From assembly GCA_019310975.1 (NCBI GenBank), contig JAFDDH010000007.1, positions 1-57,707 on the forward strand: a stretch of DNA of 57,707 nt, in the 5' to 3' direction. Below are positions 1-57,707 of the stretch, piece by piece. Origin of the DNA: Deltaproteobacteria bacterium (GTDB taxonomy: Bacteria > Myxococcota_A > UBA9160 > UBA4427). Position 1 is the stretch's first letter. Every line of letters begins with the position of its first letter. The notes under the pieces were generated by a model that made no database searches, was not told the origin of the DNA, and was given only the letters and a program-made list of their open reading frames with translations. The position numbers and the translations under genes are program-made.

Positions 1-2
1 TC

Positions 3-263
3 GGTCTCAGCACCACGATCGAGGTGGACATCACGAGCGATGTCGATTGGGATACGAGCTACAAGACCCAGCTCGTCGTCACAGACTTCGACAAGACGAG
101 CCAGAATCTGCTCACGATGTTGTCGGTGGAGATCCTCGGTCCGATCGATCTGGACCTGACCTTCAATTGGGATTGGATCAGCTCGCCCGAGCCGAATGCG
201 GATGGGAACGTCCCCGAGAAGAGCGACTTCCGAATCTCTGCGGGCTTCGGGGTCGACTTCTAG
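3..263 (+). CDS. DUF481-like outer-membrane protein, C-terminal end (partial)
   Basis: The reading frame is open from the left edge and ends with a TAG at 261-263, so the 5' part lies outside the window. About 86 residues are visible. They alternate polar and hydrophobic residues (for example LSTTIEVDITSDVDWDTS and LDLTFNWDWISSPEP), which resembles the last strands of a beta-barrel. They end in aromatic Phe (GFGVDF), as outer-membrane proteins usually do. The pattern of a short Asp-rich turn between strands and a final 'ISAGFGVDF' strand resembles DUF481/YdiY proteins. The family call is from pattern memory and is moderate; the outer-membrane character is clearer. The gene converges on rho. 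Confidence 0.5.
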   Translation, partial: GLSTTIEVDITSDVDWDTSYKTQLVVTDFDKTSQNLLTMLSVEILGPIDLDLTFNWDWISSPEPNADGNVPEKSDFRISAGFGVDF

Positions 264-347
264 GGCGAGCCGCATCCAGATGGCCCGCGTCGGCCGAGCG
301 AGCTCGATTGCCGGCCCGGGAGTGCTTCGCACTCCTCGCTTGGCCGT

Positions 348-1787
348 CTACGAGTTCATCGACTCCAGGAACTCTTCGTTGCTCTCGGTCGCCTTGATCT
401 TGCCGAGCAGAAACTCCATCGAGTCCACGGCCGAGAGCGGGGCCAGCACCTTGCGCAGGATATACATGCGGTTCAGCGCATTCTCTTCCATTAGCAGTTC
501 CTCGCGACGTGTCGCCGAGCGATTGATGTCGATGGCCGGGTAGGTACGGCGGTCGGCGAGCTTGCGGTCGAGCACCAGCTCGCTGTTGCCCGTGCCCTTG
601 AACTCCTCGAAGATGACCTCGTCCATCCGCGAGCCGGTTTCGATCAGCGCCGTGCCGACGATGGTGAGGCTGCCGCCCTCCTCGACGTTGCGTGCGGCCC
701 CGAAGAAGCGCTTGGGCTTGTGGAGCGCATTGGAGTCGACACCGCCCGAGAGGATCTTGCCCGAGTGCGGGACCACGGTGTTGTGGGCGCGGGCGAGGCG
801 CGTGATGGAGTCCAGCAGGATCACCACGTCGCGGTTGTGCTCGACCAGCCGCTTCGCCTTGGCGATCACCATGTCGGCGACCTGGACGTGGCGCGTGGCG
901 GGCTCGTCGAAGGTCGAGGAGATCACCTCGGCCTTCACCGTGCGCTGCATATCGGTCACCTCCTCGGGCCGCTCGTCGATCAAGAGCACGATCAGGTAGA
1001 CGTCCGGGTGGTTCTCCGCGATGGCGTTCGCGATGTCCTTGATCACCATCGTCTTGCCCGCCTTCGGCGGGGAGGTGATCAGCGCACGCTGCCCCTTCCC
1101 GATCGGCGCGATCAGGTCGATGATGCGGGTGGTGAGCCCGCCAGACTTCGATTCCAGGACGAACTTGTCCTCGGGGTAGAGGGGCGTGAGATTGTCGAAG
1201 AGAATCTTGTGCTTGGCCTTGTCGGGCTCCTCGAAATTGATCCGTTCGACCTTGAGGAGCGCGAAGTAGCGTTCGTTCTCCTTCGGAGGCCGCACCTGGC
1301 CCTCGACGGTGTCTCCCGTACGCAGGTTGAAGCGACGGATCTGTGAGGGCGAGACGTAGATATCGTCGGGTCCAGCCTGGTAGTTCTGGTCCGGGGCACG
1401 CAGGAAACCGAAGCCATCCTGCAGAATTTCGAGTACACCCTCGGCGAAGTGGAGGATCGCGAAGAGCAGATCCTGCTTCTTCATCCCCGCTGCGTTCTCG
1501 ACGCTCATCGCCTCCGCGAAGACTGTGAGCTCCTGCATGGTCTGCTGCTTGAGCTCTTTGACATAGAGGCGCTCGGTCTCCTCGTCATCCACCATGCTGG
1601 CCTCTTCTTCGGCCAGCTCGGCGTCGGAGGGCAGATAGTCTCGCTTGGGCGCACCCGCGTCGGCGCGTTGGTTGCCCCGATTGCCGCCGGATCTCGAGCG
1701 CCGGCTGCGCCCACGACGATTGCGGCCTGGCTGCTGCGGGGTACCGCTCCCGGAATCACTCGCTCGGTCGCTGCTCACGTCGTCCAT
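348..1787 (-). CDS. rho: Transcription termination factor Rho
   Basis: This is the hexameric RNA-dependent ATPase/helicase that ends transcription at Rho-dependent sites. At 479 aa it is longer than E. coli Rho (419 aa) because of an Arg/Gly/Ser-rich basic N-terminal extension (about residues 1-65), common in high-GC bacteria. After it come a Rho_N helical domain ([18 protein letters not shown]), a cold-shock-like RNA-binding domain ([22 protein letters not shown]), the Walker A loop PPKAGKTM, the Walker B region [18 protein letters not shown] and the catalytic/Q-loop segment ending [21 protein letters not shown] purine-rich AGGAG abuts the ATG with almost no spacer, which is unusual. The gene stands alone on the minus strand behind a 630-bp leader/spacer. 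Confidence 0.97.
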
Positions 1788-2420
1788 CTCCTGCTTCGAA
1801 GGATCATGCTGTGTGGAGTTGGGGGATCGGTCGGGGAGGCGGTGTTTCGGTGGGACCTGCTGCGGCTGAGTTTCCGGGGGGTTCGCGGAGGATCGGGATC
1901 AATCGGGAATCAGACGGGCATGGCCAGCGGCCTGGGGAGGGCGCGAGAACAGTACGGCTCGGGTCGAAGGGGCGGCTTCGCGGTTGGGACCGAGCGGCAC
2001 GGCTGGCTGTCGCCTGTATACCTTTGCCTGATGCCTTTGCCTGGTTGGTGGATGCCTATTCGGCAGAATACTCCGAGAAGTTGACGATATTCTCACGATC
2101 GTCCGGTCGCTGCGGCGTGCCCGGGTTGATCGCTTTCTGGGTCTCGCTTCTCGGCTCCTTTGGTCAAAGGTCGATGGTCAAAGGTCGATGGTCAAAGGTC
2201 GATGGTCAAAGGTCGATTGGTCAAAGGTCGATGATCGACGGCGCTCGTGCCCCTTGTAACCCCCTGTCCCCCTTCTACCTACCGCTACCGCGCCTCATCT
2301 CGGACGACCCCGAACAGGGTGTTTGAGTCGGAGTACGTCGGGCCTCGTCGAGGGACGTATCGATTTCTTGACCGTATCGGGGGGTCCGAGGGCTGTCAAG
2401 GCTGTGTCTGCCGGTGCCTT
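1788..2420. other. Intergenic region between rho and pgeF
   Basis: This 633-bp stretch lies upstream of rho and downstream of pgeF, both leftward. I see no convincing gene. It is the natural place for the rho promoter and leader and for a pgeF terminator. The only clear structure is the 14-bp tandem repeat at 2161-2231. No -35/-10 pair could be assigned confidently. Confidence 0.6.
2161..2231. repeat. 14-bp tandem repeat, five copies
   Basis: The unit TGGTCAAAGGTCGA occurs five times in a row. The first four copies are perfect and directly abutting; one extra T separates copies four and five. Each unit itself carries the imperfect direct repeat GGTCAAAGGTC. It lies in the non-coding region about 375 bp upstream of the rho start and shortly downstream of the pgeF stop. 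Function is unknown. Confidence 0.9.
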
Positions 2421-3119
2421 TCAGCGGCCTGCTCGTGCCGAGATATGGTGAACGAGCCTCCCCGCGTGCTCACCGTCGCGACGGTACGAATGGAAACGCC
2501 GCGCATCGCATGACGTACAGGCTCCGGCCAGCATCGCCACCGAGCCTTCGCGCACGCCGGCGCGACCGAGGGCGAGGGCGACGAGGTCGCCGAGTGCGAG
2601 TCGGCGATGCCCCGGACGCGTCGGCTCGCTGGCGTCATCCACCGCTTCGCCGAAGCGCGCCCGCAGTGTGTCGAGAACAGGCGCGTCGACCTCATAGCAG
2701 CTTGCCCCGATGTGCGGACCGATCACCGCGACGAGGTCGGCGTGCACGCCGCCACACTGCACCCGCAACGCGGAGATGCCGGCCTCGACGACACCCGCCC
2801 CGAGCCCTCGCCAGCCCGCGTGGATGGCGGCCACCGCCGAGCCATCGCGAGCGGCCGCCAGGATGGGTACACAGTCCGCGGTCATCACCCCGACCGGGCG
2901 CTGAGTCTGGCACGACACCACGGCGTCGGCCTCATCGTGGCTCGGCACGCCCTCCTCGTCCACGATCGCGACGGCGATCCCGTGCACCTGACGCACGCGC
3001 AGCAGGCCGGCGGGTGGCGCGGCATCGATCACCCCAAAGCCGTGCGGGACGCCGATTCGATCGAGCAGGGGATGCCGGATGAATTCAGCCAGCGCGCGTC
3101 TCCCGGGTCGCCAACGCAT
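2421..3119 (-). CDS. pgeF: Laccase-domain purine nucleoside phosphorylase family (PgeF/YfiH)
   Basis: Members of the DUF152/laccase-domain family (PgeF, YfiH, FAMIN) act on peptidoglycan precursors (clearing mis-incorporated residues) or as purine nucleoside phosphorylases. The protein shows the family's metal/active-site motifs: RQVHG, ADAVV, TADCVPI, AAIHAGWRG and GACTSCDARRFHSYRRDG. At 232 aa it has the usual length. I chose the ATG at 3119, which overlaps the end of rluD by 35 bp; the overlap implies co-transcription and coupling with rluD. The rluD-pgeF pairing is common in bacteria. A CTG or a start closer to the conserved 'EFIRHPLLDR' cannot be excluded. Confidence 0.88.
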   Translation of the reverse strand: MRWRPGRRALAEFIRHPLLDRIGVPHGFGVIDAAPPAGLLRVRQVHGIAVAIVDEEGVPSHDEADAVVSCQTQRPVGVMTADCVPILAAARDGSAVAAIHAGWRGLGAGVVEAGISALRVQCGGVHADLVAVIGPHIGASCYEVDAPVLDTLRARFGEAVDDASEPTRPGHRRLALGDLVALALGRAGVREGSVAMLAGACTSCDARRFHSYRRDGEHAGRLVHHISARAGR

Positions 3120-4053
3120 CGAGGAGTGTCTGCATATCCGGCGGCAGCGGCGCCTCGAAGCGCAGCGTCTGCCCACCAATCGGGTGGGTGAAGCCGAGCA
3201 CGGCGGCGTGCAGTGCGGGTCGGTCGAGTGTCGCAATGCCGGGCTGACGCCTGCGTCGACCCCGCCCATAGACGACGTCGCCGTGGATGGGCAGGCCCAC
3301 CGACGCGAGGTGGACGCGAATCTGATGCGTGCGACCCGTCTCGGGCCGCACCTCGAGCCAGGCATGTGCGCTCGCTGGAAAGCGCTCGAGCACCCGCCAG
3401 TTCGTGACGGCCGCACGGCCGGAGCGCGTGCGCACCGACATGCGCTTGCGATCACGCGGGTGACGTCCGATCGACCGATCGATGCGTGAGGCACCCGCAC
3501 TGGGAGATCCGCGAACGATGGTGCGGTAGAGGCGCAGGATTGTGTGATCGTGGAACTGCGCCGCCAGCCCCTGATGGGCGGCATCTGTCTTCGCCACCAC
3601 GATGACCCCCGAGGTTCCTCGATCGAGGCGGTGCACGATGCCGGGTCGCAAGACGCCCCCCACGCCCGCCAGGTCGCTGCAATGATGCAGCAGCGCATGC
3701 ACCAGGGTGCCGCTCCAATGCCCGGGTGCCGGATGAACCACCATCCCGGGCGGCTTATCGATCACCACCAGATCCGTGTCCTCGTGGAGAATGACGAGTG
3801 GGATGGCCTCGGGCTCGATGGCCAGCTCGACGGGCTCGGGCGGCCTCGCCTCCAAGCGGACGCCCTCAACCAACTTGCGGCTCGGCCGCAGCACCGCCTG
3901 TCCATCGACACGCACACGCCCATCCGCGATCCAGCGCCTCACCTGGGATCGCGGCACGCCCGAGAGTATCGCCAGCGCCTGGTCGATGCGCTGCCCGGCG
4001 AGCTCATCACCCACCGTGAAGGCGAGCGCGTCGCCTTCCGCTCCGGCCGTCAT
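3085..4053 (-). CDS. rluD: 23S rRNA pseudouridine synthase, RluD/RluA family
   Basis: This enzyme isomerises uridine to pseudouridine in 23S rRNA (RluD acts on helix 69). The 322-aa protein has an N-terminal S4 RNA-binding domain (GQRIDQALAILSGVPRSQVRRWIADGRVRVDG, about residues 18-50) and the RluA catalytic domain with VVIDKPPGMVVHPAPGH, the catalytic-Asp motif GIVHRLDRGTSG and the late motif GRTHQIRVHLASVGLPIHGD. Length and domain order fit RluD. It sits between the J/HTH protein gene (47-bp gap) and pgeF (overlapping). The catalytic Asp of HRLD is intact. Confidence 0.93.
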   Translation of the reverse strand: MTAGAEGDALAFTVGDELAGQRIDQALAILSGVPRSQVRRWIADGRVRVDGQAVLRPSRKLVEGVRLEARPPEPVELAIEPEAIPLVILHEDTDLVVIDKPPGMVVHPAPGHWSGTLVHALLHHCSDLAGVGGVLRPGIVHRLDRGTSGVIVVAKTDAAHQGLAAQFHDHTILRLYRTIVRGSPSAGASRIDRSIGRHPRDRKRMSVRTRSGRAAVTNWRVLERFPASAHAWLEVRPETGRTHQIRVHLASVGLPIHGDVVYGRGRRRRQPGIATLDRPALHAAVLGFTHPIGGQTLRFEAPLPPDMQTLLDALATRETRAG

Positions 4054-4100
4054 TGCCCGTAGGCTGGCAGCCCGACCCAGAATGCCGTGCGCCGGACCAT

Positions 4101-4790
4101 CTAGTGCCGACCGAGGAAGCTGGAGCGTGCGTGCGCGCCGCGCTCGCTGTCGAGCCGGACGAGATAGCTGGCCACGACGCGAGTCGGCTCGAGTCCGATG
4201 GTCCGCGCATAAGCGGTCAAAAAGCCGCGTACGTAGACGGTGGCCGGGAGGTCTGCGAAGTTCTCCTCCTCGATGTGGCTCAGGTTCGCGATCGAGACCT
4301 TGGTGATGTCTGCGATCTGATCGAGGTCGAAGCCCCGTCGCATGCGCGCGCGGCGCAGCATGGCGCCGTCGAAGTCACCTCTCTCCTCCTCGACGTCGGC
4401 CTCGAGGTCGCGGAATGCATCGCTGGCGCCACTCAGGCTCTCGACTTCGACATCCGGCAGTGGTGAATCGTCCGGAGGGACCTCGACCGCCCTTGGATCC
4501 GCCGCCTGGCGTGCGCTCGCGCCGGCCGAAGCGCCGTTCCCAAGAGCTGGCTGATCGACCTGCGCGTCGTAAGCGCGCCGCGTGCCCTCATCGGCGAGAA
4601 CCCGGTAGGCCTCGTCGATGCGCTCGCGGATCACCGATGAATCGCGCTCCCCGAAGATCGAGTAGAGGGCGAGGCTGTCGTCCGCATAGGTGCCACGCAC
4701 CACATGATAGGCGCGCTCGATCTCTTCGGGCGACGCCCCGCGTCCGACCTCCAGGACTTCGTAATAGTCCTGCTCGTACAACGATCTCAC
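4101..4790 (-). CDS. J-domain-like plus RodZ-type HTH protein
   Basis: The 229-aa protein begins with a J-domain-like fold: LYEQDYYEVLEVGRGASPEEIERAYHVV, then the helix-4 segment IDEAYRVLADEGTRRAYDAQ. The HPD tripeptide needed to stimulate DnaK is absent; the region reads VVRGTYADDSLALYS. A Pro/Asp/Ser-rich linker follows (about residues 80-140). The C-terminal part matches the RodZ/HTH_25 helix-turn-helix: GAMLRRARMRRGFDLDQIADITKVSIANLSHIEEENFADLPATVYVRGFLTAYARTIGL. Unlike RodZ it has no transmembrane helix after the HTH. Its start overlaps the upstream ATPase stop by 4 bp, so the two are probably translated together. It may link a chaperone-like module or the ATPase to polarity or cytoskeletal functions; this is inference. 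Confidence 0.82.
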   Translation of the reverse strand: MRSLYEQDYYEVLEVGRGASPEEIERAYHVVRGTYADDSLALYSIFGERDSSVIRERIDEAYRVLADEGTRRAYDAQVDQPALGNGASAGASARQAADPRAVEVPPDDSPLPDVEVESLSGASDAFRDLEADVEEERGDFDGAMLRRARMRRGFDLDQIADITKVSIANLSHIEEENFADLPATVYVRGFLTAYARTIGLEPTRVVASYLVRLDSERGAHARSSFLGRH

Positions 4791-5725
4791 GTCTGTGTGA
4801 CTCCGGCGATCTTGCGCGCGATGCGTTGTAGGTAGATCGCCGCATCCGAGCTGCTCTGACTCGCAACCACCGGCCTGCGTGCCGCCACCGATCGCCGCGC
4901 CTCCTCATCATGGTTCACGTAGCCCAGGTACTCGGCCTCGATGCCGAAGAATTTGCGACACACACTCGAAACCGCAAAGCCGAGCTTCACGTCCTCGGCG
5001 GTGCGCACCTCGTTGACGATGATCTTGGGACGAAACGAGCGCATGGTCTCGACGAAGCGCCGGCCCTCCATCGGATCGAGGGTCTCGATCTCGCGCAGCA
5101 AATCGAAGGGGGTGCGAATACCACGTTCGTTGCGTTGGTCCATCGCTTGGGTGACGAGATTGCGAACACCGTGCCCCGCCATCGCGAGACGCAATCGGCG
5201 GTAGAAGGCGGCGCGTAGGAACGTGTAGGCGTTCTCGACCGATGTGGGTTCGGGGTGCAGGACGAGCAGACCATCGTCCGCCACCAAGAAGTAGTCGAGC
5301 ACGGAAGAGTGCGTACCGGCTCCGAGGTCGATCAGCACGAAGTCGGCTGGCAGCTGGCGGAGCGAGCGCATCAGACGCACGCGTCGCAGATGGCTGGGCT
5401 GGGCCTCACCGAGGTGGGCGTGCGTGCCCGCAATGACCTGGAGATTGACCTCTTCGGTATCGATGAGGAGCTTGCCGAGATCATCCTCGCGCTGGGCCAC
5501 GAAGTCGGCCAGGCTCTTTCGCGGTGTCGGCACACCGAGGCAGGTGTGGAGGTTGGCGCCCTCGAGGTCGGCGTCGACGGCCACCACGCGGTAGCCCATG
5601 CGCGAGAGCGCAGTGGCCAGATTGGCGCTCACGAATGTCTTGCCAACACCGCCCTTGCCGCCGCCCAGGGAGATGATGCGAGGACCGCTCTTCGAGGCGC
5701 TCTTGGACGGAGTGGTCGGCGGCAG
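4787..5725 (-). CDS. MinD/FlhG-family P-loop ATPase
   Basis: This ParA/MinD-superfamily ATPase has the deviant Walker A motif GGGKGGVGKT (codons at about 5635-5665), switch I region VDADLEGANLHTCLG and Walker B VLIDLGAGTHSSVLDYF, followed by FlhG/MinD-like C-terminal sequence (LLVLHPEPTSVENAY; EYLGYVNHDEEARRSV). Such proteins control flagellar number, polarity or division. No ATG, GTG or TTG exists in frame between the upstream stop (about 5837) and the Walker A; the first GTG (5632) would delete the P-loop. I chose the CTG at 5725, which gives about 20 residues before the P-loop. The start is uncertain; the ATPase call is firm. It overlaps the J/HTH gene by 4 bp. Confidence 0.8.
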   Translation of the reverse strand: MPPTTPSKSASKSGPRIISLGGGKGGVGKTFVSANLATALSRMGYRVVAVDADLEGANLHTCLGVPTPRKSLADFVAQREDDLGKLLIDTEEVNLQVIAGTHAHLGEAQPSHLRRVRLMRSLRQLPADFVLIDLGAGTHSSVLDYFLVADDGLLVLHPEPTSVENAYTFLRAAFYRRLRLAMAGHGVRNLVTQAMDQRNERGIRTPFDLLREIETLDPMEGRRFVETMRSFRPKIIVNEVRTAEDVKLGFAVSSVCRKFFGIEAEYLGYVNHDEEARRSVAARRPVVASQSSSDAAIYLQRIARKIAGVTQT

Positions 5726-5763
5726 GCGCGGTGCCTGCCCGACCGGCGACGGACCGGCACCAT

Positions 5764-5797
5764 GACCAGCACTCTGACCAGCACTCTGACCAGCACT
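5764..5797. repeat. 12-bp direct repeat, nearly three copies
   Basis: The unit GACCAGCACTCT is repeated 2.8 times. It lies in the open frame upstream of the ATPase P-loop and, read on the minus strand in that frame, would encode (S-A-G-Q) repeats. It may be part of a disordered N-terminal extension or of the untranslated leader between selA and the ATPase. Confidence 0.85.
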
Positions 5798-5896
5798 ACG
5801 ACGACCACTGGTGTGTGTATTGCTCGGATCCGTGACTCAGCCCCCCGTCGAGTCCCGCCGTGGCCCGGAACAACCTACAGGATGGACAATCGCGCT

Positions 5897-7318
<1,422 letters not shown>

Positions 7319-7908
7319 GATCGTATTTCCCAGTGATTAAGACGGAGGAAGCTGGCTCATAGTCCGAACCCGGCGGGGAGCGCCGGCCCATCGCCCGACT
7401 TCGCGAGACGATACCCAGGGATCCAAGGAATCCGAGGTATCCGCTGACGTGGGGCAACCTAGGTGACCCAAGTGGTGACATAGGTGATCGCTGATCGATC
7501 GGGCCAAGCGACTCGAGTTCCCAGCTGAGCGGATCGTCCGAGCGGGCGGTCGGGATCGGGCGGACCCGATGAGGTGAATGGTGGCGGGGCGCTGCCGATT
7601 GGGGCTTGTCGGGCAAAACATCCAGCGGGAACCGTACATTTTAGAACCTGTGCGAGTCAATGATTTGTTGTTTGTTTTCGGGATATTAGAGAAAGTCTCC
7701 ACCCACGAGGGCCGGCCCTGGGCCGTCCCGATCCCCTGCTAGCCACCCCGCCTCGGCGGCCTCCAGCCGCCGCAAGACTCTCCGATGCGAATCTCGAGAC
7801 GGCTCGCCAATGCCCGGAGAGCAGAGGAACGTCCGTCCGACGATCGGCCAAGCCGCCGACCGCCCGCGCGCCACGCGCCCTCTGCCGCTCCGCGGCGAGT
7901 AGAGAAAA
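7319..7908. other. Divergent intergenic region selA / RNase E-G
   Basis: A 590-bp non-coding stretch lies between two divergent genes. It contains an AT-rich segment at about 7635-7700, unlike its surroundings, that could hold the promoter of the RNase E/G gene. Imperfect GGTGA(C/T) direct repeats occur at about 7460-7490. No -35/-10 pair was convincing. RNase E genes often have long structured leaders that serve autoregulation, so the 200-bp GC-rich part before 7909 may be an untranslated leader. Confidence 0.5.
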
Positions 7909-9903
7909 ATGCAAAACGAGATCGTCATCAACGTCGACGCGGGCCAGACGCGCGTCGCGCTGCTTGAGCAGAGTGTCTTTACCGAGCTCCACATCGAGAG
8001 AGAGGCCGAAAAGAGCGTCGTCGGCAACGTCGTCAAGGGAAGGGTGAGCCGTGTGCTTCCCGGCATGCAGGCCGCCTTCGTGGATATCGGGCTCGAGAAA
8101 GCCGCCTTCCTGTACGTGGGCGACTACTTCTCCAACACGCCCGGCGACGACGACACCCCGGAGGTGCCGCGCCACCGCAGGCGCCGCAACGGCCGAGGTC
8201 AACCACCCAAGATCGAGACGGTGCTTTCCGAGGGGCAGGAGATCGTCGTCCAGATCGCCAAGGCGCCGATCGGGACCAAGGGCGCGCGCATCACCTCGAA
8301 TATCTCGATTCCTGGGCGGCACCTGGTACTCACGCCCTCGTCGCGGCGGGTCGGGGTGTCGCGCCGCATCGGCTCCGATCGGGAGCGCCGTCGCCTGCGC
8401 GAGATCGTCGAGCGGCTGCGCCCGAAAGATCTCGGCTTCATCATCCGGACCGCGGGCGAGAACGTGCGCGAGGCCGACCTCGAAGCGGACATCCGCTACC
8501 TCCACTCGATCTGGCAGAAGATCCAGCTCGGCCACGTCGAGAAGTCGGCACCCGCCGAGCTACACGCCGAGCACGACCTCGAGCTGCGCATCATCCGCGA
8601 TTTCGCAAACGACGACACCAAGCGCATCGTGGTCGACGACCTGCAGGCGCACGCCAATCTGGTCGAGTTCATAGGCGAGTTCGTCGCGGATCCAAAGCCC
8701 GAGATCGAGCACTACACCGACCCCGTGCCGGTCTTCGACCACCTCGGCATCGAATCAGAGATCCACGCGAACCTCGAGCGCAAGGTCTGGCTCAAGTCCG
8801 GCGGCTCGCTGATCGTCGATCAGTGCGAGGCACTGACCGCCATCGACGTCAATACCGGGCGCTTCGTCGGCAAACGCGACCTCGAGGAGACGGTCTTCAA
8901 AACCAACCTCGAGGCCGTCAAGGAGGTGGTCCACCAGCTCCGCTTCCGCAATATCGGCGGACTGATCATCATCGACCTGATCGACATGGAGTCCGCTGAG
9001 CATCGCGACAAGGTCTACCGCGCGTTGCAGGACGCGCTGCGCTCCGACAAGTTGCGCACCAACATCTTGAAGATCTCCGAGCTCGGTCTGGTGGAGATGA
9101 CGCGCAAGCGCACGCGCGAGAGTCTGGTGCAGACGCTCTGCGAGCCGTGCTCGCACTGCGAGGGTCGCGGCTACATTCTCTCGGGCGACACCGTCGCCTA
9201 CAACATCCTGCGCGAGATCCGGAACGATCTGCCGCGCTTCTGCGGCCGTCGCATTGCCATTTCGGTGAGCCCGCGCGTGGCCGAGATGCTGCTCTCCCAC
9301 GAGTCCAAGCCGCTGCACGCGCTCGAGCAGGAGCTCGACCGTGAGATCGAGATCCGCGCTCGTCCCGGTCTCCATCAGGAGCAGTTCGAGGTCGAGGCCC
9401 TCGACGCGGGACCGCCCGTAGACATCAAGCTCGCCTGGCTGCGTGATCCCGCAGAAATCGCCGCCGAAGAGCGAGCCGCCGACAAGAACAAGGGTGACAA
9501 GAACAAGAACGGACGCGGCGGACGCGGCAAGGGCGGCCGCCGTCGAGGCGGAGGACGAGCGGGCCGCCGAAGGCGCCGAGCCGAGCGCCGACGAGGGCGT
9601 CGCGGCCGCCGCAGAGACGCCGAGCCCAGACGGGACGGAGACGGGCGCGGGGTCCGGAACGCCCGTGCTCGGCGAGCCAGCCCAAGAAGCCCAATCCCCG
9701 GAGGGGGCCGGGCCGGATGGGGCCTCGTCGCAGCCCAGCGATCGACTGCCGATCAGCCAGCCCGGCCCGACGCCAGGCGTTGCGCCGTCCGAGCCCAGCC
9801 CACAGTCTGGCTCCGAGACCGTCGCCGAGCCGGCCGAAGAGCCGACCCCGAATCCGCTCGCCGAAACCGCCGCCCAGGCGATGACAAGCGCGGAACCGCT
9901 TGA
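7909..9903 (+). CDS. rng: Ribonuclease E/G family endoribonuclease
   Basis: This endoribonuclease acts in rRNA processing and mRNA decay. It has an S1-like RNA-binding domain near residues 35-135 (VVKGRVSRVLPGMQAAFVDIG...AAFLYVGDYF), the 5'-sensor region, the DNase I-like catalytic core with Asp residues in TAIDVNTGRFVG (about residue 312) and IIIDLIDM (about 353), and the Zn-link motif CEPCSHCEGRGY (about 410). Conserved homology ends near residue 510. The annotated frame then becomes improbably Arg-rich; the codon pattern suggests a frame change near 9530-9550 (see the next feature). The gene starts the rplU-rpmA-obg cluster. The catalytic portion (about 520 aa) is secure; the C-terminus as translated is doubtful. 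Confidence 0.9.
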   Translation: MQNEIVINVDAGQTRVALLEQSVFTELHIEREAEKSVVGNVVKGRVSRVLPGMQAAFVDIGLEKAAFLYVGDYFSNTPGDDDTPEVPRHRRRRNGRGQPPKIETVLSEGQEIVVQIAKAPIGTKGARITSNISIPGRHLVLTPSSRRVGVSRRIGSDRERRRLREIVERLRPKDLGFIIRTAGENVREADLEADIRYLHSIWQKIQLGHVEKSAPAELHAEHDLELRIIRDFANDDTKRIVVDDLQAHANLVEFIGEFVADPKPEIEHYTDPVPVFDHLGIESEIHANLERKVWLKSGGSLIVDQCEALTAIDVNTGRFVGKRDLEETVFKTNLEAVKEVVHQLRFRNIGGLIIIDLIDMESAEHRDKVYRALQDALRSDKLRTNILKISELGLVEMTRKRTRESLVQTLCEPCSHCEGRGYILSGDTVAYNILREIRNDLPRFCGRRIAISVSPRVAEMLLSHESKPLHALEQELDREIEIRARPGLHQEQFEVEALDAGPPVDIKLAWLRDPAEIAAEERAADKNKGDKNKNGRGGRGKGGRRRGGGRAGRRRRRAERRRGRRGRRRDAEPRRDGDGRGVRNARARRASPRSPIPGGGRAGWGLVAAQRSTADQPARPDARRCAVRAQPTVWLRDRRRAGRRADPESARRNRRPGDDKRGTA

Positions 9904-9952
9904 CGATGAAGCGGAATCGCGGATACTACCGCGCTCCGAAGACACGAGGTGA
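9542..9952 (+). other. Probable true C-terminal frame of the RNase E/G gene
   Basis: From about 9542 the +2-shifted frame, not the frame of the catalytic domain, has the G/C-rich third positions typical of this genome. It encodes an acidic, Ala/Pro/Ser-rich tail (VEAEDERAAEGAEPSADEG...), as in many RNase E/G C-termini. It stops at 9950-9952, four bases before the rplU ATG, with GAGG of the tail serving as the rplU ribosome-binding site. The catalytic frame instead runs on as an Arg-rich, low-GC3 peptide to 9903. This indicates a single indel (assembly or real mutation) or, less likely, a programmed frameshift. Confidence 0.65.
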
Positions 9953-9955
9953 GCC

Positions 9956-10267
9956 ATGTACGCGGTCGTTCGCACAGGTGGAAAACAGCTCCGGGTCGAG
10001 CCCGGTGAACGGGTTCGGGTGGAGAAGCTTCCGGGGGACGTGGGTGGCCGCGTCGAGCTCGACGACGTCCTGCTGGTCGCGGGCGAAGATGCCGTCCAAA
10101 TTGGCACACCGCTCGTGGTCGGCGCCAAGGTGACGGGCACCATCACCGCGCAGGCCCGACACCCGAAGATCACTGTCTTCAAGATGAAGCGCCGCAAGGG
10201 CTACCGCCGCAAGCAGGGCCACCGCCAGGACTACACCGAGATCCAGGTAGACAAGATCGAGAGCTGA
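9956..10267 (+). CDS. rplU: 50S ribosomal protein L21
   Basis: The 103-aa protein begins [25 protein letters not shown] and contains the family's C-terminal RNA-binding segment [21 protein letters not shown]. Length is as usual for L21, which binds 23S rRNA near L20. A GAGG sits 5-8 bases upstream of the ATG. The gene is followed by rpmA after 61 bp, the near-universal bacterial L21-L27 order. Confidence 0.98.
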
Positions 10268-10328
10268 GCGATCGTGCTGCGCCCTGGGCGCAGCGTCGCG
10301 GATCCTCCGAGGCAGGGACGGGAACGAG

Positions 10329-10580
10329 ATGGCACACAAAAAAGGGCAGGGCAGCTCCCGCAACGGGCGCGACAGCAACGGTCAGCGCCGCGGCATGAAG
10401 GTCTTTGGCGGCCAGCAGGTCAGCGCGGGTTCCATCCTCGTCCGTCAGCTCGGTACGCGGATCCATCCGGGCCGCAACGTCGGCTGCGGAAAGGACTTCA
10501 CGCTCTTCGCGCTGAGCGACGGCAAGGTGAGGTACGGCAAGCGGCGTGGCCGCACCCTCGCCCACGTCGACGAAGCCTAA
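10329..10580 (+). CDS. rpmA: 50S ribosomal protein L27
   Basis: The 83-aa protein begins [31 protein letters not shown], the diagnostic N-terminus that reaches the peptidyl-transferase centre, and continues with [30 protein letters not shown]. No N-terminal extension of the Firmicutes type (cleaved by Prp) is present. A CAGGGACGGGAACGAG stretch precedes the ATG. Confidence 0.98.
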
Positions 10581-10596
10581 CCGGTCGGCCGACCGG
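10581..10596. terminator. 16-bp perfect palindrome after rpmA
   Basis: CCGGTCGGCCGACCGG directly follows the rpmA stop codon, and GGTCGG is repeated once more after it. No T-tract follows, so it is a weak terminator candidate or a protein site. obg starts 174 bp after rpmA, so transcription may be attenuated rather than ended here. Confidence 0.3.
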
Positions 10597-10754
10597 TCGG
10601 CGGATGACAGTGGGTCGGTCATTGCGATGAGACATCGCTAGGACGCGGCCGACATCGGCTTCTGTCGAGTTCGGGCATATTGCTCTTTGGCTAGCTGGTC
10701 GAACGGCTTCGATGGCTGGTCGGCAGGGCGTCTCCGCGGCGGTGAGGTGGGTCC

Positions 10755-11840
10755 GTGAAGAGCTCGCATGCGTTCGTCGATGAAGCACACATCAGCGTAG
10801 TCTCCGGCGACGGTGGCGACGGGATGGTGTCCTATCGAAGGGAGAAGTTCGTTCCCTTCGGCGGACCGAATGGCGGTGACGGTGGCCGCGGCGGCGACGT
10901 CGTGCTGATCGCAGACCGCGGACTCAACACGCTGACCGACTTCCATCACCGCCAGCGCATCGTGGCGAAGGCCGGTCAGCATGGCGGATCGTCTGAGAAG
11001 ACCGGCGCGCGCGGCGAATCCGTCGAACTGCGGGTCCCCATCGGCACCGTGATCTACGACGACGAGCCCGGCGCGGACGCCGACCTCCTCGCCGATCTGA
11101 CCGCGCATGGCCAGCGCTTCCTGGCTGTCGCCGGCGGCACGGGCGGCTGGGGGAATGCGCGCTTCAAGAAGCCCACCCGCCAAGCGCCCGACTTCGCGCT
11201 CGAGGGCCGGGCCGGCGAGACGCGCCGACTACGCCTCTCCCTCAAGCTGTTGGCCGACGTCGGGCTCATCGGCTTCCCCAATGCCGGAAAGTCGACGCTG
11301 CTGCGCCGCCTGTCGGCCGCCAAGCCCAAGGTGGCCTCGTATCCGTTCACGACTCTCAGGCCCTCGCTCGGCGTAGTCGAGCAGGGCGATGCGCGCTTCG
11401 TGGTGGCCGACATTCCGGGACTCATCGAGGGCGCCAGCGAGGGCGCCGGACTCGGCCACCAATTCCTGCGTCACGTGGAGCGAACTCTGGTGCTCATCCA
11501 CTTGCTCGATCTGGGCGCCTGGCTCCACGAGGGCCGCGATCCGATCGCCGACTACGACGCCATCCGCGCCGAGCTCGAGCGCTATCAGCCCGAGCTACTC
11601 GGGCGGCGCGAGATCGTCGTGCTCAGCAAGATGGACCTGGTAAGCGAACGCGCAGCCCTCGACGAGCTGCGCGGCCGCCTCGAGGCGCGCGGGCTTCAGG
11701 TCCTCGAAATCTCGGGGGCGACCGGCCTGGGCGGCACGGAGCTGGTACGCACTATGCTGAGCGCAGTCGAGGAGGAGCGAGCGGCCGCACAGGCGCTCGC
11801 CGATGCCACATCCCGTGAGCGGACCGCAGTGGATGATTGA
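10755..11840 (+). CDS. obgE: Obg/CgtA GTPase
   Basis: Obg is a ribosome-associated GTPase in 50S maturation and stress response. The 361-aa protein has the glycine-rich OBG fold first (FVDEAHISVVSGDGGDGMVSYRREKFVPFGGPNGGDGG, up to about residue 160), then the G domain: G1 GFPNAGKSTLL (about 172), G2 YPFTTLRPSLG, G3 DIPGLIEGASEGAGLGH, G4 LSKMDLV and G5 EISGATGLG. There is only a short tail after the G domain. The start is GTG at 10755, preceded by GGTGAGGTGG. The end overlaps the proB start by 8 bp, so the genes are coupled. Confidence 0.97.
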   Translation: MKSSHAFVDEAHISVVSGDGGDGMVSYRREKFVPFGGPNGGDGGRGGDVVLIADRGLNTLTDFHHRQRIVAKAGQHGGSSEKTGARGESVELRVPIGTVIYDDEPGADADLLADLTAHGQRFLAVAGGTGGWGNARFKKPTRQAPDFALEGRAGETRRLRLSLKLLADVGLIGFPNAGKSTLLRRLSAAKPKVASYPFTTLRPSLGVVEQGDARFVVADIPGLIEGASEGAGLGHQFLRHVERTLVLIHLLDLGAWLHEGRDPIADYDAIRAELERYQPELLGRREIVVLSKMDLVSERAALDELRGRLEARGLQVLEISGATGLGGTELVRTMLSAVEEERAAAQALADATSRERTAVDD

Positions 11841-12978
11841 CGCGAGATCGGATTCGGTGCGCGAAATCCAGCGCAGTGCCAAGCGGATCGTCATCAAGGT
11901 CGGCAGCAGCACGCTGACGCGTGATGGCAAGCTGCGCCCGCGCAAATTCTCGCAGCTCGCCGCGCAGATCAGCGGGCTCGTGCATGACGCGCGCCAGGTC
12001 GTGCTCGTCTCGTCGGGTGCCATCGCGGTCGGGAGCCACCGGCTCGGCTGGAGCCATCCCGGGCGCTCGATCCCCGAGAAGCAAGCCGCTGCCGCAGTGG
12101 GGCAGATCGGGCTGGTCGAGATGTACCAGCGGCGCTTCGATCGCCACGGCCAGCACATCGCGCAGGTACTCCTGACCCGCGCCGGGCTGGAGGATCGCGA
12201 GCGCTTCATCAACGCGCGCCACACATTGCTCGAGCTGCTGAAGCTCGGCGTCGTCCCGGTCGTGAATGAGAACGACACGGTGGCCACCGACGAGATCCGC
12301 TTCGGCGACAACGACAACCTCTCCGCCACCATCGTCAATCTGATTGGCGCGGATCTCCTCGTGATCCTCACGGATGTCGATGGCCTCCACAGCGAGCCTC
12401 CGACACCCGGCCAGAAGAAGCCCGAACTCTTCGGCGTGATCGAGCGCCTCACGCCCGAGATCTGGGCGGCGGCGCGCGGATCCGACAGCAGCTTCGGACG
12501 CGGTGGCATGATCACCAAGCTCGAGGCGGCGCACAGCGCCTCCCTCTCGGGCGCCGCCACCGTGCTCTGCAACGGCGCCCGCGCCGACATTCTCGAACGC
12601 GTCGCCGCGGGCGAGGCCGTCGGTACCCTCATCCTGCCCGGCGAGCGACTGGCCAGCCGCAAGCATTGGCTCGCCTTCACGACGCGCACACGCGGGGCCA
12701 TGGTGGTGGACGACGGCGCTGCCACGGCGCTCCGCAGCCGTGGTCGAAGCCTGCTTCCCGCGGGCGTCGTCGAGGTGCGCGGCGATTTTGGGATGGGCGA
12801 CCCGGTGGTCTGCCTCGACACACGCGGCACCGAGATCGCCCGCGGCCTGGTGGCCTACAGCGCCAAGGAGGTGGCCCGCATAATCGGCCGTTCCACGAAG
12901 GAGATCGTCCAGGTGCTAGGCTATTCGAATGGGGACGAGGTCATTCACCGGGACGACCTGGTGATTCTCACTCCATAG
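11833..12978 (+). CDS. proB: Glutamate 5-kinase (ProB) with PUA domain
   Basis: ProB phosphorylates glutamate to gamma-glutamyl phosphate, the first step of proline synthesis, and is usually feedback-inhibited by proline. The amino-acid-kinase domain shows IVIKVGSSTLTRDGKL, VVLVSSGAIAVGSHRLG, VVPVVNENDTVATDEIRFGDND, LLVILTDVDGLH and GRGGMITKLEAAH. A C-terminal PUA domain follows (about residues 280-381: RGAMVVDDGAATALRSRGRSLLPAGVVEVRG). I took the ATG at 11833, overlapping the obg stop; an ATG at 11803 would add ten residues. Neither has a clear Shine-Dalgarno sequence, consistent with translational coupling. proA is not in the window. Confidence 0.96.
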   Translation: MIDARSDSVREIQRSAKRIVIKVGSSTLTRDGKLRPRKFSQLAAQISGLVHDARQVVLVSSGAIAVGSHRLGWSHPGRSIPEKQAAAAVGQIGLVEMYQRRFDRHGQHIAQVLLTRAGLEDRERFINARHTLLELLKLGVVPVVNENDTVATDEIRFGDNDNLSATIVNLIGADLLVILTDVDGLHSEPPTPGQKKPELFGVIERLTPEIWAAARGSDSSFGRGGMITKLEAAHSASLSGAATVLCNGARADILERVAAGEAVGTLILPGERLASRKHWLAFTTRTRGAMVVDDGAATALRSRGRSLLPAGVVEVRGDFGMGDPVVCLDTRGTEIARGLVAYSAKEVARIIGRSTKEIVQVLGYSNGDEVIHRDDLVILTP

Positions 12979-13084
12979 CGGCAGCCAGCACACCCAGAGA
13001 GACGCTTCCAGCCGGGTTCCCGGCGACGGTGGATCACGGGAGATCGCCTGAGATCACCTGAGAAAGGAACGACCGATCGAGACG

Positions 13085-13780
13085 ATGATCGGAGTCTTCG
13101 GCGGCACCTTCAATCCGATCCATCAGGGACATCTGCGCGTCGCCGAGGAGGTCGTCGAGGCGCTCGCGCTCGCGCGAATGCTCTTCGTCCCGAGCGCTCG
13201 GCCGCCGCATAAGGATGCTGGGGAGGAGATCGCGCCCCCGAAGCTGCGCCTCGAGTGGCTCGATCTCGCCATCGCGGACAATCCGCTCTTCGAAGCAGAC
13301 CGCATCGAGATCGACCGACCGGGCCCGTCGTACCTTGTCGAGACGCTGCGTGAGCTGGCCGAACGCGATCCAGGAAACGAGTTGGTCTTCGTCGCTGGCC
13401 AGGATGCCTTCGCCGACATGGGGAGCTGGCGCTCACCGAACCAGATATTCCGACTCGCTCACGTGCTGGTCACCTCGCGACCCCCCGTGCAGGGAGGCCA
13501 TCTCTCTGGGTGGCTACCCGAATGCGTACGGGACGACTTCGAGGTGGCGGACGATGGGCTCTCCGCCCAACACCGCGACGCGGGCACCTGGATCCGAGCG
13601 CTGCCCATCACCGCGTTGGACATCTCGGCGTCCGGGCTGCGCGCCCGGCTGCGGGCAGGGAGATCGATCCGCTACCTCGTTCCCGAGCCGGCGCGCACCG
13701 CCATCGAGCTGAGCGGCTGCTACCGGGACCCCGCTCGGGGAGCACGGGCAGGCAACGAGAGGCAGGAGGAAGCGAAGTGA
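13085..13780 (+). CDS. nadD: Nicotinate-nucleotide adenylyltransferase
   Basis: NadD makes deamido-NAD from NaMN and ATP in NAD synthesis. The 231-aa protein starts MIGVFGGTFNPIHQGHLRVAEE, the nucleotidyltransferase GxFxPxHxGH signature. It also has LFVPSARPPHK, the acceptor-side FVAGQDAFADMGSWRSP and a variant late motif DISASGLRARLRAG in place of the usual ISSTxIR. The last about 20 residues (RGARAGNERQEEAK) are charged and not conserved. Its stop overlaps the rsfS start (GTGA), as in many bacteria where nadD and rsfS are paired. Confidence 0.95.
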   Translation: MIGVFGGTFNPIHQGHLRVAEEVVEALALARMLFVPSARPPHKDAGEEIAPPKLRLEWLDLAIADNPLFEADRIEIDRPGPSYLVETLRELAERDPGNELVFVAGQDAFADMGSWRSPNQIFRLAHVLVTSRPPVQGGHLSGWLPECVRDDFEVADDGLSAQHRDAGTWIRALPITALDISASGLRARLRAGRSIRYLVPEPARTAIELSGCYRDPARGARAGNERQEEAK

Positions 13781-14142
13781 TCGACGCGGCGGCGATCGAC
13801 AAGGCCCGCCTGATCGTGGAGGCAGCGCTGGATCTCAAGGCGGAGAACGTGGTGGCGCTGGACATCAGCGAGCTCAGCTCGATTGCGGACGTATTCGTCA
13901 TCGTGTCGGGCCGCTCGGACCGACACGTGCGTGCAGTCAGCGACGGTATCCTGGCGAGCCTGCGTGGAATCGGCGAGGAGCCGTTGGGGGTCGAGGGTCA
14001 GGCGGAGGGCCGCTGGGTGCTGATCGACGCCGATGACGCCGTCATCCATGTCTTCGACCCCGAAGCGCGCGAGGAGTACGACCTCGAGCGGCTCTGGAGT
14101 GACGCGGACACGATCGATCTCGCGCTGCCAGCGGCGGTCTGA
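13777..14142 (+). CDS. rsfS: Ribosome silencing factor RsfS
   Basis: RsfS (Iojap/DUF143) binds L14 and blocks subunit joining under starvation. From the GTG at 13777 the protein is 121 aa, a typical length. It contains VVALDISELSSIADVFVIVSGRSDRHVRAVSDGI and GQAEGRWVLIDADDAVIHVFDPEAREEYDLERLW, the conserved core. AGGAGG lies 7 bases upstream of the GTG and decides the start; longer in-frame starts lie inside nadD and lack such a site. The GTGA overlap couples it to nadD. Confidence 0.95.
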   Translation: MIDAAAIDKARLIVEAALDLKAENVVALDISELSSIADVFVIVSGRSDRHVRAVSDGILASLRGIGEEPLGVEGQAEGRWVLIDADDAVIHVFDPEAREEYDLERLWSDADTIDLALPAAV

Positions 14143-14192
14143 CGAGTGCAGCGCTAGTTTGCCCTGGCACTCGGTCCCGATCGAGCACCCGC

Positions 14193-14951
14193 GTGGGCTG
14201 GCGCCATTGGCTCGACCTGGTCGTACCGCGCGCATGCGCGGCCTGCGCAGAGCCGTCCGATGGTCCGCTCTGCGACCGCTGCAGGGCGGCGCTCCCCTGG
14301 ATCCCGACGTATCTGCGCTGCGCGCTCTGTCAGGGCGAGCTCGAGCGCCCGGGCGCATCGTCCGGCGTCATGCGCTGCGCGAAGTGCACCGCCCAGCCCT
14401 CGCCGCTCCTGCGCTGCACGGCGGCGGTCTGGCTAGAGGGCGACGTGCATGCATGGATCCGCCGCTTCAAGTACCCGCGACGCGGGCTCGCCGGGCTCGA
14501 CGCGCAGGCGGGCGCCGTCGCGCGTGATCTGGCCCGCGCGGCCGCGCGCCGCGGCGCGCTGCTGCGACCGGACTGCGTGATCCCGATCCCCCTGCACCCG
14601 AGCCGATTGCGGTCTCGCGGCTTCAACCCCGCCGGACTGCTGGCGTCGGTCATCGCACGCGACGCGGGTGTCGGTGTCCGTCACGACTGTCTCGTGCGCG
14701 TCCGCGACACGCCTCGACAGACCGGCATGGGCCGCCGCGCCCGCTCTGAGAACGTGGCCGGCGCCTTTGCGTGGCAAGCGCGGCAGCCGGTGTCGCCGCA
14801 CCGCGTCTGGCTGGTCGACGACGTGGTGACCACCGGCGCGACACTTCGGGCGGCCGCCGAGGTGCTGCGGGGTGCAGGCGTGCGAGAGGTGTTCGCGCTC
14901 TGTGCCGCGCGGTCCCCCGAACGTGGCGGCGGCGTCGAATCGGCGCTCTGA
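14193..14951 (+). CDS. ComF-type phosphoribosyltransferase-like protein
   Basis: ComF family proteins couple DNA uptake or general DNA/NTP metabolism to a PRTase fold. The 252-aa protein has an N-terminal Zn-binding region with two CxxC pairs (CAACAEPSDGPLCDRC, then CALC and CAKC), a middle segment (WIRRFKYPRRGLAG; PIPLHPSRLRSRGFNPAGLLA) and the PRPP-binding loop VWLVDDVVTTGATLRAAAEVL. Start is a GTG at 14193 (an MGWRHWLDLVVP N-terminus, typical of the family). It ends the nadD-rsfS block. No other competence genes are visible. Confidence 0.9.
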   Translation: MGWRHWLDLVVPRACAACAEPSDGPLCDRCRAALPWIPTYLRCALCQGELERPGASSGVMRCAKCTAQPSPLLRCTAAVWLEGDVHAWIRRFKYPRRGLAGLDAQAGAVARDLARAAARRGALLRPDCVIPIPLHPSRLRSRGFNPAGLLASVIARDAGVGVRHDCLVRVRDTPRQTGMGRRARSENVAGAFAWQARQPVSPHRVWLVDDVVTTGATLRAAAEVLRGAGVREVFALCAARSPERGGGVESAL

Positions 14952-15021
14952 CGGGGCCAATGAATTCACGCAGCACGCGGGCTCGCCGCCCCCCTACCTG
15001 ACCTCTCCAGATCCGAGGCCG

Positions 15022-15471
15022 GTGTTTTCCAGTACCGGAGCGCTCCTCTCCTATCGGGATGGCGACACGACCCCGACAGCGCACACCAACTGCCTCCTCG
15101 TAGCCGACGGCTCACGCCCCTGGTCGGCGGGCTCGGAGGTCACATTCGAGCTGCGCCACTTCGCCGACGCGCTGGCGACCCGGATAGAGGCGGGAAACCC
15201 GCTCGAGATTCCGGAGAATGGACCCTTCGAGGTTCAGATCCTCGATGGCACTGAGATAGTTGGAGCTGGAGCAATGCGGTGCTCACTGGATTTGATACCG
15301 GCAGTGTCACGGTCAGTGGAGTTGAGAGTGCAACGGGAAGCTTGGAGTCCTTACTGGTCACGGGGCTGGGAAGACTCCAATTCACCATCGGCCCGAGTCA
15401 GACGAATCCCGACCATCCCGTGGTCTACGTCGACTTGGATGCCGGCGGCGGGCCCGCACGCAGAGAAATGC
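15022..15471 (+). pseudogene. Decayed coding remnant (secreted/adhesin-like)
   Basis: The stretch between comF and the PAS-HisKA-REC gene holds protein-like sequence in two frames: LVADGSRPWSAGSEVTFELR...PFEVQILDGTEIVGAGA in one, then NAVLTGFDTGSVTVSG...LLVTGLGRLQFTIGP in another, with the switch near 15255-15275. Joined, they read like a beta-rich extracellular protein with Thr/Ser/Val strands. No intact start-to-stop frame covers both parts, and the 3' end runs into the opposite-strand gene. I therefore list it as a possible broken gene. It could also be chance coding potential. Confidence 0.3.
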
Positions 15472-16560
15472 CTAGCGCGGCTTGTTGTCGTTCTCGCGCT
15501 TGCGCACCGTCTCCACGATCACGTCGCGAAGGCGCGTCGGGTCGACGGGCTTCTTGAAGATCACGCCCTCGAGACCCTTCAGACGACTGCGCTTGATGAT
15601 GTGATCCTTGTCGTAGTGGAACGCGGTCATCATCAGCACGGGCAGCTCGGGATGCTGCTCCTGCACGTGCAGGTAGAGCTCGTGGCCATCCATATTCGGC
15701 ATCACGACGTCGGAGAGCATCAGGTCGAAGTGCGCCGCCTCGATGCAGGCCAGCGCCTCGACGCCGTCGCTGGCAGTCCGCACCTCGCAGCCATCGGCCT
15801 CCAGAATCTCCTTCAGGCTGGAGCAGATGCCGGCGTCGTCATCCACGACCAGGATGTGCAGTCCCCCCAGCCGCTCATCGCGCTTCCGCTTGCGTGCCTC
15901 GTCGCGGCGCAGATCGATCATGCGCGCCGGGCCCACGTAGTTGACGGTCTCATACGTGTCGGACTGCACCATCTCGCCGAGACGCTCGAGGATCTCGCTG
16001 ATGCGCGCGACCTCGCGCCGAATTGCGTCGAGGCGCTCATCCTCGACCGAGCAGTCGCGCTCACCGGCAAGATTGAAAATTTCGGTCTCGAGCAGCTCGA
16101 CCTGGTTGAGGATGACGGCCAGCGGATTGTTGATCTCGTGGGAGAGGCCGATGCCAACCTCACCCAAGGTGGCGAGCTGGTCCTTGCGCAAGATCTCGCG
16201 CAGGTCCTTCGCGTAGCCAATCGTGCCGTTCTGGTTGCCCTCGTCATCGAAGAGCAGGGTGCCCGAGATGGCGACCGGAATCTCTTCGCCGTCCTTGGCC
16301 ACGTAGGTGGTCTGCAGGCTCTCGACGATGCCCGGTCCGTCATGGGCGTCGCTGCGCATCGCCGCCATGACGCGACGGGCCTCATCGACGCTGGGGTAGA
16401 TGTTGCCGACGAATGTACCGAGCACTTCATCGGACGTGTAGCCGAGACTCTTGGAGGCTCCGTCGTTGTAGTAGACGACACGTCCCCTGCGGTCTGTGCC
16501 TACCACGATGTCGGTCGAGCGATCCGTGAGTCGCTCGAGCATTTCCCGTGTCAACGCCAT
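15472..16560 (-). CDS. PAS-HisKA-REC signalling protein lacking a kinase ATPase domain
   Basis: This 362-aa protein has a PAS domain (about residues 10-125: LTDRSTDIVVGTDRRGRVVYYNDGASKSLGYTSDEVLGT...GTIGYAKDLRE), then a HisKA dimerisation helix with the phospho-acceptor His in LATLGEVGIGLSHEINNPLAV (about residue 140) and its second helix. It then passes directly to a receiver domain (ILVVDDDAGICSSLKEIL, Asp in LMLSDVVMPNMDG about residue 281, Lys in FKKPVDP). There is no HATPase_c domain (no N, G1 or G2 boxes) between the two. It can therefore act only as a phosphorelay intermediate, or when phosphorylated in trans. It is followed on the right by trxB (same strand, 92-bp gap). Confidence 0.88.
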   Translation of the reverse strand: MALTREMLERLTDRSTDIVVGTDRRGRVVYYNDGASKSLGYTSDEVLGTFVGNIYPSVDEARRVMAAMRSDAHDGPGIVESLQTTYVAKDGEEIPVAISGTLLFDDEGNQNGTIGYAKDLREILRKDQLATLGEVGIGLSHEINNPLAVILNQVELLETEIFNLAGERDCSVEDERLDAIRREVARISEILERLGEMVQSDTYETVNYVGPARMIDLRRDEARKRKRDERLGGLHILVVDDDAGICSSLKEILEADGCEVRTASDGVEALACIEAAHFDLMLSDVVMPNMDGHELYLHVQEQHPELPVLMMTAFHYDKDHIIKRSRLKGLEGVIFKKPVDPTRLRDVIVETVRKRENDNKPR

Positions 16561-16652
16561 TTCTTCTGCTCAGCGCGTCCCAGCTGCGGCGCGTTTCCTC
16601 TTCTCTGCTGCTCGCCACGGTGGTGCGAAGCTCCACTGCAGCGAGTGGTCGC

Positions 16653-17597
16653 TCATTCGATTCCCTGCTCGGCCAGCCATCGCTCCGAGTCGATGGCCGC
16701 CATGCAGCCCGTGCCGGCCGCTGTGACGGCTTGACGGTAGACCGGATCCGCCACGTCGCCACAGGCGAAGACACCCTCCACCGAGGTGCGGGTCGTGCCG
16801 GGCTCGACCTTCACGTATGCGTTGTCATCGAGCTCGATCTGGCCCTCGAAGAGCGAGGTATTGGGCTGATGGCCGATGGCGATGAAGAGGCCCTCGACGT
16901 CGAGGTCCTGGGTCTCGTCGGTCTTCAGGTTGCGCAGCCGCACGCCGGTCACGAAGTCCTCGCCCAGTACCTCCTCCACCGTCGAATCCCAGGCGAACTC
17001 GAGCTTCTGGTGTGCGAGGGCGCGCTCCTGCATGATCCGCGATGCGCGTAGCCGATCACGGCGGTGCACAACGGTTACCTTGGTGGCGAAGCGCGTGAGA
17101 AAGAGCGCCTCCTCCATCGCCGTGTCGCCGCCCCCCACCACGGCGAGCGGCTTGTCGCGGAAGAGCGCTCCATCGCAGGTCGCGCAGGCCGAGACGCCGA
17201 GGTTCTTGAGCCGATCTTCGGAGGGGATTCCGAGCCATCGCGCCGAAGCGCCGGTCGCTACAACCAGGGCATCGGCCGTATAGGTCTTCTCGTCTGTCTC
17301 GACAACGAAGGGGCGCTGGCCGAGATCCACAGAAGTGGCGTCGCTGAGCACGACCTTCGTCCCGAAGCGCTCGGCCTGCTTCTGGAGATCTTCCATCATG
17401 GCTGGGCCGCTGATGCCCTCGGGATAGCCGGGGTAGTTCTCCACTTCAGTGGTGATCATCAGCTGGCCACCAAACGCAAAGCCGGCGATCACGATCGGCT
17501 CGAGACCCGCTCGCGACGCGTAGATGGCCGCCGTATAGCCGGCCGGTCCGCTGCCGACGATCAGAACCTTGGTGTGCAGTGGTGAATCGACCGACAT
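16653..17597 (-). CDS. trxB: Thioredoxin-disulfide reductase
   Basis: TrxB is the FAD/NADPH enzyme that reduces thioredoxin. From the ATG at 17597 it is 314 aa, the standard low-Mr length. Visible are the FAD-binding [40 protein letters not shown], the redox motif CATC in [13 protein letters not shown] (about residue 137), the NADPH-binding [19 protein letters not shown] and VHRRD, and the C-terminal FAD motif [27 protein letters not shown]. Upstream in-frame starts would add an unconserved 58-residue extension and were rejected. Confidence 0.96.
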
Positions 17598-17832
17598 GGG
17601 GAAGGGCTCCGCTGCCTGGCCCGGCTTCGAGGAGCCGAGGGCCCGATCGCCACAGGGGCGCGGGCCCGTCGGCACACCCGGGATTCGGGGCGTGCGAAGA
17701 GAAGGGTAGGGCACCGAGCGAGCGTTGCCAGAGCCGCCACGCCTGTGCGCAGATCGTGCGTCGCCGAGCACAAGAGTGTCGGATCGAGCGATGATTCGGC
17801 TTCTCGAAACCCACGCCGGACGGCCCGAAGGG

Positions 17833-19500
17833 CTAGAGGGGCTCGGTGATCGGAAGCTCCTCCCACATCAGCTGCAGAAAGACTCCGATGAAAAAGGAGA
17901 GGAAGATCATCAGCGCGAGTGCGGGCGGGAACGCGTAGAAGGGCTCGATTCCGACCACTCTGGGCAGCTGGCCCACGAGGGTCTCGAGGCCGCCGCGCAG
18001 CGTCTCTACCGTCTTCTCCGTCCCGTAGGGCGACCAGTTGCGACTCACCATATAGCTTCCGACGAGGCTGAACATCACCAGCCCAACGCCCGCCGATTGG
18101 ACGACTCCGAGCAGGAATAGGCCCCGTGCGCGGCGAAATGCCTCGTCTGCGTCGCCCAGGCGCTCGTGCACCTCGACGTAGACATAGAGCAGCGTCACCA
18201 GGGCGAGCAGGGTCGAGAGTGTCCCCAGCACCCAGATCGGCTGGGAGGCCAGATCCCAGACCTCGTCGATCAGGAAGACGGGTAGGTAGCCGACGATGAT
18301 TCCCGCGCCGATGCGCGGCACCGAGGCGTGAAAGAAGCTGAGGTCACGCTTCCAGCAGAACCGGTAGGCGAGGAACCAGACCGCCACGGCGTCGAGGACA
18401 AGGATTTCGAACGAAATGACGAGATCGAAGAGGTGCGGCGCGCTCTCATACGCGAACGCCGCGGCCAAGAAGGGCGACGCGAGCAGCGCAAGGGTGGCCA
18501 GGTGGATGGGCTGCGTGTGCCAGGTCAGCAGCGTGTCTCCATCGTACGTGCCCCGCTCCAAGGACGCCGCGTGGTGGATGATCGCGGATGAGTGGGGAAT
18601 GTCGTACTGGCGCAGGAACCATCGCTCGAGCTTGCTGAGCAGACGGAAGCAATCGCGATCACCGCGGCGCAGGAAGGGAATGATGTCGCGTCCATGAACG
18701 AGATCGCCCTCTCCCTCCAAGCAGCAGATGGCCGCCAATACCTCGCTCTCGCGATCCGCGAAGGGCGAGTCCTGCTTCTCGAACGCTTGATTGTCCTCGT
18801 CGAGACAGACGCCCTCGAGCCATTGGTAGAACGCGCGCTCCGCCATGCGGACGATCATGCGGTTCACCAGGTCGTCGTCGCCGGACTCCATGGCGTGGAA
18901 GAAGCCGCTCTCGCTGGGATCGTCGCCGGGATCGATGGGATCGACCTCGCGGCGCACGTAGCGGGCGAGGTAGTCGGCGTCCACGCGCTCCTCGAGCAGG
19001 ACTTGTAGGGAACAAGCCATGCGCCGGCGCATCGCATAGCTGGCCACGCGCATCGGGCGCGTCATCTCGATGTCCCGCGTCTCGAGGAAGCGCAGCAGGA
19101 TCTGCGAGAGCAGCGCCACATCCTGGTGGAAGTGCTGACGTATCGCGCCCAGCAGGCGGCCCTCTCCCTCGACCCGCTCGCAGACCCGTTCCAGATAGCG
19201 CGGCGCCGCAGCCAAGAGACGCGCAACGAGATCACGGCTATCGCGGCGGGTCGCGCGTGGATCCAGGACGCGCGCCTTGCGCAGGAGATCGTCGAGCTGC
19301 AAGAAGAGCTCGGCGGGATCGTGCTGTTGGGCGTTGAACGAGAACGTCTCGGGGAAGATCCGCACAAATCCCTCGCCGCTGTCGACCTCGAAGCGCACCT
19401 CACGCGCGTGGAATGCAAAGGTGAAGCGGAAGGTGACCTGCAGGCGGCCGATACGTAGCTCGAGCCGCTCGAGACCGCCGCCGGTGCCCGACGTCGCCAA
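17833..19500 (-). CDS. Uncharacterised membrane protein with large soluble N-domain and six TM helices
   Basis: I do not recognise this 555-aa protein. The first about 330 residues are hydrophilic, Arg/Glu-rich and probably cytosolic (e.g. [33 protein letters not shown]), with an insert rich in Asp/Glu. Six hydrophobic helices follow: [96 protein letters not shown] and [21 protein letters not shown] chose the TTG at 19500, one base after the stop of the upstream REC-PAS gene; longer starts would lie inside that gene. The one-base junction implies tight co-translation with the regulator, so the pair probably forms one signalling unit. Confidence 0.72.
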
Positions 19501-19501
19501 G

Positions 19502-20650
19502 CTAGAGGACCCGCTCGCGCGGATTCTCGCCGGACTCGTAGTAGCTCTCGACGCGCTCGGTGAGCGCAGTGATGCGCTCGGGCAGTTCTTCGGAGCGCGG
19601 CCAGCGCTGGCCTGCCACACGCATGCGGTCGAGTAGCAGCTGCGCGTCCGGGTACTCGTCGCGCGCCAGCACGTCGTCGACATCCAGCCAGTTCTCGACT
19701 GCCGTGCGACTACGCGACACACGCTCGGCCAACTCGCCCATGCCCGGGGACACGACGCCTGTGGCACCCACTCGGCTCGCCAGCGCACCCAGATCCGTGA
19801 GCGCATTTTCGAGGGGCGCGCGCAGGCCGCCCTGCTCCTGGCTGAGGCGCGACACGATCTCATCGAAATCGCGGCGCAGCGGCTCATGCGAGATCTCCTT
19901 CAAGAAGACCACGCGGCCGAGATGCTCGCCATCCGGGCCCTCCAGGGCCTGGCTGCTGACCCGCACGCGATACCCCTTGCCGCCAGCCGGCAGGTCGTGG
20001 TCCTCGAAGCTGCAGTCCTGCTCGACGGCGAGTCGCTCGACGGCGATTCGGAGATCGTCCAGCCCCTTCTGCGCCAGCAATTCCTGGATGCGGTGGCCCC
20101 GCAGCTCATCGCCCAGCCCCAGGAAGGCGCGCGCCGGCTCGTTGAAGGCGCGCACCACGGCGTCGCGATCGAGCGCGATGGCGCCGACATCCAGCTGATC
20201 CATCACCGCCTGCATGATCGATGCCGCACTCCGCAGGTCGGACATGAGGCGCCGGTTCTCCGCCGCGAGCGCGTAGTGCTCGACGGCGCGCCTGACGACC
20301 TGCTTGAGCTCCTCGGGTTCCCACGGCTTGTTGATGTAGGCATAGATATGACCGTCATTGATGGCCTGAATCGTGGTATCGGAGTCGGTAAAGCCGGTCA
20401 ACATGATGCGTACGCTGTCCGGATGGCGCTGGTAGACCTCCTTGAGTAGCTCGATACCCGTCATCTCGGGCATTCGCTGATCGGTGATCACGACGCTCAC
20501 GGGCGAATGCTTGTCCATCAGCTCGAGGGCGCGATGCGCGTCAGGTGTGGTGATGACGTCGTACACGTCCATGAACGTGAACGACATCGTCTCGAGGATT
20601 GCCTCCTCGTCATCGACGATCAGAATTCGCGGAAGCTCCGTGCTGGTCAT
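19502..20650 (-). CDS. Response regulator with REC and PAS domains
   Basis: The 382-aa protein begins with a receiver domain (RILIVDDEEAILETMSF; phospho-Asp in VVITDQRMPEMTG about residue 57; Lys in YINKPWEPEEL), of the subtype usually joined to HD-GYP output. Next is a PAS domain (about residues 150-265: MQAVMDQLDVGAIALDRDAVVRAFNEPARAFLGLGDELRG...GRVVFLKEIS). The remaining about 110 residues are helical with no recognised output or His motif (FDEIVSRLSQEQGGLRAPLENALTDLGALASRVG resembles a dimerisation helix pair). It is directly followed by the six-TM protein gene. It has no kinase ATPase domain. Start at the ATG at 20650 fits the REC N-terminus. Confidence 0.85.
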   Translation of the reverse strand: MTSTELPRILIVDDEEAILETMSFTFMDVYDVITTPDAHRALELMDKHSPVSVVITDQRMPEMTGIELLKEVYQRHPDSVRIMLTGFTDSDTTIQAINDGHIYAYINKPWEPEELKQVVRRAVEHYALAAENRRLMSDLRSAASIMQAVMDQLDVGAIALDRDAVVRAFNEPARAFLGLGDELRGHRIQELLAQKGLDDLRIAVERLAVEQDCSFEDHDLPAGGKGYRVRVSSQALEGPDGEHLGRVVFLKEISHEPLRRDFDEIVSRLSQEQGGLRAPLENALTDLGALASRVGATGVVSPGMGELAERVSRSRTAVENWLDVDDVLARDEYPDAQLLLDRMRVAGQRWPRSEELPERITALTERVESYYESGENPRERVL

Positions 20651-20661
20651 CTTGCCACCGT

Positions 20662-21222
20662 CTAGAAGCCGAGGATGCCCTTCTTCTCGTCGGTCTTCTT
20701 GCGCCGATCCACCTCGGCGCGGAGCTTCTTTCGCTGGGCATCCAGCCGGCTGGGCAGCCGACCCCTGGCGACCGGCGTCCAGGGGCGCTGCTCGGCGCCG
20801 TCTCGGAAGCGGCGAAACCTGCGATACGCAGCGAGTTCGTGCTTGAATTCGCGCTCGACGAACTTCATCATGATCGCGTCGTCGAGGAAGCCAAGCACGG
20901 GAATATGATCCGGAATCAGATCCTCGGGCTCCGAAAAATAGGCTAGGGCGGCCAGCACGGGAGTCACTACGCTCTTCGGCGCCTTCCAATCCGCATCTTC
21001 GATGATCTGGACCAGGTCCTCGAGCGCTTCGATGGCGGCCACGACGAACTTCGGTGCCTTGCCGGCGGAGCGCACCTTTTCGACCAGTGTGCGTGCGCCG
21101 GCCAGGATCTCCTTAGGGTCTCCCTCGCGAGCTGTGCGCTTCGCCTTGCGGAAGAGCGAGCGGAAGTACGCAACGTCTTGCTCATCGAGGGTGAAGCTGA
21201 CTCGGAAGGCGGTCGAACTCAT
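20662..21222 (-). CDS. DUF1232 (YkvA-like) protein
   Basis: The 186-aa protein carries the DUF1232 core KSVVTPVLAALAYFSEPEDLIPDHIPVLGFLDDAIMMKFVEREFKHEL (about residues 95-142). This core is known from YkvA-type proteins of unknown function, often membrane-associated through a short hydrophobic helix. The N-terminal part (SFTLDEQDVAYFRSLFRKAKRTARE) is amphipathic; the C-terminus is basic (RKKLRAEVDRRKKTDEKKG). Start at the ATG at 21222 was chosen because upstream residues are unconserved. It sits 11 bp before the REC-PAS gene and may belong to the same transcript. Confidence 0.82.
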   Translation of the reverse strand: MSSTAFRVSFTLDEQDVAYFRSLFRKAKRTAREGDPKEILAGARTLVEKVRSAGKAPKFVVAAIEALEDLVQIIEDADWKAPKSVVTPVLAALAYFSEPEDLIPDHIPVLGFLDDAIMMKFVEREFKHELAAYRRFRRFRDGAEQRPWTPVARGRLPSRLDAQRKKLRAEVDRRKKTDEKKGILGF

Positions 21223-21329
21223 GGGACGGGGCCTCAACTCACTTGTCTGGGGATTGGGGTCCACGCTTCGCCATATGTCACCGATGCGGGGCGGATGCCG
21301 GGCAGTGGACCGGCAGCGCACGGACTCTA

Positions 21330-22676
21330 TCAATAACGGGCGTATTCGATCAAGCGGTCCATCGAGCCCTGCCAATCGCCGCGCCATTTGTCGAGAATGA
21401 CCTCACCGGGGCTCTGCCCCCGCTCGATGAGCGCACGGATGGGATCGAGGAAGATCTGCTCGTCGGGGTGGATGCCCGTCACCGCGGCGATGCGCGCCAA
21501 CCCCTTGGCTGAAATTTCGACGATCTCCCGCGCCAGCTCGAGCACCGGGAGCTGGGCGATGCTCGCCCCCAACCCCTCGCGCGCCACCGCCAGCTGCGCG
21601 GCCTCCCGCTCTGCGTGCGAGTAGCCGGATACGAGCTGCCACGCCGCGTCGAGGGCGTCATCGTCGTAGAGGATGCCCTTCCAGAGCGCCGGTAGCGCGC
21701 AGATCAGATCGCGCGGTACGGCGTCGGCGCCGCGCACTTCGATGATTCGCTTGAGTCGCACCTCGGGAAAGAGCGTCGTCAGATGCATATCCCAATCACC
21801 CACGATGGCGTGATGACCCTCGAAGCCGTCCTCCATGAAGGTTCGGAATGAGGTGCCGTGGGCCGGGATGTAGCGATCGTCGCGAATGATGAAGAACATC
21901 GGCACGTCGAGCGCCCAATCCGCGTAGTCGCGATAGCCAAAACCCGGCTCGAAAACCTGGTGCAAGATCCCGCAGCGATCCGGGTCGGTGTCACACCAGA
22001 TGGCGACACGCTTGGACACGAAGCCACTCTCGGTACCGGCCGCAATACTCGAGTTGGCGAAAATCGCCGACACGATCGGAGTGATCCCCATGGCGGTACG
22101 CATTTTCAACGCCATGTCGCGCTCATTCGAGAAGTCGAAATTGGCCTGGACGGTGGCGCTGGCGTGCATCATGTCCAGCGCGAGACCGCCTTTTTGGGGC
22201 AGGTAGCTGCGCATGATCTCGTAGCGATGCTTCGGCATCACCGGAACCTGGCTCGCATCGTGCAGCGGATCGACGGCCAGCGCGAGCCAGACGATATCCA
22301 GATCCTCGGAGACCTCCTTAACGAGATCGACATGGGCGTTGAACTCGCGACACGTCTCGCGGATCGTCTTGAGCGGCGCACCCGAGAGTTCGATCTGTCC
22401 GCCCGGCTCGAGCGTGATGCTGGCGCCCTCCTTTCCGAGCGCGATGACATGGCCGTCCTCGTAGACGCGCTTCCAGCCGTCGCGCTCCGCGATGCGCTCG
22501 AGCAGCACCCCGACGCCGCGCTCCCCCTCGTAGCGGACGCGATCACCGCTGTCGGCGAGCACGCCGATCTTCTCGTGCTCCGTGCCAATCGCGTAGTCCT
22601 CGCGCGGTGTCTCGCCGGACTCGAAGTAGGCGACGCAATCGGCGATCGAGCCAATCGGGGCGGCGGCCTCACTCAT
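21330..22676 (-). CDS. gshA: Glutamate-cysteine ligase (GCS2/plant-type)
   Basis: This enzyme makes gamma-glutamylcysteine, the first step of glutathione synthesis. The 448-aa length and motifs fit the proteobacterial/plant-type ligase: YAIGTEHEKIGVL, SITLEPGGQIELSGAPLKTIRETC, VPVMPKHRYEIMRSYLPQKGGLALDMMHASATVQANFDFSNERDM, ANSSIAAGTESGFVSKRVAIW, GTSFRTFMEDGF and MHLTTLFPEVRLKRIIEVRGADAVP. Start at the ATG at 22676 (GAGAGCACAG upstream). gshB is not in the window. Trx reductase nearby fits thiol metabolism, but no operon joins them. Confidence 0.93.
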   Translation of the reverse strand: MSEAAAPIGSIADCVAYFESGETPREDYAIGTEHEKIGVLADSGDRVRYEGERGVGVLLERIAERDGWKRVYEDGHVIALGKEGASITLEPGGQIELSGAPLKTIRETCREFNAHVDLVKEVSEDLDIVWLALAVDPLHDASQVPVMPKHRYEIMRSYLPQKGGLALDMMHASATVQANFDFSNERDMALKMRTAMGITPIVSAIFANSSIAAGTESGFVSKRVAIWCDTDPDRCGILHQVFEPGFGYRDYADWALDVPMFFIIRDDRYIPAHGTSFRTFMEDGFEGHHAIVGDWDMHLTTLFPEVRLKRIIEVRGADAVPRDLICALPALWKGILYDDDALDAAWQLVSGYSHAEREAAQLAVAREGLGASIAQLPVLELAREIVEISAKGLARIAAVTGIHPDEQIFLDPIRALIERGQSPGEVILDKWRGDWQGSMDRLIEYARY

Positions 22677-22758
22677 CTGTGCTCTCCCGGCCTGGGCGGG
22701 GGCGTGGCCGCCACGGGTGACGCCAATCGTATCAGCGTCGAGGACGCGCGGCTCGGCG

Positions 22759-23178
22759 TCAAGGCGACGCCGCCGCCTCGATGAACTCGGCCAGGAAGTC
22801 GCCGAGTGCGGCCTGGATCTCGGTCTCGGCATCGATTGGGAGGCTGTGGCATGGCCCCTCGGTCTTGCCTGTACGGAAAGGGCCGACCAGCGTCACCTCG
22901 CCGCGGCTCTTCACCGTGATGATGGCGCGGTGGCGGCCCCGGGCGAGCTCGAATTGCACCGCGTGAAGGTGCTTGTCGTCGATGCGGGGATCGGAGACCG
23001 AGACCATCAGCTGCGGGGCCCGGCTGCGAACCGTCGCGTTGAAACGCTCCAGCGCGCTCGACACGCAGCCGTGCAGGCGCGACGCATCTGCGCGCGCGGC
23101 CGCCAGGCTGTCCTTGTGCTGGCTCTCGCGCTCGACCAGATCGTGTCCGAGTCGAACCAGGCGCTCCTCGAGACTCAC
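22759..23178 (-). CDS. Hypothetical protein, 139 aa
   Basis: I do not recognise a family. From the GTG at 23178 (GGGAGG 8 bases upstream decides this start) the product begins with a charged helical segment (SLEERLVRLGHDLVERESQHKDSLAAARADASRLHGCVSSALERF). It then has a beta-rich part (PQLMVSVSDPRIDDKHLHAVQFELARGRHRAIITVKSRGEVTLVGPFRTGKTEGPCHSLP) and a final helix (AETEIQAALGDFLAEFIEAAAS). There is no signal peptide or TM segment. It lies between the M23 peptidase and gshA, same strand. The GxxxxGKT-like string is not a P-loop in context. Confidence 0.7.
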   Translation of the reverse strand: MSLEERLVRLGHDLVERESQHKDSLAAARADASRLHGCVSSALERFNATVRSRAPQLMVSVSDPRIDDKHLHAVQFELARGRHRAIITVKSRGEVTLVGPFRTGKTEGPCHSLPIDAETEIQAALGDFLAEFIEAAASP

Positions 23179-23283
23179 GGATTTGTCCTCCCGTTGCGAA
23201 CCCCGCCCTCGCCGCACATCCCAGGCCTCTCTCAGGCCTCTTTCAGCCCCTCTGGGCAGTCGCGATGTCGCGCCGACCGCCTC

Positions 23284-23307
23284 CCGATCCGATGCCAATC
23301 GGATCGG
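23284..23307. terminator. 10-bp-stem hairpin after the M23 peptidase gene
   Basis: Perfect inverted repeat with arms CCGATCCGAT and ATCGGATCGG around a GCCA loop. It lies 35 bp beyond the M23 peptidase stop on the minus strand. No T-tract follows, so it may be a processing/stabilising hairpin or a weak terminator. Confidence 0.5.
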
Positions 23308-23341
23308 TGGGATTCAAGCCAGCGAGGATGAGATAGGGAGG

Positions 23342-24811
23342 CTAGAGGGCCTCGTCGGCGGCCACCAGCGTGCCGCGGCCAAGGTCGCTGAGCAGAAGAT
23401 CGCGTCGCAGCTGGAAGGACTTCCAGGCGTGGCGCTCGATCGCTTCGCCGGGCGGACTCGCGATCTCGAGCGGGTTCACGTAGTGGCCGTTGCGCTGCAT
23501 GCGGAAGCAGACGTGCGGTCCCGTGGCGAGCCCCGTGTCACCCACGTATCCGATCACCTGCTTCTGCTTCACACGCTGCCCGACCGCGAGATTGGGCTGG
23601 AAGCCCGAGAGGTGTGCGTACGAAGACACGTAGCCATTCATGTGTCGGATCTTGACGAGGTTGCCAGAGGCCCCCGCCCAGCCGCGGTAGATCACCCTGC
23701 CGTCGCCGATGGCCCAGAGTGGCGTACCGCGCGCGGCCGCGTAGTCGATGCCGGGATGTGGGCGTACGACCTTCAGGATCGGGTGCTGGCGCGCCCGGCT
23801 GAATGACGAGCTGATGCGTCTGAACTCGAGCGGCGCCATCAGGAAGGCGCGCTCGATCGAGCTGCCATCGGGCCGGTAGTAGCCACCGAGGTCGTCTTCG
23901 CCCGCGAAGTAGACGGCCGCGCGTTCGCCCATCAACCCGCGATAGCGAGCGGCCAGGATCCGACCGGGCTTCACGTAGATTTCGGCACCATCGTCGTCGG
24001 TGCGATAGAGGCGCTCGTAGAGGATCTGGAAGTCATCGCCGGGTCGGACGCTGCGGCTGAAGTCGATGTCCCAGGCGAAGATGTCCGCAAAGTCGGCCGC
24101 CAGCTGCGGTTGCTCGCCCAGCTCCTTCACGGCGTCGTAGAGGGACGATTCCACCAGCCCCGAAACCTTGGCGAGTTGCGTGCGAAGCAACGCAATATCC
24201 TCGCTCACCACATAGTGGTCCGTGTCCCAGCGCAGCGACCAGCTCCTCTCGGGGCCCTGGGAGAAGCGAAACTCGAGCACCATGCCCTCTGGATCCTGCA
24301 CTAGGCGATAGCGATCACCCGGCCGGGAGCGGCGGAAGTCGAAGGCCGACGCCATCTCGCGCGCCACCAGATGGACGGTCGCCGAGTCGATGCCCTGCCG
24401 GCGCAGCGAACGCGAGAGCGACTCGCCCCGGCCGAGTGCACCCCGGGTGACCAACGTCATGTTCGCGCCAGACGCCCACGGCCCCTCTCCCAGCTCCGGG
24501 GCATGGATGGGCAAACTCTCGATGCGGATCGGCGCGTACTCAGCAACCACTCGCGAGTTCGGACGACTGTCGTCCTCCCAGCTCGCACGCAGACCGGACG
24601 AACGCGCTCCGACGTGGGCCGGGCCGCTCGCGTCCGCACCGGCATCCGTCGCCGCCGGCTCGAAGCTCGCTTCTGCGTTCGCCGCCCGCGGATCATCGAC
24701 CGGCGCGCCGAATCCCGACACGAAGGCGACGGACACGATCAGGAGACCCAGCGCCGTGCGGGTCGTGCGGATCCTGAGCCATCCGAGCATGCGCGGCGGA
24801 ATGCGGAACAA
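23342..24811 (-). CDS. M23-family (MepM-like) murein endopeptidase
   Basis: This is a secreted or anchored peptidoglycan DD-endopeptidase candidate, 489 aa. An N-terminal hydrophobic stretch (TALGLLIVSVAFVSGFGAPV) is a signal peptide or anchor. A LysM/OapA-like region (LGRGESLSRSLRRQGIDSATVHLVAREMASAFDFRRSRPGDRY) and a MepM-type middle domain precede the M23 core: HPGIDYAAARGTPLWAIGDGRV (HxxxD, about residue 351), NGYVSSYAHLS and GDTGLATGPHVCFRMQRNGHYVNP. The usual HxH pair of the last motif reads H-V-C here, so a Cys replaces one His. This variant is known in some M23 groups. It lies upstream of the hypothetical gene and divergent from the M20 peptidase. Confidence 0.9.
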   Translation of the reverse strand: MFRIPPRMLGWLRIRTTRTALGLLIVSVAFVSGFGAPVDDPRAANAEASFEPAATDAGADASGPAHVGARSSGLRASWEDDSRPNSRVVAEYAPIRIESLPIHAPELGEGPWASGANMTLVTRGALGRGESLSRSLRRQGIDSATVHLVAREMASAFDFRRSRPGDRYRLVQDPEGMVLEFRFSQGPERSWSLRWDTDHYVVSEDIALLRTQLAKVSGLVESSLYDAVKELGEQPQLAADFADIFAWDIDFSRSVRPGDDFQILYERLYRTDDDGAEIYVKPGRILAARYRGLMGERAAVYFAGEDDLGGYYRPDGSSIERAFLMAPLEFRRISSSFSRARQHPILKVVRPHPGIDYAAARGTPLWAIGDGRVIYRGWAGASGNLVKIRHMNGYVSSYAHLSGFQPNLAVGQRVKQKQVIGYVGDTGLATGPHVCFRMQRNGHYVNPLEIASPPGEAIERHAWKSFQLRRDLLLSDLGRGTLVAADEAL

Positions 24812-24837
24812 GGGTTCTCCTGAACGAGGGAATCCGG

Positions 24838-24871
24838 CGTATAATTAGCCACTCGTGCGCAACCGCGCACG
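24838..24871. promoter_or_regulatory. TATAAT box and adjacent dyad between divergent peptidase genes
   Basis: TATAAT at 24840-24845 is an exact -10 hexamer in an otherwise GC-rich region; its complement offers TTATAC for the minus-strand M23 gene, 27 bp from its ATG. No clear -35 is seen for either direction. Immediately beside it is the inverted repeat CGTGCGC-AACC-GCGCACG (24854-24871), a possible operator. Confidence 0.35.
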
Positions 24872-24971
24872 GCAAATGACCGCTCTGTGGGGTGAAAGGC
24901 GGCTCGCATACCGAGGGAATTTCCCCGTGATGCGCCCCCCCCACAGACTCGACCGGAGCCAAGAGCCCAGG

Positions 24972-26459
24972 ATGGTCCGCGCACACCGGCTCCGCCTGCC
25001 AGAAGACCGGTCCTCGGCTCGACTCACGGCCGCGACCCTTGCGCTCTGTGTGCTGGCCACGGCCGGCGTCGCGAGGGCGATCTGGCCCTTCTCGACCAGC
25101 GACGGCGGCGAAGACCTCGGGCCGCGGGCCGCTCAGCTGCTCGCCGAAATGATCCGCTACCCGACCATCAACCCACCGGGCGATGAGGGCATGCTGGCCG
25201 ATCAGTTGACCGCGCGACTGCGCGCGGCCGGTCTCGAGGCGCGAAGCATCGAAACCCCGCCGGCGTCCGGGGGCGGGCGCCGCGCCGCCACCTGGGCGCG
25301 CCTGCGGGGCAGCGGCGAGGAGCGTCCGCTCATCCTTCTCTCCCACCTCGACGTGGTCCCCGCCGAACCCTCGGAGTGGACTCGAGATCCATTCTCGGGG
25401 GAGATCGCCGACGGCTACGTGTATGGCCGCGGCGCCATCGACGCCAAGGGGGTGACCACCATCCAGGTGATGGCGATGGAGCGGCTCGCTGGGCGCGAGA
25501 CACCACTGCGCCGCGACGTCATCCTGCTGGCCACCCCCGACGAGGAGACGGGCGGATTGGCCGGCGCCGGCTATCTCGCCCGCGAACGACCCGAGCTCTT
25601 CGAGAACGCCGAGTATCTGCTGACCGAGGGTGGAAGCATCCGCCCGCGCCAGCCGCATCTCGACGACCGTGTCACCACGCCGTCGATGTGGGGCGTGACG
25701 ATCACCGAGAAGAGTCCCTGCTGGCTCGCCGTGGAGACGCGCGGCACACCCGGTCACGGCTCGGCGCCCCGGCGCGACGCCGCCGTGCCGCGCCTGCTCG
25801 CAGCGCTCGATCGCGTCCGGCGCGCCGAGACACCGGTGCACGTGCTGGCCGAGGTAGAGGATATGTTCCTCGCACTCGCCGCCAACGCATCCGCGGAGGA
25901 CCGCGCCGGCTTCGTCTCCCTCGCCACCTCGCTCGACAATGACCCCGCCTTCCGACGTCGTTTTCTCGCCAACCCCAGCTACAACGCACTCGTGCGCAAC
26001 ACGATCTCGATCACGGTGCTACAGGGTGGATCGCGAACCAATGTCGTGCCCGGCACTGCACGCGCCGAAATCGACGCGCGGCTCTTGCCGGGTGAGCGTT
26101 GTGAGGACTTCACGCAGGGCATTCGCGCCGTGGTGGCCGATCCCGAGGTCGAGATCACGCCAATTCTCTCCTTTCCCTCGCGCAGCTCCCCCGCTGACAC
26201 CGAGCTCTTCGCCGCCATCGAACGCGTCGCAAAGCGCAGTGATCCGAACGCGATCGTGGTGCCGCGCATGATCGGTGGCTTCACCGACGCCCACTGGTTC
26301 CGGGCGCAGGGCATCGTGGCCTACGGTTTCGTACCGCGCTGGCTCTCCGGCGATGACGCACGCGGCGTACACGGCGCCGACGAGCGCATCAGCATCGACA
26401 ACCTCGAGCGCGGCACCCTCACCCTGGTCGATATCATCGAAGAGCTCGCCGCCCCCTGA
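24972..26459 (+). CDS. M20 metallopeptidase (carboxypeptidase/PM20D1-like)
   Basis: This is a Zn-dependent peptidase/amidase of the M20 family, 495 aa from the ATG at 24972. An N-terminal hydrophobic segment (AATLALCVLATAGVARA) suggests export. Motifs are RYPTINPPGDEG, LILLSHLDVVPA (Zn-His and Asp, about residue 126), GRGAIDAKGVTT (bridging Asp), LLATPDEETGGLAGAGYL (catalytic Glu-Glu, about 190), EYLLTEGGS, RGTPGHGSAPRRDAAV (lid domain) and DAHWFRAQGI. It resembles N-acyl amino-acid hydrolases and carboxypeptidase S; substrate unknown. A longer start at 24855 was not chosen because it would bury the signal peptide. It converges on the sulfotransferase gene. Confidence 0.92.
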   Translation: MVRAHRLRLPEDRSSARLTAATLALCVLATAGVARAIWPFSTSDGGEDLGPRAAQLLAEMIRYPTINPPGDEGMLADQLTARLRAAGLEARSIETPPASGGGRRAATWARLRGSGEERPLILLSHLDVVPAEPSEWTRDPFSGEIADGYVYGRGAIDAKGVTTIQVMAMERLAGRETPLRRDVILLATPDEETGGLAGAGYLARERPELFENAEYLLTEGGSIRPRQPHLDDRVTTPSMWGVTITEKSPCWLAVETRGTPGHGSAPRRDAAVPRLLAALDRVRRAETPVHVLAEVEDMFLALAANASAEDRAGFVSLATSLDNDPAFRRRFLANPSYNALVRNTISITVLQGGSRTNVVPGTARAEIDARLLPGERCEDFTQGIRAVVADPEVEITPILSFPSRSSPADTELFAAIERVAKRSDPNAIVVPRMIGGFTDAHWFRAQGIVAYGFVPRWLSGDDARGVHGADERISIDNLERGTLTLVDIIEELAAP

Positions 26460-26475
26460 CCCAAGCAGCAACCCC

Positions 26476-26641
26476 CTCAATCAACCTCCACGGCGAGTCG
26501 AGCCCAAGAAGCAACTCGGTCAATCAACCTCCGCGGTCAGTCGAGCCGAAGGCTCGACCCCCCAGTCGAGCCCAAGAAGCAACTCGGTCAATCACCCTCC
26601 GCGGTCAGTCGATTCGAAGGCTCGACCCCCGGTCGAGCCTT
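26476..26641. repeat. 68-bp tandem repeat with strong hairpins (bidirectional terminator-like)
   Basis: Two copies of a 68-bp unit start at 26497 and 26565 (each opens GTCGAGCCCAAGAAGCAACT). A degraded partial copy starts at about 26476. Each unit contains a hairpin: GTCGAGCC-GAA-GGCTCGAC at 26540-26558, and an 11-bp stem GAAGGCTCGAC/GTCGAGCCTTC around CCCCG at 26615-26641. The block lies between the convergent M20 peptidase and sulfotransferase genes, and the last residues of the sulfotransferase are encoded inside it. It probably ends transcription in both directions. Confidence 0.8.
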
Positions 26642-27565
26642 CAAATCGACCAACCAGGCCGCGCAGTCGGGCGAGAGCACGCGCGCCTTCATCTGCTCGT
26701 AGAGGACGAGGTCGTCCTCGCCGAGCACACCGCGCCAACGCCCATTGGTGCCTTTGTACACGAACGCATCGGTCCCACCCTTGAAGCCCTGCTTGAAGCC
26801 CTCGTCGAAAGCTCGGTAGGCGTTGCGCATATTGTCGATCGCAGTGCTTTCCACGGCGTGCTTCAGCTCCTCGGGCGTGATCGCTTCACCGATGAAGTCG
26901 GCGACGCGCCCGATCTCTCCGGCGGGATCGGCGAGCAGGTCCGCGTAATGGACGAGCAGGATGTTCTCGAGATGCCGGAAGTCCCAGTAGCTCTGGGTGT
27001 GGCCGAGGTTGCTCCAGAACGGCCAGCCCTCCGTCTCCCAGGGAAACCAGCCGCGCCCCGTCCACTGCCGCCAGAGACCCCGCAGCGCTTCCTCGTGGTC
27101 CGGCGGCGGCGGTGGCATGGGGTCGCCCGTGAACCCCTCGCCGCCATTGAGCCGCTTCATCTGTGCGTCGGTGTAGTTCCCGTAGTGGTTCCAGAGCGAC
27201 ATGAACACGTCGCGTGGATCGCGGCCGACCACGATGTAGCGGACCTGTGGGTAGTAGGGCAGCCCGTCGAGCGGGAGATGTGATTTCACGAAACGGCGGT
27301 GCTGCATTCCATCGAGAGCCACTTTCAGCTCGGCTTCCGACTCGGCGAAACGTCGATCGACCCAGGGCGAGGCGAGCAGGGCCGGCGGCGCTTCGGGATC
27401 GCCGCGGAAGACCAGGTAGTGGAGGATCTGCTGCATCCACGTGGTGCCCGACTTGTAGGAGGTCGTCACCACGACGTCGTCGGCGCGCGGTTCGAAGACT
27501 CGCCAGCGCGTCGAGTCGAGATGGTGGTTGCGGTACTCGCGGGTGACCGACGGCCAGGTCGACAT
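26588..27565 (-). CDS. Sulfotransferase (PAPS-dependent)
   Basis: This is a Sulfotransfer_1-type cytosolic enzyme moving sulfate from PAPS to an alcohol or amine; the acceptor is unknown. At 325 aa it has the 5'-phosphosulfate loop TTSYKSGTTWMQQIL (about residues 34-48), RRFVKSHLPLDGLPYY, the 3'-phosphate motif YIVVGRDPRDVFMSLWNHY (about 110-128) and the C-terminal VYKGTNGRWRGVL (KGxxGxWK/R signature). The last about 18 residues (LKARPGVEPSNRLTAEGD) are encoded by the adjacent tandem repeat and are probably not functional. It is 4 bp downstream of the aminotransferase gene, so the two are co-transcribed. Confidence 0.93.
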   Translation of the reverse strand: MSTWPSVTREYRNHHLDSTRWRVFEPRADDVVVTTSYKSGTTWMQQILHYLVFRGDPEAPPALLASPWVDRRFAESEAELKVALDGMQHRRFVKSHLPLDGLPYYPQVRYIVVGRDPRDVFMSLWNHYGNYTDAQMKRLNGGEGFTGDPMPPPPPDHEEALRGLWRQWTGRGWFPWETEGWPFWSNLGHTQSYWDFRHLENILLVHYADLLADPAGEIGRVADFIGEAITPEELKHAVESTAIDNMRNAYRAFDEGFKQGFKGGTDAFVYKGTNGRWRGVLGEDDLVLYEQMKARVLSPDCAAWLVDLKARPGVEPSNRLTAEGD

Positions 27566-27569
27566 CCGC

Positions 27570-28913
27570 TCAGCAGAGCTCCTGGATCGCCTTGTGGAGC
27601 GCCTCGAAGAGCGGCTCCACCTCCTCGACTTCGAGGCACGAGAACGCGATGCGAATGTCCTCGGGCGCGGTCGCGATCAGCCCCACCCCATACTCGTCGA
27701 GCAGATGGACGCGCAGCCGCTCGGCCTCCACGCCCTTCACACGCACACACATGAAGTAACCGCTGTTGAAGGGGTAGACGTCCCAGCTCTCGCTGAAGCG
27801 CGGCGCGCGAGCGACTTCGTCGACCCTCTCGGCGCGCACGCGGAGCGTCTCGCACTTCTGCTTGCGCTCGGCCTCGATACTCGACGAGCCGAGTGCCTGC
27901 TCGACCAGGGACTGCGAGAGCTGCGGGACGTTCGAGATACCGCCGCGGATCGCGCCTTTTACCTTGGACTCGAGGACAGCACAGACCTCCTCGCAGGAGC
28001 CCGCGTCGCCCGGGCCGAAGGTCATGAACCCGCAGCGCAGGCCCCAGACGAAGAGCTCCTTGGTGGCGCCATCGAGCTTCACCGCCAACAGGTTCTCGTG
28101 CAGCCCGGTGAGTGCCGCGAAGAGCGACTCCGTCATCGAGGCTCCGCCGAGGTGATAGAAGAGTCCGAAGTAGGCGTCGTCCGTGATCACCACCAGGCGC
28201 GTGCCCGCCTTCGCCTGCGCGTGCAGGGCCCCGACGATGGCCTCGCCCTCCTCGGGGGTGGGCATATAGCCGGTGGGATTGTTGGGGAAGTTCAACAGCA
28301 CCAAGAGCTTCGTTCGCCCTTCGGCGGCGCGCGCAAGCGCCTGTGCGAAGCCCTTCACGTTGAACCCGCTGGCCTCGTAGAAGGGAAACGTGACGATCTG
28401 CCCGCCGAAGTGCACCTCATAGGTGAGCCGGTAATTGCCCCAAAGTTTGTCGGGCAGGAGCAACACATCACCCGGATCCACGAAGAGATCGCCCACCAGT
28501 CCCAGACCGTGCGTGATCGCACTGGTCACGATGGGCAGTCCGAACGATCTGCCAGGCAGGCTCGGGTTCTCCTTCAGGAGCTTGTCGCGCCAGGCCGCAC
28601 GCAGACCGGGCCGACCCGGCGTCGGCGCATACGTGTAGGCGTCCTTCGGATCGATGTCGGCGAGGTGCTGCTGGATTGAGGGCAGGTACATGGGCCCATC
28701 GCCCTCGGTCGCAATCCCGATGGTGGCGTTGAAGCGATGGGCCTTCTCGCTGGCCTCGGCCGACTGAGAGAGAATGCCCTTGGGAAAGTAGAGCCGGCGC
28801 CCGTACTCGGAGAGCATCTTCAGCACCGCCGGGGCGGCGGCCTCGAGCCGGTCGTTCAGTCCCTGGGCGAGCGGGGAGAGCTTCGTCGGCGGGTCGGTTG
28901 CGGGGGGCGTCAT
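27570..28913 (-). CDS. Class I/II PLP aminotransferase
   Basis: This fold-type I aminotransferase has 447 aa, longer than the usual 380-400 because of an N-terminal segment (EYGRRLYFPKGILSQSAEASEKAHRFNATIGIA). Motifs are YTYAPTPGRPGLRAAW, SAITHGLGLVGDLFVDPGDVLLLPDKLWGNY, LVLLNFPNNPTGYMP (Asn binding the PLP ring), VVITDDAYFGLFY and the PLP lysine in LDGATKELFVWGLRCGF (about residue 283). The overall shape resembles a small group of aminotransferases with the SQSAEA motif rather than aspartate aminotransferase; substrate unknown. With the sulfotransferase (4-bp gap downstream) and GNAT gene (12 bp upstream) it forms a small metabolic cluster. Confidence 0.9.
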   Translation of the reverse strand: MTPPATDPPTKLSPLAQGLNDRLEAAAPAVLKMLSEYGRRLYFPKGILSQSAEASEKAHRFNATIGIATEGDGPMYLPSIQQHLADIDPKDAYTYAPTPGRPGLRAAWRDKLLKENPSLPGRSFGLPIVTSAITHGLGLVGDLFVDPGDVLLLPDKLWGNYRLTYEVHFGGQIVTFPFYEASGFNVKGFAQALARAAEGRTKLLVLLNFPNNPTGYMPTPEEGEAIVGALHAQAKAGTRLVVITDDAYFGLFYHLGGASMTESLFAALTGLHENLLAVKLDGATKELFVWGLRCGFMTFGPGDAGSCEEVCAVLESKVKGAIRGGISNVPQLSQSLVEQALGSSSIEAERKQKCETLRVRAERVDEVARAPRFSESWDVYPFNSGYFMCVRVKGVEAERLRVHLLDEYGVGLIATAPEDIRIAFSCLEVEEVEPLFEALHKAIQELC

Positions 28914-28925
28914 GGCGCCCCGAAA

Positions 28926-29432
28926 TTACAAGCGTTTGTGCAGCACGTCCATCAGATCGCCGAAGCCGAGTGAGCGCCAGAAGGCCTGTCCGTCGATGTT
29001 GGCCACGGCGACCTGCACCTCGACTCGCTCCACGCCGCTCTCGCGCACCCAGTCCAATGCCTCCAGGGCCAGCGCGCGTCCGATCCCACGTCGGCGGGCA
29101 TCCTCGCGCACACCGAGGTCGGTGATCTCGGCGCGTTCCACTTCGTACATGATCGGCGGCGAGCGGTCGATCCGCACGATGCACATGCCCGGTAGATCAC
29201 CGGCGTCGTCGTAGACCAGGATGGCGGCGTCGGGGTCACGCTGCAGGGCGCCGAGCAGCTCGCGCAGCTCGCCGTCGGCATCACGCCGCATCCGAAAGAC
29301 CGGCTCGAGGGGCTCGTGGTGGAGCGTGATGGAGGTCCACAGCGCGGCCACACGATCGAGATCCTGCATCACCGCGACGCGCACGCGCGGCCCTTCGACC
29401 GCGGTGCCGTGGGTCTCCCTCGCGTCAGCCAC
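28926..29432 (-). CDS. GNAT-family N-acetyltransferase
   Basis: The 168-aa protein shows the GNAT fold: beta2-beta3 (AAILVYDDAGDLPGMCIVRIDRS), the acetyl-CoA loop GVREDARRRGIGRALALEALDW (RxxGxG/A), and the late strand RVEVQVAVANIDGQAFWRSLGFGDLMDVLHKRL with the Asn/aromatic motif. I chose the GTG at 29432, which overlaps the stop of the upstream secreted-protein gene by 8 bp. Acceptor unknown. Its place directly upstream of the aminotransferase suggests a shared amine or amino-acid substrate. Confidence 0.88.
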   Translation of the reverse strand: MADARETHGTAVEGPRVRVAVMQDLDRVAALWTSITLHHEPLEPVFRMRRDADGELRELLGALQRDPDAAILVYDDAGDLPGMCIVRIDRSPPIMYEVERAEITDLGVREDARRRGIGRALALEALDWVRESGVERVEVQVAVANIDGQAFWRSLGFGDLMDVLHKRL

Positions 29433-30132
29433 CGGCGCCTCGCCCGCCCATGCGCCACATCCGAAAGCGGCCCACGAGCACGCCGTCCCGATCGAAGTCG
29501 CCCGTGAGCTCGTCGCCACCGGGCGCAACCTCGCGCGTCGTGAAGCGCGTCCGGCCCTTGAGCTCGTCGGTTCGGCCCGAGCCCATCGAGTCCTCGCGAA
29601 CGAAGACCGGGGCGCCCGGCAGGCCGTCGATCTGCCAACGCTCCCGGTAGCCGATCGTCGAGCTCGACCGCGCGCTGGCCTGCCCGGACGAGCGATATCC
29701 GCTCGCTGGCGACCCACGTAGCAGCTTGCTTCGCGCGCCGTGGTCGTCGGTCTGCAGCCCGGTGCGAATCTCGGCGATCTGCCTGGCATCGGGCTCCCAG
29801 GCGCCGAGCGAGCGGGCGCTGCGACCGCCCCCCGGAGCCTCGAAGCGTCCGCGGGCATCGCGGAACCTCACCCCGCCGAGGATCGTCCAGCGCAGGCGCT
29901 CTTCTCCCTCCTCACGGCTCCGACTCTCGCGCTCGAAGCGCCAGACGCGATCGTGCCACTGAGTCAATTTCGAAACATCTCCGCTCTCGTCGCCATAATG
30001 GACGAGTACGTACCACTCCCCTTCGAGCCCGACGATTGTCGGCAACTCGCCGGGAGCAGGCTCCGTCGCGCCTGTGTTGGCGGCGATGAAGAGCCACAAG
30101 AGCACACGCGTTGCCAGCTGGCGAAACGTCAT
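29425..30132 (-). CDS. Secreted hypothetical protein, 235 aa
   Basis: From the ATG at 30132 the protein has a signal peptide (MTFRQLATRVLLWLFIAANTGATEPAP, cleavage probably after NTGA or GAT). A lipocalin/DUF-like beta-rich body follows: GEWYVLVHYGDESGDVSKLTQWHDRVWRFERES, GGVRFRDARGRFE, RERWQIDGLPGAPVFVREDSMGSGRTDELKGRTRFTT and GDFDRDGVLVGRFRMWRMG. I do not recognise the family. It overlaps the GNAT gene. A sigma-54-like element lies about 60 bp upstream on the same strand. Confidence 0.72.
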   Translation of the reverse strand: MTFRQLATRVLLWLFIAANTGATEPAPGELPTIVGLEGEWYVLVHYGDESGDVSKLTQWHDRVWRFERESRSREEGEERLRWTILGGVRFRDARGRFEAPGGGRSARSLGAWEPDARQIAEIRTGLQTDDHGARSKLLRGSPASGYRSSGQASARSSSTIGYRERWQIDGLPGAPVFVREDSMGSGRTDELKGRTRFTTREVAPGGDELTGDFDRDGVLVGRFRMWRMGGRGAGG

Positions 30133-30190
30133 ATCGAATCGGGTGTACGACCAAATCGGGGCAGCGCACAGCCCCCGTGGGCAACTGACA

Positions 30191-30206
30191 TGCAATCGAC
30201 GTGCAG
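30191..30206 (-). promoter_or_regulatory. Weak sigma-54-like promoter for the secreted-protein gene
   Basis: On the minus strand the sequence CTGCACGTCGATTGCA matches the -24/-12 consensus TGGCACGNNNNTTGCA except at the first two positions; one of these is a conserved -24 G. Spacing is correct and the implied start would be about 47 bases before the ATG at 30132. It may be fortuitous. Confidence 0.3.
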
Positions 30207-30394
30207 GCTTGGCTTCGGGCCAGATGGCAAAAGTTTTCCGCATATGTGGGCCGTGGGTCGCTACGTTTACTCTATCGCGCAGCCATTCGGACACCGCGGG
30301 TGCCCACCGGCAGCTCGGAGTTCCCTTCTCGTAACCATAGGTTGCCCCGGTAGGCTGCGTGAAGCCCGGCGAGCGATCGGCCGCGGGAAAGAAT

Positions 30395-30410
30395 TGGCAC
30401 GCAGCTTGCG
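30395..30410 (+). promoter_or_regulatory. Sigma-54 promoter of the AAA+/HK fusion gene
   Basis: TGGCACGCAGCTTGCG matches the -24/-12 consensus (TGGCACG-N4-TTGC) at every core position, with GG and GC ten bases apart. The predicted start is about 30421, 67 bases before the ATG at 30488. It puts the signalling island under sigma-54 and an enhancer-binding activator. Confidence 0.72.
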
Positions 30411-30487
30411 CTTCTTTGCCTCGGAGCTGTGCGCGCGCCAGCGGATTTCCAAACTGGAGGGACCGGACGGGCCCTCGTCCTGAAGCC

Positions 30488-32758
30488 ATGCTGACGATCT
30501 GGATCATCCACCGCAATCACCACCATCGAGCCGCCCTGGCCCGCATCGCGGGCGCGGGCGACAGCGCAGTGCTCGGCGGACCCGACGAGCGGCTCTTCGA
30601 ATCGGCCAGCCCGCCCGCTGTGGTGCTGCTCGGCCTCTGCGATGACTTCGAGCAGGAGCTCGAGTTCGTGCACCGCTTCGGACCCAGGCTGCGCGGCAGC
30701 GCGTGGGTGCTGCTCGGCTCCAAGGCGGATCTGCCCGAGGCCCGTCGCCTCTTCGACACGCTCTCGGCCAGCTTCCTCTCCGATCCCCCGGACCCGCTCG
30801 AGCTGCGCCGCACGTTGCGCAGCGCCCTCAAGCGCCGCAGCGCCGATTCTCTCTCGTCCCGCCAGGGCCGCGACACCCTGCGCGATCGCTTCGCGCGCTG
30901 GTTCGCCGATATCGAGCTACCCGAGCTGCTGCGAGCCATCGATCCCAGGCTCTCGGGCGTGCCGGTTCTGGTCCGCGGCGAGGAGGGCACGGGGCGCGCG
31001 CTGCTGGCCCGCTACATACACGCGTTCGGCGGTAGCGGCGAGGAGTCGTTCATCCACGTCGGCTGCCGAGGGATCTTCTCCACCGAGGAGCTTCGCGATC
31101 AGATCGAGGCGGACGGTCGACGCATGCCGGGCGATGCCTTCACGATCTTCCTCGAGGATGTCGACCGTCTCTCGCTTCCCGTGCAGAGGTGCGTGCAGGA
31201 CTGGATCGAGTTCGGGCTGCCCGACGGTGCCCTGCGCGGCGCGGGCCCTCGCTGGATCGGCAGCGCGGGCGACGACAGCGATCTGGATGTCGAGCCCGGG
31301 CTCGATCCGCGGCTCGCGGAGTCGCTCTCGGGTCTCACCATCCGCATCCCCTCGCTGCGCGAGCGACCCGGAGCCATCGAGCCCTTCGTGGCCGATACGG
31401 CATTGGACTGGTCGAACTCCCACGGCCAGCGAGCGCGCCGCTTCGACCCCGAGGCGCTGATCCTGCTCGACGCCTATCCGTGGCCGGGCAACCTGCACGA
31501 GCTCGAGGCGGTGGTTGTCCGGACGCTCTCGATTACCAGTGCCGACCCGCTGCTCTCCGTTCACCTACGCTTCCCGGGCGACAGCGGCTGGCTCGAGCAG
31601 TCCTTCGCATCCGCACCCACCCGCTTCGTCGCCGAACCCGGCCCGGAGACGAGCGAGCGCGCGTCTGTGGGCAGCCGCCCCGCAGCCGTTGAAGAGACGA
31701 TCCCCGAGGCAACTTTTGTCGACGACGAAGAGGAGGCGTGGGAGGGCGACGAGGAGGAGATTCTCGCCGCGCTCAGCACCGAGAGCGAAGACGAGCTGGC
31801 CGAGGAGGAGGAGGCAGCGCTCACCGAGGCCACCGGTGAGGTCGCAGACGCTCATCCGGTCGCAGACGCTCTCCCGGTCGCAGACGCTCTCCCGGTCGCA
31901 GACGCTCTCCCGGTCGCAGACGCTCTCCCGGTCGCAGACGCTTTGCCGGTCGCAGACGCTCTCCCGGTCGCAGACGCTTTCCCGGTCGCAGACGCTGCCG
32001 AGGTCGCCGCCTTCACGCCGGGTCCGAGTGCCGTGGACCTTGCCACATCGGCCGCCGAGGCGGTGTTGCCGCCGGCCCCGGAGCGTTCGACCTCGCTCGC
32101 CGACGAGACCGACCTGCGTCGGCTCGTGCGCGCGGTCGCCCACGAGGTCCGCAACCCGCTGGTCTCGATCCGCACGTTCTCGGAGCTGCTGCCCGACCAC
32201 TACGACGACGCCGAGTTCCGCACGCACTTCCGCGAGCTGGTCAGCCAGGACGTGGTGCGCATCGACGAAGCCGTGGGCCGATTGCAGAGTATGGTCGACC
32301 TGCCGGAGATCAAGACCGAGCCGGTCGACGTCGCGCACCTGCTGGAGACCCTGCTCGACGAGCGACGCGACGAGATCCAGGCACGCCGGCTGCTCGTCCT
32401 CAAGGAGCTCGACCACAGCGTCCCGCACGCGCTCAGCGATCCGCTGCTGCTGCGTGACGCCTTCAGCGGCCTGATCAAGCGCGCCCTGGGCCGGGTCAAG
32501 GATCGCGGCGACATCTACGTGGCCTCCAAGCACCATGCCAGCGGGCTCTCGGGCGGCCCGTCGCTGCGCGTCCTGCTTCGCTACACGGCCGGGCAAGCGG
32601 GCGATGAGGCGGTCACCGCGCCCGAGGGGCCCCATTCCGAGAACCTCGACGGCGTGATGGCGCAGACCATCGTGCACTCGCTGGGCGGCCAATACACCGA
32701 GGACGACGCGGACTCCGAGGAGTGCGTGATCGTCATCGACCTGCCGGCGCCATCGTAG
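30488..32758 (+). CDS. Fusion of degenerate sigma-54-activator AAA+ domain and histidine-kinase core
   Basis: The 756-aa protein has no phospho-acceptor Asp in its N-terminal receiver-like part (1-115). An AAA+ region like NtrC follows (about 145-330), but the Walker A reads GEEGTGRALLARYIHAFG (Arg for the catalytic Lys), Walker B reads TIFLEDVDRL and there is no GAFTGA loop; the sensor-like SLRERPGAIEPFV and YPWPGNLHELEAVVV are kept. An acidic linker and nine 6-residue VADALP-type repeats (about 452-505) lead to a HisKA helix with VAHEVRNPLVSIRTFSELL (His about 553). The HATPase part lacks the N-box Asn and the G1 DxGxG motif. It probably cannot hydrolyse ATP or autophosphorylate normally. 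It lies 52 bp upstream of an intact NtrC-type regulator. Confidence 0.85.
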   Translation: MLTIWIIHRNHHHRAALARIAGAGDSAVLGGPDERLFESASPPAVVLLGLCDDFEQELEFVHRFGPRLRGSAWVLLGSKADLPEARRLFDTLSASFLSDPPDPLELRRTLRSALKRRSADSLSSRQGRDTLRDRFARWFADIELPELLRAIDPRLSGVPVLVRGEEGTGRALLARYIHAFGGSGEESFIHVGCRGIFSTEELRDQIEADGRRMPGDAFTIFLEDVDRLSLPVQRCVQDWIEFGLPDGALRGAGPRWIGSAGDDSDLDVEPGLDPRLAESLSGLTIRIPSLRERPGAIEPFVADTALDWSNSHGQRARRFDPEALILLDAYPWPGNLHELEAVVVRTLSITSADPLLSVHLRFPGDSGWLEQSFASAPTRFVAEPGPETSERASVGSRPAAVEETIPEATFVDDEEEAWEGDEEEILAALSTESEDELAEEEEAALTEATGEVADAHPVADALPVADALPVADALPVADALPVADALPVADALPVADAFPVADAAEVAAFTPGPSAVDLATSAAEAVLPPAPERSTSLADETDLRRLVRAVAHEVRNPLVSIRTFSELLPDHYDDAEFRTHFRELVSQDVVRIDEAVGRLQSMVDLPEIKTEPVDVAHLLETLLDERRDEIQARRLLVLKELDHSVPHALSDPLLLRDAFSGLIKRALGRVKDRGDIYVASKHHASGLSGGPSLRVLLRYTAGQAGDEAVTAPEGPHSENLDGVMAQTIVHSLGGQYTEDDADSEECVIVIDLPAPS
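31841..32002. repeat. 18-bp in-frame tandem repeat, nine units
   Basis: The unit GTCGCAGACGCTCTCCCG recurs nine times in perfect 18-bp register. Changes are mainly at the fifth codon (CAT, CTC, TTG, TTC); the last unit diverges in its final codons. It encodes VADA(L/H/F)P and so extends the linker between the AAA+ and histidine-kinase parts of the fusion protein. The near-identity at the DNA level indicates recent expansion, and the copy number may vary between strains. Confidence 0.92.
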
Positions 32759-32810
32759 ATCGGCCCGCACTGCTCTCTCACGGCTCTCGCGACGTGATAC
32801 ATTCCGCTCG

Positions 32811-34193
<1,383 letters not shown>

Positions 34194-34224
34194 TGTTCGC
34201 CATCGAACGAATCCGGTGGATGCG

Positions 34225-34240
34225 CGTTCCAATCGGAACG
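34225..34240. promoter_or_regulatory. Dyad CGTTCC-N4-GGAACG upstream of the REC-HD-GYP promoter
   Basis: Perfect 6-bp inverted repeat about 170 bp upstream of the sigma-54 element at 34409. That is a normal distance for an enhancer-binding-protein site. Similar arms (CGTTCCA/TGGAACG) occur in the porin promoter dyad at 54651-54669. Confidence 0.35.
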
Positions 34241-34408
34241 GCCAGAACTTTCCCAATCTTTTCAATACTTTGCAGCTTCGATACCGAGAGCCGGTTCGCT
34301 CCTGAACAGTTGCCGCCCAGCGAGGGACAGCCGGCCACCGCTGCGATCAGCGCTGTTTTCGTTGTGAAATCAGCAGCTTGGGGCGCATCGGGAGGGGCCT
34401 GACCGGGC

Positions 34409-34424
34409 TGGCACAGCGCTTGCT
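34409..34424 (+). promoter_or_regulatory. Sigma-54 promoter of the REC-HD-GYP gene
   Basis: TGGCACAGCGCTTGCT matches the sigma-54 consensus at all core positions, with correct GG/GC spacing. The predicted start is near 34435, only a couple of bases before the first ATG (34437). This supports translation from the second ATG at 34473, which has GAGGAAG at a proper distance. Confidence 0.75.
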
Positions 34425-34472
34425 GTTAGACCGGGCATGCGGAACAAGCTCTCCAGCCGAATCGAGGAAGCA

Positions 34473-35699
34473 ATGGCTCGACTCGAGGGATCGGATCTCG
34501 ATCGCGAGAAGAGCACGCTGCTGATCGTCGACGACGAGAAGGGACCGCGCGAGTCGCTGCGCATGATCCTCTCGCCCCAGCATCGAGTCCTGACCGCAGT
34601 CAACGGACACGAGGCCCTCCGGTTGCTGCGCGAGAACCCGATCGATGCGGTGACGATCGACCTCAACATGCCCGGCATGAAGGGCGACCAGCTGATGCGG
34701 ACGATCCGCAAGGAGTTCCCGCATACGGAGGTCGTCATCATCACCGGCTACAGCTCGGTGGAGACGGCCGTCGACGGTCTGCGCCACGGCATCTTCGACT
34801 ATCTCACCAAGCCCTTCGACGTCGTCGAGGTGAGCAACACGGTCTGTCGTGCGCTGGCACGGCGCGCGAGCCGCCGGGGCCTGATCGAATTTCTGCGCGG
34901 CATCGGCGCGGTGCTCGGAGCGGAAAGCGACTCCGAGAAGGCGCTCGGCGAGCTCGCGAAGAGCCCCGAGCTCCAGCAGCGGCTGCGGGCCGCACTCGAA
35001 ACACCGATCAGCGAATCACCCGACGAGCGTGAGCAACTTGGCGAGGAGCGGCGCAACGAGTTCCTCGAGAGCCTTGCCGATACCATCGAGGCGCGCGAGC
35101 CGCATCGCAGCGGGCACGCCCGCCGCGTCGCCTTTCTGGCTGGCCTGATCGCCGAGCGCATGGCGCTGCCCGCGGTGCAGCGCGAGCGCCTGCGCGTCGC
35201 GTGCTTCCTGCATGACATCGGTCGCGTCGCGTTGCCCGTCAGCGACTCGCCCGACGCCGAGGCCGTCGCGTCCAGCACCTTGGCGCAGGCGGAGCACAGC
35301 CTGGTGGGCTCGCGGCTCGTGGAGCCGCTGGGCTTCTCTCCCTTGGTCGCCGAGGCGATCCGTCACCACCATGAACACTGGGACGGCAGCGGCCAGCCCG
35401 AGGGCCTGCGCGAGGACGCCATTCCGCTGCTCTCACGCATCATCACGGTGGCCGACACCTTCGATTCCCTGACCCACAGCCATCCGCAGAGAAATACGCT
35501 CGCGCCCTCCGAGGCCATCGAGAGGCTGCGTGAGTGCGCGGGCCGCGAGCTCGATGCGGAGATTCTGAAGGAGCTGATCGTGATCGCGGAGAGTGGCCAA
35601 TCCAGCAGCGGACCCCTGCTCGGCCTCTGCTTCAGGCATGCGGACGATCCCATCGACACGATCGCGTCGGCGACGGCGTTTCTGGAGGGCGAGCGATGA
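34473..35699 (+). CDS. Response regulator with REC and HD-GYP domains
   Basis: A predicted cyclic-di-GMP phosphodiesterase regulator, 408 aa from the ATG at 34473. The receiver domain (STLLIVDDEKGPRESLRMIL; Asp in AVTIDLNMPGMKG about residue 63; Lys in YLTKPFDV) is followed by a helical linker and an HD-GYP-type domain: EAREPHRSGHARRVAFLAGLIAE, FLHDIGRVALP (HD), EAIRHHHEHWDGSGQPEGL and ITVADTFDSLTHS. The signature GYP reads GQP, and HDIGK reads HDIGR, so activity is likely but not certain. The start is set by the sigma-54 promoter and by GAGGAAGCA before 34473; 34437 is the alternative. The stop overlaps the PilZ gene (ATGA). Confidence 0.88.
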   Translation: MARLEGSDLDREKSTLLIVDDEKGPRESLRMILSPQHRVLTAVNGHEALRLLRENPIDAVTIDLNMPGMKGDQLMRTIRKEFPHTEVVIITGYSSVETAVDGLRHGIFDYLTKPFDVVEVSNTVCRALARRASRRGLIEFLRGIGAVLGAESDSEKALGELAKSPELQQRLRAALETPISESPDEREQLGEERRNEFLESLADTIEAREPHRSGHARRVAFLAGLIAERMALPAVQRERLRVACFLHDIGRVALPVSDSPDAEAVASSTLAQAEHSLVGSRLVEPLGFSPLVAEAIRHHHEHWDGSGQPEGLREDAIPLLSRIITVADTFDSLTHSHPQRNTLAPSEAIERLRECAGRELDAEILKELIVIAESGQSSSGPLLGLCFRHADDPIDTIASATAFLEGER

Positions 35700-36175
35700 G
35701 CGGCCGCGACGATGCCACGCTCCCGGCACATCCGCTGGACATCGCACACTCGGATCTCGAGAGCTTCCTGCCCCCGCGCGGCGAGAAGCGTGAGAAGGTC
35801 GTGCGCATCGTCGAGTACAGCCACTACCCGCGCATCGCGCGCGACCAGCGCCGGCAGGTGGGATTTACGCGCGACGAATCGGGCTCGGGTCTGTGCATCG
35901 TAGCGAGCGAGTGCGAGAACGAGGGCACGCTCCTGCGCGTCGCCCTGCGGAGCGTGGACGGCGGACCGACCCTGGATGCACTCGCACACGTGGTCTGGTG
36001 CGAGTCCCGCGAGGACGGGCGCTACACGATCGGGCTCGCGCTGCTGGAGCAGACCGGGCGCAGAATGATGAAAGTACGCCGCCGCACGATCGCAGCGGAC
36101 GGAAGGCCGGGTGTCGATCGGGACGACCTCGAGCTCACTGCGCTGCATGGGGGGGTCGTGCGCGGCGCGTGCTGA
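35696..36175 (+). CDS. PilZ-domain protein
   Basis: The 159-aa protein resembles a single-domain PilZ c-di-GMP receptor: HYPRIARDQRRQVGFTRDESGSGLCIVASECENEGTLLRVALRSVDGG, then LAHVVWCESREDGRYTIGLALLEQTGR. The RxxxR-like element (RIARDQRR) and a loosened (D/N)xSxxG element (RDESGSG) are visible; both are needed for ligand binding. Its ATG overlaps the HD-GYP gene stop by 4 bp, so hydrolase and putative sensor of c-di-GMP are translated together. Target unknown; motility or surface components are typical. Confidence 0.75.
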   Translation: MSGRDDATLPAHPLDIAHSDLESFLPPRGEKREKVVRIVEYSHYPRIARDQRRQVGFTRDESGSGLCIVASECENEGTLLRVALRSVDGGPTLDALAHVVWCESREDGRYTIGLALLEQTGRRMMKVRRRTIAADGRPGVDRDDLELTALHGGVVRGAC

Positions 36176-36275
36176 GACCTGGGGATGGGGGCTGGCGGTT
36201 TATCCGGGGGGGTGCCGCCGGCCCTCCATTCTCTTCGCACTTCTGCAGGAGCCGCAGGCAGGCTAGATTCCCCAG

Positions 36276-36668
36276 ATGTTCGGCATCGGGATGCAAGAGC
36301 TGGCGATCATCCTCGTGGTGGCGCTTCTGGTCTTCGGACCCAAGCGCCTGCCCGAACTCGCCCGCACCCTCGGCAAGGGCCTGGCCGAGTTCCGCAAGGC
36401 GTCCAGCGATCTCCGCCAGTCATTCAGCCTCGACGCAGACGACTCGCCGACACTGCGCCGCGCGCAGACACCCCCGGCCGAGGATCCGCGCAACCAGCGC
36501 GAGTCGGACTCGCGTCCCGCTCAGGTGGTGGATGCGGTGGCCGATGCCGACGAGCGTCCGGTCGCGACCGATTCCGGCCACGGTGACCATGCCGAGGATT
36601 CCGAGACCGCCGCTGACCCGATTCCCGGGCCCGAGTCGAGCCCGGATCGGAGTGATGGCGAGCGGTGA
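36276..36668 (+). CDS. tatA: Sec-independent translocase subunit TatA/TatB
   Basis: The 130-aa protein has the TatA/B N-terminus: [50 protein letters not shown] (one TM helix, FGPKRLPEL hinge, amphipathic helix). An Asp/Glu/Pro-rich tail follows, longer than most TatA and closer to TatB. With tatC overlapping downstream it forms a minimal Tat operon; a single TatA/B-type protein may serve both roles. The start is the ATG at 36276. Confidence 0.93.
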
Positions 36669-37426
36669 TCGACGATCCCGCCCCGATCACCGAGCACCTG
36701 GCCGAGCTCCGCAAGCGGATCTTCTGGATCGTCTTGACGATGGTTGTCTTCGCGGTGGCGGCGTTCAGCTACGCGGAGCAGATCTTCCTCTTCCTCATGG
36801 ACCCAGCCGTGCAGGCGATTGGCGAGCAGGGGGGCAAGCTCCAGGCCATCGCTCCCACCGAAACGTTCTTCACCTACCTCAAGTGCGCGCTGCTCGCAGG
36901 CTTCGTGCTCTCGTTGCCCGTTACGTTCTGGCAGATCTGGGTCTTCGTCGCGCCTGGCCTCTACGCGACCGAGCGCCGCGCCATCGTACCCTTCGTTGTG
37001 ATCTCTTCGCTGCTCTTCATCGGGGGTGCGACCTTCGGCTACACGCAGGTCTTCCCGCTGGTCTTCGAGTTCCTGAGCGGCTTCAGCAGCGAGCTCGTCG
37101 AACAGAACTGGACGATGCGCGAGGCTTTCTCGGTGACGACGCGCCTCTTCCTCGCATTTGGAGTCGCGTTCGAGCTCCCTGTCTTCGTCTTCTTCCTATC
37201 CATCACCGGGATAATGTCCGCCCGGCGGATGCTCTCGGGAACCCCCTATGCGGTGCTCGCCATGTTCGTGGTGGCCGCGATCCTGACACCACCCGACTTC
37301 GTGAGCCAGGTGCTGCTCGCGATCCCGATGCTCATCCTCTATCTGCTCGGCGTCGCGGTGGCGTGGATGTTCGAGCCACGGCGCAGGCGGATAGAGGCCG
37401 AGGCCGAGACGGATAAACGAGCCTAG
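36665..37426 (+). CDS. tatC: Sec-independent translocase subunit TatC
   Basis: The 253-aa polytopic membrane protein is the signal-recognition core of the twin-arginine translocase. Motifs: [17 protein letters not shown] at the N-terminus, [75 protein letters not shown] and [25 protein letters not shown]; six TM segments. The start is a GTG at 36665 overlapping the tatA/B stop by 4 bp. A charged tail ([15 protein letters not shown]) ends it. It converges on the CYTH gene with only 17 bp between stops. Confidence 0.97.
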
Positions 37427-37443
37427 GTAGAGAGTAGAGACCG

Positions 37444-37905
37444 TCAATCAGTCCAGCTCGCGTAGGGACGTCGCGAGAGCGTCGAATTCCGGTAGCGCGG
37501 ATCGTCGCTGACTTCCTCTGCCAGCCACTCGGGCCGCGGGAAGTCGTCATCCTCGTGCGCGAGCTCGATCTCCGCCACCACGAGACCGGCATTGTCACCC
37601 GCGAAGACGTCGATCAGGAAGATGCACTCGCCAATCGGCACGCGGTAGCGCGCCTTGACGACGACGATACCCTCACACAGCCCGAGCAAGACATTCCCGT
37701 CACGGCTCGGGATCGCGTATTCGAGCTCCTCACGCGAGATCCCGTGCGTGGGGCCCTTCACGGTCAGCCACGCCTCGTCGTCGGTCACGCGCACTCGCAC
37801 CACGGCGTTGGCCTGCACGGAGAGGTAGCCCTGACGGATCTTCGTCCCCGGGCCCGCGCCCCGCCACGGCTCGCCCACCACCAGGAACTTGCGTTCGATC
37901 TCCAT
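37444..37905 (-). CDS. CYTH-domain protein (triphosphate tunnel metalloenzyme)
   Basis: From the ATG at 37905 (AAGGAG 9 bases upstream) the protein is 153 aa. It starts with the CYTH signature MEIERKFLV (ExExK). Tunnel strands follow: KIRQGYLSVQANAVVRVRVTDDEAWLTVKG, EELEYAIP, VVVKARYRVPIGECIFLIDVFAGDNAGLVVAEIEL. Bacterial members hydrolyse inorganic tripolyphosphate or related triphosphates. It lies 32 bp downstream of malic enzyme on the same strand. Confident family call; substrate inferred. Confidence 0.92.
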   Translation of the reverse strand: MEIERKFLVVGEPWRGAGPGTKIRQGYLSVQANAVVRVRVTDDEAWLTVKGPTHGISREELEYAIPSRDGNVLLGLCEGIVVVKARYRVPIGECIFLIDVFAGDNAGLVVAEIELAHEDDDFPRPEWLAEEVSDDPRYRNSTLSRRPYASWTD

Positions 37906-37937
37906 CGCGCCCCGCTCCTTCATCTCGAAATCTCGAG

Positions 37938-39224
<1,287 letters not shown>

Positions 39225-39282
39225 TCTGATGATCCTTCCGACCCGGATCCGTCTGCGACGCTTGCGCGAGGCCCGAAACGAT

Positions 39283-39318
39283 CTGGACCCGGGCGGCCTC
39301 CGGCCGGCACGGGTCCAG
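39283..39318. terminator. 9-bp-stem hairpin after the acyl-CoA dehydrogenase gene
   Basis: Arms CTGGACCCG and CGGGTCCAG enclose an 18-base GC-rich loop that itself has GGCC/GGCC pairing potential. It lies between the acyl-CoA dehydrogenase stop (39361) and the malic-enzyme start on the minus strand. No strong T-tract is present. Confidence 0.5.
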
Positions 39319-39360
39319 GTGCGGTGGAGTCTATCAGATCCCAGACCGGCCTGGCAGGCT

Positions 39361-40500
<1,140 letters not shown>

Positions 40501-40712
40501 GGTCGACTCCAGGGCGTCCGCGGGGCACGGCCGCGAAGCGGCGGCCCCGGCAAGTGGGAGCAGAGAGCAAGGAGGTTAACGAGCGACGATCGCGGAATCG
40601 AGCCGCCACATCTCACTCACCGCCGACACAGCGCCCCGATCCCGGGAACGCAGACCCAGGCCAGCCGCGTCTCGAACGAACTCCCGACGCGGCCGGAGCT
40701 TCGCGCCGGCTG

Positions 40713-41501
40713 CTAGAGACCGTGGCCCAGCTCCTGGGAGAGCTGGTCCGCGCAAGCCACGACGCGGCGGCCGATATCACCGTGGAGCGATTCTTCGGCG
40801 AGGCGGAATCCCGGGCCCGAGATCGAGATGGCGGCGATCACACTGCCCGTGCAGTCGCGGACCGGTGCCGCCACACAGCGCATGCCCGGCTCGCATTCCT
40901 CGAGGTCGAGCGCGAATCCCTGGGCGCTGACTGTGCGCAGCTCGTCGAAGAGCTTCTGCGGATCAGCGATAGTGGACTCTGTGCGCGACGCCAAACCTTC
41001 TTCGGCCACGACGCTGCGTCCAAAGCTCTCCTGCGTGGCGGCATCACTGCAGCCGACGAGCACCTTGCCGAGTGCCGTGCAGTGGACGGGCAGCCGATGT
41101 CCGACGCGCAGCGTGGTCAGCACCATCTGATCGGCGAGCACGCCGTCGAGATGTACGACTTCGAAGTCGCGAATCACCGCGATGTGCGCCGTCTCGCCGA
41201 CCTTGCGCACGAGCTCTTCGAGGATTGGGCGTGCGCGGCGCAGCAGGGTGTGACGGCGCGAAAACGCCTGCCCGAGCTCGAGACAGCGGGTGCCCAATCG
41301 ATAGCGCTCGTTCTCCGGACTCTGCTCGATGTAGCCACGCTGCTCGAGCGTGGCCAGCAACCGGAAGACATTGTTTTTGTGGAGGCTCAAGCGGCGAGAC
41401 AACTCGCTCACACCGAGCTCGTCCTCCTGGTAGAAGGCTTCGAGCATGCGCAGCGCGTTGCTGACGGTCTGGATCGAGTACTCGCTCTTGGGCTTGGCCA
41501 T
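40713..41501 (-). CDS. IclR-family transcriptional regulator
   Basis: The 262-aa protein has an N-terminal winged HTH (YSIQTVSNALRMLEAFYQEDELGVSELSRRLSLHKNNVFRLLATLEQRGYIEQSPENERYRLG, about residues 8-72). The IclR effector-binding domain follows (LRVGHRLPVHCTALGKVLVG; GFALDLEECEPGMRCVAAPVRDCTGSVIAAISISGPGFRL). IclR proteins bind small carboxylates or aromatic ligands. It is upstream of the acyl-CoA dehydrogenase on the same strand. Its upstream region has a sigma-54-like promoter and two GTTCGAAC dyads, unusual for this family. Confidence 0.94.
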   Translation of the reverse strand: MAKPKSEYSIQTVSNALRMLEAFYQEDELGVSELSRRLSLHKNNVFRLLATLEQRGYIEQSPENERYRLGTRCLELGQAFSRRHTLLRRARPILEELVRKVGETAHIAVIRDFEVVHLDGVLADQMVLTTLRVGHRLPVHCTALGKVLVGCSDAATQESFGRSVVAEEGLASRTESTIADPQKLFDELRTVSAQGFALDLEECEPGMRCVAAPVRDCTGSVIAAISISGPGFRLAEESLHGDIGRRVVACADQLSQELGHGL

Positions 41502-41553
41502 ATAGTTATTTTACTCGCTCGCGGTGGACGCCGGAAGGCTGAATGCGATGGGA

Positions 41554-41569
41554 TGCAACACCGATGCCA
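41554..41569 (-). promoter_or_regulatory. Sigma-54-like promoter of iclR
   Basis: Read on the minus strand, TGGCATCGGTGTTGCA matches the -24/-12 consensus except at positions 6 and 7, with correct GG/GC spacing. Predicted transcription start is about 41543, 42 bases before the iclR ATG. Confidence 0.55.
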
Positions 41570-41570
41570 T

Positions 41571-41643
41571 TCGTTCGAACGACTCGCCGAGGCGGGCCGT
41601 TCAGGAAGCTTGGCAGGGCCGGAGCGTTCGAACTTGGCCTTCC
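41571..41643. promoter_or_regulatory. Paired GTTCGAAC dyads upstream of iclR
   Basis: The 12-bp palindrome TCGTTCGAACGA (41571-41582) touches the -24 side of the sigma-54-like element. A second copy of its core, CGTTCGAAC, is at 41635-41643. The cores are 63 bp apart, about six helical turns, which suits binding by a dimer pair or looping. Candidate IclR or activator operator. Confidence 0.45.
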
Positions 41644-41973
41644 GACGAAGAGGATCGAGGCGCCGCCCGGAGGACGGAGCGTGGATCGGCAGGAGAGTCG
41701 CATGAACCACACCGATGATGCGGGCGGTAGATCGACGGCTGCGATCTACGAGGCACAGGGGGGTAGCGACTATTTACCTTAGCGCCCCAATGGGTGTCAA
41801 TCGTTTCGCAGCTCAGGTGCGGCTGGACTCGCAACTGTCTCAATAATGTGTATTGGGTGTTCGTGGCAGCGACGCGACTCGCAAGGACTTTTCACGTCGT
41901 CTAGCAAATCTGATTTTTTTGATTGAGGGGCCGCCGACCAGATGTGCGCGCTTCGGCCACAGGTCGGCGGCGA

Positions 41974-42510
41974 TCAGGCATCACCTTCGTTGCGTTCCGC
42001 CTCACCCGGCTTCGCGCGTGACTCCGCCTCCGAGGCGAGAAGCTCGAGCATGAGGGCGGCCACCCCCACGACCAGGAAGCTGTCCGCCAAGTTGAAGTCC
42101 GGCCACGAGCGATTGCCCCACAGGCGGAAGTGAAGGAAGTCGATCACTTCCCCGCGCGTCAATCGATCGATGAGATTGCCGAGCGCACCGCCCATGATGA
42201 GACCCAGAGCCGATGCGTTGAAGCGATCCCCCGGGGCCAGACTTCGGAAGAACGATAGAACGACAAAGACCGCGATGGCGGCGACAACGCTGAAGAGCGT
42301 GATCCGCCACGCCCACGGCCAGTCGACCAGCAGACCGAAGGCCGCACCGGGATTGCGGGCGTGCGTGATGTAGAAGAAGCCGTCCACGACGGTAATGCGA
42401 TCCGCGAATGATTCCACCGGAACGTTGGCCGACACCCAGAGCTTCGTGAGTTGGTCGGCGGGCAGGGCAAGGAGGAACGCGCCCAGCAGATAGCGAAGCT
42501 TCGGCGTCAT
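41974..42510 (-). CDS. lspA: Lipoprotein signal peptidase (signal peptidase II)
   Basis: LspA is the aspartic protease that cleaves prolipoprotein signal peptides in the inner membrane. The 178-aa protein has four TM helices and the family motifs LLALPADQLTKLWV (helix 1), FFYITHARNPGAAFGLL (NxGaaFg), ALGLIMGGALGNLIDRLTRGEVIDFLHFRLWG (catalytic Asp in GNxxDR) and WPDFNLADSFLVVGVAALML (second catalytic Asp in FNxAD). Its start overlaps the upstream TPR lipoprotein gene stop by 4 bp. The pairing with a lipoprotein is fitting. Confidence 0.96.
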   Translation of the reverse strand: MTPKLRYLLGAFLLALPADQLTKLWVSANVPVESFADRITVVDGFFYITHARNPGAAFGLLVDWPWAWRITLFSVVAAIAVFVVLSFFRSLAPGDRFNASALGLIMGGALGNLIDRLTRGEVIDFLHFRLWGNRSWPDFNLADSFLVVGVAALMLELLASEAESRAKPGEAERNEGDA

Positions 42511-43085
42511 CGAAGCTCCTCGGGCGCCAGGTAGCCGTCGCCCCAGATCCGCGGTGCGAGCTCGGCGGCACGGTCGAGGTAGATGATGGCATCGGCGGCC
42601 TGGCCGCTGGCGTGCATCGCGCGACCGCGCAGACCGATCAGGTGCACGCCGACGCGGGGTTCGCGCATACCCTCGGCCTCGAAGAGCGCGGCCGCCTGAT
42701 CGAGCAGCGGCAGGGCGCGCTCCGCCTGGTAGCCGTCCAGGTAATGACGCGCGAGGGCGAGGTACGCGTAGGGATTCGTGGGGTCGACCTGGATGGCGCG
42801 CTCGTAGCTCCCCTGGGCACGCTCCGTGTGGCCGTCTGTGTCGGCGTCGAGTCCCTGCAGGACGAGTCGGATCGATGCGCGTCGCGCGGGGTCTCCGGTT
42901 TGCGCCGCGTCCGAGACCCGGATGGGATCCACGAATTCGTCGCGGCCAGGCTGGCCGAACGTGGCACAGCCCGCAACGAAGAGAAGGGCGAGAAGGGCGA
43001 TGGGAGGAAGGACGAGGCCGAGCAGCGAGGTCAGTGTTCCCCGCCGGCGCGCAGCAAGGCGACTCCGGTCACGGATGGCGATCAC
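42507..43085 (-). CDS. TPR-containing lipoprotein
   Basis: The 192-aa protein has a lipoprotein signal peptide (TSLLGLVLPPIALLALLFVAGC, lipobox FVAGC). TPR-like helical repeats follow: AQGSYERAIQVDPTNPYAYLALARHYLDGYQAERALPLLDQAAALFE and IYLDRAAELAPRIWGDGY. It should be anchored in the outer or inner membrane facing the periplasm. Start is the GTG at 43085 with AAGGGGAAG upstream. The stop overlaps lspA. Resembles cell-envelope assembly TPR proteins; partner unknown. Confidence 0.82.
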   Translation of the reverse strand: MIAIRDRSRLAARRRGTLTSLLGLVLPPIALLALLFVAGCATFGQPGRDEFVDPIRVSDAAQTGDPARRASIRLVLQGLDADTDGHTERAQGSYERAIQVDPTNPYAYLALARHYLDGYQAERALPLLDQAAALFEAEGMREPRVGVHLIGLRGRAMHASGQAADAIIYLDRAAELAPRIWGDGYLAPEELR

Positions 43086-43100
43086 GCGTGCGCTTCCCCT

Positions 43101-43127
43101 TCACCACCTTCACAACCTTCACAACCT
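43101..43127. repeat. 9-bp tandem repeat, three units
   Basis: Units TCACCACCT, TCACAACCT, TCACAACCT lie just upstream of the TPR lipoprotein start (on the minus strand AGGTTGTGA). They place G-rich AAGG elements before the ribosome-binding site. Small and possibly unstable. Confidence 0.8.
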
Positions 43128-43217
43128 GCGACCAACGCCTGCGGGCTCGGGTATCGCGGCTCGCACCGGGCGGCGAGCGGGCCGCACGCCGCGTCATCCC
43201 CCCAAGGCCCCGAGCCC

Positions 43218-45794
43218 CTACGGACCGAAAAGCCTCCGCAGGGTACGGCGGATGACTCCGGACTGCTCGTCGTCGCCGGGCGGGTGGACGCCGGGCGGGC
43301 AGGTCGCTCGCGGCGCCGTGCCGCGCAGAAAGAGTTCGTTCTGCCGTTCGGGACATCCCCGCATGGCGCGCGCGCCGCTGCTCGGCTCGATGGCCACCTC
43401 CTCGAGTCCCGAGGGCCGCGGGAAGGCGCCGCGCACATGTGATCCTGTGACGTCACGCACGAAATCGGTCCAGATCGGGAGCGCACCCTGACTGCTCGGC
43501 AGACCGATGGTCGCGGGCTCGTCGAAGCCCACCCACACGACCGCCACCAACTCGGGCGTAAAGCCGACGAACCAGAGATCGAACTCCTCGTCCGTGGTAC
43601 CGGTCTTGCCCGCGATCGGACCCGTCATGCCGCTCGAGCGCACGCGTACCCCGGTGCCGCGATCCACTACACCCTGCAGGAGCGTGACGGCCAGGTAGGC
43701 GGTGGCCGGGTCGATGGCGGGTACCGAGCCCTCGAGCGGGCGATTCTCGTGCGCGAGGCCGTCGGTCTCGACCACGTCCACGAAGCTGCGCGGTGTCGGG
43801 CGGCGGCCGCCGTTGGCAAGCGTCGCGTAGGCGCGCGCCACCTCGAGGGGCGAGAGCTCGGCGGTGCCGAGCGCCAGGCTCGGCACCTCGGGCAGCGGGC
43901 TCCTGATGCCGAGCGCGCGCGCGACGGCGATGACGCGGTCGATGCCCACCTGCTGACCCAGCCGCACCGCGGGCACATTCAGGGAGCGCTCCAGTGCGTC
44001 TCTCACCGAAACGTCGCCGCGAAATTGGTGGTCATAGTTCTCGGGCCGCCACACGCCGTCGATGGTGGGCACCTCCAACGGCTCGTCGACGAGTCGGCTC
44101 GCCAGAGTCACGGCGGGTCCGCTACGCCTGTCCAGCGCCGCCACGTAGACGAAGGGCTTGAAGACGCTGCCCACCTGGCGGCGCGCCTGGGTGCAGCGGT
44201 TCCACTGCGAGAGCCCGTAGTCGCGCCCGCCCACCAGGGCGAGCAGCTCGCCGGTCTGGGGCCGCATGGCGAGCAGGCAGCCCTGCAGCGGCGCATCGGT
44301 GGCCGGGTCGCGGCCCATCAGGGCCTCGATGCGCTCGAGTCCCGAGCGCAGCGAGCGGGCCGCCGCACGCTGCAGCCGCGGGTCGATGGTCGAGTAGATG
44401 CGCAGCCCCTCCGAGGCGAGCACAGTCTCGTCGTAGACCTCTGGGAGCTGTTGACTCAACAGATCGAGGAAGTAGCGAACCTCGCCGGAATCCTGCGTCA
44501 CCGCCGCCACGTTGAGCGGCTCGGCGAGCGCCAGTCGATAGCCGCGCTCCGACACATACCCCTGGTCGCGCATCAGCTCCAGCACGAGATCGCGGCGTGC
44601 CACCGCGCGCTCGGGACGCCGGTGCGGCGAGATTCCGTTCGGGCTCTGGATGATGGCGGCGAGCAACGCCGACTCGGAGACGGAGAGGTCCGCGGCCGAT
44701 TTGCCGAAGTAGAGGCGCGCCGCTTCACCGACACCGTGCACCTGGGTGGCGCCGCGTTGCCCGAGGTAGATCTCGTTCAGATAGGCCTCGAGGATCTCGG
44801 CCTTCTCGTACCGAGCCTCGACGATGAGCGCCATCACGACTTCCTGCAGCTTGCGGTTGAAGGTGCGATCCGGGGTCAAGAAGAAGTTCTTGACCAGCTG
44901 CTGGGTCAGCGTGCTGGCGCCCTGCTCGATGCGTCCTGCCCTGAGGTTGACCAGCATGGCACCCATCACACGTCGCAGATCGACTCCGTGATGCTCCTCG
45001 AAGCGCCGGTCCTCCACCGCGTAGACGGCGGCGATCAGATGGCGCGGCAGGTCCTCGAGGTGAACCAGGTCACGCTGCTCTCGGTCCGAGCCCAGGAAGG
45101 CGCTGACCGGCTCGGGCTCGAGGACCACCACATCGACGCTTTCGCCCGTGCGGACCTCCACGATCTCCTGGATCACGCCCTGGCCGAGCCGCAGCGCAAG
45201 ATCGCGCGCGGGCTCCGGGCGCAGGGGATGATCGAAGGCACGCAGGTGGACGCGCAGCTCGCCAGGCCGCCACGTATAGCGGCCGGCCTCGAGTGGCCCG
45301 CCGCGGACGGCCTCCCGATAGCTGAGCCGCACCAGCCAGCCGCGCAGGTCGATCCGCTGCCAGTCCATACCGGGATAGACGATCAGCGGCGCCGAGTAGA
45401 CCTTCGAGGGAACGTTGAAAGTACGGCCCTCGAAACGCTCAGCCACGACCCGGTCCAGGCGCAGGATCCAGCTCGAGAGCCACACGCCGGACACGAAGGC
45501 CACGATCGCGAGGCCGCGGCCGAGCCAACGCAGAGTCTCGCGCGGGCCACCGCCCCGCGAGCCCCCACTGCCCCTGCGGCGCGCGGTCTGCTTGCGGACC
45601 ACCCTGCGACGGGACGTCTTCTTGCCGGCCGTCCTGCGCGCACCCGACTTGTCGGCCGCCTGCTTGCCCGCGGCGGAAGCCCGGGATGCCCGCCCGCCCG
45701 CCTTGGCGCGAGCCGGCGCCCTGGCCGCGGCCCTGCTGCGGGCCGAGCTCTTCGGTCGCGCGGCCCTGGTCGTCCCCGCCCTTCTCCTAGCCAC
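43218..45794 (-). CDS. mrcB: Class A penicillin-binding protein (PBP1B-like)
   Basis: A bifunctional peptidoglycan glycosyltransferase/transpeptidase, 858 aa. The first about 85 residues are an Arg/Ala/Lys-rich cytoplasmic tail, then one TM helix (GLAIVAFVSGVWLSSWI) and a UB2H-like domain (VYSAPLIVYPGMDWQRIDLRGWLVRLSYREA). GT51 motifs: AVYAVEDRRFEEHHGVDLRRV (catalytic Glu about 260), GASTLTQQLVKNFFLT, RKLQEVVMALIVEARYEK and EIYLGQRG. Transpeptidase motifs: SVFK (Ser about 543), SLN in ALERSLNVP and KTGT (about 731). The UB2H feature fits PBP1B; a LpoB-like activator was not seen. Terminates just before the TPR/lspA pair. Confidence 0.95.
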   Translation of the reverse strand: MARRRAGTTRAARPKSSARSRAAARAPARAKAGGRASRASAAGKQAADKSGARRTAGKKTSRRRVVRKQTARRRGSGGSRGGGPRETLRWLGRGLAIVAFVSGVWLSSWILRLDRVVAERFEGRTFNVPSKVYSAPLIVYPGMDWQRIDLRGWLVRLSYREAVRGGPLEAGRYTWRPGELRVHLRAFDHPLRPEPARDLALRLGQGVIQEIVEVRTGESVDVVVLEPEPVSAFLGSDREQRDLVHLEDLPRHLIAAVYAVEDRRFEEHHGVDLRRVMGAMLVNLRAGRIEQGASTLTQQLVKNFFLTPDRTFNRKLQEVVMALIVEARYEKAEILEAYLNEIYLGQRGATQVHGVGEAARLYFGKSAADLSVSESALLAAIIQSPNGISPHRRPERAVARRDLVLELMRDQGYVSERGYRLALAEPLNVAAVTQDSGEVRYFLDLLSQQLPEVYDETVLASEGLRIYSTIDPRLQRAAARSLRSGLERIEALMGRDPATDAPLQGCLLAMRPQTGELLALVGGRDYGLSQWNRCTQARRQVGSVFKPFVYVAALDRRSGPAVTLASRLVDEPLEVPTIDGVWRPENYDHQFRGDVSVRDALERSLNVPAVRLGQQVGIDRVIAVARALGIRSPLPEVPSLALGTAELSPLEVARAYATLANGGRRPTPRSFVDVVETDGLAHENRPLEGSVPAIDPATAYLAVTLLQGVVDRGTGVRVRSSGMTGPIAGKTGTTDEEFDLWFVGFTPELVAVVWVGFDEPATIGLPSSQGALPIWTDFVRDVTGSHVRGAFPRPSGLEEVAIEPSSGARAMRGCPERQNELFLRGTAPRATCPPGVHPPGDDEQSGVIRRTLRRLFGP

Positions 45795-45942
45795 GATCTG
45801 CTCTCACACGCGAGGTCCGCGAGTTGGACGCGGCGCCCGCCCCCCTGGTTCGGCGTGTCCGGTCGGCCCACCCGACCGGGGGGAACCGAGGGGAAGGCTA
45901 GCAGCGCACTGGGAAGCGCTCGGTGACGCTCGCCCCGGTTGA

Positions 45943-45959
45943 GATTCCCGTTGGGAATC
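45943..45959. promoter_or_regulatory. Dyad GATTCCC-GTT-GGGAATC upstream of argH
   Basis: Perfect 7-bp inverted repeat ending 15 bases before the argH ATG. Its position could cover the ribosome-binding region or an operator. ArgR boxes are AT-rich and do not match, so the regulator is unknown. Confidence 0.4.
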
Positions 45960-45974
45960 GCGAGAGTACCGGGC

Positions 45975-47399
45975 ATGAGCAACGACAGGACCGGACCGCA
46001 GAGCGGAAAGCTCTGGGGTGGGCGCTTCAAGGACAAGACCGACCCCGGCGTGGAGCGCTTCAGCGCCTCGGTGCACTTCGACAAGGCACTGGCCCGCTAC
46101 GACATCCGCGGCTCGATCGCCCATGCGCGCATGCTGGGTCACACCGGGCTGATCCCGGAGGCCGACGCGAAAATCATCGTCCAGGGCCTCGAACGCGTGG
46201 CGACGGAAATCGAGATCGGCGAATTCCCCTTCGATGCCGGGCTCGAGGACATCCACATGAACGTCGAGGCACGGTTGCACGAGCAGATCGGGCCGGTGGC
46301 GGGGCGGCTCCACACCGGCCGCTCGCGCAACGATCAGGTGGCCACGGATCTTGCCCTCTACCTGCGCGACGCCTGTCTGGCCAGCCGCCACGGTCTGCTC
46401 CAGCTGAGGCAGGTGCTGGCCGCTCGCGCCGAAGAGCATCTCGATACCGTCCTGCCCGGCTATACGCACCTGCAGCGCGCCCAGCCCGTGCGTCTCGCCC
46501 ACCACTGGCTGGCTTTTGTGGAGGTGCTGGGCCGCGACGCGGCGCGCTTCGCCGACGCGGCGAGTCGGCTCACCCACTGTCCGCTGGGCGCCGGCGCGTT
46601 GGCGGGCTCGACGCTGCCCCTCGACCGCGCGCAGACCGCGCGCGAGCTCGAGTTCGTGGCGGCCACGCGCAACAGCATGGACACGGTTTCGTCGCGCGAC
46701 CATGCCCTCGAGGTGATGGCCGCCGCCGCCATCTGCATGGTGAACCTCTCGCGTCTGGCCGAGGAGCTGGTCATCTGGTCCAGCGCCGAGTTTGGCTTCG
46801 TCGAGCTCGCGGACGCGTACTCGACGGGCTCGAGCCTGATGCCGCAGAAGAAGAACCCGGACGTACCGGAGCTCGTGCGCGGCAAGTCGGGCCGCGCGAT
46901 CGGCAATCTGGTCTCGCTGCTCACGACCATGAAGGGTCTGCCCCTCACCTACAACCGCGACATGCAGGAGGACAAGGAGCCGCTCTTCGACTCCATGTCG
47001 ACGCTGCGCGACTCCCTCGAGGTGATGAGTGGCGCAATCGCGACGCTGCGCGTCGGCACCGAACGCATGGCCGCCGCCGCCGCCGACCCGATGCTGCTCG
47101 CCACCGACCTCGCCGAGGTGCTGGTCCGCCAGGGCGTACCCTTCCGCGAGGCCCACGAGGCGGTCGGCCGCATCGTGGCCCACTGTGTGGAGACCGGCGT
47201 GGCGCTCGACTCGCTCTCCAAGAAGGCATTGCAGCAATTCGATCCGGCGTTCCCGGAGGCCGCGAAGAAGCTGCTGGACCTGGAGCGCAGCTTCGAGCAG
47301 CGCTCGCTGGTGGGCGGCACGGCGCGTGCCACCGTGCAATTGGCCCTCGAGGCCGTGCGCGCCGAGCTCGACGCCGAGGCCGCCAAGCTCGAAGTGTGA
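45975..47399 (+). CDS. argH: Argininosuccinate lyase
   Basis: The last step of arginine synthesis: argininosuccinate to arginine and fumarate. From the ATG at 45975 it is 474 aa. Motifs: KLWGGRFKDKTDPGVERF, HMNVEARLHEQIGPVAGRLHTGRSRNDQVATDLALYLRD, LPGYTHLQRAQPVRLAHHWLAF (catalytic His), NSMDTVSSRDHALEVM and the fumarase-superfamily signature GSSLMPQKKNPDVPELVRGKSGR. A TTG at 45939 would add a 12-residue extension through the dyad and was rejected. It leads a dap cluster, a frequent arrangement, although lysA, often between argH and dapF, is missing. Confidence 0.96.
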   Translation: MSNDRTGPQSGKLWGGRFKDKTDPGVERFSASVHFDKALARYDIRGSIAHARMLGHTGLIPEADAKIIVQGLERVATEIEIGEFPFDAGLEDIHMNVEARLHEQIGPVAGRLHTGRSRNDQVATDLALYLRDACLASRHGLLQLRQVLAARAEEHLDTVLPGYTHLQRAQPVRLAHHWLAFVEVLGRDAARFADAASRLTHCPLGAGALAGSTLPLDRAQTARELEFVAATRNSMDTVSSRDHALEVMAAAAICMVNLSRLAEELVIWSSAEFGFVELADAYSTGSSLMPQKKNPDVPELVRGKSGRAIGNLVSLLTTMKGLPLTYNRDMQEDKEPLFDSMSTLRDSLEVMSGAIATLRVGTERMAAAAADPMLLATDLAEVLVRQGVPFREAHEAVGRIVAHCVETGVALDSLSKKALQQFDPAFPEAAKKLLDLERSFEQRSLVGGTARATVQLALEAVRAELDAEAAKLEV

Positions 47400-47529
47400 C
47401 CCGTGCCGCACCTGCGCCCGGAGCGGCCCGGCCGCCGACGGGATCGACGGGAAGAGAGGGCGGCCGCGTCGCCGATCCGATTGAATCAGGTCAGAGAAGG
47501 AAAGTAAGCAGGTGAGAAGGAAGCAGGAC

Positions 47530-48429
47530 ATGGGCGTCGACGCGAAGGGCACACTCGGCTTCACGAAGATGCACGGAGCCGGCAACGACTTCGTGGTTCT
47601 GGACGGCATTCGCGACCGCTTGCCGGCCGATCTCGGCGCTTTCTCACGTCGCATCGCCGACCGACACTTCGGGATCGGCTGCGATCAGGTGCTGGTTGTC
47701 CGCGAGTCGGGCGAAGCGGACTTCCGGATGCAGATCTTCAACCTCGACGGCTCACAGGTGGAGATGTGCGCGAATGGAATCCGAGCCTTCTTCAAATACC
47801 TGCGTGACCACGGCCACACCAGCCGGGACGAGATCGGGGTGGAGACTCTCTCCGGCGTGGTGCGGCCACGCTGGGCGGGTCACGACAATGTGACCGTCGA
47901 CATGGCGCGGCCGATCCTGGCCCCGGCCAAGATTCCGACGACGCTCGGGTCCGGGGAAGGACCCGTACTCGACATGACCCTCGAGGTGCCAAAGGAGCTC
48001 ACCCCCGACGGGTCGGGGCGTGTCGTGCTCTGCGCCGCCTCGATGGGCAACCCACACGCCGTCATCGAGGTGCCGGACGTGAACACCGCGCCGGTGAGCG
48101 CACTGGGCGCCTACATCGAGCACAGCGACGCCTTCCCAAACCGTGTGAACGTCGAGTTCATACAGGTGCTGGCACGCGATCGGATTCGGCAGCGCACCTG
48201 GGAGCGGGGTACCGGCGAGACGCTGGCGTGCGGGAGCGGGGCCTGCGCGGTGGCCGTGACCTCGATGCTGCGCGATGTGGTCGACCGTCGCGTCACCATC
48301 GAGCTGCGTGGTGGAGAGCTCGAGATTGCCTGGGCAGATAATCACGCGCACGTAACCATGACGGGGCCGGCCGCCGAGGTGTGGAGCGGTACCATTGCGC
48401 TGATGCCGGACGAGCCGCTGGAGGGCTAG
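47530..48429 (+). CDS. dapF: Diaminopimelate epimerase
   Basis: DapF converts LL- to meso-diaminopimelate for lysine and peptidoglycan. The 299-aa protein has FTKMHGAGNDFVVLDGI, FGIGCDQVLVV, the first catalytic Cys in EMCANGIRAFFKYL, GNPHAVIEV, NRVNVEFIQV, ERGTGETLACGSGACAVAVTS (second catalytic Cys) and a C-terminal GPAAEVWSGTI. The ATG at 47530 is preceded by AAGGAAG; a GTG at 47512 is the alternative. It is 3 bp before dapA. Confidence 0.96.
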   Translation: MGVDAKGTLGFTKMHGAGNDFVVLDGIRDRLPADLGAFSRRIADRHFGIGCDQVLVVRESGEADFRMQIFNLDGSQVEMCANGIRAFFKYLRDHGHTSRDEIGVETLSGVVRPRWAGHDNVTVDMARPILAPAKIPTTLGSGEGPVLDMTLEVPKELTPDGSGRVVLCAASMGNPHAVIEVPDVNTAPVSALGAYIEHSDAFPNRVNVEFIQVLARDRIRQRTWERGTGETLACGSGACAVAVTSMLRDVVDRRVTIELRGGELEIAWADNHAHVTMTGPAAEVWSGTIALMPDEPLEG

Positions 48430-48432
48430 GCG

Positions 48433-49308
48433 ATGTACGAGGGAATCCTGACCGCGCTGGTGACGCCCCTTCGCGATGGGGAGATCGACGCGGCCGCGCT
48501 GCGCGAGCTCGTCGAGATCCAGATCGATGCGGGCGTGACGGGTCTCGTGCCCTGCGGATCAACCGGCGAATCCGCGACGCTATCCCACGACGAGCACCGC
48601 CAGGTGGTCGAGATCGTCGTCGAGGCCGTCGCCGGGCGCGTCCAGGTGGTGGCCGGCACCGGGTCGAACTCCACCCGCGAGGCCATCGATCTGACACGAC
48701 ACGCCAAGCAGGCCGGCGCCGACGGCGCGCTGCTGCTCTCGCCCTACTACATCAAGCCCACCCAGGAAGGCATCTACGCCCACTACGCGAAGATCGCCGA
48801 GGAGACCGAGTTTCCGCTGCTCGTCTACAACATCCCGGGCCGCACGGCGTCGAATATCCAGCCCGAGACGTTGGCGCGCCTGGCCGAGGTCGACTACGTG
48901 GTGGGTGTCAAGGAGGCGTGCGGCGACATCGACCAGATCGCGCACGTGGCGGCGAGCTGTCCAGAGGATTTCGCCTTGCTCTCGGGCGACGACTCGATGA
49001 CGCTGCCGCTGCTCGCGGTGGGCGGCAAGGGCTGCATTTCGACCAGCTCGAATGTCGTGCCGCGTGAAATGTGTGCTCTCGTGAATGCCTGGAAGGCCGG
49101 CCAGCCTGGCCGCGCGCTCGAGATCCACCAGCAGCTGATGCCACTCTTCGACATCCTCTTTTGCGAGACGAATCCGATCCCGCTGAAGGCGGCCCTACAT
49201 CTGATGGGCCGGATTGGGCCGGAGATCCGGCTACCGCTCACACCCCTCACCGAGCCGAACCGCGAGCGCCTGCAGGTCGCCCTCAAGGACCTGGGGATCG
49301 TTTCGTGA
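48433..49308 (+). CDS. dapA: 4-hydroxy-tetrahydrodipicolinate synthase
   Basis: DapA condenses pyruvate with aspartate semialdehyde. The 291-aa length is standard. Motifs: GILTALVTPLRDGEIDAAALRELVEIQIDAGVTGLVPCGSTGESATLSHDEH, VVAGTGSNSTREAI, LLLSPYYIKPTQEGIYAHY, LLVYNIPGRTASNI (Tyr), VVGVKEACGDIDQI (Schiff-base Lys) and LLSGDDSMTLPLLAVGGKGCISTSSNVVP. The stop overlaps dapB by 4 bp. Usually feedback-regulated by lysine. Confidence 0.97.
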   Translation: MYEGILTALVTPLRDGEIDAAALRELVEIQIDAGVTGLVPCGSTGESATLSHDEHRQVVEIVVEAVAGRVQVVAGTGSNSTREAIDLTRHAKQAGADGALLLSPYYIKPTQEGIYAHYAKIAEETEFPLLVYNIPGRTASNIQPETLARLAEVDYVVGVKEACGDIDQIAHVAASCPEDFALLSGDDSMTLPLLAVGGKGCISTSSNVVPREMCALVNAWKAGQPGRALEIHQQLMPLFDILFCETNPIPLKAALHLMGRIGPEIRLPLTPLTEPNRERLQVALKDLGIVS

Positions 49309-50093
49309 GCGGCCGGCGCGTACTCGTCGTCGGTGCCTGCGGCCGCATGGGCGAGCAGGTCCGCAAGTGGGTGCGGGAACACGACGAGCTCGTCGTGGCG
49401 GCCGCCTTGGAGGCGGAAGGACATCCGCTGCAGGGAGAAGAGATCGAATCGGGCGTCATTCTATCCAGCGATCCGAAGGCCGCACTCCTCGACGTCGACG
49501 TCGCCATCGACTTCACGATTCCGCGCGCAACGATCGAGACGATGCGTGCCGCCGCCCATGCAGGCGTCGCCTACGTGACCGGGACGACCGGACTCTCCGG
49601 CGACGAGAAGGCGGAGGTCGCGGCACTCGCCAAGCGTATTCCGGTCGTGCACGCAGCGAACTTCTCCGTCTCGGTGAACGTGCTCGGCTGGCTGGCCCGC
49701 GAAGCGGCCCGCAAGCTCGGCGACGGCTTCGACGCCGAGCTCTTCGAGATCCACCACGCGGCGAAGCGCGACGCGCCGAGCGGCACGGCCCTCTTCCTCG
49801 CCGAGGCGGTCGCAGAGGGACAGGGGAAGACGCTGGCCGACCACCTGGTGGTGGAACGGGTCGGCGAGACCGGCGCGCGCCCGAATGGCGCGATCGGGAT
49901 CCAGACCCTGCGCGGCGGCGACAACCCGGGCGAGCACACGCTCTATTTCGTGGGGGTGGGCGAGCGCATCGAGCTCGTACATCGATCCGCGACGCGCGAT
50001 CACTTCGCGAAGGGCGCGGTGCGAACGGCGGCCTGGCTGGTCGGGCGGGGGCCGGGCCTCTACCCGATCGATGAGGTGTACGGGCTGGCGTGA
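49305..50093 (+). CDS. dapB: 4-hydroxy-tetrahydrodipicolinate reductase
   Basis: DapB reduces the DapA product with NAD(P)H. From the GTG at 49305 it is 262 aa. Motifs: RRVLVVGACGRMGEQVRKWV (nucleotide-binding), AIDFTIPRATIETMRAA, GTTGLSGDEKAEVAALAKRIPVVHAANFSVSVNVLG, the signature EIHHAAKRDAPSGTALFLAEAV and GDNPGEHTLYFVGVGERIELVHRSATRDHFAKGAVRTAAWLV. Longer starts run through dapA and were not used. It closes the argH-dapFAB block, followed by a terminator. Confidence 0.96.
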   Translation: MSGRRVLVVGACGRMGEQVRKWVREHDELVVAAALEAEGHPLQGEEIESGVILSSDPKAALLDVDVAIDFTIPRATIETMRAAAHAGVAYVTGTTGLSGDEKAEVAALAKRIPVVHAANFSVSVNVLGWLAREAARKLGDGFDAELFEIHHAAKRDAPSGTALFLAEAVAEGQGKTLADHLVVERVGETGARPNGAIGIQTLRGGDNPGEHTLYFVGVGERIELVHRSATRDHFAKGAVRTAAWLVGRGPGLYPIDEVYGLA

Positions 50094-50150
50094 GCCGGCC
50101 AACCCTTCATCTCATCGCGAATCGGTCGCGCGCAGCCCCGAAAGACAGAA

Positions 50151-50178
50151 GGGCCCCGCGGCTCACGCCACGGGGCCC
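50151..50178. terminator. Bidirectional terminator between dapB and glnA
   Basis: Arms GGGCCCCG and CGGGGCCC enclose a 12-base loop, with two more pairs inside. On the minus strand it is followed by the T-rich TTCTGTCTTTC, a reasonable glnA terminator. It serves dapB less well because no T-tract follows on the plus strand. Confidence 0.7.
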
Positions 50179-50232
50179 TCGACTCCATCCAACGCCAGCG
50201 GCCGACCCGATTCTCGGGTCGCCCGCCTACGC

Positions 50233-51651
50233 CTAGATGTCGTAGTAGAGCTCGAACTCGTGCGGGTGCGGTCGCACGCGAACCGGGTCGCACTCCTCTT
50301 CACGCTTGTACTCGATCCAGGTCTGGATCGCATCCTCGGTGAAGACGTTGCCCTTGAGGAGGAAGTCGTGATCCTCCTCGAGGCACTCGAGGGCCTCCTC
50401 GAGGCTGCCGGGCATCGACGGGATACCCGCCTTCTCCTCGGCGCTGAGCGCGTAGATATTCTTGTCGAGCGGCTCACCGGGATCGATCTTGCTCTCGATC
50501 CCGTCGAGGCCCGCCATCAGCATGGCGGTGAAGGCCAGGTAGGGGTTGGCGCTCGGATCGGGGTACCGCACCTCGATGCGCTTCGCCTTCGGGCTCTGGC
50601 TGTACATCGGGATGCGGCAGGCCGCCGAGCGATTGCGCGTCGACATGGCCAGGTTGACCGGCGCCTCGAAACCCGGCACCAAGCGCTTGTAGCTGTTGGT
50701 GGTCGGGTTCGTGAACGCGGACAGTGCGCGGCTGTGTTTCAGAATGCCGCCCGTGTAGTGCAGACCGAGCTGCGAGAAGCCCCCGTAGCCATCGCCCGCA
50801 AAGAGCGGCTTGCCCTCCTTCCAGACCGACTGGTGACAGTGCATTCCCGAGCCATTTCCCTCGAAGATCGGCTTCGGCATGAAGGTCGCCGTCAGGCCGT
50901 TCTGGCGTGCAACGTTCTTCACCGCGTATTTGTACTTGATGACCTGATCCGCCATCTCGACGAGCGGGCTGAAGACCATGTCGATCTCGCACTGGCCGGC
51001 CGTCGCCACCTCGTGGTGCTGGGCCTCGATCTTGATTCCCAGCTGCTGCTGCATGACCAGCACCATCTCGGTACGCAGATCCTGCAGGCTGTCGGTGGGG
51101 GGAGTCGGGAAGTAGCCCTCCTGGGAGCGCGGCTTGTAGGCGAGGTTGCCGCCCGGCTCCTCGGCGCCCGAGTTCCACGAGCCCTCCGGCGAGTCGATGC
51201 TGTAGAAGCCGTGATCCGCACCCGTGCTGAATCGCGCATCGCTGAAAACGAAGAACTCGGCCTCGGGTCCGAAGAAGGCGGTGTCGCCAATTCCGGAGCT
51301 CTTGAGATAGGCCTCGGCCTTCTTGGCGATGTAGCGGGGATCACGCGAGTAGTTCTCGCGAGTGATCGGATCCACGATGTCGCATATCATCACCATCGTG
51401 GGATGCTGGAAGAAGGGATCGATGAACGCGGAATCGGGATCCGGGATCATCAGCATGTCGCTCTCGTGGATGGCCTGCCATCCGCGAATCGACGAGCCGT
51501 CGAATCCCTGTCCGTCCTCGAACGTATCCTCGTTGATAAACTCGATCGGGTAGGAGCAGTGCTGCCAGGTGCCCGGCCAATCGGTGAAGCGGAGATCCAC
51601 CATCACACAGTTGTTTTCAATCGCGAATGCAAGTACTTCCTTGGGAGTCAT
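50233..51651 (-). CDS. glnA: Glutamine synthetase type I
   Basis: GlnA makes glutamine from glutamate, ammonia and ATP; it is a dodecamer. The 472-aa length fits GSI-beta. Motifs: [77 protein letters not shown] (active site), [45 protein letters not shown] and the adenylylation segment [14 protein letters not shown] with the target Tyr. It follows glnB by 54 bp on the same strand, so one sigma-54 promoter (52170-52187) probably drives both. Confidence 0.98.
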
Positions 51652-51705
51652 TGAGCCTTCCTTGGTGAACCCAGAACCGCTCTCTCGATGCTGGGGGGGT
51701 TGGGA

Positions 51706-52203
<498 letters not shown>

Positions 52204-52280
52204 TCACACGCAACGAGAGCCCGCTGAGGCGAGTTTCGACGGTCTTGACCGACGTGAGACCGCCCAAACGTGCGGAGTTG

Positions 52281-52297
52281 TGCACAGTCGCTGGGCA
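52281..52297. promoter_or_regulatory. NtrC-like enhancer dyad upstream of glnB
   Basis: TGCACAGTCGCTGGGCA fits the NtrC pattern TGCAC-N7-GTGCA with one mismatch (GGGCA). It begins 109 bp from the start coordinate of the sigma-54 core, nearly the same spacing as in front of the porin. Confidence 0.6.
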
Positions 52298-52444
52298 GCG
52301 GCTGCCCGTTTCGGCAGCAGTGGCGCCAGATCCGTGGGCCGACCACGGCGCCGTCGTCGAGGCCGGTGGCCGGCACGCAGACGAGACCCGCCGTGAGCCA
52401 CTTCCCAAGCGGGTGTGGGCGTACCCGCGCTCGACCGGCCGGTT

Positions 52445-52460
52445 GGGAATGCCTCTTGCA
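52445..52460 (+). promoter_or_regulatory. Possible sigma-54 promoter of the Fis-like gene
   Basis: GGGAATGCCTCTTGCA keeps the -24 GG, the -12 TTGCA and their spacing, but mismatches three other positions. It lies 170 bp before the Fis-like GTG and overlaps the 14-bp repeat. Confidence 0.3.
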
Positions 52461-52489
52461 GAATACCTCCTGCAGAATGCCTCTTGCAG
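52448..52489. repeat. 14-bp tandem repeat, three units
   Basis: Units AATGCCTCTTGCAG, AATACCTCCTGCAG, AATGCCTCTTGCAG. Outer copies are identical; the middle one differs at two positions. Each carries a (C/T)TGCAG that resembles a -12 element, so copies could tune promoter use. Confidence 0.85.
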
Positions 52490-52631
52490 TTTGATGCGAG
52501 GATGCGAGGAGATCGGGGAGTCGGGGGAGCTGGGTGGCCAGCACCGACCGACCGGCCCCGCGTGCTCGCGGGCCGAACGCAGTGGCCTCGACCGGAACGA
52601 GCCGAAACGAGCGGGAACGAGGTACTCAGCC

Positions 52632-52943
52632 GTGAGCATCCACTACGACGACACCCAGAGCAGTTTCGAGCCGGCCGGGGCCGCCGCGACGTCCGGGCCA
52701 TCCTCGGCCACCGCCGAGGAGTTCGCACGCTTCCTTCGCCAGGCCGAACGCCTGCCGGGCCACGGCGAGGCGGCGGGATCGCTGCGCGAGTGGCTCGACC
52801 TCGCCGAGGCCTGGCGGATCGCCCAGGCGTTGCGCGACTGCAAGGGCAACCGCTCGGCGGCCGCCCGCAAGCTCGGCATCGGGCGCCGCACCCTCTACGC
52901 CAAGATGGACAAGCTCCGCATCACACCCAGCTGGAGCTTCTGA
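52632..52943 (+). CDS. Stand-alone Fis-type HTH protein
   Basis: From the GTG at 52632 (GAGG about 10 bases upstream) the protein is 103 aa. The N-terminal half is low-complexity (DDTQSSFEPAGAAATSGPSSATAEEF). The C-terminal half is a Fis/HTH_8 domain of the kind ending NtrC proteins: LAEAWRIAQALRDCKGNRSAAARKLGIGRRTLYAKMDKLRI. It has neither a receiver nor an AAA+ domain. Divergent from glnB-glnA, it may be a small DNA-bending or competing regulator at the same sites; this is inference. Confidence 0.82.
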   Translation: MSIHYDDTQSSFEPAGAAATSGPSSATAEEFARFLRQAERLPGHGEAAGSLREWLDLAEAWRIAQALRDCKGNRSAAARKLGIGRRTLYAKMDKLRITPSWSF

Positions 52944-53002
52944 GCCACTCACTCGCTAGCCAGCAAGACCGGCGATCGGTCTTCGGGCCGGAAGGGGCCC
53001 TG

Positions 53003-53044
53003 ACGAAATGGGGCGCGACACCTTGGTGTCGCGCCCCATTTCGT
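53003..53044. terminator. 20-bp perfect-stem bidirectional terminator
   Basis: A 20-bp perfect inverted repeat (arms start ACGAAATGGGGCGCGACACC) with a TT loop lies between the convergent Fis-like gene and porin gene. The A/T-rich outer ends (AAAT/ATTT) supply short U-tracts in both directions. Confidence 0.85.
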
Positions 53045-53063
53045 TGCGTGCAGATCTCCTGGA

Positions 53064-54461
53064 TCAGAACTCGTACATCATCTGCAAGAGCATCACGTGC
53101 TGCGTGTCCTTCAAGATGGGTCCCGACTGCGGCAGGAAGATGCCCGATATGCCCATCCCCGTGCTAGAGAGGATGGCCGTCTGGGTCAGGAGATCGATGT
53201 TCGAGTAATCGAATCGATACTCCAGCTTGAGCGTGAGGCCGTCGATGGGGCTGTAGTCACCCGTTGCTGTAACCGACTGCAACGAGTTCTCGAGCGGCAA
53301 AAGCGGGATGTCCTCCTTGTAGCTCACGTACTCGTAGCGCAGCGCGATGCCCGCATTGTCGAGAACACTCAGACGCCCCGCACCCGCGATCGCCTGGTAG
53401 CTGGTCTTCAGCGTGCCGGGCGAGGTCGTGGTCGCCTTGTTGTTCTCCCAGCGGTAGTCGTAGTTGATCCACAGCGAGAGGTTCTCGACGGGATCGGCGG
53501 TCAGGACCAGGTCGAGGATGCCCATCGAGTCGTTGGCAACGCCGCCGGTGAACACCGGGAAGAAGATGCTGGTCGGGGCCGACTGGTCCTTGCCATATAC
53601 GAAGGTCGCACTGGCAAAGTACTTGTCCGCGCTGTAGGCGACCTGCGAGGTCAGTGCAGGCGCCTTGGTGTCGTCGATCCCGATCCCGCCGACGACGTCG
53701 TTCAGCGCGCCGATCGCCACCGAGAAGCCGCTGCCGATGTCGAGTTTCGCTACCGCGCCCACGTTGGTGATCGGCTGGAGGCCCCAGACGAGGCCGCGGG
53801 TGATGTTGAAGTTCGCATTCGTCTGCTCCACCTCAGCGCCGACGAGCGTCGGCAGAAGACCCCCGTCGATCTGCAGGCCCTGCATCAGCGGGATCAGGTA
53901 GCTCGCATAGGCGGAGTAGAAGCTCGGCGTGAAGCCGTCCGCGCCGGATCCGTAGCCGGCCCGCAGGTCCATGTGGAAGCCACCCCGGCTCTCCTCGGTG
54001 GGCGCCTTGTCGATCGAGATCCACGCCTGGTCGAGCTGGAAGGTGTTGCTGTCGGGATGGTGCGGATACCAGAGCGGGAACCCGGCACCCACACCGGGAA
54101 TGATCGAAGTATTCTGTCCGTTCTCTCCGCCGGGGGCCGAGTCCTCGACACTCGTGAAGTTGATCACGTAGCTGGCCGCGACCCAGCCCGAGAACTCGGT
54201 CTGCTCGAGAAAGCTCGAGAGTGCGGACTGCTCACCGCGCTCCTCGTCGAGGCCGGCGTCTTCGATCACCTGCTGCTGAGCTTCGACCGTGGCCTCGGCG
54301 TTGGCGATCTGGTCGTTCTGTGCCTGGAGCTGATCTTCCATCCGCTCCATGCGCTGCTTCATGTCCTGGATCTCGACGTCGAGATCGGTTGCTGCCGCGA
54401 GCTGCGGCACGAGCAAAATGCTCGCGGCCACGATGGCGACCGTCCTGCCAATGGATCTCAT
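53064..54461 (-). CDS. Outer-membrane beta-barrel porin (BBP2-like)
   Basis: From the ATG at 54461 the protein is 465 aa. A signal peptide (RTVAIVAASILLVPQLAAA) precedes a coiled-coil segment (IQDMKQRMERMEDQLQAQNDQIANAEATVEAQQQVIED), then a barrel of amphipathic strands (FSGWVAASYVINFTSVED; GGFHMDLRAGYGSG; LSLWINYDYRWENN; LTLKLEYRFDYSNIDLLT) ending with a C-terminal Phe (LLQMMYEF). It resembles the putative beta-barrel porin-2 family; the coiled coil recalls trimeric or peptidoglycan-contacting porins. Substrate unknown. Its promoter copies that of glnB-glnA, so it is probably induced in nitrogen limitation and may admit a nitrogen source. Confidence 0.85.
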   Translation of the reverse strand: MRSIGRTVAIVAASILLVPQLAAATDLDVEIQDMKQRMERMEDQLQAQNDQIANAEATVEAQQQVIEDAGLDEERGEQSALSSFLEQTEFSGWVAASYVINFTSVEDSAPGGENGQNTSIIPGVGAGFPLWYPHHPDSNTFQLDQAWISIDKAPTEESRGGFHMDLRAGYGSGADGFTPSFYSAYASYLIPLMQGLQIDGGLLPTLVGAEVEQTNANFNITRGLVWGLQPITNVGAVAKLDIGSGFSVAIGALNDVVGGIGIDDTKAPALTSQVAYSADKYFASATFVYGKDQSAPTSIFFPVFTGGVANDSMGILDLVLTADPVENLSLWINYDYRWENNKATTTSPGTLKTSYQAIAGAGRLSVLDNAGIALRYEYVSYKEDIPLLPLENSLQSVTATGDYSPIDGLTLKLEYRFDYSNIDLLTQTAILSSTGMGISGIFLPQSGPILKDTQHVMLLQMMYEF

Positions 54462-54641
54462 CTCGTTTCTCCCTGGGTGGTGGTTCCATGCCAACTCGTT
54501 CGGGTGGTGCCCAGTCCCGCTCGGGCCAGAGCCTCGCGGCCGGGCGCGGGACCCTCCGACCTGCCACCGGTGCAAGGTCGAAAGACTTGGACCGGGGGGT
54601 CGGTCTGCGATGTCGGGGAATGCATTCGATCGTGGGACTCG

Positions 54642-54659
54642 AATGCAGGATCCGTTCCA
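54642..54659 (-). promoter_or_regulatory. Sigma-54 promoter of the porin gene
   Basis: Minus-strand TGGAACGGATCCTGCATT is identical over 18 bp to the glnB promoter. The predicted start is about 54632, giving a leader of about 170 bases before the ATG. Confidence 0.8.
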
Positions 54660-54669
54660 GTGGAACGGA
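54651..54669. promoter_or_regulatory. 19-bp dyad overlapping the porin promoter
   Basis: TCCGTTCCAGTGGAACGGA is a perfect dyad (9-bp arms, one central base) covering the -24 element. A protein bound here would block sigma-54 RNA polymerase. Not present at the glnB promoter. Confidence 0.5.
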
Positions 54670-54751
54670 ATGGGCCGGTCGGTGTCCGGGCTACCTCAGG
54701 GAGCGCGCGGGCCCGCAGTTGGACGACCTTCCGCCCAGGGTCGCAGCCTCG

Positions 54752-54768
54752 TGCACAAGCGGTGTGCA
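54752..54768. promoter_or_regulatory. NtrC-like enhancer dyad upstream of the porin
   Basis: TGCACAAGCGGTGTGCA fits TGCAC-N7-GTGCA exactly and begins 108 bp from the start coordinate of the sigma-54 core. This is a standard enhancer distance. Confidence 0.7.
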
Positions 54769-54898
54769 GAGCCTGCTCGCCGATCGAGCATGCAGGGAGG
54801 TGACCCGAATCTTCGATGATCTCGAAGGTGTCACTCTCGACGGTATGGCGATCGACGGTGCCGTTCGACGCTGCCAATGAATCCAGCCCCCCATGGAT

Positions 54899-54957
54899 GA
54901 CACTCGAGTGAAGCGGCTCTCCGCATCGATTCTGCGACCTGTGTCGCCTCGAGTGTC
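54899..54957. repeat. 10-bp inverted repeat with 39-bp spacer
   Basis: GACACTCGAG (54899-54908) and CTCGAGTGTC (54948-54957) are perfect inverted arms around 39 bp. Each contains the palindrome CTCGAG. It may be a pair of protein sites or a long hairpin; no gene in or beside it explains it. Confidence 0.6.
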
Positions 54958-55076
54958 CCTTCGCTCCCGGCTATGGATCGATATCGGAAGACGGCTGGGG
55001 GGCTGTCCGTCCGATCACTGCGAGACGAGAGGCTGACGCATGTCGCACGTTCTGAAAAGGCTCGAATGCCGACGTT

Positions 55077-55115
55077 TTGACTGTGAGAGTCAATTTTATG
55101 TGATGGGGCTCACAG
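55077..55115. other. Overlapping inverted repeats downstream of the DUF2064 gene
   Basis: Two mutually exclusive hairpins share sequence: TTGACT-GTGAG-AGTCAA (55077-55093) and CTGTGAG...CTCACAG (55081-55087 with 55109-55115). The patch is AT-richer than its surroundings. It is beyond the stop of the leftward DUF2064 gene and may be its terminator; TTGACT could also be read as a -35. Confidence 0.4.
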
Positions 55116-55191
55116 GCTGATTGGACGTCGTTGAAGGGAATCCACTACGAACCGAACAATTTTGGGGGTAGGTACCCGCTCCAGCGATCAC

Positions 55192-55926
55192 TCATCGCTC
55201 CTCGATCCTGCTCCAGACATCCGCACCGTCCAGGTAGGCGAGGGTCCGCGGGCAGCTGTCCGCCTCGCCGGCATCCCGCGCACGTGCCAGCAGACGCAGA
55301 TCGGCCGCCGTATCGAGGTCGAAGCTGCGCTCGAGCAGCTTCACACCCAGTCCAAGCTGGCCGGCGTTCGCCATCGTTTCCTCGAGCACGCTGCCGGTGC
55401 TCATCGGGTGATCGAAGAGCCCTGTCTGGGGCGACCTCATTCCCACCAGCCCGTAGCCGCCATCGCGGTCGGGTGAGATGACCAGATCGTGGTCCTCGAG
55501 CTCGGCGAGCGCCGCTTCGAAATGCGATCGAGAGAGCAGCGGATTGTCGCTGCCGCGCAGCAGGATGCGCTGCGCGCCGGCCGCCGCGGCCTCGGCGGCG
55601 GCGTGGCCCATGCGTTCGCCGAGTCCCGCCCCGCGCTGCGCGATGACGCGAAAGCCCGCGGGAACGCGCTGCGCGATCTCCGCGCAGGACTCGGCGGGAT
55701 GTAGACACAGCACTGCGTCCAGGTCGAGCCCGTGCGCGATCTGCGCCGTGGCCTCGAGGACGTCGTCGAGCATGTGGCCATAGAGGGCGGCGGCCTGCTC
55801 GGGGGTGAGCGGTGGCGACATGCGCGTCTTCACCAGACCCGCGCGGGGCGCCTTCGCGAAGACCATCACACTGCCGGCCCGCTGGACCCAGGCGCTCTCG
55901 CCGGTGGCGGCATCGACGGTCGGCAT
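55192..55926 (-). CDS. DUF2064/GT-A-like glycosyltransferase
   Basis: The 244-aa protein from the ATG at 55926 belongs to the TIGR04282/DUF2064 group of GT-A-fold nucleotidyl/glycosyltransferase-like proteins. Motifs: RAGSVMVFAKAPRAGLVKTRMSPPLTPEQAAALY, GLGERMGHAAAEA, RILLRGSDNPLLSRSHFEAALAELEDHDLVISPDRDGGYGLVGM and the C-terminal FDLDTAADL. Related proteins occur in arsenosugar or other secondary pathways; the role here is unknown. It is 4 bp downstream of another nucleotidyltransferase-like gene. Confidence 0.88.
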   Translation of the reverse strand: MPTVDAATGESAWVQRAGSVMVFAKAPRAGLVKTRMSPPLTPEQAAALYGHMLDDVLEATAQIAHGLDLDAVLCLHPAESCAEIAQRVPAGFRVIAQRGAGLGERMGHAAAEAAAAGAQRILLRGSDNPLLSRSHFEAALAELEDHDLVISPDRDGGYGLVGMRSPQTGLFDHPMSTGSVLEETMANAGQLGLGVKLLERSFDLDTAADLRLLARARDAGEADSCPRTLAYLDGADVWSRIEER

Positions 55927-55930
55927 GCGC

Positions 55931-56965
55931 CTAGTCCCCGCCAGCGCCGTCGGAATCCGCCGTGGCGGAGGCGTTGGCGCTGCCCGACACGAGCGGCAGA
56001 GGCCCGTAGACGGCCTCCGTACGCTGCTGCTGCTTCTCCGACCACCCCGCGAAGCCGGCCTGAACGGCGTCGTACTCCTGCTCGGTGTCGACATCGATCG
56101 CGCAGCCGCCCGCCTCGGTGATCACGAAGCGGAAGCGCGTGTCGAGGATGCCGCTGATCACCCTCTCGTTGAGTTCGATGCTGACGAGCCCACGCATCCA
56201 GTCCGCCAATCGATGCCACTTCCAACGGTCCAGCAGCCCGGCCAGGTGCATGACGCCGTAGAGGCTCACGATCAGCGGCCCGGCCGCACCAGAGAAGAAG
56301 AGCTTCCAGGCCAGCACCGCCATATGCCAGAACTCACGCTGGTGGCGATGCTCGTACATGTCCTCGATCCGCCAGCGGTTGCCAAGCCGCGCGGGGGCCG
56401 CATAGTGGAGATTGCTCTGCCGGAGCCTTCCCTCACGCAGGTTGAAATAGGCCACCTCGATGCCCGGCTGGCCGGGCTCGGTGGGTTTGAAGTCCACCAG
56501 GGATGCCTCGGGAACCAGGCCGGCCGCGTAATCGCAGTCCTCGAGGGCCTGGCTCTGGCGTACGAAGGCGGAGATCTCCTGGGGCGTCGCGAAGGGCAGA
56601 TCACCCGAGAGATAAAGGACGGACCTGTCGACCTCGTCCCCGAGCGGGTCGCGGCCCGCCTCGGGATCGCGCGAGAGGATGCACCGGTAGGTCTCCCAGG
56701 CGTTCTCGAGTAGGTTGCGACCCTGCTCGACGATGAAGAGTGGCTTGCTGAGCTGCTTGCTGAGCTCGGGATCGGCGAAGACGTCTTCGAGACGACGCCG
56801 ATTGCCGACCACCCAGACCTCGGACACCTCGGGGACGCGTTGCAGCGTCGCCACGGTGCTGGCCACCATCGATCGTCCACCCACCTCGAGGAAGACCTTG
56901 CTCTCGCCATAGATCGCCTTGGCGGCGCGGGTGTCGCCCGCGGTCACGATGGCGGGTACCCCCAC
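55931..56965 (-). CDS. MobA-like NTP-transferase domain protein
   Basis: The 344-aa protein has a nucleotidyltransferase GT-A fold: GVPAIVTAGDTRAAKAIYGESKVFLEVGGRSMVASTVATLQ (a G-rich loop, with the usual LAAGxGxRM replaced by VTAGDTRAAKAI), VLYLSGDLPFATPQEISAFV (metal Asp) and YAAGLVPEASLVDF. The middle has hydrophobic stretches (MAVLAWKLFFSGAAGPLIVSLYGVMHLAG). C-terminal motif: FVITEAGGCAIDVDTEQEYDAVQ. It probably transfers a nucleotide or sugar; substrate unknown. 4-bp gaps to the dodecin gene upstream and the DUF2064 gene downstream imply one operon. Confidence 0.82.
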   Translation of the reverse strand: MGVPAIVTAGDTRAAKAIYGESKVFLEVGGRSMVASTVATLQRVPEVSEVWVVGNRRRLEDVFADPELSKQLSKPLFIVEQGRNLLENAWETYRCILSRDPEAGRDPLGDEVDRSVLYLSGDLPFATPQEISAFVRQSQALEDCDYAAGLVPEASLVDFKPTEPGQPGIEVAYFNLREGRLRQSNLHYAAPARLGNRWRIEDMYEHRHQREFWHMAVLAWKLFFSGAAGPLIVSLYGVMHLAGLLDRWKWHRLADWMRGLVSIELNERVISGILDTRFRFVITEAGGCAIDVDTEQEYDAVQAGFAGWSEKQQQRTEAVYGPLPLVSGSANASATADSDGAGGD

Positions 56966-56969
56966 GCGG

Positions 56970-57182
56970 CTAACCGTCGCCTTCCTCGAGGAGGAAGATC
57001 ACTTGCAGGGTCACGAGGAACTCGGTGATGCGCCCCTCCTCGACCTTCGCCTTCTCGTCGATCACCTTGATGCCCGTGATACCGCGGAGCGTCATGCTGG
57101 CCCGCTCCAACCCCAGCTCGGCGGCATGCTGCCAGCCGTCCGGGGACGCGGAGGTGATTGTGGAGACCGATGCAATCGCCAT
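56970..57182 (-). CDS. Dodecin-family protein (copy 1)
   Basis: The 70-aa protein has dodecin form: VSTITSASPDGWQHAAELGLERASMTLRGITGIKVIDEKAKVEEGRITEFLVTLQVIFLLEE. Dodecins are small dodecameric flavin/CoA-binding proteins. In flavin-binding members a Trp precedes the 'FEV' strand; here the region is GITGIKV, so that Trp is Gly. It may bind another ligand or none. It lies 4 bp upstream of the NTP-transferase gene. Confidence 0.85.
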   Translation of the reverse strand: MAIASVSTITSASPDGWQHAAELGLERASMTLRGITGIKVIDEKAKVEEGRITEFLVTLQVIFLLEEGDG

Positions 57183-57190
57183 GGCCTGTC

Positions 57191-57257
57191 CTTGCTTGTC
57201 TTTTCTCGTCTTTGTGTGTCTTTGCGTGTCTTTGCGTGTCTTTGCGTGTCTTTGCAG
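57191..57257. repeat. 10-bp tandem repeat, about seven units
   Basis: Units of the form TTTGCGTGTC recur in exact 10-bp register; three central copies are identical and the flanking ones are degraded. The block is in the 104-bp gap between the two dodecin genes (5' of copy 1). The 10-bp period matches the DNA helical repeat. Confidence 0.88.
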
Positions 57258-57286
57258 ACAGTCGGCGCGCAGAGCGCGCCAGACCT

Positions 57287-57508
57287 CTACCAGTGCTGAT
57301 CGAGCGGTGGCGCCACGTCGAAGATCAGCCGCAGCCGGACCCGATACTCGACGATTTGGTCACAATCGATCTTGATGGACTTCTCGGTCACCTCGATGCC
57401 CCGGATCCCGCGCAGCGTCTCGTTGGCCCGCTCGACCACGCCGCGTGCGGCCGCATCGAAGCTCACGCTCGACGAGCCGATGATCTCGCTGACCTTGCTG
57501 ACCCACAT
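57287..57508 (-). CDS. Dodecin-family protein (copy 2)
   Basis: From the ATG at 57508 (AAGGAG upstream) the product is 73 aa: KVSEIIGSSSVSFDAAARGVVERANETLRGIRGIEVTEKSIKIDCDQIVEYRVRLRLIFDV. It also has Gly (GIRGIEV) where flavin-binding dodecins have Trp. It is a diverged paralogue of copy 1 and lies upstream on the same strand. Copies could form separate or mixed dodecamers. Confidence 0.85.
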   Translation of the reverse strand: MWVSKVSEIIGSSSVSFDAAARGVVERANETLRGIRGIEVTEKSIKIDCDQIVEYRVRLRLIFDVAPPLDQHW

Positions 57509-57707
57509 GGTGTCCCTGCGCTCCTTGGCTGCTCGACGGTAGCTTGACGGCAGCCCGACGCCGTGAGCGGCGTCGGGCACTGACATCGACCGGAAAGTAG
57601 CGCGAGTCGGGGTCCGGCCCAGAGTGCCGTGGGCATCCAGATGCCCGGATTCGGTAGCTTCCCGCCCGGCCGACCGCGCTCGCCCGCGGCGGGGGATGGT
57701 TGTCTTC
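57509..57707. other. Right edge, non-coding as far as visible
   Basis: No supported gene. It contains a small hairpin GGGCATC-CA-GATGCCC at 57630-57645 in the region upstream of dodecin copy 2, possibly part of its leader or the terminator of a gene beyond the window. Confidence 0.5.

Follow-up and report, generated by a model that had tools for sequence, protein, structure and literature searches.

A tandem pair of dodecin genes lacking the flavin-stacking residues lies beside a class-wide nucleotidyltransferase-like gene in the UBA9160 class

The window considered here is a stretch of 57,707 nucleotides that constitutes an entire contig (JAFDDH010000007.1) of a 5.35-Mb draft genome. Four genes lie near one of its ends, all on the minus strand and arranged 5′ to 3′ as DodA, DodB, NTT and a TIGR04282 gene. 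DodA (57287..57508) encodes a dodecin-family protein of 73 amino acids that matches PF07311 at 66.6 bits (cut-off 22.5), and DodB (56970..57182) encodes a second dodecin-family protein, of 70 amino acids, that matches the same profile at 56.6 bits. NTT (55931..56965) has a GTG start and encodes 344 amino acids with a match to NTP_transf_3 (PF12804, MobA-like) at 31.9 bits (cut-off 27). The last gene (55192..55926) encodes a CofC-like protein of 244 amino acids when its ATG start is taken (a longer frame is open from 56094), and this protein scores 90.8 bits against DUF2064 (cut-off 25.8) and 161.4 bits against TIGR04282 (cut-off 134), which makes it a member of the latter family. Gaps of 4 nt each separate DodB from NTT and NTT from the TIGR04282 gene. 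These positions, families and short gaps had been proposed in a sequence-only reading of the window, and the frames and profile scores bear them out; to them can be added a second change in the dodecin pocket, where Gln is replaced by Arg in DodA and by Leu in DodB, and the recurrence of the arrangement in 28 relatives.

The spacer between DodA and DodB (57183..57286) is 104 nt long, compared with less than 100 nt in 27 of the 28 relatives, and holds a 10-bp tandem repeat of 6.9 copies (57187-57255). Other tandem arrays of the window are located at 2161-2233 (14-bp unit, 5.1 copies), at 26496-26639 (68-bp unit, 2.1 copies) and at 31840-31996, where an 18-bp unit repeated 8.7 times encodes ADALPV hexapeptide repeats within a regulator-like frame (30359-32758). 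The contig ends at 57707, so that 199 nt of sequence can be read 5′ of DodA. On the minus strand no promoter was picked up by a sigma-70 consensus scan, the single promoter-like site lying on the plus strand within NTT; a terminator scan gave no hit, and Rfam gave no match at gathering cut-offs.

DodA is predicted by AlphaFold2 to fold as strand-helix-strand-strand (pLDDT 87), and its PDB matches at E≤0.001 number 28, all of them dodecins by title. Both proteins stay below the cut-offs of the NCBIfam dodecin equivalogs NF043052 (41.5/33.9 bits against 75) and NF041389 (40.1/19.6 bits against 100). In a tree of dodecins, DodA and DodB each form one clade (support 99/99 and 100/99, which is rough, as the alignment has 75 columns only and the bootstrap had not settled). 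Within the same limits a recent local duplication is disfavoured by the two separate clades, and from their sequences DodA and DodB are to be regarded as old paralogues. The dodecins evolve more slowly than their neighbour, with mean protein distances of 0.30 (DodA) and 0.26 (DodB) against 0.46 for NTT. Across 23 loci these distances are correlated with those of NTT (r 0.62 for DodA and 0.60 for DodB, with none of 999 permutations as high). The correlation between DodA and DodB themselves (r 0.43) is lower than that of either with NTT or with the TIGR04282 protein, and the correlations therefore lend co-assembly of the two dodecins no support.

The AlphaFold2 model of NTT (pLDDT 89) is that of a nucleotidyltransferase of the GT-A type carrying additional residues, most of them helical. 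Its closest fold, clear of the next match, is TTHA0179 (2dpw), a hypothetical transferase of Thermus thermophilus (Z 23.3, rmsd 2.5, 227 of 231 residues, 22% identity), from which it differs by about 70 residues in the aligned range that have no partner there; the next-best match reaches Z 18.3, and structures of TarI, GlmU, IspD and CobY follow. A literature search on TTHA0179 found no paper among the matches listed. Five residues (K23, D122, N185, D291 and D293), which we take to be the GT-A active site by analogy with familiar motifs, are invariant in 22 NTTs, in an alignment that omits five NTTs truncated at contig ends as well as L039 and L040, whose start or frame is unclear; L037, L050 and L052 were omitted from a further alignment (A4). 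Given the modelled GT-A fold and the invariant residues, NTT is probably an active nucleotidyltransferase. Against the NCBIfam models for MobA, IspD, CofC, MocA and KdsB it scores 12.4-19.9 bits, below cut-offs of 105-255.

Two more specific assignments were considered and rejected. CobY (cobinamide-phosphate guanylyltransferase), which is represented among the fold matches by 3rsb, is disfavoured because the nucleotide-loop pathway to which it belongs is scarce, CobS occurring in 2 of 60 genomes searched and CobU over its cut-off in 3 of 60; CobS was not found in the window's draft genome. The F420 enzyme CofC was rejected for both NTT and the 55192 gene, as a CofC over the cut-off adjoins cofD elsewhere, and the protein of 55192-55926, a member of the glycosyltransferase-like TIGR04282/CofC family with the PDB relatives 3cgx and 7p97, scores 73.5 bits against TIGR03552 (F420 CofC), below the cut-off of 105. 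Further, no cofD is seen in a Nitrospinota MAG (L201, a draft of unstated completeness), the only genome beyond the phylum in which a relative of NTT was detected; this relative has 36% identity and adjoins a zinc-dependent phospholipase C gene (L201:4980-6820).

The relatives found by way of NTT are uncultured and mostly labelled Myxococcota, Myxococcales or 'Deltaproteobacteria', with UBA9160 and UBA4427 among the names; the group is here called the UBA9160 class, which we take to be its GTDB class name. When 97 genomes including the window's own were searched with PF07311, 42 had a dodecin, and the DodA-DodB pair was present in 28 genomes besides the window's (29 in total, a count that may be up to three too high, as the dodecin contigs of G006, G007 and G047 are possibly mis-binned). 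Each of these three genomes has a second NTT contig: the copies L134 (G007) and L133 (G047) have no adjoining dodecin pair, G006:C456 begins inside NTT, and L056 of G047 clusters with another genus in the NTT tree; the second copies point to either mis-binning or paralogues. Presence of the pair is all or none, in that no orphan DodA or DodB was found in the genomes searched; seven weak matches seen singly in the class belong to dodecins of other types. Among 377 genomes of the phylum, 83 have a dodecin, and tandem dodecin pairs are confined to the UBA9160 class. A plasmid search with DodB yielded four records, all below 60% identity, and no such locus appeared among the titles listed in literature searches on dodecins, on TTHA0179/DUF2064/TIGR04282 and on UBA9160 (the best 10 of 1,839 for one topic; 15 of 38 for calcium dodecin/SecE2).

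The sequence-only reading had staked its interpretation on the neighbourhood being conserved, and this part has stood, since all 28 pair-bearing relatives keep DodA-DodB-NTT in one direction (NTT is cut by a contig end in five). With starts as chosen, DodB and NTT are separated by -1 to 10 nt in 18 relatives and by 23-145 nt in the remaining ten. The TIGR04282 gene lies downstream in all 22 relatives whose contig extends far enough, and in 20 of these, with the frames as chosen, NTT and TIGR04282 stand about 0.5-1.2 kb apart. The intervening frame is YgfZ/GcvT in the seven loci that were read, one of which was scanned with profiles (GCV_T, 117 bits). Upstream of DodA the neighbour varies: in 13 of the 28 it is a divergently oriented gene with no Pfam family, in five a gene of the metallo-beta-lactamase fold, and in three more the nearest common gene comes from either of two further clusters and lies as much as 3 kb away (LPG_synthase_TM is one of them); in the remaining relatives this side is cut by a contig end or has no cluster.

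NTT itself is far more widespread than the pair, being found at E≤1e-15 in 82 of 90 genomes of the class and in none of 287 other genomes of the phylum, and 53 class genomes have NTT without the dodecin pair. Across much of the class the order NTT, ygfZ, TIGR04282 is kept as a syntenic block, both with dodecins and without them, and genes for a porin, P-II and glnA often come next. Pair-free neighbourhoods were compared at 40 loci (from 38 of the 53 genomes, plus two second copies); 35 of them continue with the TIGR04282 gene and 31 have ygfZ, contig ends cutting short some of the others, and one genome (G013) shows no TIGR04282 gene in the block although its contig continues to glnA. When presence of the dodecins is mapped on a tree of 67 NTTs (L060 and L046 were excluded as too short), 13 changes are needed, at least seven of them forced by well-supported branches. 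One loss can be read from the DNA: G029, a draft with 9% contamination, lacks the pair in a genus whose other eight searched genomes all carry it, and it retains collinear remnants. These comprise, in order, sequence preceding DodA, the 3′ end of DodA together with the spacer and the opening codons of DodB, a fragment from further along DodB, and NTT. As remnants of both genes persist, both were lost there by deletion. The distance correlation among DodA, DodB and NTT fits vertical descent with repeated loss, and the pair gives the impression of an accessory that is lost as a unit from beside a conserved NTT block.

A block that is syntenic with or without dodecins means that the adjacency could simply be inherited. 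On that account, which is a possible one if rather doubtful, the pair serves some unrelated purpose, such as the general buffering of a metal or cofactor, and has stayed beside NTT because the block rarely rearranges; the patchiness of the pair along a class-wide NTT, with its 13 changes, speaks for it. The two flanks of the pair behave differently, however, since the gene upstream of DodA differs between lineages while the NTT side is unbroken in all 28 relatives, and this counts against pure inheritance of the adjacency. The block is also not immune to change, as ygfZ is gone from it in the window's genome, G008 and G015 (each of which has a YgfZ match elsewhere), yet DodB and NTT are split in none of the 28 and lie within a few nucleotides of each other in 18.

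The nature of the cargo can be approached from the dodecin pocket. Its two relevant positions are Trp37 and Gln56, the latter being a glutamine with a role in flavin binding. Flavins are described as held between tryptophans in dodecins (PMC7414021), a tryptophan is shown to be part of the dodecin binding site (PMC3743158), Trp39 is named as a flavin-binding residue of Rv1498A (PMC8044443), and a mycobacterial dodecin is presented as a flavin store (PMC12855090); elsewhere the fold of a flagellar protein is compared with that of dodecin (PMC11482838). Alignment with 6r1e, 2vxa and 4b2j confirms that Gly takes the place of Trp in both proteins of the window, as had been noticed from the letters. 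The window's DodA has Gly37 and Arg56 together with Trp2 and a C-terminal Trp73, and its DodB has Gly37 and Leu56 together with Trp17. Among 29 DodA and 29 DodB sequences, Trp37 and Gln56 occur in none of the 58: position 37 is Gly in 27 DodA (Glu in two) and in 27 DodB (Ser and Arg in one each), and position 56 is Arg in all DodA and Leu in 24 DodB. The family alignments (L063 was excluded from that of DodB) show other tryptophans to be conserved, namely Trp73 in 27 and Trp2 in 23 of the 29 DodA, and Trp17 in all 29 DodB.

The same alignment included 32 other dodecins of the phylum, which are those with loci and mostly the best-scoring rather than every dodecin of the phylum. Trp37 and Gln occur together in 21 of these, and the 11 without Trp37 all carry Arg in place of Gln, eight with Ile/Val and Arg like the calcium dodecin and three with Gly37, Trp39 and Arg56. 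Dodecins without the tryptophan are thus already known and are not unusual in themselves (11 of 32 here, and 3onr). The tie between Trp37 and Gln is not absolute, as six of seven further, weakly matching dodecins of the class have Trp, with Gln in one of the six and His or Tyr in the other five. In six loci (L242 and L244-L248, from G063, G068, G013, G054, G038 and G061) the dodecin domain is situated towards the C-terminus of an open frame 226-258 amino acids long, with Trp kept in five and His or Tyr at the Gln position in five; these may constitute a fusion family in the UBA9160 class.

Several flavin dodecins (H. salinarum 2cc6/4b2j, H. halophila 2vxa, S. coelicolor 6r1e and T. thermophilus 2cz8) have PF07311 in common with DodA and DodB and the predicted fold in common with DodA. 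The two proteins for their part lack Trp37 and Gln56, and they are encoded by adjacent paralogues that share a gene row with nucleotidyltransferase-like genes. As Trp and Gln are found in none of the 58 sequences, classical flavin stacking by DodA and DodB appears very unlikely. A flavin or deazaflavin (F420) might still be bound in another mode, by way of Trp2, Trp73 or Trp17 or of none of them, and the conservation of these tryptophans would suit such a mode. The cofactor is probably at hand, since gene content makes F420 synthesis in the class probable: 80 of the 97 genomes have cofD, all within the class (80 of 90, 76 of them over the cut-off, against none of seven outside), and CofC is over its cut-off in 73 of 97. 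Yet both pocket residues are absent, and cofD is independent of the pair, as 24 of the 29 pair-bearing class genomes have it and so do 56 of the 61 others; the window's genome carries cofD and an over-cut-off CofC side by side on another contig (G000:C321:5626-7154), and Trp17 is found in the calcium dodecin 3onr too. Binding of this kind is accordingly judged unlikely.

Among the closest dodecins are three from outside the UBA9160 class, of the 'GVWV/GAWV' type (L004, L222 and L223), which have Gly37 and Arg56; DodB joins them with support of 90/83 and DodA joins the whole group with 98/91, the alignment being short and the support rough. They keep a Trp at +2, where DodA has E/D/Q/A and DodB K/Q/R/H/E, and each is the sole dodecin of its genome, in contrast to the paired DodA and DodB. 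Storage of metal as in a calcium dodecin, after the title of 3onr (Rv0379/SecE2), is distinctly improbable: 3onr is the top PDB match of DodA (55.6 bits), and likewise lacks Trp37 and has Arg for Gln, but the 3onr-like dodecins of the phylum (8 of 32) form a clade apart from DodA and DodB, and the best PDB matches of DodB are dodecins of the Trp type.

The reading that we tentatively prefer, while giving it somewhat less than an even chance, is that DodA and DodB are paired non-flavin dodecins that co-assemble or form partner shells, and that store or buffer a small molecule linked to NTT. The two proteins would act as a pair, probably in one mixed hollow shell of the dodecin type or in two partner shells, and with the Trp/Gln flavin sandwich lost their cargo would be something other than a stacked flavin. 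Their genes would head an operon with NTT and, usually by way of ygfZ, the TIGR04282 protein. The likeliest role would be that of a store or buffer for a small-molecule product or substrate of NTT, and the pair would be an accessory, as NTT persists where the pair is gone. Here we infer four things, namely transcription as an operon, co-assembly, the identity of the ligand and its link to NTT. The proposal made from the sequence alone, of a nucleotide-linked ligand made or used by the transferases, gains from the neighbourhood kept in 28 of 28 relatives and from the absence of Trp and Gln in all 58 sequences, and loses from the unequal distribution of NTT (82 of 90 genomes) and the pair (29 of 90) and from a block that is syntenic anyway; it is a fair hypothesis, though no more than a possible one. 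A narrower version, in which a heteromeric DodA/DodB shell with enlarged, Trp-free pockets holds the nucleotide-activated product or phosphorylated substrate of NTT, is unlikely. The most defensible description is that of an accessory, paired dodecin of non-flavin type that travels with a class-wide nucleotidyltransferase.

If the heteromeric shell were borne out, an activated intermediate would have a protein store of its own, encoded beside the synthetase that makes it. The locus offers a natural, slowly changing dodecin pair whose fixed enzyme neighbour narrows the search for ligands of non-flavin dodecins, and close relatives in which the pair has disappeared provide natural controls. It also draws attention to a class-wide nucleotidyltransferase without a named function.
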